A model generated the notes under the pieces. The model worked only from the letters and a program-made list of their open reading frames with translations. It made no database searches and was not told where the DNA came from. 41,638 bases of DNA, taken from the NCBI GenBank assembly GCA_030054035.1, contig JASGCS010000010.1:1-41638 (forward strand), in the 5' to 3' direction. This DNA comes from Candidatus Methylacidiphilales bacterium (lineage in GTDB: Bacteria > Pseudomonadota > Gammaproteobacteria > JASGCS01). Each line of letters opens with the position of its first letter. The stretch's first letter is position 1. Shown one piece after another: positions 1 through 41,638 of the stretch. The position numbers and the translations under genes are program-made.

Positions 1-3000
1 CAAATCAACCAGCAGGATTTATAGAATTTTCAGGTAAAACCATAAATCTACAAGCCCAGCCCTTCACCCTCAACTCCCAAGATACCCTACTCCTAGATCC
101 TGACTATATAATAATTAGAGAAGGAGCCCAACCACCTACCTGTCCTCCTGTTGCAAATCAATGCGGATTTGATTCTCCCGTATCAAATCAAACTATTACT
201 GCCACCACCGATACTGATCCTTTTAATGATGGGCTAGGAACAACATATATCTACGAAGATACTCTAGAGGCAGTTACAACAGGAACTATTTCACTTTCTG
301 CAGTTAAGGGTATTTTTACTTCAAGTCCGTCAACTAACTTTGAAATTACCCTTGCCAGTGGTGTAAACATATCTTTAACTACTACCTGTACTAGTAGTTC
401 CTGCACTGATTCTTTATCTGATTTTATACAATTAAATTCGGGAGGTTTTACAACACAAGGTAATGGAACTATCACCATTAATTCAGGTAGTAGACTAGAA
501 ATTAATAACGATATAACATCAGAATCTGGAGATATCTCCATTACAGCTGCTACGAATATCACTACTTCTGGAACTCCAACCATTACAACAACCAGCGGTG
601 ATATTTCAATAACAGCAACAGGTGGCTCAATCGGCGCATCAGGTAATCCTGTTGAGGTTTCCAGAACATCAGGGTGGTCATCTTCAAACCTCATTCTCAG
701 TTCTTTTGAATCTGGAAACATCTACCTCAGATCAGCAAATACTGGTCTAACTGACGCTACCATAAATACATTCTCTAGTGGCACATTATCTTTAGAGCAA
801 ACCTCTGGATCATTTGCTATATCTAGCGCTCTAACTTTTTCCAATGCTACTCTTGAACTAATTTCATCAAATGACATTGCACTTGCTGCAAGTATCACCG
901 CTACATCTGTTACTCTCAATGCTGGTACTTCAATCACACGAAGTGCAGGAGCGATAACCTCAGGTACTTCAGGCACCATCTCTCTCACCGCCACTACAGG
1001 TGATATCGGCACCTCATCTAACCCAATCTCCATTACCCAAAACGCCACCACTGGTGATCTAACCGCGACTGCATCTTCAGGTGATATTTATATTAGTGGC
1101 ACTGCATCATTGTTGCTTGGCAATATTTCTACATTAGGTTCTACTTCAAGTGCAATTGATATTACTGCTGCAACTAATCTTGCTAGAACTAGTGCAACTA
1201 ATATTACTTCAGGAACTTCAGGAACAATATCTCTTACCGCAACTACAGGTTCTATCGGTACCTCAGCTAATCGAATTAACATTACCCAGCAATCAACCAC
1301 TGGTGATTTAACCGCAACTGCTTTATCGGGCAATATTTATCTTAATGGTTCTGCATCATTGCAACTTGGTAATATTTCTACATTAGGTTCTACTTCAAGA
1401 GCGATTGATATTACTGCTACAAATCTTTCTAGAACTAGTGCAACTAATATTACTTCAGGAATTTCAGGAACAATATCTCTTACCGCAACTGCAGGATCTA
1501 TAGGCACCTCTATTAGCCCTATTAACATTGTTCAAAACGCAACCACTGGTGATTTTTCTTCTACAGGTAGTAATGTATTTGTTAGTTCAACTAGCAGCAA
1601 TCTTCAAGTTGGTGCTGTGACCGGGACGACTGAAGTTTCATTGATTGCCACTGCGTTGATTGCGGCTGCCTCTCACACTGGAATTTCGGCTTCAACTTAC
1701 AGTCTTACTGCTACAAGTGGTAATATAGGCACGACAACTAATAGAATTGCAATACTAACAAATCCTACTGCTTTTACTGCAAGTGCACCAGCTGCTACTG
1801 CTGTGGCACATTATAAAGCGGGTGGTTCTGCTGCTAGAACTACGATTCTAAATGGCTCTACAGTTAGGAGCGGTGCCAACAGTGTCAGTGGTGTCATTGG
1901 TGCAGCAGGAAGCCCAAACATTCTTAGCGCTTCAATTGCGAGTATTGAAGTGAGTACAGGCACTAGAACATGTACTGCTAACTGTACATTTACAATCAAT
2001 GCTGCGGGTGAGATTTCTAATACTGAAGGTTATACCATTAATGCTAAAACAATTAGTATTTCTTCCACTGCAAATATTGGCACAATGCTCCATCCTATAA
2101 TTGTATCTACTTGTGAAACTGCAGCAAATGCAGCAAATATTACATGTACTGATAATAGTACATTTACGAGTATTTCTATCACTGCAGCTAATGGTGGTGA
2201 TATTTATATAAAAAGAGCAAATGATGAAGTATTAGGAATATTTAGTGCGGGCACGGTTTCTTTTGTGGGGACAGGTGTGGGGCCAGGATTATCTATTTAC
2301 CTGATCCAAGATAATGCAGTTGCTACTATTACACAATCTATTTCGGCATCTTTAAGCGCCGCTAGGGCCAGCATCACCAACTTTTATTTGAGCGCCCCTT
2401 CGATTGTCTATAATGCCGATTTGATTTTTACTACCAAGATAACATTAAAAGCAACTGACGGTTCAATAACTACTAATGGCACAGCGTTTTTATCAGCACC
2501 TTCAATTGAGTTAATCACAACAAGGTCAGCTTCTTCTACTAACGCAGACATAGGTAGTGCATCGTCTCCGATCAGAATTTCATCAGCTTCAGCTTTTACT
2601 GATCCGCAAACTGCCTTTACTGGATTTGTAGCTAATACCAATGGCAGTGGCTCAATTTATTTAAGCAGAAATACTCTGGCAGCCGATTTAATCGGGTCAG
2701 TGTTTCCACCACCAAATCCAAATCCAATTGTTCCACCAGCAAATCCAAATCCAATTGAGGCAGATGGATTTTTATCACTGTATCAAAATAGTTCGGTATT
2801 TACCTATAATAAACCAGGTTCAGCGATTGAAGAAAGATTGATTATTATTGCACCAGGAGGTATTAATTTAACTTCAACTGGAAACATTGGAAGAGCAGCG
2901 TTTCCTATTAGACTTTCGGTTGGCACTAGTTACGCGACAAGTCTTTGTAATTTTACTGGAGGTAGCTGTCCATTAATCACATTAAGCTCCGCAGGTTCTG

Positions 3001-6000
3001 TGTTTATTGAAACCAATGGCAACGCTACTAATTTATTAACTCACACTATTCAAACATCAGTTTCTGGATCTATGCTAAGTATTTACCAAACTACTGGCGA
3101 TATGCAAATTTTAGGCACGGTTACTTTAGGTAATTTTTCTAATTTTAATTCCTATGTGCTTGCTAGCAGGACGGGAGGTATAGTTGTATCCGGTTTGGCT
3201 TCTCAGATCAATTTAACTTCCTTAGTTACTCAACTTACTTTAGCTGGTAAGACCGGTATTGGTACTTCTGCATTGGGTTTGCCGATTAATACTGGAGCTA
3301 CTACTAATATAAACTTTGGTTTATCGGGCATAGAGCAAGATTCTAATATTAATGTTGAGTATCTCGGCACAAATACTTTTAATATTGGTACTATTGTGAA
3401 AACTGCTGTGATTTCAAGATATGCCTTCATAGTTAAAGGGAGTGCATTGGTGAGTTTTAATCTAGCGGCTTCCGTACCTTCCACCCTCGACTTTATTGAT
3501 TGGTATCTTGATCTGACCAATGGCAGCACTTCAAGAGTGGATACTGTCTCTTCGCTAGGTGGTAATAGCATAACATTCTCATTCTTTGGCAGTAATTACA
3601 TCACTAGAATTGGCCCAAATACATTCACCACTAAACTTGGATCTGGCAAACTATTACAGCTAATAGATAACAACAGTATTATCTCTGGAAGTTCTATTTT
3701 TGACTTAACCGCGTTCAGCCCAACATCTCCAATTAAAGTTTGCGATGCTGGCTCGGTGTGTAGATTGGGAACTGCAACTGTTGCTGAAAGCAATAGCATT
3801 AGACTTGCATATAATTTTCCAAATGCAGGTGGTAATTTGAATTATTCAAACATTTCACTTGATATTAATAGCTCAGGCTCACCAGGTGATACATTAATTA
3901 TTGACGCTTTAAATTCACATATTATTCCAAGTAGTAGTTCAACAACTATATCAGCTGGAAAAATTTACCTCAATGCTCGGTTAATTGGAACTGAAGCATT
4001 CCCTGTGTTATTTGCAAGTACTTCAATTTTACCTAGTGCTGGCCAGATCGCAAATGCTTATTTTAAATCTCAAGGTGCTATCTACATAGGAGCTAATAGT
4101 CTTAGCGGGTTGTTCTGTGCTAGATGTGTTGATATATATTTTAATACTGCAAATTATAACACTGCAATACTGAGCATCACGCAAGTATCTGGAGCTATTA
4201 GTAATACTGGTGGTTTTAGTGTAGGTTTTGAAAACAAAGATTATTCGTTTGATGCAATCGCAACTACCATTAATTGTGGTGCCTGTAACAGCGGCAATCA
4301 ATTCATGTTCACTTCTACAAACATTGGTGCGTTAGTTATTATTGAAGCTAAAAATGGCTCAATCACACAGTCTTCAACTGCAACTGATGCGTTTACTTAT
4401 AACAGTAGACTGCGTTTGAAATCTTCAGGAAATATTGGTACCAGTACCTCTTCAGTAAATATCAGTCCAAATATTGTGGCTGGTTCTGTGCCTCCGATAA
4501 GTTTGGAAGCTGGAACGAGTAGCTGTACCGCATCCTGTGGTGAAATTTATATTACAAATACAAATAGCTTTGCGCTTGATTATGCCAGAGTAATCTCGAG
4601 CACTGCTAAGGTTTCTGCTAATCTAATAAAACTAGTTTCTACTTCAGCAAATGGAATAGTGCTGTATGGAAATTCTTCTTCAACTGTTTTAATACCTGTA
4701 AATAATGGTTTATCTTATGAAAGTGATGGCCTGTATCATGTCGCAGAGTGGACCATAACTGCACCAAAGGTATACGCAACCTCAATCAGTTCTGGGTATA
4801 TTAGCGCTTCTAAAATCACATTAAATTCTGGGTTAATTGGTTTAGTAAATGCTCCCTCGACCTCACCATCTGGCGATTTTACAGTGTCAGCAGACTTCCC
4901 CCTCACTTCCGCATTAAAGATATCGATCATCCCTACTACTATCACTAATGCCTTACCAGAAACTTCATATTGTGCTAGTTGCTTGGTAATTAATTCTGGA
5001 GCAGGAACGGTAACTAATGGGTATGTAAATATCTTTTTTGATGCAAGCAGAGAAAATTATAGAGTTGAGTGCGGTAGTGGTACTGTGCTTTGCCCAAGAG
5101 AAGTTGTCTTTTTTGACCGAGTCACTGCTAATCGAACATTTGTAAACTATTCTTTAATCAATGCTCTTACTTCTAAAAAACTTGATGTATCTAGTTTTTC
5201 ACCTACCACTGATAATTTTATAAAGTTAGTCAGCGCTTCTGGAACTTTTTATATACCTAATGTAATTACCTTATCTGGCGGAGCAACTACTACTGGCATT
5301 TCAATAACTGCTTTTGGAAACGGAAATAATGAAGGTGTATTTTGTCTAACTGCCGCTACCTGTAGTATCACTGCGCATAGAGTATTTGTCCGTTCTAATA
5401 GTGATATCGGTACGCAGACTGATCCTCTTACCGTCAATGCCACAAGAACAAGTTTTATTGCACGCGGAGGAGTTTATTTGCAAGGCAATGATTTATTTGC
5501 TCTCTACTCACTTCATAGTGGAGTTATCCCTGCTTCTGTTCAATTTATATCTGGTGCAATTGATAGTAGTAATTTTACTTACAGCTTAGATAACGATGTG
5601 TTAGGGATTGGTGCGTTACACACTCTATATTTAAAAGCAACCCCATCAACTGGCCTTGTAACATTTACCACAACTAAAACCTTACAAATCGATCAGGATC
5701 CTAATATTGGTACAGGTAGTAATGTTGCGTTGACCATTGAAGTTGTCGGTGACATTGTTCAAAATACTGGAACTGGCGCGACGAAATCTATTTTTAGTGC
5801 AGTATCTAATGTTAAAAGTTTGGCGATTAGAACTTCAGGAAGTACGGGAACAGGACATATTGGCAAACCAACAGGATCTGGTGCCGGTGAGAACCCAATT
5901 TATTTTTCCATAGACAGTGGTGGTAGCTTGGTGATAGAAACTAGGTCTAATGGTAATGCGTATGTGAATAGTTTGACTTCTTCTGTTTTTAAACGGATTA

Positions 6001-9000
6001 AAGCGACTATTCTTGAATACAGTGCTAGAGATGCAGCTAATTTTCTTTTACAAATAAGAGCTGATGCTACCTATGATAGTACTAATAATCTGAACGCAAT
6101 TGAAGCCGATGAAATTACCTTAAATGCTAATACTATAGGCACTGCAGATCGACCAGTTACATTAATCGCTACTAGTGTTGGTGGAACTATTAAACTCGGA
6201 ATAAATCCAAATTCCAGCGCTCCTGGAAATAGTATTTATATTGACAGCAAAAATTCGTTATCGATAACCACGATCTACGCAAGATTAGTAGTAAATGTTT
6301 TACCAATTTCAACTTCTTTAGATTTTTTACAAGATTCAGCGGCTACTTCACTAGGTATATTCACTACTGATTTAATACTAAATCGAAATAATTCCAAATG
6401 GCGTTCAGTGGGAACTTCTGCGAATCCTTTAAAGCTATCAGAGATAATCAGTGATACCAGCGTCTCTGTGGAGTTGTTTGCACAACCAGTTTGTAATCCA
6501 CCTATCAATACTTGTGCTAGCTACCTTGGTGGTGATGTTTTTTTAATCTTCGCTTCAGACGCTACAATTAAAACAATAACATCTTTAACGCTATCACTTC
6601 GTTCAAGTAACAGTACAGATACTATTTCAATTCTCAGTATTGTAAATCTTGAGTCATCTGCTGCTGTTAGATCTAGATATTTAAAATTAGATGGCCTTAA
6701 TGATTTTAATCTTGGAAGTTCAGCATTACCGTTTACCTTAGATGTTCCAGGATCTGATTTTCTTATCCCTGCCTCCTACTCAAATCCTGTATGTACTGTC
6801 ACTATTGGGTTATGTATTCAACCTGAAAAAATCAAAGATATATTTTCAACTATTTCTACCAACCTTCAGTTATCAAATGTTAGTAATTACACCATTAGAC
6901 AATTTAATGTCACCGTATCTCCGATTGGGCTTTCTCGAGATTCGCCTGATCCAGCTTTTAATTTTAATGGCAAATATTTAGTAGTCACTAGTAATTTTTA
7001 TGCGGCTATTAATTCTACAAAACCTATATCTTCAGATGGAAGCGTTTCAATTGTTGCAAATGTTATTGGGTTATTTTCCTTAAGTACTATTGGTTCAAGT
7101 GCAAATCCTATTAGCATCGCACCGTATGTTGCTGTGGCTACAACAAATACCTCCCCTGTTACCATCGATTTGAGTGTGCGAAGTGCTAGAAATACCTATA
7201 TTAAAATTTCTTCTAGAAATACTTATAACGAAAACGCTGCAGTAAATTCAACCTTACCAAGCGCTGTCCATCTCCGCTTAATTGATACAGTAGCGCAAGC
7301 GAGTGTTGATTTTAATGAAACTATTTTCCAATTACTTAATATAAATACCGTAGGTAGCAACGGCGAGTTGCAAATCGCAACACCAATAGTATTTAGCTCA
7401 ACGCTGCAATTTATTTCAGATAGCAACATTGTTTCTGTTCGTGATCCGGTAACTTCAAGTTATGGTGTTATTTTTAATTCAACAGATAGTGCCTATGTTT
7501 CAATAGTTTCTAATTTTGGTAGCATTGGTAGATCAGTCAATGATCGATTATGTTTTGGTGATAATTCAAATTATCAACTGCTCATTTCTAATGAGGGATG
7601 CTCATTTAACCCTAATGGCTTGCTTGAGCATAATCTACAACTTGAATTATCAGCTATACAAGGAAGTATATTTATTAATGGTATAGGCCTTCGTGTCATT
7701 CTGCCTTCAACTAAAAAATGGGAAGCAAAATTTGAATTAGATGTTGTTATTACTAGTGTTCTTCCGCTTGTTCAATTACAATCTGGTTCCACGATCATTG
7801 CCAACTCGGTCACTCTTCAAACCCAGACTATTGTTTCTGTTATAAATAGTCCAGCTTGTCTGACTTTCGGTAGCTGCATCGGTGGTATCAGTGGAAGTGC
7901 TTCTGCTAAAATTCAAGCAAATAATATAAATCTTTTTGCTACCGGAGGTTCAAGTCAATTCACCACTTTTAATGGAAAATCAACTTTATTACCAATTCTA
8001 GAATTTAGTATTGGTTCAAGTCCACTTCCAATTATTCTAGTAAATTATTTAGATGACCAAGCCCCGATTTCCTTATCGTTAGTAGGTTATTCCGTTTATG
8101 TAACTTCTTCTAAACCGTTATTATTACAATCTATAATTCGCAACAATAATCAGAGTATCTGGTCTGCAGTTACCAATTATTTGAGCGCGTACAATGTTTC
8201 TATCAATTCCATTCTAGCTTCTGTTACAGGTACTGGCATCTTCCAATCATCACTTGGCTCGCAATCTAATACCATAGTAGCCAATACAGTTATGTTACAA
8301 AGTGTCTCTTTGACCGGCACGACGATAAGTAATTATTACAATATAGGTAACTATCAATTGATTTCAGGATCACTAGTGCCGCAACGATTTATTTCACTTC
8401 GTCCTTCCATCAATTTTATAGATTTTGCCACTGTCGTATCAAGCAATTCAAATATTTCATTTTCTGCTAAAGGTAATAACATTGCCCTTGAGTCATATAG
8501 TAATCTGGTGTTGATTGTTGGTGAAAAATCCATATACGCAGAGCAAAGATTTGATTTACGCTTGTTTGATGGGACTAATGAAAGCTCTCTCATTACCAAT
8601 GAAAGCACACTTTTAGATGCAAGGTTGGTATCAATAGAGGCGCAGAATGGCTCAATTGGATCTATAAATAACCCTTTGTTTATTAGTAATCTAGATAAGT
8701 CATTGTTGTTAGCAGTAAAAGCTGGCAATGCTTATATAACCAGCAATTCTACAGTGACTTTGTATCCATTACTTTCGGCCCCTGCTAGCGCTTTTATAAT
8801 TCGAAAAGAAACCTCGTTATTAAATTTAATAACGCTAATTGTTCCTGGTGAATTACAATTAACTCTAACTGACTCAATCAATACTTCTTATTCTGTCTTA
8901 AATCCTAATCGTATTGGTATTGCTGCTGGTTCAGTTTCAATTAATGTGAGTGGTAATCTAGGAAGTCTTGCTTTCCCGATTTCTATTTACGCTGTGGCGT

Positions 9001-12000
9001 CTCCTGGGTTACTTAATTTAGAACAGTGTTATTTAAATTGTGATACCGTTAAACTTTCTTTAGTTGGATTTCAAGGATTTATTAATACCTACGCTACCAA
9101 AACTGAATTGTTTAGCAATCAAATATCTTCTACACCGATTAGATTTAAGGATTGGTTTGTAATTCGTGGTTTAAATTATGATTCGCTTTTGTTACCAGCT
9201 ACTAGTAACGCTAGTGGTCTTACCGATATACAAGCCGGTAGATTAACTATACAATTTCCAAATGGCGATATTGGTGATTTTACTCAACTTATTTCAGGGC
9301 TTCCTAAAGCCTTACGAGTTGGCTTGCCCGATGGCACACAAAGACTCGGTTTAACTATTGAAAACCTTACCTTAGAGTTACCTGACGGATCTTCGTCACA
9401 CTCAGAAGGTCTTAGGGGTAGAAATATATCAATCACAAGTTCGTCTGAACTTTATTTAGAAAGTTCAGCAATTTATACATCTTCAAAACTTGTTCTGAAA
9501 ACTTATTCTGAAAGTGTACAAAGTGTTTCTGTAAAAAGAAATCCAAGCGCTCAAATTGGTTCAACTGTTACTATTTATTCCAATGCTATCGCGTTATCAA
9601 TTACCGGTAATTTTGGTGAACGCGAGTTTGTAAATGGCTATGAGGATACTTCTAGATTTATAGAATTGCGTAGTGCAACTAGTGATTCATTTTTACTTTC
9701 AGGACATGCCAATTCTTTGTTTGTAAATGCTTACTCAACAATTTATTTAACCCAAAATGAATCTATTATAGGTACTAGTATATCTGCGTTAGCGCAAACC
9801 ATTGTCAGTTCAGTACTCTCTTATTCTGGTGTGGTTAGATTAAACTTTTTAGAAAATGCCAGTATGTTTAATTACCAAAGTAATACTATATACTCAATGA
9901 AACTTGCACAATTAATAATTACTGGAACTGAGTCAATTGGAAGCGCTGAATCACCAATTGCTTTTTCAATTCCAGGTACCGATACTTTGATTAAACTAAA
10001 AGTTTCAATTCTGTCTGGGTCAATAGCCATTCAATCTGGTTCCCCAGTTGAGATTTTCCCCTTTTCTTTAACCCAAGTACATCCATCGCTTTCATCATCT
10101 AATTTTGGATTAGCGATTGCCAAAACTGAGAGCGGCAATCGAAACGGTTTGATTTATCTAGAAACGAAAGGTAATGGTAGTAATGTCGACGGATTTGGAG
10201 ATATTATTGCTGGAGAATTTAAAAACCAAAACACAGGGGTTGCTGGCACAATAATTATAAAAACTGAGGGTGCGATTTTATTACAAGGTCTATTAATTGC
10301 AAACGCAATAGAATTATTTAGTGCAAGAGCGATTGCAAATATAAATATTTCAGAGACTTTAAGTAATTTAGATATATATGCTTCAAACTATATTCCACGA
10401 GATATTGGTAGTTCAACCTTACCTATTTCATTATTAGCTTCTTATAATAGCTCTGCACCAATATCGTTAAGAGCGGCAGGTGCAAATATTTATTTATATT
10501 CAAATTCTCCTGTCTTTTTGCCTGTTGCTCGCACTAATGAATTAGCAACATTGAGAATTCTCCCTACCGCTTATAACGGTGGTAATAGCACTCTAAATAA
10601 AGCATATATCCATGGTATCATTCAGTTTCGCTCTAGCCTTATTGGTAATTCTGTTTCAATTTCTGGACCTGGTTCAGTATTAGCAGGCTATTTACCTCTT
10701 GTTACCACGAGTGATGGTTTTACTATTCCTGTGTATGATCCAACGACAAGTACTCATATTGCGTTACATTGGGCAACTCCCAATAGTAATTATGACGCAC
10801 AAACAGGGCTGATTAGGGTTTTTGGAATTAACACCTATATTCCAAGTGCAGGTACTATTTCATTTTCAATAAATGGATCGATATTAATTTCTGGCACATT
10901 AACAGCAAGCAATATTTCATTACATTCTATCTCTGGTACGGTTGGCCAATCAAATACTATTACTATTGCTGGAAATCAATTAGCAGTTAGTAATATTATT
11001 GCTAATTATGAAGCTAACCCACTGTTAGTGACTAATGCTAATCCTTTTAGTTTTATTAACAATGCAGTAAAAGTAGTAAGACCTGGTGTGTCAAGCAGTA
11101 CATTAACTCAAGCCTTATATGTACATGGTTCATCGGTGTATTTACAAAGTATCAATAGCTCTTTATTAATAAATTCTGTTGAATTAGATGAGCAAGGTGT
11201 TTTAGAAATTACTGCAGGTTCCGCAGCAACACTTGCTAGTGGTTTTAATTACTATGTGAGTGGTACTGGTAACTATCTCGCACATGTTATTTCAATTTTA
11301 TCAAGTGGTTCAATTGGAAATGTAAGCAGAACCGATAATAATTTTTCATTAACCGCAAAATCTGTTACTAAAATTAATAGCGATGGTTTGAGTCAGGTTA
11401 TACATGGTTCAATATTACTTCATTCATTATTTGGAAATATAGGCTTTTCTTCTAACCCACTTTCTTTATCTTCTACTTCAGGAAGTTTCAATCTATCTGC
11501 ATGGTCGAGAAATTATAGTAGACTTTCAAGTGGTGGTTCTGTTTATATTAATGCCAATAAATCAATTGCTTTAATTATTCCAAAGAGCGTTTTAATTGCT
11601 GATCAGAGTGTGGAATATAATTTTTATTTAACGGATCCAGTTACTGGTGTGGTAACTTCAGTCCCTTCATTGTATGCAGATTTTGCCATTAATGTAACTA
11701 CCTTATTTGGTTATGATATTATTGGTTATTTTGATTCAACCGCATCAATTAGACCTTGGCAGTCAGCCTTTGCTCAAAATACAATACAGATTAGCGCTGG
11801 GGGTAATCTCTTTTCCACCGGTGAGTTTGTCTCTTCTAATATTGCGTTATACAGTAATTTATCAATAGGAAAAGAAAGTGTTTTGGCTGGAAGGTTAGTG
11901 ATAGATCAAAACGGTTTACCTAATACCACATTGCCATTCAGTTCGGCAGTTAAAGTATCTCCCATATACTTGTTTGGCACAAGCGAAAAATTATTTTTCC

Positions 12001-13328
12001 AATCATTAACAGTATCAAGTGGAACTGAAATTGGTAATATTTATCTTTCCGCAAAATCTGATCTCTACCTAAATCAAATTATTCAGTACAATCAAAATGG
12101 TACTGTTGAATTGTACGCTATAGGAACTTATATGTATAACAATGCTGGTACCCAATATGTCTATGGCGCGAATATCCTAAATCGTAAACCTCAAGATTAT
12201 TCTAGCTTTGATCCAACTGCTAGTCTTGCTAAGAGAAATTACGACTACGGGGTAAAATTCTTTGAAGTCAAAAAATTTTATGCCTACGCCAGTGGAGATA
12301 TTGGAGCTCAATTAGTCCAATCAAATTCCACCAACCAAACTATCTATGGAGTATCAAATACTTATAAATTTTATGAGCCCCTAAGAGTTAAGACACATTT
12401 AGTTTCATCTTCTAATAAATCTTTAACTCTTGTCTCTTCTAATAATATTTTTATAGATTTACTCCCTGCTACTTCATCTAATTATTTAGAGAATTTTAAT
12501 CAAATATTTAATTTTGCTGATATTGATTCAATCTCTTTAAACTCTAACCCAGCATCCCATCTATTAAGCATTAGACAGACTATCGGTGCCTTAGTTATAG
12601 ATAAGAAAATATTATTCAACGGTGGTTCAGTTTCTCTCCATGTGCCATTTGGATCTATCGTTGGTTCAGGATCCATTAGTACGATTGGCTTATTAGCCGG
12701 ACAACCTGCTAAAACTGGTGTTCTTTTAGAAGCTCGTGATTCTGTTCAACTCTATAACGAATCCGCACCTCTTGAAGCTTACTTTCTAATTATAAAAACT
12801 GAAGCTCCTTCAATCCAAGGTGACCTTAGAGTTGTTTTCTCACCTACCGTAGCTACAGCAAATACTACGTATCACGACACCTCACTTTTTGAAAATGAAA
12901 TTAGTATTACTAATCTTTCATTATGCTTTGTCAGTATTACTAACTGTGTGTTTAATAATCAAACAGTTCTTCCTAGATTTGTTTTTAGTACCGATGATAA
13001 GACCACACAGGTTGCATTCATAAAATTATTAAAACCAATATCTGTTTATTATCAATTAACCAACAAAAAACTAACTGATAGATTTTATTCATATAGTTCT
13101 TATCAAGATCCATTGTTAGCTGTTCTAGCTACATCTTCATTACTATCGGTAAGAAATTTAGGACCAGTACGATTATCTCCTTTACAATTTCAACAAATAT
13201 ACAATCCATTCCAAGACACAGAGCTAATTCCAAGTGAAGTTGTTGGTTTATGTAAAGCAGATATCGCGAATCGGTACGACTATATTAGTGAAAATTATGT
13301 AACCATTGGTTGCATAGAGTCTGAATAA
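1..13328 (+). CDS. Giant two-partner-secretion (TpsA, FHA/HMW1-like) adhesin, 5'-partial
   Basis: The frame is open without a stop from base 3 to the TAA at 13326-13328, giving at least 4441 residues; the N-terminus lies left of the window. The TTG at 1110 is an internal leucine codon, because coding sequence with the same repeats continues upstream of it. The first residues (AGFIEFSGK, then LLLDPDYIII) resemble the stretch just after the TPS domain of HMW1/FHA-type exoproteins (GGxVExSG followed by LLDPxxI). The remainder is rich in Ser, Thr, Asn, Ile and Gly and repeats a turn of the form GxIGxxxxPIxI about twenty times, as expected of a beta-helix rod. All 38 cysteines occur in close pairs. 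There is no C-terminal beta-barrel ending in an aromatic residue, so it is not a classical autotransporter. The inferred role is a surface or secreted adhesin exported by a TpsB pore that is not in this window. Confidence 0.85.
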   Translation, partial: NQPAGFIEFSGKTINLQAQPFTLNSQDTLLLDPDYIIIREGAQPPTCPPVANQCGFDSPVSNQTITATTDTDPFNDGLGTTYIYEDTLEAVTTGTISLSAVKGIFTSSPSTNFEITLASGVNISLTTTCTSSSCTDSLSDFIQLNSGGFTTQGNGTITINSGSRLEINNDITSESGDISITAATNITTSGTPTITTTSGDISITATGGSIGASGNPVEVSRTSGWSSSNLILSSFESGNIYLRSANTGLTDATINTFSSGTLSLEQTSGSFAISSALTFSNATLELISSNDIALAASITATSVTLNAGTSITRSAGAITSGTSGTISLTATTGDIGTSSNPISITQNATTGDLTATASSGDIYISGTASLLLGNISTLGSTSSAIDITAATNLARTSATNITSGTSGTISLTATTGSIGTSANRINITQQSTTGDLTATALSGNIYLNGSASLQLGNISTLGSTSRAIDITATNLSRTSATNITSGISGTISLTATAGSIGTSISPINIVQNATTGDFSSTGSNVFVSSTSSNLQVGAVTGTTEVSLIATALIAAASHTGISASTYSLTATSGNIGTTTNRIAILTNPTAFTASAPAATAVAHYKAGGSAARTTILNGSTVRSGANSVSGVIGAAGSPNILSASIASIEVSTGTRTCTANCTFTINAAGEISNTEGYTINAKTISISSTANIGTMLHPIIVSTCETAANAANITCTDNSTFTSISITAANGGDIYIKRANDEVLGIFSAGTVSFVGTGVGPGLSIYLIQDNAVATITQSISASLSAARASITNFYLSAPSIVYNADLIFTTKITLKATDGSITTNGTAFLSAPSIELITTRSASSTNADIGSASSPIRISSASAFTDPQTAFTGFVANTNGSGSIYLSRNTLAADLIGSVFPPPNPNPIVPPANPNPIEADGFLSLYQNSSVFTYNKPGSAIEERLIIIAPGGINLTSTGNIGRAAFPIRLSVGTSYATSLCNFTGGSCPLITLSSAGSVFIETNGNATNLLTHTIQTSVSGSMLSIYQTTGDMQILGTVTLGNFSNFNSYVLASRTGGIVVSGLASQINLTSLVTQLTLAGKTGIGTSALGLPINTGATTNINFGLSGIEQDSNINVEYLGTNTFNIGTIVKTAVISRYAFIVKGSALVSFNLAASVPSTLDFIDWYLDLTNGSTSRVDTVSSLGGNSITFSFFGSNYITRIGPNTFTTKLGSGKLLQLIDNNSIISGSSIFDLTAFSPTSPIKVCDAGSVCRLGTATVAESNSIRLAYNFPNAGGNLNYSNISLDINSSGSPGDTLIIDALNSHIIPSSSSTTISAGKIYLNARLIGTEAFPVLFASTSILPSAGQIANAYFKSQGAIYIGANSLSGLFCARCVDIYFNTANYNTAILSITQVSGAISNTGGFSVGFENKDYSFDAIATTINCGACNSGNQFMFTSTNIGALVIIEAKNGSITQSSTATDAFTYNSRLRLKSSGNIGTSTSSVNISPNIVAGSVPPISLEAGTSSCTASCGEIYITNTNSFALDYARVISSTAKVSANLIKLVSTSANGIVLYGNSSSTVLIPVNNGLSYESDGLYHVAEWTITAPKVYATSISSGYISASKITLNSGLIGLVNAPSTSPSGDFTVSADFPLTSALKISIIPTTITNALPETSYCASCLVINSGAGTVTNGYVNIFFDASRENYRVECGSGTVLCPREVVFFDRVTANRTFVNYSLINALTSKKLDVSSFSPTTDNFIKLVSASGTFYIPNVITLSGGATTTGISITAFGNGNNEGVFCLTAATCSITAHRVFVRSNSDIGTQTDPLTVNATRTSFIARGGVYLQGNDLFALYSLHSGVIPASVQFISGAIDSSNFTYSLDNDVLGIGALHTLYLKATPSTGLVTFTTTKTLQIDQDPNIGTGSNVALTIEVVGDIVQNTGTGATKSIFSAVSNVKSLAIRTSGSTGTGHIGKPTGSGAGENPIYFSIDSGGSLVIETRSNGNAYVNSLTSSVFKRIKATILEYSARDAANFLLQIRADATYDSTNNLNAIEADEITLNANTIGTADRPVTLIATSVGGTIKLGINPNSSAPGNSIYIDSKNSLSITTIYARLVVNVLPISTSLDFLQDSAATSLGIFTTDLILNRNNSKWRSVGTSANPLKLSEIISDTSVSVELFAQPVCNPPINTCASYLGGDVFLIFASDATIKTITSLTLSLRSSNSTDTISILSIVNLESSAAVRSRYLKLDGLNDFNLGSSALPFTLDVPGSDFLIPASYSNPVCTVTIGLCIQPEKIKDIFSTISTNLQLSNVSNYTIRQFNVTVSPIGLSRDSPDPAFNFNGKYLVVTSNFYAAINSTKPISSDGSVSIVANVIGLFSLSTIGSSANPISIAPYVAVATTNTSPVTIDLSVRSARNTYIKISSRNTYNENAAVNSTLPSAVHLRLIDTVAQASVDFNETIFQLLNINTVGSNGELQIATPIVFSSTLQFISDSNIVSVRDPVTSSYGVIFNSTDSAYVSIVSNFGSIGRSVNDRLCFGDNSNYQLLISNEGCSFNPNGLLEHNLQLELSAIQGSIFINGIGLRVILPSTKKWEAKFELDVVITSVLPLVQLQSGSTIIANSVTLQTQTIVSVINSPACLTFGSCIGGISGSASAKIQANNINLFATGGSSQFTTFNGKSTLLPILEFSIGSSPLPIILVNYLDDQAPISLSLVGYSVYVTSSKPLLLQSIIRNNNQSIWSAVTNYLSAYNVSINSILASVTGTGIFQSSLGSQSNTIVANTVMLQSVSLTGTTISNYYNIGNYQLISGSLVPQRFISLRPSINFIDFATVVSSNSNISFSAKGNNIALESYSNLVLIVGEKSIYAEQRFDLRLFDGTNESSLITNESTLLDARLVSIEAQNGSIGSINNPLFISNLDKSLLLAVKAGNAYITSNSTVTLYPLLSAPASAFIIRKETSLLNLITLIVPGELQLTLTDSINTSYSVLNPNRIGIAAGSVSINVSGNLGSLAFPISIYAVASPGLLNLEQCYLNCDTVKLSLVGFQGFINTYATKTELFSNQISSTPIRFKDWFVIRGLNYDSLLLPATSNASGLTDIQAGRLTIQFPNGDIGDFTQLISGLPKALRVGLPDGTQRLGLTIENLTLELPDGSSSHSEGLRGRNISITSSSELYLESSAIYTSSKLVLKTYSESVQSVSVKRNPSAQIGSTVTIYSNAIALSITGNFGEREFVNGYEDTSRFIELRSATSDSFLLSGHANSLFVNAYSTIYLTQNESIIGTSISALAQTIVSSVLSYSGVVRLNFLENASMFNYQSNTIYSMKLAQLIITGTESIGSAESPIAFSIPGTDTLIKLKVSILSGSIAIQSGSPVEIFPFSLTQVHPSLSSSNFGLAIAKTESGNRNGLIYLETKGNGSNVDGFGDIIAGEFKNQNTGVAGTIIIKTEGAILLQGLLIANAIELFSARAIANINISETLSNLDIYASNYIPRDIGSSTLPISLLASYNSSAPISLRAAGANIYLYSNSPVFLPVARTNELATLRILPTAYNGGNSTLNKAYIHGIIQFRSSLIGNSVSISGPGSVLAGYLPLVTTSDGFTIPVYDPTTSTHIALHWATPNSNYDAQTGLIRVFGINTYIPSAGTISFSINGSILISGTLTASNISLHSISGTVGQSNTITIAGNQLAVSNIIANYEANPLLVTNANPFSFINNAVKVVRPGVSSSTLTQALYVHGSSVYLQSINSSLLINSVELDEQGVLEITAGSAATLASGFNYYVSGTGNYLAHVISILSSGSIGNVSRTDNNFSLTAKSVTKINSDGLSQVIHGSILLHSLFGNIGFSSNPLSLSSTSGSFNLSAWSRNYSRLSSGGSVYINANKSIALIIPKSVLIADQSVEYNFYLTDPVTGVVTSVPSLYADFAINVTTLFGYDIIGYFDSTASIRPWQSAFAQNTIQISAGGNLFSTGEFVSSNIALYSNLSIGKESVLAGRLVIDQNGLPNTTLPFSSAVKVSPIYLFGTSEKLFFQSLTVSSGTEIGNIYLSAKSDLYLNQIIQYNQNGTVELYAIGTYMYNNAGTQYVYGANILNRKPQDYSSFDPTASLAKRNYDYGVKFFEVKKFYAYASGDIGAQLVQSNSTNQTIYGVSNTYKFYEPLRVKTHLVSSSNKSLTLVSSNNIFIDLLPATSSNYLENFNQIFNFADIDSISLNSNPASHLLSIRQTIGALVIDKKILFNGGSVSLHVPFGSIVGSGSISTIGLLAGQPAKTGVLLEARDSVQLYNESAPLEAYFLIIKTEAPSIQGDLRVVFSPTVATANTTYHDTSLFENEISITNLSLCFVSITNCVFNNQTVLPRFVFSTDDKTTQVAFIKLLKPISVYYQLTNKKLTDRFYSYSSYQDPLLAVLATSSLLSVRNLGPVRLSPLQFQQIYNPFQDTELIPSEVVGLCKADIANRYDYISENYVTIGCIESE
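870..1613 (+). repeat. Three tandem ~83-residue (249-bp) adhesin repeats
   Basis: Copies begin near 870, at 1119 and at 1368. Copies 2 and 3 both start with GNISTLGSTS and share long identical DNA stretches. Copies 1 and 2 share SGTSGTISLTATTG and TTGDLTATA at the protein level, but copy 1 uses different synonymous codons. A more diverged copy may precede 870, and the third copy decays after about 1560. All copies are in frame, so gain or loss of a unit would not shift the reading frame. Confidence 0.8.
2706..2759 (+). repeat. Proline-rich 9-residue x2 repeat in adhesin
   Basis: Two 27-base units at 2706-2732 and 2733-2759 encode PPPNPNPIV and PPANPNPIE. They interrupt the Ser/Thr-rich beta-helix-like sequence and look like a rigid hinge or linker between two rod segments. 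The unit boundaries are read directly from the sequence; the linker role is inference. Confidence 0.7.
13251..13313 (+). other. C-terminal cysteine loop of the adhesin (possible anchor)
   Basis: The last two cysteines (codons at 13251 and 13311) enclose 19 residues and are followed by only IESE before the stop. In HMW1 of Haemophilus influenzae a cysteine pair close to the C-terminus forms a disulfide loop that keeps the adhesin tethered to its TpsB pore. The placement here is similar, though the loop is longer and the sequence differs. The anchoring role is therefore inferred from position. Confidence 0.4.
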
Positions 13329-13335
13329 TATATTT

Positions 13336-16300
13336 ATGCTAACTGAAAAAGTAATTGAGAGAGATAACTCTCAAGAAAGATTTATACCATATAACTACAG
13401 TTCATTTAATGATAGAGATATTATTTTATTTTTTCTTGGAGAACTAGGGTTTGGATTAGTTCAAAAATTATCTTCACAGAAAATAACTGGTGTTTCATCC
13501 AGAATGTTGTATGAAATTCTTGGTGATATGTGGGTAGTAAAAAGAAATCCATATATTCAAGAAGATTTAATTACAAATTCTAAACGTCGTACCATGCTGC
13601 TTAATGCTCTAAAACATAGACTTGAGCAAATGAAAACCAGGGCTAACGGCAATACCAGCGCGCTACATTTAATCGAACTAACTAATACTACTATTAATTC
13701 CTTTTCTGATTGGTTATGTAATTACCACCATAAAAGGGAATTAATCATTTCACGATTATCTACTGTTATTGATATTAAAAATATTGATTGCACTCCTTAT
13801 GCTCGGGTAAGTTCATGTACTGACGCTACGGATTGGAGATATGCCATGCCAATGCTAGTGGTTAATCCTGATACAGAAAAAGAAATCGCTGGAGTGATTT
13901 CAATTTGCAAATCTTTACAATTAACGGTCATCGCCAAGGGAGGTGCAACTGGCTATCATGGAGGAGTTGTTCCTTTATCAGAACAAAGCGTTGTACTTTC
14001 TTTAGAAAAATTGTTAACCATACGCCCTGTTTCAGTTATTGCTACTAGTCAGAATAGACTTATTGCTTCAATTGAAGTTGGTGCTGGTGTGGTCACCAAA
14101 AGAGTTTCTGAATTAGCTAATCTTCACGGTTTTGTTTTTGCTGTTGACCCTACCTCACAAGATGCTTCAACGATCGGAGGGAATATTGCCACTAATGCCG
14201 GAGGTAAAAAAGCCTTGCTCTGGGGCACTGCACTTGATAATCTGCTAAGTTGGAAAATGATTGATGCGAATAGTAATTATGTGGAAATATTTCGCAACAA
14301 TCATAATTATGCAAAAATACATGATCAAGAACTTGTTGAGTTTACTATAAAAACAACTTCAATTACAGGTAAATTACTAGAGACAAAAACTATTCAAATA
14401 CCAGGTCGTGATATTAGAAAGGAAGGGCTCGGAAAAGATGTAACCAAAAAACATTTATGTGGCTTACCTGGTATTCAAAAAGAAGGTTGTGATGGGGTAA
14501 TTGTTTCTGCAGTTTTTATATTACACCAAAAATACAAATATACCAAAACTATCTGTCTTGAATTTTATAGTTCTGATATGGCTGCCTCGGTTTCTTGTAT
14601 AGCGTTGTTAAAAGATTCAAACAGTTCATTCAAAAATGTTTATCTTTCTGCATTAGAACATTTAGATCATTACTATATCGCAGCGGTTGGATATAGTCCA
14701 AAGGGCAAACAAACTAATAAACCTAACATGCTTTTATTATTAGACGCAGTAAGTGATGATGAAGTTGAGTTATCTAAATACTGTGATTTTGTCCAATCAA
14801 TAGTGAGTTCCTACCAAGTATCATCGTATGTTGCGGTTTCGCCTGAAGCCCGAGAGAGATTTTGGTTGGATAGAAAACGCACTGCAGCGATCGCTAAACA
14901 TACTAACGCTTTCAAATTAAATGAAGATGTGGTAATTCCATTACCTAGGCTGGTAGATTATTCGGCTGGGATCAGAGCAATTAATACTGAAATGATCATT
15001 CTTAATAAACAAGTTATCTGCCGTCAATTATTAGCCGCTCTTGAACCGGATACCCTTTATTCTTTTTTACCTGCTACTATTGATGAGGAATTTAAGCAAG
15101 AGTGTCTTGAAAAGATCTTAAAAGCGCAAGCTATTACCAATGAATTATTAAAATTATATTCTGAACAAATTGAGTTTATTACTAATCATACTCAAACCAC
15201 CCAACTTACTAAAATATCAATTAATAAACATTTGTTAGGTCCAATATATGAATTATTTTCAGGTGAGGTATTTAATGATTTTAGAAATTATTTAGTTACA
15301 CTCCATAAACAAGTTTTGCGTAAACGATTATTTATCGCGCTTCATATGCATGCTGGTGATGGTAATGTCCATAGTAATATTCCAGTTCATTCAGATGATC
15401 CACATATGATGAACCAAGCCCAACAAATGGCAGAAAGGATAATGAAGCTTGCGGTTTCACTCGATGGAGTTATTTCAGGAGAGCATGGCATTGGTATTAC
15501 TAAGATTTCCTTTCTACAGCCAGATGAAATTGTAGCTTTTAAAGAATACAAATCCCACGTAGATCCAGAAGATGTTTTTAACCGAGGTAAACTTACTAAG
15601 GTTACCCAACTAACACAATGTTACACTCCATCCTTTCAGTTATTACGACAAGAATCAATCCTTTTAGAAGAGAGTGAGCTTGGCGCGCTTAATGACATGA
15701 TAAAAAATTGTCTTCGTTGTGGTAAATGTAAACCAGTATGTGCCACCCATGTTCCCGAAGCAAATTTGTTATATTCTCCGCGCAATAAAATTATCGCTTC
15801 AAGCGCTTTAATTGAGGCATTCCTATATGAAGAACAAACCAGACGAGGCATTTCAATTAATCATTTTTCATCGTTGTTAGAAGTTGCCGATCATTGTACC
15901 GTTTGTCACAAATGTGAAGCCCCTTGTCCGGTAGATATAGACTTCGGTGATGTGACCATGTTACTTAGAAAAATATTAAGAAAAAATAAAAAATATCCAT
16001 TTCGTTTTCTACCCTTTATGTTACATTGGTACCTTTCCCTAAAAAATGAACAATTAGTACATCTACTCTACTCATTGGTTATCAGAGTTGCAATGAAATC
16101 TCAAGCCTTGATTGCTACGTTGTATTCTTACCTACCAAATTCAATGCGCGCTTTTGTTAAAAATCCTCCCCCAACTAATAAAAACCCATCTACACCAACA
16201 GCCGTCATTCATTTTATTTCGAGGCCGTTGCCGAGCTCATTGCCTGCCCAACCGATGCGAGTATTATTAGGGGTATCAGATCAAAATTATATTCCGGTAT

Positions 16301-17136
16301 TTAAAAATCCAAAAATAGAAAGTTCAAAAAGTGTTTTTTATTTCCCCGGCTGTGGCTCAGAACGATTGTATAGTACGATTGGGTTAGCTACTATTGCATT
16401 GTTATATGACGCTGGTGTTCAGGTAGCATTACCGCCAGGGTATTTATGTTGTGGCTATCCACAGCGTGCTTCTGGACATGATTCACAATCAAAAGAAATC
16501 ATCGCACAAAACCGGGTTTTATTTCATAGGATGTCAACTTCATTGAACTATTTAAACATCTCTTCGGTGATAGTTTCTTGTGGGACCTGTTATGATCAAC
16601 TTGAATTATATCAACTAGACAAAATATTTCCCGATGCAAATCTAATTGATATACATGAATATGTATTTACCTTAGATGAATTTAGATTGCGCCATGAGAA
16701 ATCGTTAGCGGGCACCCAAGGTGAAAGATATCTCTACCATAATCCTTGCCATTCTCCAATTAAGAACAATGATCCGCTAAAACTTGCTACAGAGTTACTT
16801 AATGCATCGCAAGTTGTCGCTACTCCTCGTTGTTGTGGTGAGTCAGGAGCATTTGCATTTGAACGCCCAGATATTGCAACCCAAGTTCGTAAAAGTAAAA
16901 TTAATTCTTTACAACAATCATTACAATCGCTAGACCAACCAGCTAAAACAAAAACTACGGTTTTAACCAGTTGTCCAGCTTGTCATCAGGGAATTAGTAG
17001 ATTTACAAATGAACTTCCCATTGAGTCCGAATATATTGTCGTTGCTTATGCAAATCGAATCTATGGAGAAAATTGGAAAGAAAATTTTGTTAATCGCGTG
17101 CGATCTGAAAATGGTCTAGAGAAAGTATTACTTTAA
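13336..17136 (+). CDS. FAD/FMN and 4Fe-4S oxidoreductase, D-lactate/glycolate dehydrogenase-like fusion (DUF3683 type)
   Basis: This 1266-residue protein joins a GlcD-like flavoprotein to a GlcF-like iron-sulfur part. Residues ~16-100 form the DUF3683-like N-terminus. The FAD-binding fold spans ~170-300 (KGGATGYHGG at 201, DPTSQDASTIGGNIATNAGG at 271). The FAD-oxidase C domain has HMHAGDGNVHSNIP near 670 and GEHGIG at 715. Two 4Fe-4S motifs follow (Cys792/795/798/802 and Cys854/857/860/864). Two CCG-type cysteine-rich modules follow (YLCCGYP at 1036, CCGESGAF at 1166) plus SCPACHQG at 1212. Length and order agree with the ~1,300-residue family in beta- and gammaproteobacteria, which probably oxidises a 2-hydroxy acid such as D-lactate and passes electrons to the respiratory chain. 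The substrate is not proven. The ATG lies seven bases after the adhesin stop with no Shine-Dalgarno sequence, so transcription may read in from the adhesin gene. Confidence 0.9.
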   Translation: MLTEKVIERDNSQERFIPYNYSSFNDRDIILFFLGELGFGLVQKLSSQKITGVSSRMLYEILGDMWVVKRNPYIQEDLITNSKRRTMLLNALKHRLEQMKTRANGNTSALHLIELTNTTINSFSDWLCNYHHKRELIISRLSTVIDIKNIDCTPYARVSSCTDATDWRYAMPMLVVNPDTEKEIAGVISICKSLQLTVIAKGGATGYHGGVVPLSEQSVVLSLEKLLTIRPVSVIATSQNRLIASIEVGAGVVTKRVSELANLHGFVFAVDPTSQDASTIGGNIATNAGGKKALLWGTALDNLLSWKMIDANSNYVEIFRNNHNYAKIHDQELVEFTIKTTSITGKLLETKTIQIPGRDIRKEGLGKDVTKKHLCGLPGIQKEGCDGVIVSAVFILHQKYKYTKTICLEFYSSDMAASVSCIALLKDSNSSFKNVYLSALEHLDHYYIAAVGYSPKGKQTNKPNMLLLLDAVSDDEVELSKYCDFVQSIVSSYQVSSYVAVSPEARERFWLDRKRTAAIAKHTNAFKLNEDVVIPLPRLVDYSAGIRAINTEMIILNKQVICRQLLAALEPDTLYSFLPATIDEEFKQECLEKILKAQAITNELLKLYSEQIEFITNHTQTTQLTKISINKHLLGPIYELFSGEVFNDFRNYLVTLHKQVLRKRLFIALHMHAGDGNVHSNIPVHSDDPHMMNQAQQMAERIMKLAVSLDGVISGEHGIGITKISFLQPDEIVAFKEYKSHVDPEDVFNRGKLTKVTQLTQCYTPSFQLLRQESILLEESELGALNDMIKNCLRCGKCKPVCATHVPEANLLYSPRNKIIASSALIEAFLYEEQTRRGISINHFSSLLEVADHCTVCHKCEAPCPVDIDFGDVTMLLRKILRKNKKYPFRFLPFMLHWYLSLKNEQLVHLLYSLVIRVAMKSQALIATLYSYLPNSMRAFVKNPPPTNKNPSTPTAVIHFISRPLPSSLPAQPMRVLLGVSDQNYIPVFKNPKIESSKSVFYFPGCGSERLYSTIGLATIALLYDAGVQVALPPGYLCCGYPQRASGHDSQSKEIIAQNRVLFHRMSTSLNYLNISSVIVSCGTCYDQLELYQLDKIFPDANLIDIHEYVFTLDEFRLRHEKSLAGTQGERYLYHNPCHSPIKNNDPLKLATELLNASQVVATPRCCGESGAFAFERPDIATQVRKSKINSLQQSLQSLDQPAKTKTTVLTSCPACHQGISRFTNELPIESEYIVVAYANRIYGENWKENFVNRVRSENGLEKVLL

Positions 17137-17138
17137 TA

Positions 17139-18032
17139 TTAAAAATCTTGTAGTACTAAATTAACTGAAGTATTTCTTTTAATCCGATTGTATTCTAAAA
17201 CCCCATCCTTGGTACCCATCAGCATGATATCTGCTGGATGGTGGGTAAACAAACCATTGGTAACTACGCCTTCTATTGAATTTAAGTACAATTCTAGTTG
17301 CTTAGGATTTGTTGTATCTAATCCCCGAACATCTATAATTAGATTTCCATATTCAGTTTTATATCCTTCCCTAGGGTAGCATATACCTCCAAGTTCAGTG
17401 ATTTTTTTATTTACTAATGGTAAACTCATTGGAATAATTTCCAAAGGTATTGGAGATGAGAATTCTTTTACTAATTTAGTTGTGTCGACTATGCAAATAA
17501 ATTTTTGCGCCATGGCTACTAAAATCTTTTCACCAGTTAAAGCGCCACCACCGCCTTTAATCATTTCAAAATTGTGATTGATCTGATCCGCTCCATCAAT
17601 GTAGAGGTGGATTTTTGAAATGGAGTGGAGGGGATATGGAGTAATGCCTACTTGTAAAAGCTTCTCCGTGGTTTGTGCTGAGCTAGAAACTACACCATCA
17701 ATATCATGTATCACTGAAGTTAACAATGGGATTAGTTCGTTTACTGTTGTTCCCGTACCAATACCGATAACCATGTTGTGCTTAATATACTCCAATGATT
17801 TTTTTGCTGCCAATTTTTTTAAGGCATTAACTTCGTTTGGATTTAAGGTTAGTCCAGATATATGAGGTAATTTAGGTAACGTAGCGTCGTTTTCATAGCT
17901 TACCTTATTAGGATTTATGACATTAATTTCTGGGTTATCTCTTATACTTTTATTTTGTCTAGCCATTTTTTGGCTATCAACAAAACTAAAGTCTGAGGTG
18001 TTTTTAGGAGGGGAGTTTTTTCTTTCTGACAT
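17139..18032 (-). CDS. rpiA: Ribose-5-phosphate isomerase A with N-terminal extension
   Basis: RpiA interconverts ribose-5-phosphate and ribulose-5-phosphate in the pentose phosphate pathway. Conserved blocks are GIGTGTT (90-96), VSSSAQTTEKL, YIDGADQIN (145-152), KGGGGALTGEKI (159-170) and PLEIIPM. The residues equivalent to E. coli Asp81, Asp84, Lys94 and Glu103 are present as Asp146, Asp149, Lys159 and Glu168. The protein is 297 residues against about 219 in E. coli. The surplus is a ~62-residue Asn/Lys/Ser-rich, probably disordered N-terminus. No ATG lies at the normal family start; the only other upstream ATG is codon 23, which would still leave a ~40-residue extension. The gene is divergent from ilvA, an arrangement also known in Pseudomonas. 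It converges on the oxidoreductase gene with two bases between the stop codons, both inside a 12-base palindrome. Confidence 0.93.
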   Translation of the reverse strand: MSERKNSPPKNTSDFSFVDSQKMARQNKSIRDNPEINVINPNKVSYENDATLPKLPHISGLTLNPNEVNALKKLAAKKSLEYIKHNMVIGIGTGTTVNELIPLLTSVIHDIDGVVSSSAQTTEKLLQVGITPYPLHSISKIHLYIDGADQINHNFEMIKGGGGALTGEKILVAMAQKFICIVDTTKLVKEFSSPIPLEIIPMSLPLVNKKITELGGICYPREGYKTEYGNLIIDVRGLDTTNPKQLELYLNSIEGVVTNGLFTHHPADIMLMGTKDGVLEYNRIKRNTSVNLVLQDF

Positions 18033-18076
18033 TACAATAGTACACTATAATTTTATCACAAGGTTATAATACCTGC
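18033..18076. promoter_or_regulatory. rpiA|ilvA divergent promoter region
   Basis: The 44-base gap holds two TATAAT hexamers on the plus strand (18046-18051 and 18065-18070). The second ends six bases before the ilvA ATG (18077), so a transcript from it would start at or next to the ATG and be leaderless. No good -35 element is visible for either. On the minus strand a TATAGT-like box faces rpiA. Confidence 0.45.
18037..18048. promoter_or_regulatory. 12-base near-palindrome shared with the coaE promoter (copy 1)
   Basis: The sequence ATAGTACACTAT (ATAGT / ACTAT arms around AC) is found here. Its exact reverse complement lies at 21292-21303, between coaE and the L,D-transpeptidase gene. It overlaps the first TATAAT of ilvA. 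It may be a regulator site or simply overlapping symmetric -10 elements. Confidence 0.4.
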
Positions 18077-19594
18077 ATGCAAGATTCTTTATTTATAAAG
18101 ATACTAAATGCTCATCTTGGAAGAGCAAAGGTTTCTCGAGTGGACCATGCAGAATTGCTCAGTGCAAAGCTTGGAAAAAAAGTACTTTTAAAGCGGGAGG
18201 ATACTCAAATATGTAACTCCTTTAAACTTAGGGGCTCATTTAATAAGGCATGGCACATCTCGCAAGGTAACCCCCGTGCGGTGTTTTGTTGCGCTTCGGC
18301 AGGAAACCACGCACAAGGAGTGGCACTAGCCGCTCAAATATTAGGGCATCGTGCAGTTATCGTTGTTCCTACCATTACCCCTACAATAAAACTCGAAGCT
18401 ATCAAGCGACTTAACGCTACGGTTTTACAAAAAGGAGAAAATTTTGATCAAGCCTACCAGTATGCCTGTGCGTTAAGTAAAAAAAACCGTTATGCCTATA
18501 TCCATCCCTATGACGACGAATTGGTTATTGCTGGCCAAGGTACGGTAGGATTAGAGATTCATCAACAAATCAAAGATCCATTAGACACGGTGTTCGTTCC
18601 AGTTGGAGGTGGTGGGCTTCTCACTGGAGTTGCGGTAGCATTAAATAAACTTAGACCTTCAACTACGATCATTGCGGTAGAAGCTAATGATTCAGCTGGC
18701 TATGCAAGTGCACTTAAAGCACGAAAAAGAATTGTACTTCCTAGCGTGGGGTTATTTGCAGACGGCACGGCAGTTAAACAAGTTGGTCGTTTAGCTTGGA
18801 AATACGCAATGCCATTGGTAAAAAATTCTATTACCGTAACCACTGATGAAATTTGTAGTGCGATTAAAATTCTATTTGAAGAAACCAGAGCTATGGTAGA
18901 GCCTGCTGGCGCTTTGAGTTTAGCTGGATTGATGAAATACTATAATAAAAAGCACGTTAAACGACCTGGTGCGGCGTTAGCTATTATTAGCGGAGCGAAT
19001 TTAAATTTTAACCAATTAAGGTTTATCTCAGAAAGAACTCAAGTGGGTGAAAGAAGCGAAGCTATATTTGCGGTTACCATTCCCGAAAAGCAAGGTTCTT
19101 TTTTACGACTCGCGCGCTTGTTAGGTAAAATTAAAATTACTGAATGTAATTATCGTTATACTGGTCAGAAATATGCAAGGGTATTTTGTGGTCTAGAAAT
19201 TGATGACAGCTCAAAAAAATTCAAAGAGTTAATTAAAAGACTATCCCATAATGATTTTCAAACCAACATGCTCACCGATAGCGATATTGCAAAAACTCAT
19301 GTGCGCTATATGGTTGGTGGAGTTTCCAAGGTGCCCGAGCGAGTTTACAGATTTGAATTTCCCGAAAAACCCGGCGCCTTACTTAACTTCCTAACTCAGA
19401 TACATGCCGGGGGTTGGAATATCAGTTTATTCCATTATCGAAATCATGGTTCAGATTATGGCAGAGTGCTCTGTGGTTTTCAGGGGGTTGAAAATAGTAA
19501 TAAATTTATTCTCTCGTTGGGGAAGCTTAATCTAGAAGCAAAAGATATTACCGATGAATTAAGCTACCAACTTTTTTTAAAATCTGATCATTGA
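18077..19594 (+). CDS. ilvA: Threonine ammonia-lyase (threonine dehydratase), biosynthetic
   Basis: IlvA deaminates threonine to 2-oxobutanoate, the first committed step of isoleucine synthesis, using PLP. The PLP lysine is Lys50 in NSFKLRGSF. The phosphate-binding and glycine-rich segments are SAGNHAQG (~74) and PVGGGGLLTG. The C-terminal ~170 residues form two ACT-like regulatory segments (PEKQGSFLRLARLLGKIKI and FPEKPGALLNFLTQI), as in the 514-residue E. coli enzyme that isoleucine inhibits. The length of 505 is normal. The start is placed at the ATG at 18077, which is probably read from a leaderless transcript. The 3' end overlaps the convergent fau gene by 47 bases. Confidence 0.95.
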   Translation: MQDSLFIKILNAHLGRAKVSRVDHAELLSAKLGKKVLLKREDTQICNSFKLRGSFNKAWHISQGNPRAVFCCASAGNHAQGVALAAQILGHRAVIVVPTITPTIKLEAIKRLNATVLQKGENFDQAYQYACALSKKNRYAYIHPYDDELVIAGQGTVGLEIHQQIKDPLDTVFVPVGGGGLLTGVAVALNKLRPSTTIIAVEANDSAGYASALKARKRIVLPSVGLFADGTAVKQVGRLAWKYAMPLVKNSITVTTDEICSAIKILFEETRAMVEPAGALSLAGLMKYYNKKHVKRPGAALAIISGANLNFNQLRFISERTQVGERSEAIFAVTIPEKQGSFLRLARLLGKIKITECNYRYTGQKYARVFCGLEIDDSSKKFKELIKRLSHNDFQTNMLTDSDIAKTHVRYMVGGVSKVPERVYRFEFPEKPGALLNFLTQIHAGGWNISLFHYRNHGSDYGRVLCGFQGVENSNKFILSLGKLNLEAKDITDELSYQLFLKSDH

Positions 19595-20171
19595 TAGTTA
19601 TTGCAACTGTAGGGGTGAGTATCATATCAAGGGGCACATCATGTTTTTCAGGTGCAATTACCTTTGCCGGTAACACTTGCCAGTCATAACAACAGCCTAC
19701 AGTAATCGTTGATGCAGTGTTACCTGCTAATGCTCTATCGTAGTACCCATAGCCACTGCCAACTCTATTTCCCAAACAATCAATGGCGATGAGAGGTATA
19801 AAAATCACATCTAAGTTAGAAATTGTAATTTTCCTTCCGCTAATTTTTTTACCTGGCTCATAAATCCCAAACTGATTTTTAACCAGCGCTTCACCTACAT
19901 TCCATTTAAAAAAAACCAAAGACGAGTCAAAGGTAACTGGTAAATAAATCGTTTTGGTAAAATTATATAATGTGGTTAAGGTGTTTAATTCATTTTTAAA
20001 CGGAACATAGCTTGCGATAGTTTTGGCGTGGGTTAGTATAGAAAGTAAATGACCGGTAACACTGTTCGGCAATAATTGAGCACAATGGTTTTGGTAAGAT
20101 GGAGTTATTTTATTTCTGATACTTTGAATTTTCTTACGAAGGATTTCTTTTGAGTATGAACTATTCTTCAA
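19548..20171 (-). CDS. fau: 5-formyltetrahydrofolate cyclo-ligase
   Basis: This 207-residue cytosolic enzyme uses ATP to convert 5-formyltetrahydrofolate to 5,10-methenyltetrahydrofolate. The family signature appears as RVGSGYGYYDRAL, close to the usual GxGGGYYDR. An N-terminal KEILRKKIQSIRNKI basic helix is also typical. The start is a TTG at 20171 inside the end of zapA (11-base overlap), supported by alignment of the N-terminal helix; no ATG lies nearby. It is the last gene of coaE > zapB-like > zapA > fau. In relatives the 6S RNA gene (ssrS) often sits between zapA and this gene; here there is no space for it. Confidence 0.9.
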   Translation of the reverse strand: MKNSSYSKEILRKKIQSIRNKITPSYQNHCAQLLPNSVTGHLLSILTHAKTIASYVPFKNELNTLTTLYNFTKTIYLPVTFDSSLVFFKWNVGEALVKNQFGIYEPGKKISGRKITISNLDVIFIPLIAIDCLGNRVGSGYGYYDRALAGNTASTITVGCCYDWQVLPAKVIAPEKHDVPLDMILTPTVAITINDQILKKVGSLIHR

Positions 20172-20469
20172 AAGATTTTTTTAAGTTCGCAATGGTATTA
20201 GTGATGGTGATTCCAAGCTCTTGTTCTTCTGAAACTAACTCTGCTAATAACTCTTTAGTTTTTTGTAAATCAAAAATTTCTTTTGCTAGGGTTAAGCTAA
20301 TCAGTGGAAATAATTGATTGATAGGAATATTGCCATTTTCGTTTAATTTTTTTGCTTCATTTTCAATGTAGGTTACCAGATCTCGCAAGAGTTCTTGCTC
20401 TTCAGGTAAACAACTTACCCTAAGTTCTTGAGAAAGGATTTGAATATTAACTTTTACTTTCTCGGTCAT
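20161..20469 (-). CDS. zapA: Cell division protein ZapA
   Basis: ZapA binds FtsZ and promotes bundling of the Z-ring. The 102-residue protein has the family layout: a short beta-rich N-terminal domain (KVNIQILSQELRVSCLPEEQ, compare the usual I.G..Y...C...E...L) followed by a long coiled-coil helix (~35-100) with many Leu, Glu and Lys. Its ATG overlaps the stop of the upstream zapB-like gene as ATGA, which implies translational coupling. Identification rests on the domain pattern plus the zapB-like and fau neighbours. Confidence 0.88.
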   Translation of the reverse strand: MTEKVKVNIQILSQELRVSCLPEEQELLRDLVTYIENEAKKLNENGNIPINQLFPLISLTLAKEIFDLQKTKELLAELVSEEQELGITITNTIANLKKSFEE

Positions 20470-20669
20470 TGGCCGAGCTCACGATATCTGCTAATCATAT
20501 GATCAATTCTGTCATTGGCTTTTTCTAATTTTCTAAAGAGGATATCGTTTTCGGCATGCAACTCTAAGTTGCGGTCCTTTAATTTTTTTGTTTGCGCACC
20601 TAAAAAAATAGCCAAGTCTACTAAACGCTTTATTTCATTTATAAACTTAGTATGTTCTTCTGTGTTCAA
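20466..20669 (-). CDS. ZapB-like small coiled-coil protein (TIGR02449 type)
   Basis: This 67-residue protein is almost entirely one predicted coiled coil (KKLKDRNLELHAEN, ILFRKLEKANDRI). It has the size and position (immediately before zapA) of the TIGR02449 family of beta- and gammaproteobacteria. A role in cell division with ZapA is inferred from the neighbourhood. Initiation is at TTG (20669): a strong AGGAGA lies eight bases upstream (20678-20683). The stop overlaps the zapA start as ATGA. Confidence 0.82.
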   Translation of the reverse strand: MNTEEHTKFINEIKRLVDLAIFLGAQTKKLKDRNLELHAENDILFRKLEKANDRIDHMISRYRELGQ

Positions 20670-20677
20670 GATTTGCG

Positions 20678-20683
20678 TCTCCT
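20678..20683 (-). promoter_or_regulatory. Shine-Dalgarno site fixing the TTG start of the zapB-like gene
   Basis: AGGAGA on the minus strand sits eight bases before the TTG at 20669. It is one of the few strong Shine-Dalgarno sequences in the window and decides the use of a non-ATG start. Confidence 0.7.
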
Positions 20684-20696
20684 GTTTTTTATTTTA

Positions 20697-21293
20697 TCAT
20701 ATTCGTAATGACAAAATATCATGTAATTTCAATACTTTAGACTTTATTTGTTCAGGAGTTTCTTCGGTGTCAATAGTTAATTCTGCGAGCGCGAGATAGT
20801 CAGCAAGGGGTGGCTGGGCTGCGATGGCTTTTTTCGCTAGGGTTTGTGTCATGGAGTCGCGCTGTATCAACCGTTGCTCCCTGACTTTTTCACTTGCTTT
20901 AACGACAATTATAGCTAGTGCATCATTCCAGTAATTTTTGTCAATGAGCAAAGGAATTGAGAGAATGCAATAGGGGCTTTTCGCTTGCCTGATGGCTAAG
21001 CGTGCCGAATCTCTAACATAGGGATGGATAATAGATTCCAATCTCATTTTAAAGTAAACACTGGTCAGCATCAGTGATTTTACTAGCGTTCGCTTTAGTT
21101 CTCCATTGGTGTCAAAATAATCATCATTGAGCAGTTCTTTAAGTTCCATCCAACAAGCGGTGCGGGGTTTTTGCACCTCTTTGGTAATGTGGTCTACATC
21201 TATACAATTGATTCCTAACTCAATAAAATACTTTTCGATGGTACTTTTACCACTCGCAATTGGGCCACATAAAATAACAAAATGATCAGACAT
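20697..21293 (-). CDS. coaE: Dephospho-CoA kinase
   Basis: CoaE phosphorylates the ribose 3'-OH of dephospho-CoA, the last step of coenzyme A synthesis. Visible motifs are the P-loop GPIASGKST (10-18), the substrate region DVDHITKEV, RLESIIHPYVR, SIPLLID, and QRDSMTQTLAKKAIAAQ with its lid arginines. The length of 198 is typical. It leads the operon coaE > zapB-like > zapA > fau. A perfect TATAAT (minus strand, 21307-21302) ends eight bases before the ATG and there is no Shine-Dalgarno sequence, so the mRNA may be leaderless. The P-loop differs from the common GGIGSGKS form, but the GKS core is intact. Confidence 0.93.
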   Translation of the reverse strand: MSDHFVILCGPIASGKSTIEKYFIELGINCIDVDHITKEVQKPRTACWMELKELLNDDYFDTNGELKRTLVKSLMLTSVYFKMRLESIIHPYVRDSARLAIRQAKSPYCILSIPLLIDKNYWNDALAIIVVKASEKVREQRLIQRDSMTQTLAKKAIAAQPPLADYLALAELTIDTEETPEQIKSKVLKLHDILSLRI

Positions 21294-21303
21294 AGTGTAC
21301 TAT
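21292..21303. promoter_or_regulatory. 12-base near-palindrome shared with the rpiA|ilvA region (copy 2)
   Basis: ATAGTGTACTAT on the plus strand is the exact reverse complement of 18037-18048. It overlaps the coaE start codon on its left side and -10-like hexamers for both genes on its right side. Confidence 0.4.
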
Positions 21304-21310
21304 TATAGGT
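21294..21310. promoter_or_regulatory. coaE|L,D-transpeptidase bidirectional promoter
   Basis: Only 17 bases separate the two start codons. On the minus strand TATAAT (21307-21302) lies eight bases from the coaE ATG. On the plus strand TACTAT (21298-21303) lies seven bases from the GTG at 21311, with ATAACA (21274-21279) a possible -35 at an 18-base spacing. The two -10 boxes overlap, a symmetric arrangement described for bidirectional bacterial promoters. Both transcripts would be essentially leaderless. Confidence 0.5.
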
Positions 21311-21829
21311 GTGATTAGCTTTTTTCCCTTACCTGCCAATATAGGCATTGAGCCAAGTCAGTTGTGGCTCTATGTATCTATTGAAAAACAAAGCCTAATG
21401 TTATTAGAGGGGATTGTCGTTAAAAAACAATACCAAATATCAACATCAAAATTTGGTATTGGTAATCAGCAAGGTAGTTATAAAACCCCGACTGGCTGGC
21501 ACGAAATTGCAGAATGCATAGGTCATCATGCTTCTCTTGGTGAAATTTTTAAATCAAGAATAAGTACCGGGCAATTGTATAGTAATGCAACTGAGAAGAA
21601 CGAGGATAGTATTACGACAAGAATACTTTGGCTACGAGGGTTGGAACATGGTTTAAATGTTGGCGAAGGTATTGATAGTTATGATCGATTTATTTACATT
21701 CATGGCACTAATCAAGAACAGTTGATTGGCACACCTGCATCGTTTGGTTGTGTGCGCATGGGAAATAGTGATATTGCCGAAATGTTTCCAATTGTTAATG
21801 TTAAAATGTTGGTACTCATCTCTCAATAA
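21311..21829 (+). CDS. L,D-transpeptidase (YkuD) family protein
   Basis: The 172-residue protein is a YkuD domain almost from end to end. The N-terminal strand PSQLWLYVSIEKQSLMLL matches the start of the fold, GSYKTPTGWHEI is the conserved PTP/G segment, and the catalytic motif is IHGTNQ... followed by ASFGCVRM with the nucleophilic Cys and upstream His. Family members form L,D cross-links in peptidoglycan or attach proteins to it. There is no signal peptide or membrane segment with the GTG start at 21311, and no upstream start could add one because coaE begins 17 bases away. Export is therefore unexplained, although similar signal-less members are known in proteobacteria. It is followed three bases later by metZ. 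Confidence 0.85.
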   Translation: MISFFPLPANIGIEPSQLWLYVSIEKQSLMLLEGIVVKKQYQISTSKFGIGNQQGSYKTPTGWHEIAECIGHHASLGEIFKSRISTGQLYSNATEKNEDSITTRILWLRGLEHGLNVGEGIDSYDRFIYIHGTNQEQLIGTPASFGCVRMGNSDIAEMFPIVNVKMLVLISQ

Positions 21830-21832
21830 TCA

Positions 21833-23041
21833 ATGTCCAAATCTATGCCGAATGATAATCAAAAAAACTCAAAAAAACCATTAGGTTTTTCCACTCGAGC
21901 TATTCGGGTGGGATGGCGCAGATCGCATCGAGATGCCCATCATGACCCATTAATTCTCACCTCAAGTTTTAGATTTGAGAGTGCGGAAGATGGAGCAGAT
22001 CGATTTGCTAAACGCAGCTCAGGTGATATTTATACTAGGTTCACTAATCCTAATTGCACCATACTTGCAGAAAAGATTGCTAGTTTAGAAGGAGCGCAGT
22101 GTGCTGTAACTACAGCAACTGGAATGGCTGCGATCAATGCATGTTTTTTAGGGCTATGCGGAGCTGGAGATCATGTGGTAGTTGCTGAAGATGTTTTTGG
22201 AGGCACTTCTACTCTCGTTGATACCTATTTACCAAAATATGGAATTGAAGTCACCCGAGTGCCAGTTGATTCATTAGATTTGTGGCGCAGTTCAATTAGA
22301 AAAAATACCAAGCTATTTTTTTTAGAGTCACCTACCAATCCACTGCTTAAGGTTGCCGATATTCCAGGCATTGCTCAAATTGCAAAAAATCACAAAATTA
22401 TTGTAGTTGTTGATAATTGCCTTCCTACTCCCGCGCTGTCACAACCCTTGTCACTCGGTGCTACCATCATCACGCATTCTGGTACTAAGTTTCTTGAGGG
22501 CCATGGACGCACCTTGGGCGGAGTTATTGCTGGACCATCCGATTTGGTTGGTGAAGTGATTTACCAATTTATCAGAAATAGTGGGCCGAGTTTGAGCCCA
22601 TTCAATGCTTGGGTAATCTCAAGTGGATTATCTACGCTTGAGCTTAGAATGAATGCAATGAGTGCCAATGCATTACGAATTGCCGAGTTTTTATTAACAC
22701 AACCAAATGTTTCTAAAGTACATTATCCGACCCTGCCAGGAAACAAATTTTCTACCCTCTGTGCTGCTCAAATTAAATCAGGAACTCCTCTAGTTAGTTT
22801 TGTTTGTAATGGAGGTAGAGAAAAGGCTTTTTCTTTTTTGAATAAGTTGGAAATTATCTCGTTATCTGCAAATCTTGGTGATGTTAAAACCATGGCCACC
22901 CATCCAGCCACCACCACGCATGCGCGTTTACGCGATGAACAGAAACTAGCGTATGGGATTGAAGAGGGGCTGATTAGAATTTCTGTCGGGCTTGAAACAG
23001 TCTCGGATCTTGTTGATGATATTAGCTCAGCGTTGGCTTAG
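21833..23041 (+). CDS. metZ: O-succinylhomoserine sulfhydrylase (Cys/Met metabolism PLP enzyme)
   Basis: This 402-residue member of the Cys/Met metabolism PLP family most resembles MetZ, which makes homocysteine directly from O-succinylhomoserine and sulfide in methionine synthesis. Key features are YTRFTNPN (67-74; the Tyr contacts the PLP phosphate of the neighbouring subunit), TATGMAAI, LESPTNPLL, VVDNCLPTPALSQPL, and the PLP lysine Lys219 in THSGTKFLEGHGR. The C-terminal SLGDVKT/HPATTTHA-like segment is seen as ANLGDVKTMATHPATTTHA. A cystathionine synthase or lyase activity cannot be excluded by eye. It starts three bases after the transpeptidase stop. Its TAG and the TAA of the convergent SDR gene overlap within four bases. 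Confidence 0.9.
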   Translation: MSKSMPNDNQKNSKKPLGFSTRAIRVGWRRSHRDAHHDPLILTSSFRFESAEDGADRFAKRSSGDIYTRFTNPNCTILAEKIASLEGAQCAVTTATGMAAINACFLGLCGAGDHVVVAEDVFGGTSTLVDTYLPKYGIEVTRVPVDSLDLWRSSIRKNTKLFFLESPTNPLLKVADIPGIAQIAKNHKIIVVVDNCLPTPALSQPLSLGATIITHSGTKFLEGHGRTLGGVIAGPSDLVGEVIYQFIRNSGPSLSPFNAWVISSGLSTLELRMNAMSANALRIAEFLLTQPNVSKVHYPTLPGNKFSTLCAAQIKSGTPLVSFVCNGGREKAFSFLNKLEIISLSANLGDVKTMATHPATTTHARLRDEQKLAYGIEEGLIRISVGLETVSDLVDDISSALA

Positions 23042-23688
23042 ATACTTAAAAATCCCGAACTCTGCTTTTCAAGTAATAGGTTTTGGTAAAAAGGCCATAA
23101 TGAGTCTGGGGTTGGATATTGTTTTAAATCACTACCCGGATGACTTTGTTGTCTTTCTGGGCATTGAAGTTTAGGCACTGCGATTCCGTAGATTAATAAT
23201 TTCTCTTCAAAAATGCGTTCTTCAATATAAGAACGCAATCCACTTTGGGCTATACTCAGCGCACCCCAATAGTGCTTAGGGGTTTCTGAGTGATGATAAA
23301 AAATACTAGCTTGATGATGAGCAAATAATGGGATAATTTTTAGATCTAATAAAAAAATAGTGTCTAAATAAATATTAAAAATTTGTTTCCACTCTGCAAA
23401 ACTTAGCTCTTGCAGCGGAGCTAATGTACCAGTAGTTATATTACAATGAAATAAGGCCTCGGGAATTAAAGATTCTTTTTGAAGTTGCACCGCGATCTTT
23501 TCTACTTGCAATTCTGTCCCATCAAGTACCTCAATTAGTATGGCATCTTGCAGCTCTTCACTGAGTTGTTCTAAACTACTTTTGTTTTGATCAAGGCCAA
23601 TAACTAAACCTTGTTTAGATAAATTTTTACAGAGCATTGTACCAATTGAGCTACCGGCTCCATTTACTATATAGGTGGGTTTTTTCAT
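23038..23688 (-). CDS. SDR-family protein (YciK position) with lost catalytic residues
   Basis: The 216-residue protein has a Rossmann N-terminus (TYIVNGAGSSIG, 5-16), as in short-chain dehydrogenases. It lies third in ubiG > phosphatase > SDR, the place of the YciK-like gene in Pseudomonas. The active-site motif is degenerate: where relatives have WGAYxxxK the sequence reads WGALSIAQ (141-148), so Tyr is Leu144 and Lys is Gln148. The NNAG-type motif is replaced by HCNITTG (81-87). It probably binds a nucleotide but is unlikely to be a normal dehydrogenase. The start is placed at the ATG at 23688, which overlaps the stop of the phosphatase gene as ATGA. A longer frame to 23739 lacks support and would add residues before the first Rossmann strand. 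Confidence 0.8.
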   Translation of the reverse strand: MKKPTYIVNGAGSSIGTMLCKNLSKQGLVIGLDQNKSSLEQLSEELQDAILIEVLDGTELQVEKIAVQLQKESLIPEALFHCNITTGTLAPLQELSFAEWKQIFNIYLDTIFLLDLKIIPLFAHHQASIFYHHSETPKHYWGALSIAQSGLRSYIEERIFEEKLLIYGIAVPKLQCPERQQSHPGSDLKQYPTPDSLWPFYQNLLLEKQSSGFLSI

Positions 23689-24338
23689 ATTAATGCTAAA
23701 AGCTCTATTGGAGATTGAATGGTAAAATTTGCATTCCATTGTATTGATTCGCCTATTGGGGCGTAACCATAGGCAGCCAGCACGGTTATTACCCCAGCAG
23801 ATCTACCTGCCTCAATGTCTCTTTTATCATCACCAGTAAAAATACACTGGTTAGGAGTAACTTCCGCAATCGTACAAGCTTGGTAGATCATTTCTGGATC
23901 TGGTTTTCCAACACTAACATTATCTCGGCATACGATAGCATCCATACATTTGTCTATCCCGAGATAGGTAAGTATCGGCAAAGTAAACTCTGATTGTTTA
24001 TTGGTCGCAATACCAATTTTAATTTTTCTCTTCTTTAACTGAGTGATAAGCTCTTCCACTCCCTCAAATAGTACTGTATTATAAAAAAGATTTTCTCTAT
24101 AAATTTTGAAAAATTCTTGCCGCTGTTTTTCTATTTCTATGTCGCTTAGTTCAGGGCAGGCGAGTTTAATCATCGCACCTGCACCACCAGAGACATATGC
24201 TTTGGTTTCTGCTTCAGCTACTGGCGATTGTTTATTTTTTGCAAGAAGTAAGTTTAATGTGGTATTTAAACTAGCGTTGGAATCGAGCAAAGTTCCGTCT
24301 AGGTCAAATAGTGCAAATTGTATTTTGGAATTAGCCAT
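23685..24338 (-). CDS. gph: HAD phosphatase, phosphoglycolate phosphatase / MupP-like
   Basis: The 217-residue HAD hydrolase has motif I FDLDGTLLDS (11-20), motif II GIATNK, and motifs III/IV GKPDPE and FTGDDKRDIEAG. The cap domain lies between motifs I and II. Family members hydrolyse 2-phosphoglycolate. However, the ubiG-HAD-SDR arrangement is also that of Pseudomonas MupP, the N-acetylmuramic acid 6-phosphate phosphatase of cell-wall recycling. The sequence alone does not separate the two, so the symbol is provisional. It begins six bases after ubiG and overlaps the SDR gene by four. Confidence 0.85.
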   Translation of the reverse strand: MANSKIQFALFDLDGTLLDSNASLNTTLNLLLAKNKQSPVAEAETKAYVSGGAGAMIKLACPELSDIEIEKQRQEFFKIYRENLFYNTVLFEGVEELITQLKKRKIKIGIATNKQSEFTLPILTYLGIDKCMDAIVCRDNVSVGKPDPEMIYQACTIAEVTPNQCIFTGDDKRDIEAGRSAGVITVLAAYGYAPIGESIQWNANFTIQSPIELLALI

Positions 24339-24344
24339 GACTCT

Positions 24345-25034
24345 TTATGGCATTTTCTGAAATGCTAAAAAATAATTCACATTAGGGACGGCAGTTTTAT
24401 ACCAATAATTTACTAATGGAAGATACCCCATACCTTGTAGTGTAACTAAACGCATTGCATAGTTTGCAGTGAGATCTACAAGTTCAGATGGTTTAATAAA
24501 AAAATTATATTGGTGGGTTCTTTTCGGCACTAGAGAGAGTAGGTATTCAGCTATTACAATCGCCTGCATGAAACTTTGCGGCGTTCTGTTTATGGTGGTG
24601 ATGCAAAGGTAGCCATTGGGTTTGAGTATAGAAGATAGATTGTGCAAGCACTGTGGAAGCTCTTTTGGTGAAATATGCTCTAACACTTCAAATGCAACAA
24701 TACAATCAAAAGGTTCTTGAGTTTGAAAATTAACTTGATTCATAGATGAAGTGGTTAGATAGGTAATAGGTAATAATTGATTCTCGTTATGTTTTTTGGC
24801 AATATCAATCATCGCTTCACTTTCGTCAATACCAGTTACCTGTGCTCCGAGTTTTGCCAGTGATTCAGAGCTTAGACCTCCACCACAGCCAAAATCCAGT
24901 ATCTTTTGGTTTTTAATTTCAATTAATTTTTGCACCATCGAAATCCTGAAAGAATTCATACTATGAAGTGCTGAAAAACTTCCTTTTTTTTCCCAGTATT
25001 CATGGGCTAATCTATCAAAACTATGGGGGTGCAT
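24345..25034 (-). CDS. ubiG: Ubiquinone biosynthesis O-methyltransferase UbiG
   Basis: UbiG performs both O-methylations of ubiquinone synthesis using S-adenosylmethionine. The 229-residue sequence has the N-terminal family segment FDRLAHEYWEKKGSFSALHSMN, SAM motif I ILDFGCGGGLSSESLA, the acidic ribose-binding end GIDESE, and motif VAFEVLEHI, followed by TTINRTPQSF. It leads a minus-strand operon and is divergent from gyrA, with 54 bases between. A TATAAC box on the minus strand lies six bases before the ATG. A ubiquinone-based respiratory chain is implied, consistent with the membrane-linked dehydrogenase at 13336. Confidence 0.95.
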   Translation of the reverse strand: MHPHSFDRLAHEYWEKKGSFSALHSMNSFRISMVQKLIEIKNQKILDFGCGGGLSSESLAKLGAQVTGIDESEAMIDIAKKHNENQLLPITYLTTSSMNQVNFQTQEPFDCIVAFEVLEHISPKELPQCLHNLSSILKPNGYLCITTINRTPQSFMQAIVIAEYLLSLVPKRTHQYNFFIKPSELVDLTANYAMRLVTLQGMGYLPLVNYWYKTAVPNVNYFLAFQKMP

Positions 25035-25088
25035 GTATTGGTTATATGATAAAATACAGACTAAATTTAAGCTATTTTACCTCATTTT
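25035..25088. promoter_or_regulatory. ubiG|gyrA divergent intergenic region
   Basis: The 54-base gap has -10-like TAAAAT (25050-25055) and TATTTT (25073-25078) facing gyrA, and TATAAC facing ubiG six bases from its ATG. No good -35 element is visible, and there is no Shine-Dalgarno sequence before gyrA (the bases just upstream of its ATG are pyrimidine-rich). Confidence 0.35.
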
Positions 25089-27647
25089 ATGAATTCCAAG
25101 CAACCAGATAAGCTAATCGGTCAGATTGTAACTGTAGATGTAAGCGCAGAGATGAAGCAGTCTTACTTGGATTATGCCATGAGTGTAATTATTGGTAGGG
25201 CATTGCCCGATGTTTACGATGGGCTTAAGCCTGTGCATCGCAGAGTACTTTATGCAATGCATCAGATTGGTAATAACCATACCAAGCCTTACAAAAAATC
25301 AGCCTCTGTGGTTGGAGATGTATTGGGTAAATATCATCCCCATGGTGATAGTGCAGTGTATGACACCATTGTCAGGCTCGCGCAACCCTTCTCTATGCGA
25401 TATTTACTCATCGATGGACAAGGTAATTTTGGAAGCGTTGACGGAGATTCAGCTGCCGCCATGCGTTATACCGAAATCAGAATGGAAAAAATTGCTCAGG
25501 AGTTGCTCGAAGATATTGACAAGGAAACAGTAGATTTTGTCCCAAATTACGATGGTTCATTAGTTGAGCCAGTGGTATTCCCAACTAAACTTCCCAATTT
25601 ATTAATTAATGGCGCGAGTGGAATTGCAGTTGGTATGGCAACTAATGTCCCCCCACACAATCTTTCTGAAGTGGTTGATGGGCTGCTGGTATTGATTAAT
25701 AATCCAGCAGTTAGTATAGATGAGTTAATTAAAATTATTCCAGCCCCTGACTTTCCAACTGGTGGAATTCTCATGAGCATGTCTGGTGTTCGTGAGGCAT
25801 ATCATACCGGGAGGGGCAAGGTTGTGATTAGATCTAAATGCCACATTGAAGAAGAAAAAGATCGTTCAAGAATTATTGTTTCTGAAATTCCTTACCAAGT
25901 CAACAAAGCTCGATTGTTGGAAAAGATTGCTGAACTAGTGAGAGATAAAAAAATTGAAGGTATCTCAGAAATTCGCGATGAGTCAAATAAACAAGGCATA
26001 CGAGTAGTGATAGTACTGCAACGCGGTGAACGCGCTGAATTGTTACTAAATAATTTGTACACCCACACGGCATTGCAAAGCTCATTTTCATTTAATATGG
26101 TTGCGCTTTTGGACCGCCAACCAAAACTTCTTAATCTTAAGCAAATCCTCGAAGCGTTTTTAGAACATCGTCGAAGCATAATTACAAAACGGACTATTTT
26201 TTTACTCCGTCAAACAAGGGCGCGTACACATATTTTAGAAGGTTTAGCGGTTGCGGTAGCCCACATTGATGAAGTGGTTACATTAATAAAGACTTCAGCA
26301 AACCCTACGATTGCCAAAGAACGGCTCATGCAAACCGCTTGGACCACAAAGGCATTATCAACATTGCTTTCACTTCAAGATTATCCAATTGCCAGACCCG
26401 AAGACCTACCGAGCAACTTTGGCGTGATTGAAAAAAATGGTAAACAATGGTATGCATTGTCTGAAACCCAAGCCCAATCAATACTAGAGTTACGCTTACA
26501 GCGATTAACCCAACTTGAACATGAAAAAATTATTACTGAGTACAAGGAATGTTTACAATCGATTAAAACCTATTTGGAATTATTGGCTAATCCTAACACC
26601 CTGAGAGATTGTATCGTTTCTGAATTACAAGAAATCAAAAAAAATTATGGTGACCCAAGGCGATCTGAAATTTCGCATGAGACTACGGAAATAAACCTAG
26701 AAGATTTAATTAAAGATGAAGAGCGCTTAATTACCTTATCCCATAAGGGCTATTGTAAAACCCAACTTACTGAAGAATTTCGTGCTCAGCGTCGTGGCGG
26801 GAGAGGTAAATCAGCCAGCGCAGTTCGCGAAGAAGATTTTATTGAGCATTTATTAGTGGGTACCAGTTTAAGTACATTACTTTGTTTTAGTAATTTTGGT
26901 AAAGTCTATTGGATCAAAGTACATGAGCTGCCTGAAGCGAATCGAATTGCTCGGGGTAAGCCGATATCAAATTTGATTAATCTTGAAGAAGGAGAGACAG
27001 TAAGAGCGATGCTCTCTGTGGCTGATTTTACTTCTGGGTTAAGTATACTTATGGTTACCAAAAAAGGATTCATCAAAAAAGTTGCCATCGATGAATTTGC
27101 CAAACCGAGAAATAGCGGTAAGATTGCTATTATGTTAGAGCCAGGAGATTTTCTTTCCCGAGTTACAAAGTTAGACACAAAAGATAATGACATTATGATT
27201 GTGACTAGTGAAGGGAGAGCGGTGCGATTTATGGGTTCTCAAGTTAGAGTTATGGGAAGAAGTGCAAGAGGTGTGCGTGGAGTAGCCATGGAATCTGATA
27301 CTGCAGAGGTGGTTGGGCTTGAAAATATTGACATAACAAAACAAATTATCGTGGTTACTGAACAAGGATTCGGTAAAAAATTAGATTTAGAAGAGTTTAA
27401 GACAAAAAATCGTGGCGGAAAAGGTGTTGCGGTAATTCCGAGCGAAAAACGCAAAGGTAAATTAGTTGGGGTATGTCAAGTAACTGATAACGATGACATT
27501 ATGTTAATTACTGCCTCAGGTATGCTCATCAGAATGTCAGTTTCTTCGGTAACTCAATTTAGTAGAAGTGCAAAAGGTGTGCCATTAGTGAAGTTAGAAG
27601 CTGATGATGCACTGGTTGCGCTTGCTCCTATCTATGACGCAGAGTAA
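25089..27647 (+). CDS. gyrA: DNA gyrase subunit A
   Basis: GyrA is the DNA-breaking and rejoining subunit of DNA gyrase (A2B2), which introduces negative supercoils. The N-terminus [28 protein letters not shown] is diagnostic. The catalytic tyrosine is Tyr127 in [11 protein letters not shown]. The quinolone-resistance region reads [12 protein letters not shown] with Ser88 and Asp92 matching E. coli Ser83 and Asp87, the sensitive form. The GyrA box of the C-terminal wrapping domain is QRRGGRG. The length of 852 is slightly below E. coli (875) and the acidic C-terminal tail is missing. It begins the plus-strand cluster down to ihfB, and serC starts inside its last 14 bases. Confidence 0.98.
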
Positions 27648-28728
27648 CTTTAATTTTTCACCTGGCCCATCGCTGTTACCTGAGGCAGTTAAAAAAAAAG
27701 CTAAGCAGGCAATGTGGGATTGGTATGTCTCAGGTATATCACCAATGGAAGTTAGCCATCGTAGTCCAAAATTTGTTGCTTTAGTTTCTGAAAACGAACA
27801 AAGAATCAGATCGCTATACGGTATTGATGAAAGTTACTTGGTGGTTTTTATGCCCGGTGGTGCCACGATGCAAACCTACGCATGGTGCGCGAATTTATTA
27901 CGAACTGATGAATGTGCAGATTTTGCCATTACTGGTCATTGGTCAAAAATAGCCTATCAAGAGGCACTGCGTAATAACGCCAAACACCATCAAGCATTTG
28001 CAGGTGAAGCCAATGGGTACACTTCTATTAGTGATTGCTCAACATGGAAGTGTAGCTCCATGAGCAGATTTTTGCATTTTGTCGACAATGAAACGGTGCA
28101 TGGAATTGAATTTACTACACCGCCCACCGCAACAGGAAAAATTCTTATCTCTGATATGTCATCAAATATATTAAGTAGACCATGTAACATATCGTCATAT
28201 GGTTTAATCTATGCAGGAATGCAAAAAAATATGGGAATCGCTGGCTTAACATTAGTGGTGGTTAAAAAAGAGTTACTTAGCCAATATCCCAGCTATGCAC
28301 CTTCGCTTCTTTCATATCAATACTGTTACGACAAAAATAATCTCCCCAACACCCCCCCTACTATTTCTCATTATATTTTGTCGCTGTATCTTGATTGGTT
28401 TCTTGAATTAGGTGGGTTGTCGGCAGCAGATGAGCAATGTAAAAAAAAATCAGCCATGTTGTATCAAGCCATTGATAATTCAAATGGTTTTTATAAAAAT
28501 TCAATAGAAAAACCTTTTCGTTCGCGAATCAATGTCACTTTTTCTACACCAACTCCTGAATTAGACGCTCAGTTTGCATCATTTGCCAAGGATTGCGGCA
28601 TTCACTTTATCAAAGGACATGCAAGCCATGGGGGGCTTCGTGCCAGTATCTATAACGCAATGCCAGAAGAAGGAGTTGAGGCATTGATAGAATGTATGAA
28701 TAAGTTCAAACAAAGAGCTAGTCTATGA
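27634..28728 (+). CDS. serC: Phosphoserine aminotransferase
   Basis: SerC converts 3-phosphohydroxypyruvate to phosphoserine with PLP (serine synthesis) and also acts in pyridoxal phosphate synthesis. The start is set at the ATG at 27634 because the family begins [12 protein letters not shown]; a longer frame from 27604 only adds residues encoded inside gyrA. The 364 residues match the family length. Recognisable segments are [26 protein letters not shown] and the PLP lysine segment [12 protein letters not shown]. The C-terminus has [18 protein letters not shown]. The gene overlaps gyrA by 14 bases and pheA by four (ATGA), indicating coupled translation. Confidence 0.96.
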
Positions 28729-29957
28729 AAACTCTAGCAAGTATTAGGAAAAGTATTGACGAAATTGATAAAGAAATCCTAACCTTTGTTAAGCTTCACA
28801 AGAAAACTAAGAAAACTAACATTGATCAGGTGAAAAAATTTAGTGGTCCTTTTCGCTATGTACTAGAAGAGCTTTCCACTTGTTGCACTATATCACCACT
28901 CTTAGAAGAGAAACTAATAAAACGCCGCGCATTAGTTACCCAAGCAGGTGAGTGTAAAGAAAAAAAGAAAATATCCTCTTTTAGATTAATGAGAGAGTTT
29001 GAGATTCTCTACTCGGCCACTCAATTTGCCAGCAAAAATTCTCTCCCAGTTGCTAATCTTTACAGAGTGTTTCGTGAAATTATCTCCAGTTCACTTGCTC
29101 ATGAATTGAAACTCGCTAATAGACAATTGCGTTTTCTCTACCTTGGACCGGAAGGGAGTTATAGTCACTTAGCTACCCAGTTATTTATTGGGCGAAGTAT
29201 TCCCCAAGAACCTATCGCGAGTGTTGAAGTTTTGATTCAAGCAGTGCTTAAAGATGATAATGCGTTTGCAGTATTACCAATTGAAAATTCAACCAGCGGG
29301 TATATATTTAACCATAGTGACCTTGTCGTTAAGCCGTTAAAAATATTAGGAGAAATTTTGCTCCCGATCCATCACCATCTATTGTCAAGAGCAAAAAAAC
29401 TTAGTAATATAAAAACCATCTATGCCCATGAGCAAAGTTTATTGCAATGTAGCGCATGGCTCAAGCGCGCTATTCCAGGGGCCACTATTGTGCCTTGTGC
29501 AAGCAACAGCAAAGCAGCAGAGTTAGTAGCAAGAAGCCGCGCTCAAACGGTTGGTGCTATTGCTAGTTTTGGGGCAGCTCAGCATTATCAAATTCCTATC
29601 CTCGCATCTAATATCCAAGACTTTGCAAATAACACCACAAGGTTTGTTGTGATTGGGCACGCACAAGATGATTGGTCAAGTAAGCATCTCCCTTTCAAGT
29701 CAAGTCTCGTAGTATTATTACCCCATGTTCCTGGCAGCTTACATTCCTTCATTAAAAAACTTAAGTCAACTAATATTACCAGAATTGATTCAAGACCAAA
29801 TCCACAAAGACCATTTCAGTATCATTTTTATATTGATTTTGAATGCAAAAAACCAAATATTGATATTCATCAAAAGGTAATTAATAAAATTTCAAAACAT
29901 GTAATTAGAAATTATGGAAGTTACCCTGTAGCTGTGCTGCGACCTAGTGATTTATGA
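28725..29957 (+). CDS. pheA: Chorismate mutase / prephenate dehydratase (P-protein) with insertion
   Basis: PheA converts chorismate to prephenate and then phenylpyruvate for phenylalanine synthesis. The AroQ chorismate mutase domain is split: SIRKSIDEIDKEIL (6-19) is followed by ~42 extra residues before LIKRRALVTQAGECK (64-78), inside what is normally the first long helix. SFRLMREFEIL continues the domain. The prephenate dehydratase part runs from LGPEGSYSHLATQ through LPIENSTSGY to NNTTRFVVIG. A C-terminal ACT domain (PHVPGSLHSFIKKL, RIDSRPNP) is the phenylalanine-sensing site. The 410-residue length exceeds the usual ~360 by about the insertion. It overlaps serC and hisC by four bases each. 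Confidence 0.94.
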   Translation: MKTLASIRKSIDEIDKEILTFVKLHKKTKKTNIDQVKKFSGPFRYVLEELSTCCTISPLLEEKLIKRRALVTQAGECKEKKKISSFRLMREFEILYSATQFASKNSLPVANLYRVFREIISSSLAHELKLANRQLRFLYLGPEGSYSHLATQLFIGRSIPQEPIASVEVLIQAVLKDDNAFAVLPIENSTSGYIFNHSDLVVKPLKILGEILLPIHHHLLSRAKKLSNIKTIYAHEQSLLQCSAWLKRAIPGATIVPCASNSKAAELVARSRAQTVGAIASFGAAQHYQIPILASNIQDFANNTTRFVVIGHAQDDWSSKHLPFKSSLVVLLPHVPGSLHSFIKKLKSTNITRIDSRPNPQRPFQYHFYIDFECKKPNIDIHQKVINKISKHVIRNYGSYPVAVLRPSDL

Positions 29958-31075
29958 ATGATGTAGATACAATAATCCAAAAATATCTTCCACAAAGCAT
30001 CAGGGAGTTTAAACCCTATCGCCCGGGTAAATCTAGTAACGATTTTACAAAAAAAAAGAAATATATAAAACTTAGTTCAAATGAGTGTGGATACCCTACC
30101 GCCCCATTGCTTTTACAATCGTTGCGTCGTTATATCAAACAAGATCGTCTGTCAAGATATCCAGATGATAGTGTAATTGAGTTGCGTAAGGCATTGATGA
30201 AAAAACATGACATCTCTAAAGAGCAACTCCTTATTACCAATGGATCTAATGATGCTATTGTAGCTATCGCTCGATTGTTATTAGCATCGGGAGGTGAGGC
30301 GATTTGCTCAGATCACTGTTTCGCAGTCTTTCCTTGGATTGTTAATCAACTCGGAAACACCCTTCATCATGTGCCTACGCATAGAACACCACAGCATCCC
30401 TTTGCTCAAGATTTAGACGCACTGTATGGTAAGGTTAATCGAGAAACCAGGTTGTTGTATCTCGCCAACCCTGATAATCCAACTGGGTCATACATACCTT
30501 CAAAAGTGCTGGTATCCTTTATTAGCTCTCTGCCAAAGTCAACTTTTGTTATAGTAGATCAGGCGTATTTTGATTTTATCAAATCTGAGCCTGCGCTTGA
30601 CTTTTGCTCACTCATCCATGAGTATCCTAATTGTATCGTACTTAGAACTTTTTCTAAAGCGTATGGACTAGCTCAGTTACGCGTCGGCTATCTTGCCGCT
30701 CATGAGTCGTTAGTGGCATTTCTTCGCAGTACTAAATTAGCATTTAGTGTGAATGGATTGGCAATGCATTGTGCAAATGAAGTGTTACATGCACCACAAA
30801 ATATTAAAAAACAAGTTTCTCAAACTATTGTGCTACGAAAAAATTTAGAAACAATATTTGACGCTCATAGTATTCGCTACGCCCCATCGCAAGGTAATTT
30901 TATTTCCTACCATCAAACCCAACAACTTAATTACCACTCACTACTTGATCACGGCATCATCACTCGTGAGCTTAACGAGTACGGCATCGCACCATATTCA
31001 AGAATTTCAATCGGCACTCCATCTGAAATGAAAGTATTATTTTCAACCATTAAAAAATTATTAAGTCATGGCTAG
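29954..31075 (+). CDS. hisC: Histidinol-phosphate / aromatic aminotransferase
   Basis: The 373-residue fold-type I PLP aminotransferase has LSSNECGYP at the N-terminus, LSRYPD, TNGSNDAI, LANPDNPTGSY, VDQAYFDF, and the PLP lysine in TFSKAYGLAQLRVGYL. The C-terminus has GIAPYSRISIGTP in place of the family's arginine-containing segment. It belongs to the HisC family. In this aromatic cluster the enzyme (HisC2 in Pseudomonas) is generally thought to transaminate phenylpyruvate and hydroxyphenylpyruvate as well as, or instead of, imidazole acetol phosphate. Which it does here is not decidable without knowing whether another hisC exists. It overlaps pheA by four bases (ATGA) and aroA by eight. Confidence 0.92.
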   Translation: MNDVDTIIQKYLPQSIREFKPYRPGKSSNDFTKKKKYIKLSSNECGYPTAPLLLQSLRRYIKQDRLSRYPDDSVIELRKALMKKHDISKEQLLITNGSNDAIVAIARLLLASGGEAICSDHCFAVFPWIVNQLGNTLHHVPTHRTPQHPFAQDLDALYGKVNRETRLLYLANPDNPTGSYIPSKVLVSFISSLPKSTFVIVDQAYFDFIKSEPALDFCSLIHEYPNCIVLRTFSKAYGLAQLRVGYLAAHESLVAFLRSTKLAFSVNGLAMHCANEVLHAPQNIKKQVSQTIVLRKNLETIFDAHSIRYAPSQGNFISYHQTQQLNYHSLLDHGIITRELNEYGIAPYSRISIGTPSEMKVLFSTIKKLLSHG

Positions 31076-32378
31076 AATTACTGTACATCCTTTTTTAAAG
31101 CTTAAAGCTAATACTCTTAAAGTACCAGGTGATAAGTCTATATCACATAGAACATTATTGTTAGCTGCGCTGGGTAAATCAAATACCATAGTTCACAATC
31201 TATTACTCGGAAGCGATGTGCTTTGCACAAAAGAAATACTAAAACAACTTGGAGTAAGTATTATTGAAGACGGTACTACCATGCAAGTCACTGGGGTAGG
31301 ATTGCGTGGCTTACGAGCTGCAAGTCAAGATTTACAATGCGGCAATTCTGGCACTGCCATGCGTTTATTAACTGGATTGCTGTGCGCACAAAATTTTCAA
31401 TCTACTCTAATTGGTGACTCGTCGCTCTCCAACCGACCAATGAAACGAGTGCTTACTCCACTTCAATCTATGGGCGCGAATATCAATGCACGACAAGGCG
31501 AGTATGCGCCATTAGTTATTAATCCTGTTACAGCGTTGCGAGCAATTCAATACCAACTTCCTATCGCAAGTGCGCAAGTTAAATCAGCGATTTTATTTGC
31601 TGGGCTGTATGCCACAGGAACTACCTCAGTAACTGAACCTTTACCAAGCCGATCCCATACTGAAGAAATGTTAATTGATTGCGGAGTGCCTGTAGAGAAA
31701 AATGGGTCACAGGTTTCACTGCTTGGACCTGTTGAATCACTGCAACCCCCCAAAGAGTGGACCGTGCCAAATGATATTTCATCAGCGGCGTTTTTTATGA
31801 TGCTACCAACCATACTCCCTAACACTACAATGACTTTCCTTAATATATCAATTAGTCCAAGTAGAAATGGTATTTTAGAATTTTTAACCAAGCTCGGAAC
31901 CAGTGTCACTATTCTAAAAAAAACCGAGACCACTGCCGATGTTACCATTAGTTTCTCAAAATTAACAGAAGCACCAATTTCGTTAGAAGCCCGTACCGTT
32001 GCACAAGCAATTGATGAAATACCAATTATTGCGATGATGGCTGCTTGCAGAAATGGGACAACCACGATTAGAAATGCACAAGAACTGCGTGTAAAAGAAA
32101 GCGATAGAATTGCAAAAATTGTTGAATGTTTACAAGCATTCGGTTTTTTTGTGCGCGAATTTCCTGATGGTTTTTTGGTGGAAGGTAGCGAAAAATCTAT
32201 TCCACCCTCAACAGTTAATAGTGGAGGAGATCATAGAATTGCTATGGCCTGCGTTATGATGGCGACGCGTGCTTCAGGGCCGATTATTATTGAAGACACC
32301 GATGCTATAGTAACTTCATACCCAACTTTTTTGCAAGATGCTAGAAGGCTTGGCTTTGAATTATATGAAGATCGATAA
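31068..32378 (+). CDS. aroA: 3-phosphoshikimate 1-carboxyvinyltransferase (EPSP synthase)
   Basis: AroA joins phosphoenolpyruvate to shikimate-3-phosphate in the shikimate pathway. Signature segments are VPGDKSISHR (19-28), GNSGTAMRLLTGLL, GDSSLSNRPMKR, DEIPIIAMMAA, LRVKESDRI and GGDHRIAMA. The 436-residue protein is EPSP synthase alone; in Pseudomonas and some relatives the corresponding protein is a fusion with prephenate dehydrogenase (TyrA), and in other relatives tyrA precedes aroA. No tyrA is present here, since hisC overlaps the start of aroA directly. The cmk gene starts within its last 14 bases. Confidence 0.97.
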   Translation: MARITVHPFLKLKANTLKVPGDKSISHRTLLLAALGKSNTIVHNLLLGSDVLCTKEILKQLGVSIIEDGTTMQVTGVGLRGLRAASQDLQCGNSGTAMRLLTGLLCAQNFQSTLIGDSSLSNRPMKRVLTPLQSMGANINARQGEYAPLVINPVTALRAIQYQLPIASAQVKSAILFAGLYATGTTSVTEPLPSRSHTEEMLIDCGVPVEKNGSQVSLLGPVESLQPPKEWTVPNDISSAAFFMMLPTILPNTTMTFLNISISPSRNGILEFLTKLGTSVTILKKTETTADVTISFSKLTEAPISLEARTVAQAIDEIPIIAMMAACRNGTTTIRNAQELRVKESDRIAKIVECLQAFGFFVREFPDGFLVEGSEKSIPPSTVNSGGDHRIAMACVMMATRASGPIIIEDTDAIVTSYPTFLQDARRLGFELYEDR

Positions 32379-33012
32379 CCCCATTATAACTATTGATGGG
32401 AGTGCGGGAGTTGGCAAAGGGACATTAGCAAAGGGACTGGCCAACACATTAAATTGGCAAATCCTAGATTCTGGACTCCTATACCGAATAGTAGCTTTAT
32501 TTGGCTGGGAAAACTTAAAAACCAATGTTTTTTTCCCAACCTTTAAAATCGTAGATGGTGAGTTGCAGGTTGTTTTTAATGACGAGGCCATTCCATTAAT
32601 AGAATTGAGAAACGAAGAAATTGGCAAACAAGCCAGCATTTTAGCTAAAAACAATGAGTTACGCCTTTGGTTATTGGCAATCCAGCGGTCCTACGCGACT
32701 CCGTCAGGGTTAATAACCGATGGTAGAGATATGGGTACTGTGGTGTTTCCCGAAGCGCAATTGAAGTTCTTTTTAACTGCCAATCCTGAAATATCTGCAT
32801 TGCGGAGAAAAAAAGAACTTACAGAATACGGGTTTAATGTTAAAATGGAGGAGATTAAAAACGATATTAGCCTTCGGGATTGTCAAGATCGAACGAGAAA
32901 CGTTGCCCCACTAACTGTAGCGGATGACGCAATAATCATAGATACGAGCAATAAAAATCCTCAAGAAGTTTTATTTGAGGCCCTGTCGTTTTATAATAAA
33001 ACAGTTTTCTAG
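32365..33012 (+). CDS. cmk: Cytidylate kinase
   Basis: Cmk phosphorylates CMP and dCMP to the diphosphates. The 215-residue sequence shows the P-loop GSAGVGKGTLA, DSGLLYR, ITDGRDMGTVVFP and a C-terminal lid DRTRNVAPLTVADDA. The start is set at the ATG at 32365 (MKIDNPIITIDGS), matching family N-termini; a longer frame from 32338 adds only aroA-encoded residues. It overlaps aroA by 14 bases, the same overlap as gyrA and serC. In many proteobacteria cmk is followed by rpsA, as here. Confidence 0.95.
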   Translation: MKIDNPIITIDGSAGVGKGTLAKGLANTLNWQILDSGLLYRIVALFGWENLKTNVFFPTFKIVDGELQVVFNDEAIPLIELRNEEIGKQASILAKNNELRLWLLAIQRSYATPSGLITDGRDMGTVVFPEAQLKFFLTANPEISALRRKKELTEYGFNVKMEEIKNDISLRDCQDRTRNVAPLTVADDAIIIDTSNKNPQEVLFEALSFYNKTVF

Positions 33013-33039
33013 GAAAGAATTCTTATTTTAACAACTGTA

Positions 33040-33084
33040 ATGATTAAGGAAATCACTACATATTTACAAACTTATTTAAATTAA
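33040..33084 (+). other. Possible 14-codon upstream ORF before rpsA
   Basis: In the 75-base cmk-rpsA gap an ATG at 33040 opens a frame encoding MIKEITTYLQTYLN. Its TAA ends three bases before the rpsA ATG. rpsA itself has no Shine-Dalgarno sequence, so translational coupling or a structured leader is possible. The frame is short and could be chance; nothing else supports translation. Confidence 0.2.
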
Positions 33085-33087
33085 TAT

Positions 33088-34767
33088 ATGAACCAACAAA
33101 CCTTCTCACAATTATTAGAATCAAGCGATTTACTTAAAAAAATTAAAGCCGGCTCACTTATCAAAGGTAGGATTTTGAAAGTGTTACCTGATGCGGTCAT
33201 AGTCTATTCTGGATTAAAATCAGAGAGCTACATACCCTTAGAGCAGTTTAAGAACGAACAAGGGGAATACGATGTCAAAGTCGGAGATGAGCTAGAGTTT
33301 GTCTTAGAAACCATGGAAAATGGTTACGGTGAAACAAAATTATCACGAGAAAAAGCCAAGCAAGTCAGAAGCTGGATAGCGATTAAAGAATCTTTTAAAC
33401 TTGACGAAACTGTTGAGGGTTATGTAGTTTCAAAGGTCAAAGGGGGCTTTACAGTAGATTTACAGGGCCTGACAGCTTTTTTACCTGGCTCCTTATCAGA
33501 CATACGACAAGGTAAAGAAATGCTTAATTTAGAAGGCAAAACTCTAAGGCTTAAAATTGTTAAAATTGATGAAAAGCGAAACAATGTCGTGGTCTCCCAC
33601 AGAAGTATTCTTGAAGAGCAGAAACAATCAGACTCCAAGGAAGCTTTTGATCATCTATTTGAAGGAAAAGTGGTCAAAGGACTGGTTAAAAACCTTACCG
33701 AATATGGGGCGTTCGTAGATTTAGGCACTATTGATGGTCTGTTACATATCACTGACATGAGATGGAGCAGGGTAAACCATCCTTCAGAAGTTGTCAAAGT
33801 TGGCGAAGAAATCGAATTAGTAGTTCTCAAGTTTGAAAAAGAAAAATCCCGAGTTTCGCTTGGTTTGAAACAACTCACGGTAGATCCATGGGAAAGAGCC
33901 AGTAAGATTTACAATGTTGGAGACCAGTTAGAATCACAGGTTAGCACTGTTACAGATTACGGCTGTTTTGTTAGTCTTGATGATGGCGTAGAAGGGTTAG
34001 TCCATGTTTCTGAAATGGATTGGTTTAATAAAACAATTAATCCAAATAAAATCGTGAAAAAAGGTGACACTATCCATGTTCAGATTTTAGAAATTGATCA
34101 GGAAAGGCATAGAATCTCCCTTGGCATGAAACAATGCACTGCTAATCCTTGGGAAGAGTTTGGTAAGAAGCACAGTCGTGGAGATAAAATTACTGGAGTG
34201 ATTAAGTCTATTACTGAATTTGGTTTATTCGTTTCCCTTGACGGTGATTTGGATGGGTTAATTCATCTTTCAGATTTATCTTGGACCAGGCCTCCAGAAG
34301 AAATGATACTTGAGTACAAAAAAGGACAAGAGATTGAAGTGCAGATTTTAAATATTGATGTTGAAAATCAAAAAATTTCAATTGGCGTTAAGCAACTTGT
34401 TGGCGATCCATTGGTCCAGTTTGCAGACAAATATCCTAAAAATTCACTGGTCAAAGGCGTGGTTCAGGCAATGGATGACAAAAAAATCACCATCCTACTT
34501 CCTAATGATGTTAAAGGCACCATTAAAGCCAATGAACTTTTTAATCGTGATACGCAAGCATTTCAAGTTAGACAAGGCGACGAGATTGAATGTAGGGTAG
34601 TGGGTGTTGATAGGAAATTTGGTTTAGTCCAGCTCTCATATAAATTAGCTCAAGAAGCCAGTTCGCAAGAAATAAAAGACTTTAAAACTGCCCAATCAAA
34701 ACAAAAGGGAACAACTATTGGCTCAATGATAAAAGAACAACTCGGTTTTGGCAAAGACAAACCTTAG
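33088..34767 (+). CDS. rpsA: 30S ribosomal protein S1
   Basis: S1 binds mRNA on the small ribosomal subunit and helps translate mRNAs with weak or absent Shine-Dalgarno sites. The 559-residue protein has six S1 (OB-fold) domains, starting near residues 20, 105, 190, 277, 364 and 451. Examples are GLVKNLTEYGAFVDL (domain 3), QVSTVTDYGCFVSL (domain 4) and GVIKSITEFGLFVSL (domain 5). Length and domain number match E. coli S1 (557). The start lies 75 bases after cmk and has no Shine-Dalgarno sequence, as in E. coli rpsA. ihfB follows five bases after the stop. Confidence 0.98.
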   Translation: MNQQTFSQLLESSDLLKKIKAGSLIKGRILKVLPDAVIVYSGLKSESYIPLEQFKNEQGEYDVKVGDELEFVLETMENGYGETKLSREKAKQVRSWIAIKESFKLDETVEGYVVSKVKGGFTVDLQGLTAFLPGSLSDIRQGKEMLNLEGKTLRLKIVKIDEKRNNVVVSHRSILEEQKQSDSKEAFDHLFEGKVVKGLVKNLTEYGAFVDLGTIDGLLHITDMRWSRVNHPSEVVKVGEEIELVVLKFEKEKSRVSLGLKQLTVDPWERASKIYNVGDQLESQVSTVTDYGCFVSLDDGVEGLVHVSEMDWFNKTINPNKIVKKGDTIHVQILEIDQERHRISLGMKQCTANPWEEFGKKHSRGDKITGVIKSITEFGLFVSLDGDLDGLIHLSDLSWTRPPEEMILEYKKGQEIEVQILNIDVENQKISIGVKQLVGDPLVQFADKYPKNSLVKGVVQAMDDKKITILLPNDVKGTIKANELFNRDTQAFQVRQGDEIECRVVGVDRKFGLVQLSYKLAQEASSQEIKDFKTAQSKQKGTTIGSMIKEQLGFGKDKP

Positions 34768-34772
34768 GGGTA

Positions 34773-35063
34773 ATGCATAACAATAAAGTCATAGAGGAAC
34801 TTAAAAAATTTCATCCCCAAATCTCTGAGGATGAATTGGTGCACTTTGTAGACTTAATTGTTAAAATAATTAAAAATTATCTTAAGGATGGTAATCGTAT
34901 TGAGATAAGAGGTTTTGGTGTGTTTCTCCGAAAAACGGTTAAAGCCAGAACTGGTATTAATCCTAAAACCAGACAGCGTTGCAGTTATCCTGAAACAAAA
35001 ACCCCCCAATGTAAAATTAGCAAGCAAATTCTAATTGAAATTCAAAAAAATCAGAAAAAGTAA
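34773..35063 (+). CDS. ihfB: Integration host factor beta subunit (HU/IHF family)
   Basis: This 96-residue DNA-bending protein has the HU/IHF fold: N-terminal helices, then GNRIEIRGFGVF (40-51) and the DNA-intercalating arm with NPKT. The position directly after rpsA is characteristic of ihfB. Two places deviate from typical IHF beta: the arm reads TGINPKTRQR rather than the usual TGRNPKTG, and the C-terminal PxFKxGKEL motif is PQCKISKQI. The residues contacting DNA may therefore differ. The AGGGG before the ATG overlaps the rpsA stop codon and is only two bases from the start. Confidence 0.9.
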   Translation: MHNNKVIEELKKFHPQISEDELVHFVDLIVKIIKNYLKDGNRIEIRGFGVFLRKTVKARTGINPKTRQRCSYPETKTPQCKISKQILIEIQKNQKK

Positions 35064-35110
35064 TAAGTAATTTCTCTACGGTTTTGTCATACTAGTGGCA
35101 AAAACTAATG

Positions 35111-35115
35111 AGGAG
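35111..35115 (+). promoter_or_regulatory. Strong Shine-Dalgarno of the ComEA-like gene
   Basis: AGGAG stands five bases before the ATG at 35121, optimal spacing, in contrast with the neighbouring rpsA and gyrA. The 57-base gap after ihfB has a CATACT -10-like box (35087-35092) but no clear -35. Confidence 0.6.
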
Positions 35116-35120
35116 ATTTT

Positions 35121-35411
35121 ATGAAAAATATATGTAATGTATTGGTAGTAATCATGATGCTATTACTTTCACCAAGCTATGCAGTAACCACTGCAACCAC
35201 TGGAAAAGTAGATATTAATTCTGCAAATGTTCAGGAATTAATGGCTTATTTAGATGGGGTTGGGAAAAAGAAAGCTCAAGCAATAATTGAGTTTCGAAAA
35301 ATAAAAGGCCCGTACAAGTCAATGCAGGATTTATTAAAAGTAAAAGGATTTTCTAAAAAACTTCTGGAAAAGAATAAAGAAAAAATTGAGGTTCTCCCGA
35401 TAAAAAATTAA
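35121..35411 (+). CDS. ComEA-like helix-hairpin-helix DNA-binding protein
   Basis: The 96-residue protein begins with a signal peptide (hydrophobic core VLVVIMMLLLSPSYA, likely cleaved after Ala21). It then has the ComEA helix-hairpin-helix pair: VDINSANVQELMAYLDGVGKK and GPYKSMQDLLKVKGFSKK. Such periplasmic proteins bind incoming double-stranded DNA during natural transformation; small single-domain forms are common in Gram-negative bacteria. Binding of DNA in the periplasm is inferred, and no other competence gene is in the window. The stop is 13 bases from the 3' end of the converging tRNA-Arg gene. Confidence 0.88.
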   Translation: MKNICNVLVVIMMLLLSPSYAVTTATTGKVDINSANVQELMAYLDGVGKKKAQAIIEFRKIKGPYKSMQDLLKVKGFSKKLLEKNKEKIEVLPIKN

Positions 35412-35424
35412 CATGTGCTTGACA

Positions 35425-35500
35425 TGGTGCCCTCGGCAGGAGTTGAACCTGCGACCTATCACTTAGGAGGCGATCGCTCTATCCACTGAGCTACGAGGGC
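35425..35500 (-). tRNA. tRNA-Arg (anticodon CCU), CCA encoded
   Basis: The minus strand folds into a full cloverleaf. The acceptor arms are GCCCTCG and CGAGGGC, the D stem GCTC/GAGC, the anticodon stem ATCGC/GTGAT with one G-T pair, and the loop CTCCTAA with anticodon CCT. The T arm is GCAGG TTCAACT CCTGC. A discriminator A and genomically encoded CCA complete 76 bases. It reads AGG codons. The first 38 bases overlap the end of the kinase gene on the same strand. Confidence 0.97.
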
Positions 35501-37004
35501 CTGTTGAGGCAATTAAGCATTTTATGATTTTTTTGATGGGTGTGTTGGAAGTTATCGTGGTGGTTATGGCAACCTCCTCACTTGAAAGGTTATCCTGTAG
35601 ATATTGTTGTGATTTTCTGATAGTGTAAGTTGCTTCAGAGTGGCCTGACTGATCTCGTTTTGATTTTCTTCGTGCAAGCCTTGTGCGTGCGAGAGTCTCA
35701 GTCGATGTAACCGAAAGTATAGCAATGGGGATATGGTTGCTATTAGCAAATTTGATGAACAGGGCTCTATGGTTTTGCTTTAAGAATGTTGCATCAATGA
35801 TCACAGAGTATTTGGTCGCAAGACAAGCAGTAGCGTTTTTTAATAAGGTACGATAGACTTGATTAGTTGCCAGGGGGGTGTACCTGTCAATTTTTTTAGG
35901 ATATAACATTAATCTCACTTGATCGGATTGTAATAGGACTAATGGCTCGTTTAGGTTTTGCAGTAAAGCTCTTGCGATGGTAGTTTTTCCGTTTCCAGAC
36001 TGTCCATGCATAAGAATAATGCGAGGGGAGTGTGCCCCAAGTATTTGTTTAGTGTAAGTTAAGTATTGTTTTGTTTCGTGATAGGCACAGTCTATGGCTG
36101 AAATTTTTGCACGAACTAAAGCCCGATAAATACAATAGAGCTTAAAGAGTGGTAAGTATTGATACTCTTGGGTAATAGCAAAATAATGTGAGATAAGTGT
36201 GCGTGCCAGTGCCGGTTGCCTCCTTTCCAGATCCATGAGTAGAAAAGCAATTTCATTAATTCGGTCAAGATACATAAACTTCTTATTAAACTCAATGCCA
36301 TCAAATGCAAATATGGTTTTTCCGCTTAGGGCTATATTGCCTAAATGTAAATCTCCATGACCGAGATGATACTGCTGATGCTTTTTTCTTTGAGTGATAA
36401 GGGGGATACATTGCTTGCTTAGTGTAATGATTTGTTTTAATTGTTGCGTTACTTCACGGTGCAATGTGGGTTTACGGTTAAGCCATTGTAATAATTGCTT
36501 ATTGTTTTCCTGCACCATGCTGGTTATTTGTTTTGCAGTTCCGAGGGGACTGGTTTTAACAAGTTTTTTTGTTTGTGAAAATTTTTTTAGATGTTGTGTT
36601 ATAAAGGTAGTGAGCAGTTCTTGCTGGGTTCTTGATGTGATTGGTAGTAACTTATCCAAAGTATTTTTATGATTAAATCGTTTCATCACCACGATGTAAT
36701 TCACACAATCGTAGCCGGATAATTTTTTTAAACTTACGTTCAGGGTGCTGGGATGTTGATATAAGGGTAGGACGCCAAGATATAAAAATGCTGTAAATCT
36801 TTTATTGAGGCTTTGCTCTAATGCACAGTATTTTTTACGCAAGCTGAGTGTTTCATAGTTGAGAAATCCAAAGTTAACTGCTTTTTTTATTTTGTATGCT
36901 TTAGCAGTAGTTAAGATGATTGTTGAAACATGAGTTTCAAGTACGGTTTTTGCTTTAAGGTGCTTGGATAACGCTTTAATTATTTGAGAGTGGTTGTAAT
37001 GCAT
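35463..37004 (-). CDS. Bifunctional aminoglycoside phosphotransferase-like / P-loop kinase
   Basis: The 513-residue protein joins two kinase folds. The N-terminal APH-like domain has the catalytic loop HGDLHLGNI (216-224) and metal-binding FDGIEFN (234-240). The C-terminal AAA/zeta-toxin-like kinase domain has P-loop GQSGNGKTT (334-342), IIDATFLKQNHR and TRLARRKS. This architecture is widespread in bacteria with unknown substrate; drug resistance is not implied. The last 12 codons and the stop lie inside the tRNA-Arg gene, giving the tail GPRSSVDRAIAS. A TAAAAT box ends eight bases before the ATG, with ATGACT 17 bases further upstream, so the transcript may be leaderless. It is divergent from the helicase gene. 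Confidence 0.85.
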   Translation of the reverse strand: MHYNHSQIIKALSKHLKAKTVLETHVSTIILTTAKAYKIKKAVNFGFLNYETLSLRKKYCALEQSLNKRFTAFLYLGVLPLYQHPSTLNVSLKKLSGYDCVNYIVVMKRFNHKNTLDKLLPITSRTQQELLTTFITQHLKKFSQTKKLVKTSPLGTAKQITSMVQENNKQLLQWLNRKPTLHREVTQQLKQIITLSKQCIPLITQRKKHQQYHLGHGDLHLGNIALSGKTIFAFDGIEFNKKFMYLDRINEIAFLLMDLERRQPALARTLISHYFAITQEYQYLPLFKLYCIYRALVRAKISAIDCAYHETKQYLTYTKQILGAHSPRIILMHGQSGNGKTTIARALLQNLNEPLVLLQSDQVRLMLYPKKIDRYTPLATNQVYRTLLKNATACLATKYSVIIDATFLKQNHRALFIKFANSNHIPIAILSVTSTETLARTRLARRKSKRDQSGHSEATYTIRKSQQYLQDNLSSEEVAITTTITSNTPIKKIIKCLIASTGPRSSVDRAIAS

Positions 37005-37088
37005 GAAGGGTTATTTTACGAAAAATCTAAGCATTAGTCATATATAGTCATTATGGTTTGAGACTGCCTTGAGAGGTAAAATAGTGAA
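37005..37088. promoter_or_regulatory. Kinase|helicase divergent promoter region
   Basis: This 84-base gap has TAAAAT boxes facing both ways. The minus-strand box (37018-37013) is eight bases before the kinase ATG, with a -35-like ATGACT at 17-base spacing. The plus-strand box (37077-37082) is six bases before the helicase ATG. Both would produce leaderless or near-leaderless mRNAs. GAGAGG at 37071-37076 is too far from the helicase ATG for a normal Shine-Dalgarno. Confidence 0.45.
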
Positions 37089-39068
37089 ATGTACAATGCT
37101 CAGTCGATGCGCGAGCGTTTGAGGTCAATTTTTTCCGAACAGGGGTTACTTGCATCTCATTTGCCACAATTTAAATTTCGCAGTGATCAGTTAGATATGG
37201 CGTTTATGGTAGCTGAAGCTTTGGAAACACCCTCTAGTGTGGCGTTGCTTGAAGCGGCCACTGGGATAGGAAAAACCTTTGCCTATGCTATACCAGCCAT
37301 GCTCAGTGGTAAAAAGACAATTATTTCAACCGCTAATCTGTATCTACAAGATCAATTAATGGGTAAAGACCTGGATTTTTTGCAATCTATGTTACAATCC
37401 CAGATTAGTTGTGTTGCGCTCAAAGGCAGGAAAAATTATCTATGTTTAGATAGACTAAAATTTTTTAACGATAATCCAGATATGCTTGGACAAGATCAAG
37501 CCTTAACTGAGTTACTTGCCTGGAGTAAACATACGCAGCGAGGCGAGTTTAGTGAATTAAAGACCAGCAACTACCAAGATCAATCTTCGCGATTTACGGT
37601 TACCTATGAAGAATGTAAAGGACGATATTGTCCTGATTTCACAGATTGTTTTATTTACAAACAACGCGAAATTGCACTAGATTCTGATTGCGTAGTTGTG
37701 AACCATGATATGTTATTACAAGATTTAGTAATGAGAAGTAGGGGTCCGCAGCAACAACTGCTTCCAAATGCATCTTTAATTATCATTGATGAGGCACATC
37801 AGTTTTATGAAAAGCTAACCCACGCGTTAAGTTTTGAATATTCTTTTTCCAGGAGTGAGCGCATGTTACGGGAGCTAAAAAAAATCTCCAAAGACAGTCA
37901 CACCATGCAACAGGCTTGTGACATTGCGCTACACGCAAACCATGATTGCCTAAGCAAGATCCATACTAGCAAAGAAGGGGTTTTAAAATTTGATTCAATA
38001 CGCAATAGTAGCAGTGCCATTGATGCGATTGGATATTTATTGAGTAAGCTAGATAGAGTCTGTGATGAGATTACAGTTCTATCAACGCAACAGGTGGTGT
38101 TTGAAGGTACCTTACAACTCTTTCAGCGATTAATTGATGCGCTTGGTATAATCGCTTCTCAAGATGAAATGTTTATTCGCTACATTAAGACTACGCAAAT
38201 GACAAAATCCCTAATTGCCACTCCGTTAGATGTTTCCTATCGCTACCAATCATTATTAACCAAACATTTTAATCAAACCAGTTTTGTGTACACCTCAGCA
38301 ACGCTTAGTGTCGGAGGATCGTTTTCAACATTTGCATACCAACTCGGCTTGCAAAATACACTTGAAGCGACTTACCCTAGCCCATTTAATTTAAAGCAAA
38401 AGTCTTTAATTTATTTTGCTGAAGATTTACCTGACCCTCAAAGTCAACGACAAGAATTTTTAGATCAATACACAAAAGTTGTCTTTGAGTTGGTTTATTA
38501 CAATCAGGGACGATCGCTATTGTTATTTTCAAGTAACGATAATTTAAATGAAGTGTACCGAAGATTTTTAGAATTACATCAAAAAAAAGAGCAGCCATTA
38601 ACCTTATTAAAGCAAAATACTGCACCGGCGCGGCAGTTAGTTAAGTCTTTTATTACTGAGCCTCGTGCGGTACTTTTTGGGATGAAACAATTTATGGAAG
38701 GTCTAGATATTACCGGTGATTCACTCTGCTTAGTCGCGATAGATAAGATCCCATTTCTTCCCCCAGATGATCCTTTGACCGAAGGTCGTGCTAAGCGATT
38801 AGTGGAAGAGGGAAAAGATTCATTTCGCGAGCTATTTTACGCTGAAGCGATCCTCGCTCTTAAGCAAGCGATTGGAAGATTGATTAGGTGTGAGACTGAT
38901 AGGGGTATTGTCATATTTGGTGATTCACGCGTTGCGAGCAAATCATACGGAAGAAAGATTAAAGAAGAATTTTCAGAGCACAAACAGACCAATGATAAAG
39001 CTACAGCAATTAAATTTATAGAAAAGATGATCCAGGGTGATCGCGTAAAAAAAAGAAAAAAACCGTGA
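37089..39068 (+). CDS. DinG/YoaA-type Fe-S DNA helicase (XPD/Rad3 family)
   Basis: The 659-residue superfamily 2 helicase has Walker A ATGIGKT (57-63), DEAH box IIIDEAHQFY (231-240) and motif VI QAIGRLIRCE near the C-terminus. Four cysteines (119, 176, 181, 187) between Walker A and the DEAH box match the 4Fe-4S cluster site of XPD, DinG and YoaA. The layout and length are closest to E. coli YoaA (636), which acts in DNA damage tolerance with a HolC partner. A 5'-3' unwinding polarity is known for the family. tsaB follows with a GTGA overlap. yoaA and tsaB are also neighbours in E. coli, which supports the YoaA reading. Confidence 0.92.
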   Translation: MYNAQSMRERLRSIFSEQGLLASHLPQFKFRSDQLDMAFMVAEALETPSSVALLEAATGIGKTFAYAIPAMLSGKKTIISTANLYLQDQLMGKDLDFLQSMLQSQISCVALKGRKNYLCLDRLKFFNDNPDMLGQDQALTELLAWSKHTQRGEFSELKTSNYQDQSSRFTVTYEECKGRYCPDFTDCFIYKQREIALDSDCVVVNHDMLLQDLVMRSRGPQQQLLPNASLIIIDEAHQFYEKLTHALSFEYSFSRSERMLRELKKISKDSHTMQQACDIALHANHDCLSKIHTSKEGVLKFDSIRNSSSAIDAIGYLLSKLDRVCDEITVLSTQQVVFEGTLQLFQRLIDALGIIASQDEMFIRYIKTTQMTKSLIATPLDVSYRYQSLLTKHFNQTSFVYTSATLSVGGSFSTFAYQLGLQNTLEATYPSPFNLKQKSLIYFAEDLPDPQSQRQEFLDQYTKVVFELVYYNQGRSLLLFSSNDNLNEVYRRFLELHQKKEQPLTLLKQNTAPARQLVKSFITEPRAVLFGMKQFMEGLDITGDSLCLVAIDKIPFLPPDDPLTEGRAKRLVEEGKDSFRELFYAEAILALKQAIGRLIRCETDRGIVIFGDSRVASKSYGRKIKEEFSEHKQTNDKATAIKFIEKMIQGDRVKKRKKP

Positions 39069-39724
39069 AAGTATTTTTTGCGTTAGATCAATCTACTGCT
39101 ATGCGAGCGTCGGTAGGGTATGCGTTAGAAAATACTCAAGGACAAATAATTAGTGCTGAGAGAGTTATAGAGAATGCTAATCCGATAAAACCACTTCTTG
39201 AAGTAGCAAAATCACTCTACCAAGAATTAATAGAAGCTGGACACACTATTGCTATGGTGGTCGCCACCTCTGGTCCAGGTGGCTTTACTGGTTTGCGAGT
39301 TTGTGCTAGTGTATCCAGTGCGATTAGTCAAGTAGCCAATTGTCCTTTTGTTGGTATTGGAACATTAGAGGCCCTGGCTTTTGCCCATGCCGGGGGTGGA
39401 GTTATTTACACTTGTGTTGATGCTAGACGAAGCGAATGTTACTGCGCTCAGTTTAATAAGCAAGGACGAACACTTACTCAGATTGCCGAGACTACCTTGA
39501 TATCAAATCATGAGTTAGAACAACGGTTATTGTTACATCCAGGTGTCGTAGTAGGTAATCCAGTTATTTCAGACACATCACCAGTGCATGCATGTAGAGA
39601 TAAGTCAGTAGAATACCCACAAGCAAAATTTATCGCAGAATGTGCATTAGTAAAGTTCTCTCACACTCCGCGAGAGGAACTCACCCCTTTCTCTATTGAA
39701 TATGTTCGTTCTGCTGTTAGTTAA
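39065..39724 (+). CDS. tsaB: tRNA threonylcarbamoyladenosine biosynthesis protein TsaB
   Basis: TsaB is the non-catalytic ASKHA-fold partner of TsaD in making t6A37 of tRNAs that read ANN codons. The 219-residue protein has ALDQSTAMRASVGYA at the N-terminus (usual DTS/DQST start), the signature TSGPGGFTGLRV (near residue 70) and VDARRSECYCAQF. The start is GTG at 39065, overlapping the helicase stop (GTGA). Its last eight bases overlap the convergent psd gene. Confidence 0.92.
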   Translation: MKVFFALDQSTAMRASVGYALENTQGQIISAERVIENANPIKPLLEVAKSLYQELIEAGHTIAMVVATSGPGGFTGLRVCASVSSAISQVANCPFVGIGTLEALAFAHAGGGVIYTCVDARRSECYCAQFNKQGRTLTQIAETTLISNHELEQRLLLHPGVVVGNPVISDTSPVHACRDKSVEYPQAKFIAECALVKFSHTPREELTPFSIEYVRSAVS

Positions 39725-40538
39725 ATTCTGCGATTGTTTGATGTAGTTTAATTTCTTGATTTTTACTGACCAGTTGCTGATGCGGAATTTTTTCAAGTAA
39801 CAAAACAATCGTAGATCCCATATTAAAATTAGCAATCTCTTCACCTGCCGCTACTCCAAATACCGGATCTATTGAAAATAATTCCTTTGAGGTGAGATGC
39901 CCACTGCATACACCGTACCATGGAGTTGAGATACTTGCAACATTTTGTGCGCCAACCATAACGATAGCGTATGAACCGTAACCATACCCATCAAATTGAA
40001 GTACCAATCGTTCATTTTCCACATATAGGTTTGGGATGCTAGATACATGCCGCATAGAAACTGATCTGGTTAGGCCAGACAGATAACGCAGATTTAATAT
40101 CTTAGCTTCTAAAGGCGCATGGGCACGGTGGTAATGTCTGGGTGAAAGGTAAAAAGTATAAAAGTAGGCAAATTGGTGCTCTTCAGAATGAATTAATGAA
40201 TTTACAGAATAGTCCAAACCTTTTGCTTGAATTAACTTACCTTGAGTAAGGGCCCCATGTTCTATTAAGATCCCATCACATGGTGCGTGTAGTGAGCCAA
40301 TTTTTTTTACTAACGGCCTGGCGTGAGGTTTAAGTTTTCTAGTAAAAAAATCATTAAAACAGCGGTAGGCAAGAGGTGTTTCAATGAGCGCCTCGGAAAG
40401 ATCTACTTTAAATTTATAGATAAAATAACGGATGAGTATCTGGTTTAAGGGCCAGAGTAAAAAACTCCTGTTATATGATAATTGCTTTGCTAAAAAAGTT
40501 AAAAAAATACTTATAAAAGTAGATGAGGGTTTTTTCAT
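39717..40538 (-). CDS. psd: Phosphatidylserine decarboxylase proenzyme
   Basis: Psd makes phosphatidylethanolamine from phosphatidylserine at the inner membrane. The 273-residue proenzyme should self-cleave at Gly241-Ser242 in MGST to create the pyruvoyl group. Other conserved parts are NDFFTRKLKPHARP, PCDGI with Asp88, and YHRAHAP with His137 and His140 matching the Asp-His triad of E. coli Psd. An AGGA lies close before the ATG at 40538. It starts 13 bases after the SCO1-like gene and is probably co-transcribed with it. Confidence 0.95.
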   Translation of the reverse strand: MKKPSSTFISIFLTFLAKQLSYNRSFLLWPLNQILIRYFIYKFKVDLSEALIETPLAYRCFNDFFTRKLKPHARPLVKKIGSLHAPCDGILIEHGALTQGKLIQAKGLDYSVNSLIHSEEHQFAYFYTFYLSPRHYHRAHAPLEAKILNLRYLSGLTRSVSMRHVSSIPNLYVENERLVLQFDGYGYGSYAIVMVGAQNVASISTPWYGVCSGHLTSKELFSIDPVFGVAAGEEIANFNMGSTIVLLLEKIPHQQLVSKNQEIKLHQTIAEFN

Positions 40539-40551
40539 ATATCCTAATTGA

Positions 40552-41181
40552 TTAGTTTGTCGTTAAGCCTAAGTAAATACTTGAGAATTGTTCGCGGGGA
40601 ATAGAAGCTGGTAAATATGCAGATGGCAATCCATTCTTACCGATAAGAATAATTCCTTCGGTGTGAGCTATCAGTTCGCTTTCTTTCTGCCGCTCTGCAT
40701 AAATCCCAAGCGCTTCGCTAATTGTCTTAATATCTTTTTGTTCAGCAGACACCCCATTAATTCCAGTAAAAGTCTGAATAAATTTTGATACCATTTCTTT
40801 AGAGTCATACTTTTCATCTAACGCAATAAAAAATACCTGAGGTCTTTTTTCAGTAGGAAGTTGTGCAGTTGCGTTTTGTATTTTCTCAAGAGTTGCAAAG
40901 CAAATATCTGGACAATGGGTATAACCAAAAAACAAGAGCGTGTAGCGACCCATCAGTGTTTGATTGGTAAAAGTCATACCAGAAGTTGTCTTTAGTTTGA
41001 ATGGTGGTAGCTCAGAAAAATCACTTGGGTATTTTGTAATACCTGCTACAATACTAGAATCTGTTTTTTTCTCCTTGAGATTTTTAGAAATAGAATAAAG
41101 TGCAAAAAATAAAGCAATCGCAAATGCCACACTAACAAAGGTAAGAGGATGCAGTCGCTTGTTAAAGCGTGAATTTCTCAT
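40552..41181 (-). CDS. SCO1/SenC-family copper chaperone
   Basis: This membrane-anchored thioredoxin-fold protein helps load copper into the CuA site of cytochrome c oxidase or acts as a periplasmic thiol reductase. From the chosen start it has 209 residues: one transmembrane anchor (PLTFVSVAFAIALFFALY) and then the periplasmic domain with copper ligands Cys90 and Cys94 in GYTHCPDICFAT and His173 in IAHTEGIILI. The start at 41181 is chosen because AGGA lies eight bases upstream. A longer frame from 41211 adds ten residues but begins five bases from a TATAGT box, where a transcript would only just start. psd follows. Confidence 0.88.
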   Translation of the reverse strand: MRNSRFNKRLHPLTFVSVAFAIALFFALYSISKNLKEKKTDSSIVAGITKYPSDFSELPPFKLKTTSGMTFTNQTLMGRYTLLFFGYTHCPDICFATLEKIQNATAQLPTEKRPQVFFIALDEKYDSKEMVSKFIQTFTGINGVSAEQKDIKTISEALGIYAERQKESELIAHTEGIILIGKNGLPSAYLPASIPREQFSSIYLGLTTN

Positions 41182-41211
41182 TTGTGATATCCTGCCCATC
41201 GGTAATAACAT

Positions 41212-41222
41212 TCTATACTATA
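41212..41222 (-). promoter_or_regulatory. Probable -10 of the SCO1-psd operon
   Basis: TATAGT on the minus strand (41222-41217) would place transcription near 41210. That leaves about 30 bases of leader carrying AGGA before the ATG at 41181. No clear -35 is visible. Confidence 0.4.
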
Positions 41223-41369
41223 GTTAATTAATCTTCTTAAGGTATCTAGTAATGGTATTTGGTATCAAAAGGAGTATTTAAAAAAATCAGATTTTCACCC
41301 ATGTATTTATTGTTTTTATACTGATAAGGTATTTACAAAACTACCTGAATATACTAAAATGGAGACAGC
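41223..41369. other. Gap between SCO1 promoter and right-edge gene
   Basis: An AT-rich spacer with no gene. It holds a TATACT -10-like box (41350-41355) and GGAG (41361-41364) five bases before the ATG at 41370, which supports that start. A TTTACA at 41332-41337 is too close to be a good -35. No terminator hairpin was seen. Confidence 0.4.
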
Positions 41370-41638
41370 ATGGAAACTGCAATTACTTTAATTAAAGAAT
41401 TATCGCAAGCTAATTTTGCAGTATTACTACTATTAGTGTACTCTTTACATAGGTTTAAATTAATGGAAGTCTACAAGGCATCACTTGACCAAAAGTTGGA
41501 CGATAAGTTTAAAAATATGGAAGATAAGTTGGATATTAAGTTTAAAAATATAGACGATAAGTTGGACGATAAGTTTAAAAATATGGACGATAAGTTTAAA
41601 AATATGGAAGATAAGTTGGATATTAAGTTTAAAAATAT
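41370..41638 (+). CDS. Membrane-anchored hendecad coiled-coil protein, 3'-partial
   Basis: The ATG at 41370 has GGAG five bases upstream and the frame stays open to the window end (89 complete codons). Residues ~14-27 (ANFAVLLLLVYSLH) form one short hydrophobic segment, probably a membrane anchor. From residue ~42 the protein consists of Lys/Asp-rich units such as DDKFKNMEDKL and DIKFKNIDDKL, 11 residues long, with one 7-residue unit DDKFKNM. Eleven-residue periodicity fits a hendecad coiled coil. No function is recognised. Confidence 0.7.
   Translation, partial: METAITLIKELSQANFAVLLLLVYSLHRFKLMEVYKASLDQKLDDKFKNMEDKLDIKFKNIDDKLDDKFKNMDDKFKNMEDKLDIKFKN
41499..41638 (+). repeat. 33-bp/21-bp tandem coding repeats with 53-bp exact copy
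   Basis: A 53-base sequence at 41499-41551 recurs exactly at 41586-41638, 87 bases later (29 codons = 11+11+7). It is built of 33-base units and one 21-base unit, all multiples of three. The second copy runs into the window edge, so the array may continue. Confidence 0.9.

Follow-up and report, generated by a model that had tools for sequence, protein, structure and literature searches.

Close cysteine pairs in the predicted C-terminal part of a giant TpsA protein and in its cysteine-dense paralogue family

Results

The giant frame and its genomic context

The window analysed here is a stretch of 41,638 nucleotides on contig C10 of a 1.72 Mb, apparently gammaproteobacterial genome assembled in 16 contigs. 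Translation of the window showed that it opens with a frame of 4441 codons on the + strand (3-13328), which is open throughout and ends in a single stop. The contig begins within this frame, which is thus 5'-truncated, and all cysteine counts given for it are valid for the part present. A FAD/Fe-S oxidoreductase gene begins 7 bases after the stop, and a scan of genome contigs with this gene found only distant relatives (best 48%). It is followed by housekeeping genes. Positions 35463-37004, likewise beside housekeeping genes, encode a protein whose kinase domain is AAA_33 / Zeta-toxin-like.

The fragment itself gave no match to a Pfam family, and the genome carries 13 matches to the TPS domain PF05860 with scores of 51-85 bits. 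The first 395 bases of the frame showed an 80% DNA match to a stretch of contig C4, the nearest paralogue, whose PF05860 domain lies directly upstream of the homologous start and is similar to the EtpA, HxuA and HMW1 structures. Since the start of the frame matches the stretch behind this domain, the frame very likely represents, on sequence grounds, the C-terminal portion of a TpsA protein whose own TPS domain lies beyond the contig edge. The assignment to the TPS exoproteins made in a preliminary description of this DNA was therefore borne out through the paralogues and not through a domain of the fragment.

A short segment of the frame (positions 56-117) recurs almost unchanged at the ends of contigs C1 and C3, and such near-identical segments behind TPS domains probably broke the assembly. 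Contigs C1, C3, C5, C6, C8, C10, C14 and C16 end inside TPS genes, and for this reason the number and full length of the TPS giants of this genome are uncertain. A search with the window protein across 75 genomes, of which 74 were other members of its class, revealed no homologue outside its own genome, and comparisons were consequently made with the paralogues.

Cysteine pairs in the window protein

The frame, the shared segment and the cysteine pairs are as follows.

3..13328, + strand: tpsA-type giant exoprotein gene, 5'-truncated; nt 1-395 with 80% DNA match to C4
56..117, + strand: near-identical segment QPFTLNSQDTLLLDPDYI, common to the contig ends C1 and C3 and to C4
141..164, + strand: Cys 47/54 (CPPVANQC); slot also in C4, C16b, C3 and C1b, spacer length variable
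387..404, + strand: Cys 129/134 (CTSSSC); slot also in C4, C1b, C3 and C8; C16b without both Cys
1971..1985, + strand: Cys 657/661 (CTANC)
2112..2147, + strand: Cys 704/715, loop of 10
2946..2969, + strand: Cys 982/989 (CNFTGGSC)
3741..3761, + strand: Cys 1247/1253 (CDAGSVC)
4116..4127, + strand: Cys 1372/1375 (CARC)
4275..4286, + strand: Cys 1425/1428 (CGAC)
4524..4538, + strand: Cys 1508/1512 (CTASC)
4971..4982, + strand: Cys 1657/1660 (CASC)
5070..5093, + strand: Cys 1690/1697 (CGSGTVLC)
5343..5363, + strand: Cys 1781/1787 (CLTAATC)
6492..6515, + strand: Cys 2164/2171 (CNPPINTC)
6792..6815, + strand: Cys 2264/2271 (CTVTIGLC)
7551..7601, + strand: Cys 2517/2533, loop of 15
7857..7877, + strand: Cys 2619/2625 (CLTFGSC)
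9027..9041, + strand: Cys 3009/3013 (CYLNC)
12924..12947, + strand: Cys 4308/4315 (CFVSITNC)
13251..13313, + strand: Cys 4417/4437, loop of 19, 4 residues before the end; candidate HMW-type C-terminal anchor disulfide

Recounting confirmed that the 38 cysteines of the truncated frame form 19 close pairs with no single cysteine, and the intervening lengths reported previously agreed with ours: 16 of the 19 loops measure 2-6 residues and the remaining three 10, 15 and 19. Short and long gaps alternate from one cysteine to the next (6, 74, 4, 522, 3, 42, 10, 266, 6, 257, 5, 118, 2, 49, 2, 79, 3, 144, 2, 29, 6, 83, 5, 376, 6, 92, 6, 245, 15, 85, 5, 383, 3, 1294, 6, 101, 19). When 38 cysteines were placed at random, none of 20,000 placements produced 19 consecutive pairs and the best produced 10, and the 19 clean pairs observed compare with 4.2 expected. 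Pairing beyond chance was not seen for His, Trp, Lys, Glu or Tyr of the same 4441-residue protein. The proposal of a cysteine-free segment beside a cysteine-rich shaft stands in part: there is indeed no cysteine between residues 3013 and 4308, but with 19 pairs a gap of this kind departs only weakly from expectation (p about 0.03).

Paralogues and control TPS proteins

Together, the 19 paralogue pieces from this genome span 39,794 residues and contain 384 cysteines, a density of 9.65 per 1000 residues compared with 8.6 in the window protein, and 374 of the 384 have a cysteine neighbour within 20 residues. Pairing was far above chance in the window protein and in every larger paralogue. Single cysteines, which if common in homologues would have spoken against the pairing, were reduced to one truly single residue outside signal peptides among the 19 pieces (residue 441 of C2b); another at the cut end of C16b only seemed single, since the full frame supplies a partner 11 residues later.

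As controls served 78 TPS proteins of other Pseudomonadota, comprising 58 frames from genomes of the same class and 20 from genomes elsewhere in the phylum. The 58 same-class frames hold 189 cysteines in 213,171 residues, 175 of them paired against 14 expected, with a median density of 0.75 and a maximum of 4.85 per 1000 residues, and the 20 others hold 32 cysteines, 26 of them paired, with a maximum density of 4.69. One control (L241) has no cysteine outside its first 60 residues. The controls together contain 221 cysteines, about 91% of them paired, at ~0.8 per 1000 residues compared with 9.65 in the family, in keeping with the earlier statement that TPS adhesins are cysteine-poor; the control set is skewed to high-scoring TPS domains and is an imperfect match to a genome whose own domains score 51-85 bits.

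Close cysteine pairing is thus a TPS-wide rule, and the anomaly of this genome is the density, about tenfold. TPS exoproteins in general share the pairs and differ by their densities (median 0.5-0.75, maximum 4.85, versus 8.6 for the window protein and 9.65 for the family). The rule is already known in words from a review, which described type V secretion cysteines as few and only few residues apart (PMC8151025), and the special part is the density across a whole paralogous family. The same review lists the chlamydial Pmp autotransporters as type V passengers with unusually many cysteines, up to 18; these are classical autotransporters, not TPS proteins, and are likened here by description.

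Several further giants were encountered. Contig C7 (locus L118:1351-16248) encodes a TPS paralogue of 4966 residues with a long FG-GAP array and 82 cysteines in all. Contig C3 (loci L130 and L208) carries one of ~8,200 residues whose 5' end is missing, with paired cysteines and a C-terminal pair, directly upstream of a gene resembling fructose-bisphosphate aldolase. On contig C15 (L126:5488-7398) a TPS paralogue is preceded by a frame of 637 residues which is outer-membrane-protein-like and without a Pfam match. Another genome of the class, 1.9 Mb in size, encodes a TPS-domain frame of 29,206 residues (G052:C1:290030 onward, loci L140-L144) that contains no cysteine at all, and a second frame there, of 9,947 residues, likewise lacks cysteine.

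Joint gain and loss of cysteine loops

Family-wide all-against-all BLASTP at 20-25% identity gave a meaningless register, and the comparison of slots was limited to flanks of at least 45% identity. At this level a cysteine loop was either inserted whole or missing altogether, in beta-helix-type repeats as well as FG-GAP units, as in GDLTATASNTCASPPCSGINNIYL versus GDLSASAA----------AGNIYL and GNAYLYKLDGNEGFTSTCATTGNLISAWCTLS versus GNTYLYNLSS---------------GTWTDLS. In the first slot (47/54) both cysteines are kept with a spacer of 2-7 residues (CPPVANQC, CPDAANQC, CPTTQC, CQNC), and in the second (129/134) both are lost together in C16b. The few single-cysteine counts in slots mostly reflect gap placement where the spacer length differs.

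Piece C7a carries a long FG-GAP_2 array (PF14312, E=1e-147) like that of FG-GAP repeat proteins, from which it differs by a C-x(9-15)-C loop inserted in most units; in the same genome the loop is missing from nearly all C2a units and all C7b units. The number of cysteines per FG-GAP unit was 0, 2 and once 4, never 1. Gain and loss of both cysteines of a pair together, proposed earlier as a check, was accordingly found in both repeat types, and it is consistent with what local disulfides predict. Within the loops, A, P, S, T and G are over-represented and I, L, K and H are scarce. The earlier idea of small disulfide-closed loops is therefore partly upheld: pairing together with joint gain and loss is consistent with loops at repeat turns, and the bonds are a prediction from sequence.

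AF2 models built without homologues for window residues 1230-1800 and 290-760 reached pLDDT values of 37.1 and 40.7 and were unusable; a strand-rich pattern with pLDDT of 50-60 was confined to the repeat region.

The C-terminal pair

All 12 complete C-termini of the family end in a cysteine pair with a loop of 8-19 residues, 0-4 residues from the end, and in most of them a hydrophobic stretch lies upstream of the pair. The HMW subfamily is defined by a C-terminal disulfide (PMC4873976), and the residues before it have been modelled as a helix that sits inside the barrel (PMC4873976, PMC5422565). Judged from its position, Cys 4417/4437 is most likely an HMW-type C-terminal anchor rather than an adhesive loop. 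Anchoring is less sure for the window protein than for its paralogues because it has the family's most divergent C-terminus, with a loop of 19 and no clear hydrophobic stretch before the pair.

The family shares the C-terminal pair with HMW1 and HxuA, whose structures the C4 TPS domain resembles. HxuA has two cysteines close to the C-terminus (PMC4873976), whereas the proteins described here are much longer and carry tens of further internal pairs; unlike the HMW subfamily, the window gene has no tpsB directly downstream. The FHA subfamily lacks a C-terminal disulfide anchor and is in this respect unlike the window protein with its terminal pair. A CdiA effector was considered and rejected, as the VENN motif was found in 0 of 19 pieces and the window fragment is without a Pfam domain.

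Internal loops in FG-GAP units reach 13-15 residues and a few internal loops 20-23, as long as or longer than the terminal loops. Since internal loops match anchor loops in size, loop size alone does not separate passing from stopping, and it cannot be the stop signal unless the internal bonds form after passage.

Discussion

Export and proposed function of the paired cysteines

TPS proteins are thought to avoid cysteine, as disulfides would jam export. The genome encodes DsbA with a CPHC motif, DsbB, and a full TpsB protein (C12:39480; ShlB, POTRA_2 and POTRA_3) which is not beside the examined TpsA genes. We consider it probable, from the sequence features described above, that the frame represents the C-terminal ~4400 residues of a cysteine-dense HMW-type TpsA in which local disulfides staple a secreted rod. 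The chain would be exported by Sec, encounter DsbA/DsbB in the periplasm, and be threaded largely unfolded through the TpsB pore to fold outside into a repeat rod. Cysteines would be tolerated only as sequence neighbours, each pair being able to close a loop, mostly of 2-15 residues, so that distant parts are not misbridged and no large knot arises in transit; small loops should not block translocation according to one proposal on this question (PMC8151025). The loops, whole insertions at repeat turns of beta-helix type in the window protein and of FG-GAP type in paralogues, would protect surface turns from unfolding and proteolysis by stapling them, and the last pair, few residues from the C-terminus, would be the likely periplasmic anchor keeping the rod on the cell. 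Disulfide formation, its time and place, stabilisation and anchoring are all inferred here.

A variant of this explanation, which differs as to when and where oxidation occurs, holds that the chain passes in reduced form and acquires its internal disulfides only once outside the cell, and that closeness results from vectorial folding at the surface. It would accommodate internal loops that equal or exceed the terminal ones, and a globular fusion containing a disulfide was reported to block FHA secretion (PMC3297439), but DsbA and DsbB are present and the terminal anchor requires a bond in the periplasm; we regard this variant as possible but rather unlikely. It appears improbable that pairing is a mere side effect of DsbA, by which all exported proteins keep their cysteines close and the family is just large. 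The same pairing in 78 unrelated TPS proteins, and close pairs in some other exported proteins of the examined loci, agree with it, yet neither the tenfold density nor the amplification of cysteine loops in tandem FG-GAP units would be explained. Metal-binding or redox centres (the metal knobs of the preliminary description, or thiol-disulfide exchange) in place of structural loops are very improbable, since, although three window pairs have the CxxC spacing common in such sites (CARC, CGAC, CASC), spacing is free within one slot (CQNC, CPTTQC, CPPVANQC), loops of 3-15 predominate, the loops are depleted of His (family ratio 0.23, with no His in the loops of the window protein), and successive pairs lie mostly 30-500 residues apart, so that four ligands would rarely meet.

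Returning to local staples on a secreted rod, this lineage may, as a tentative generalisation that we hold at somewhat less than even weight, use disulfide loops as bulk building material for TPS-secreted rods, in two types of repeat and with internal loops that match the supposed stop loop in size. If true, either oxidation follows passage or something other than the loop itself gives the stop signal. Molecules with tens of probable closed loops and a terminal stop-like loop raise the question of which disulfides the TpsB pore passes. The simple sequence rule that TPS cysteines occur as close pairs was examined in 78 unrelated proteins.

A second, divergent ShlB/POTRA_2 protein of 668 residues without cysteine is encoded on contig C11 (L204:2644-6796). 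Its gene lies in a row with those for a 368-residue protein without an assigned family and for two ExbD-like proteins, an arrangement suggestive of an Omp85/TpsB-type pore that works with a proton-driven motor.
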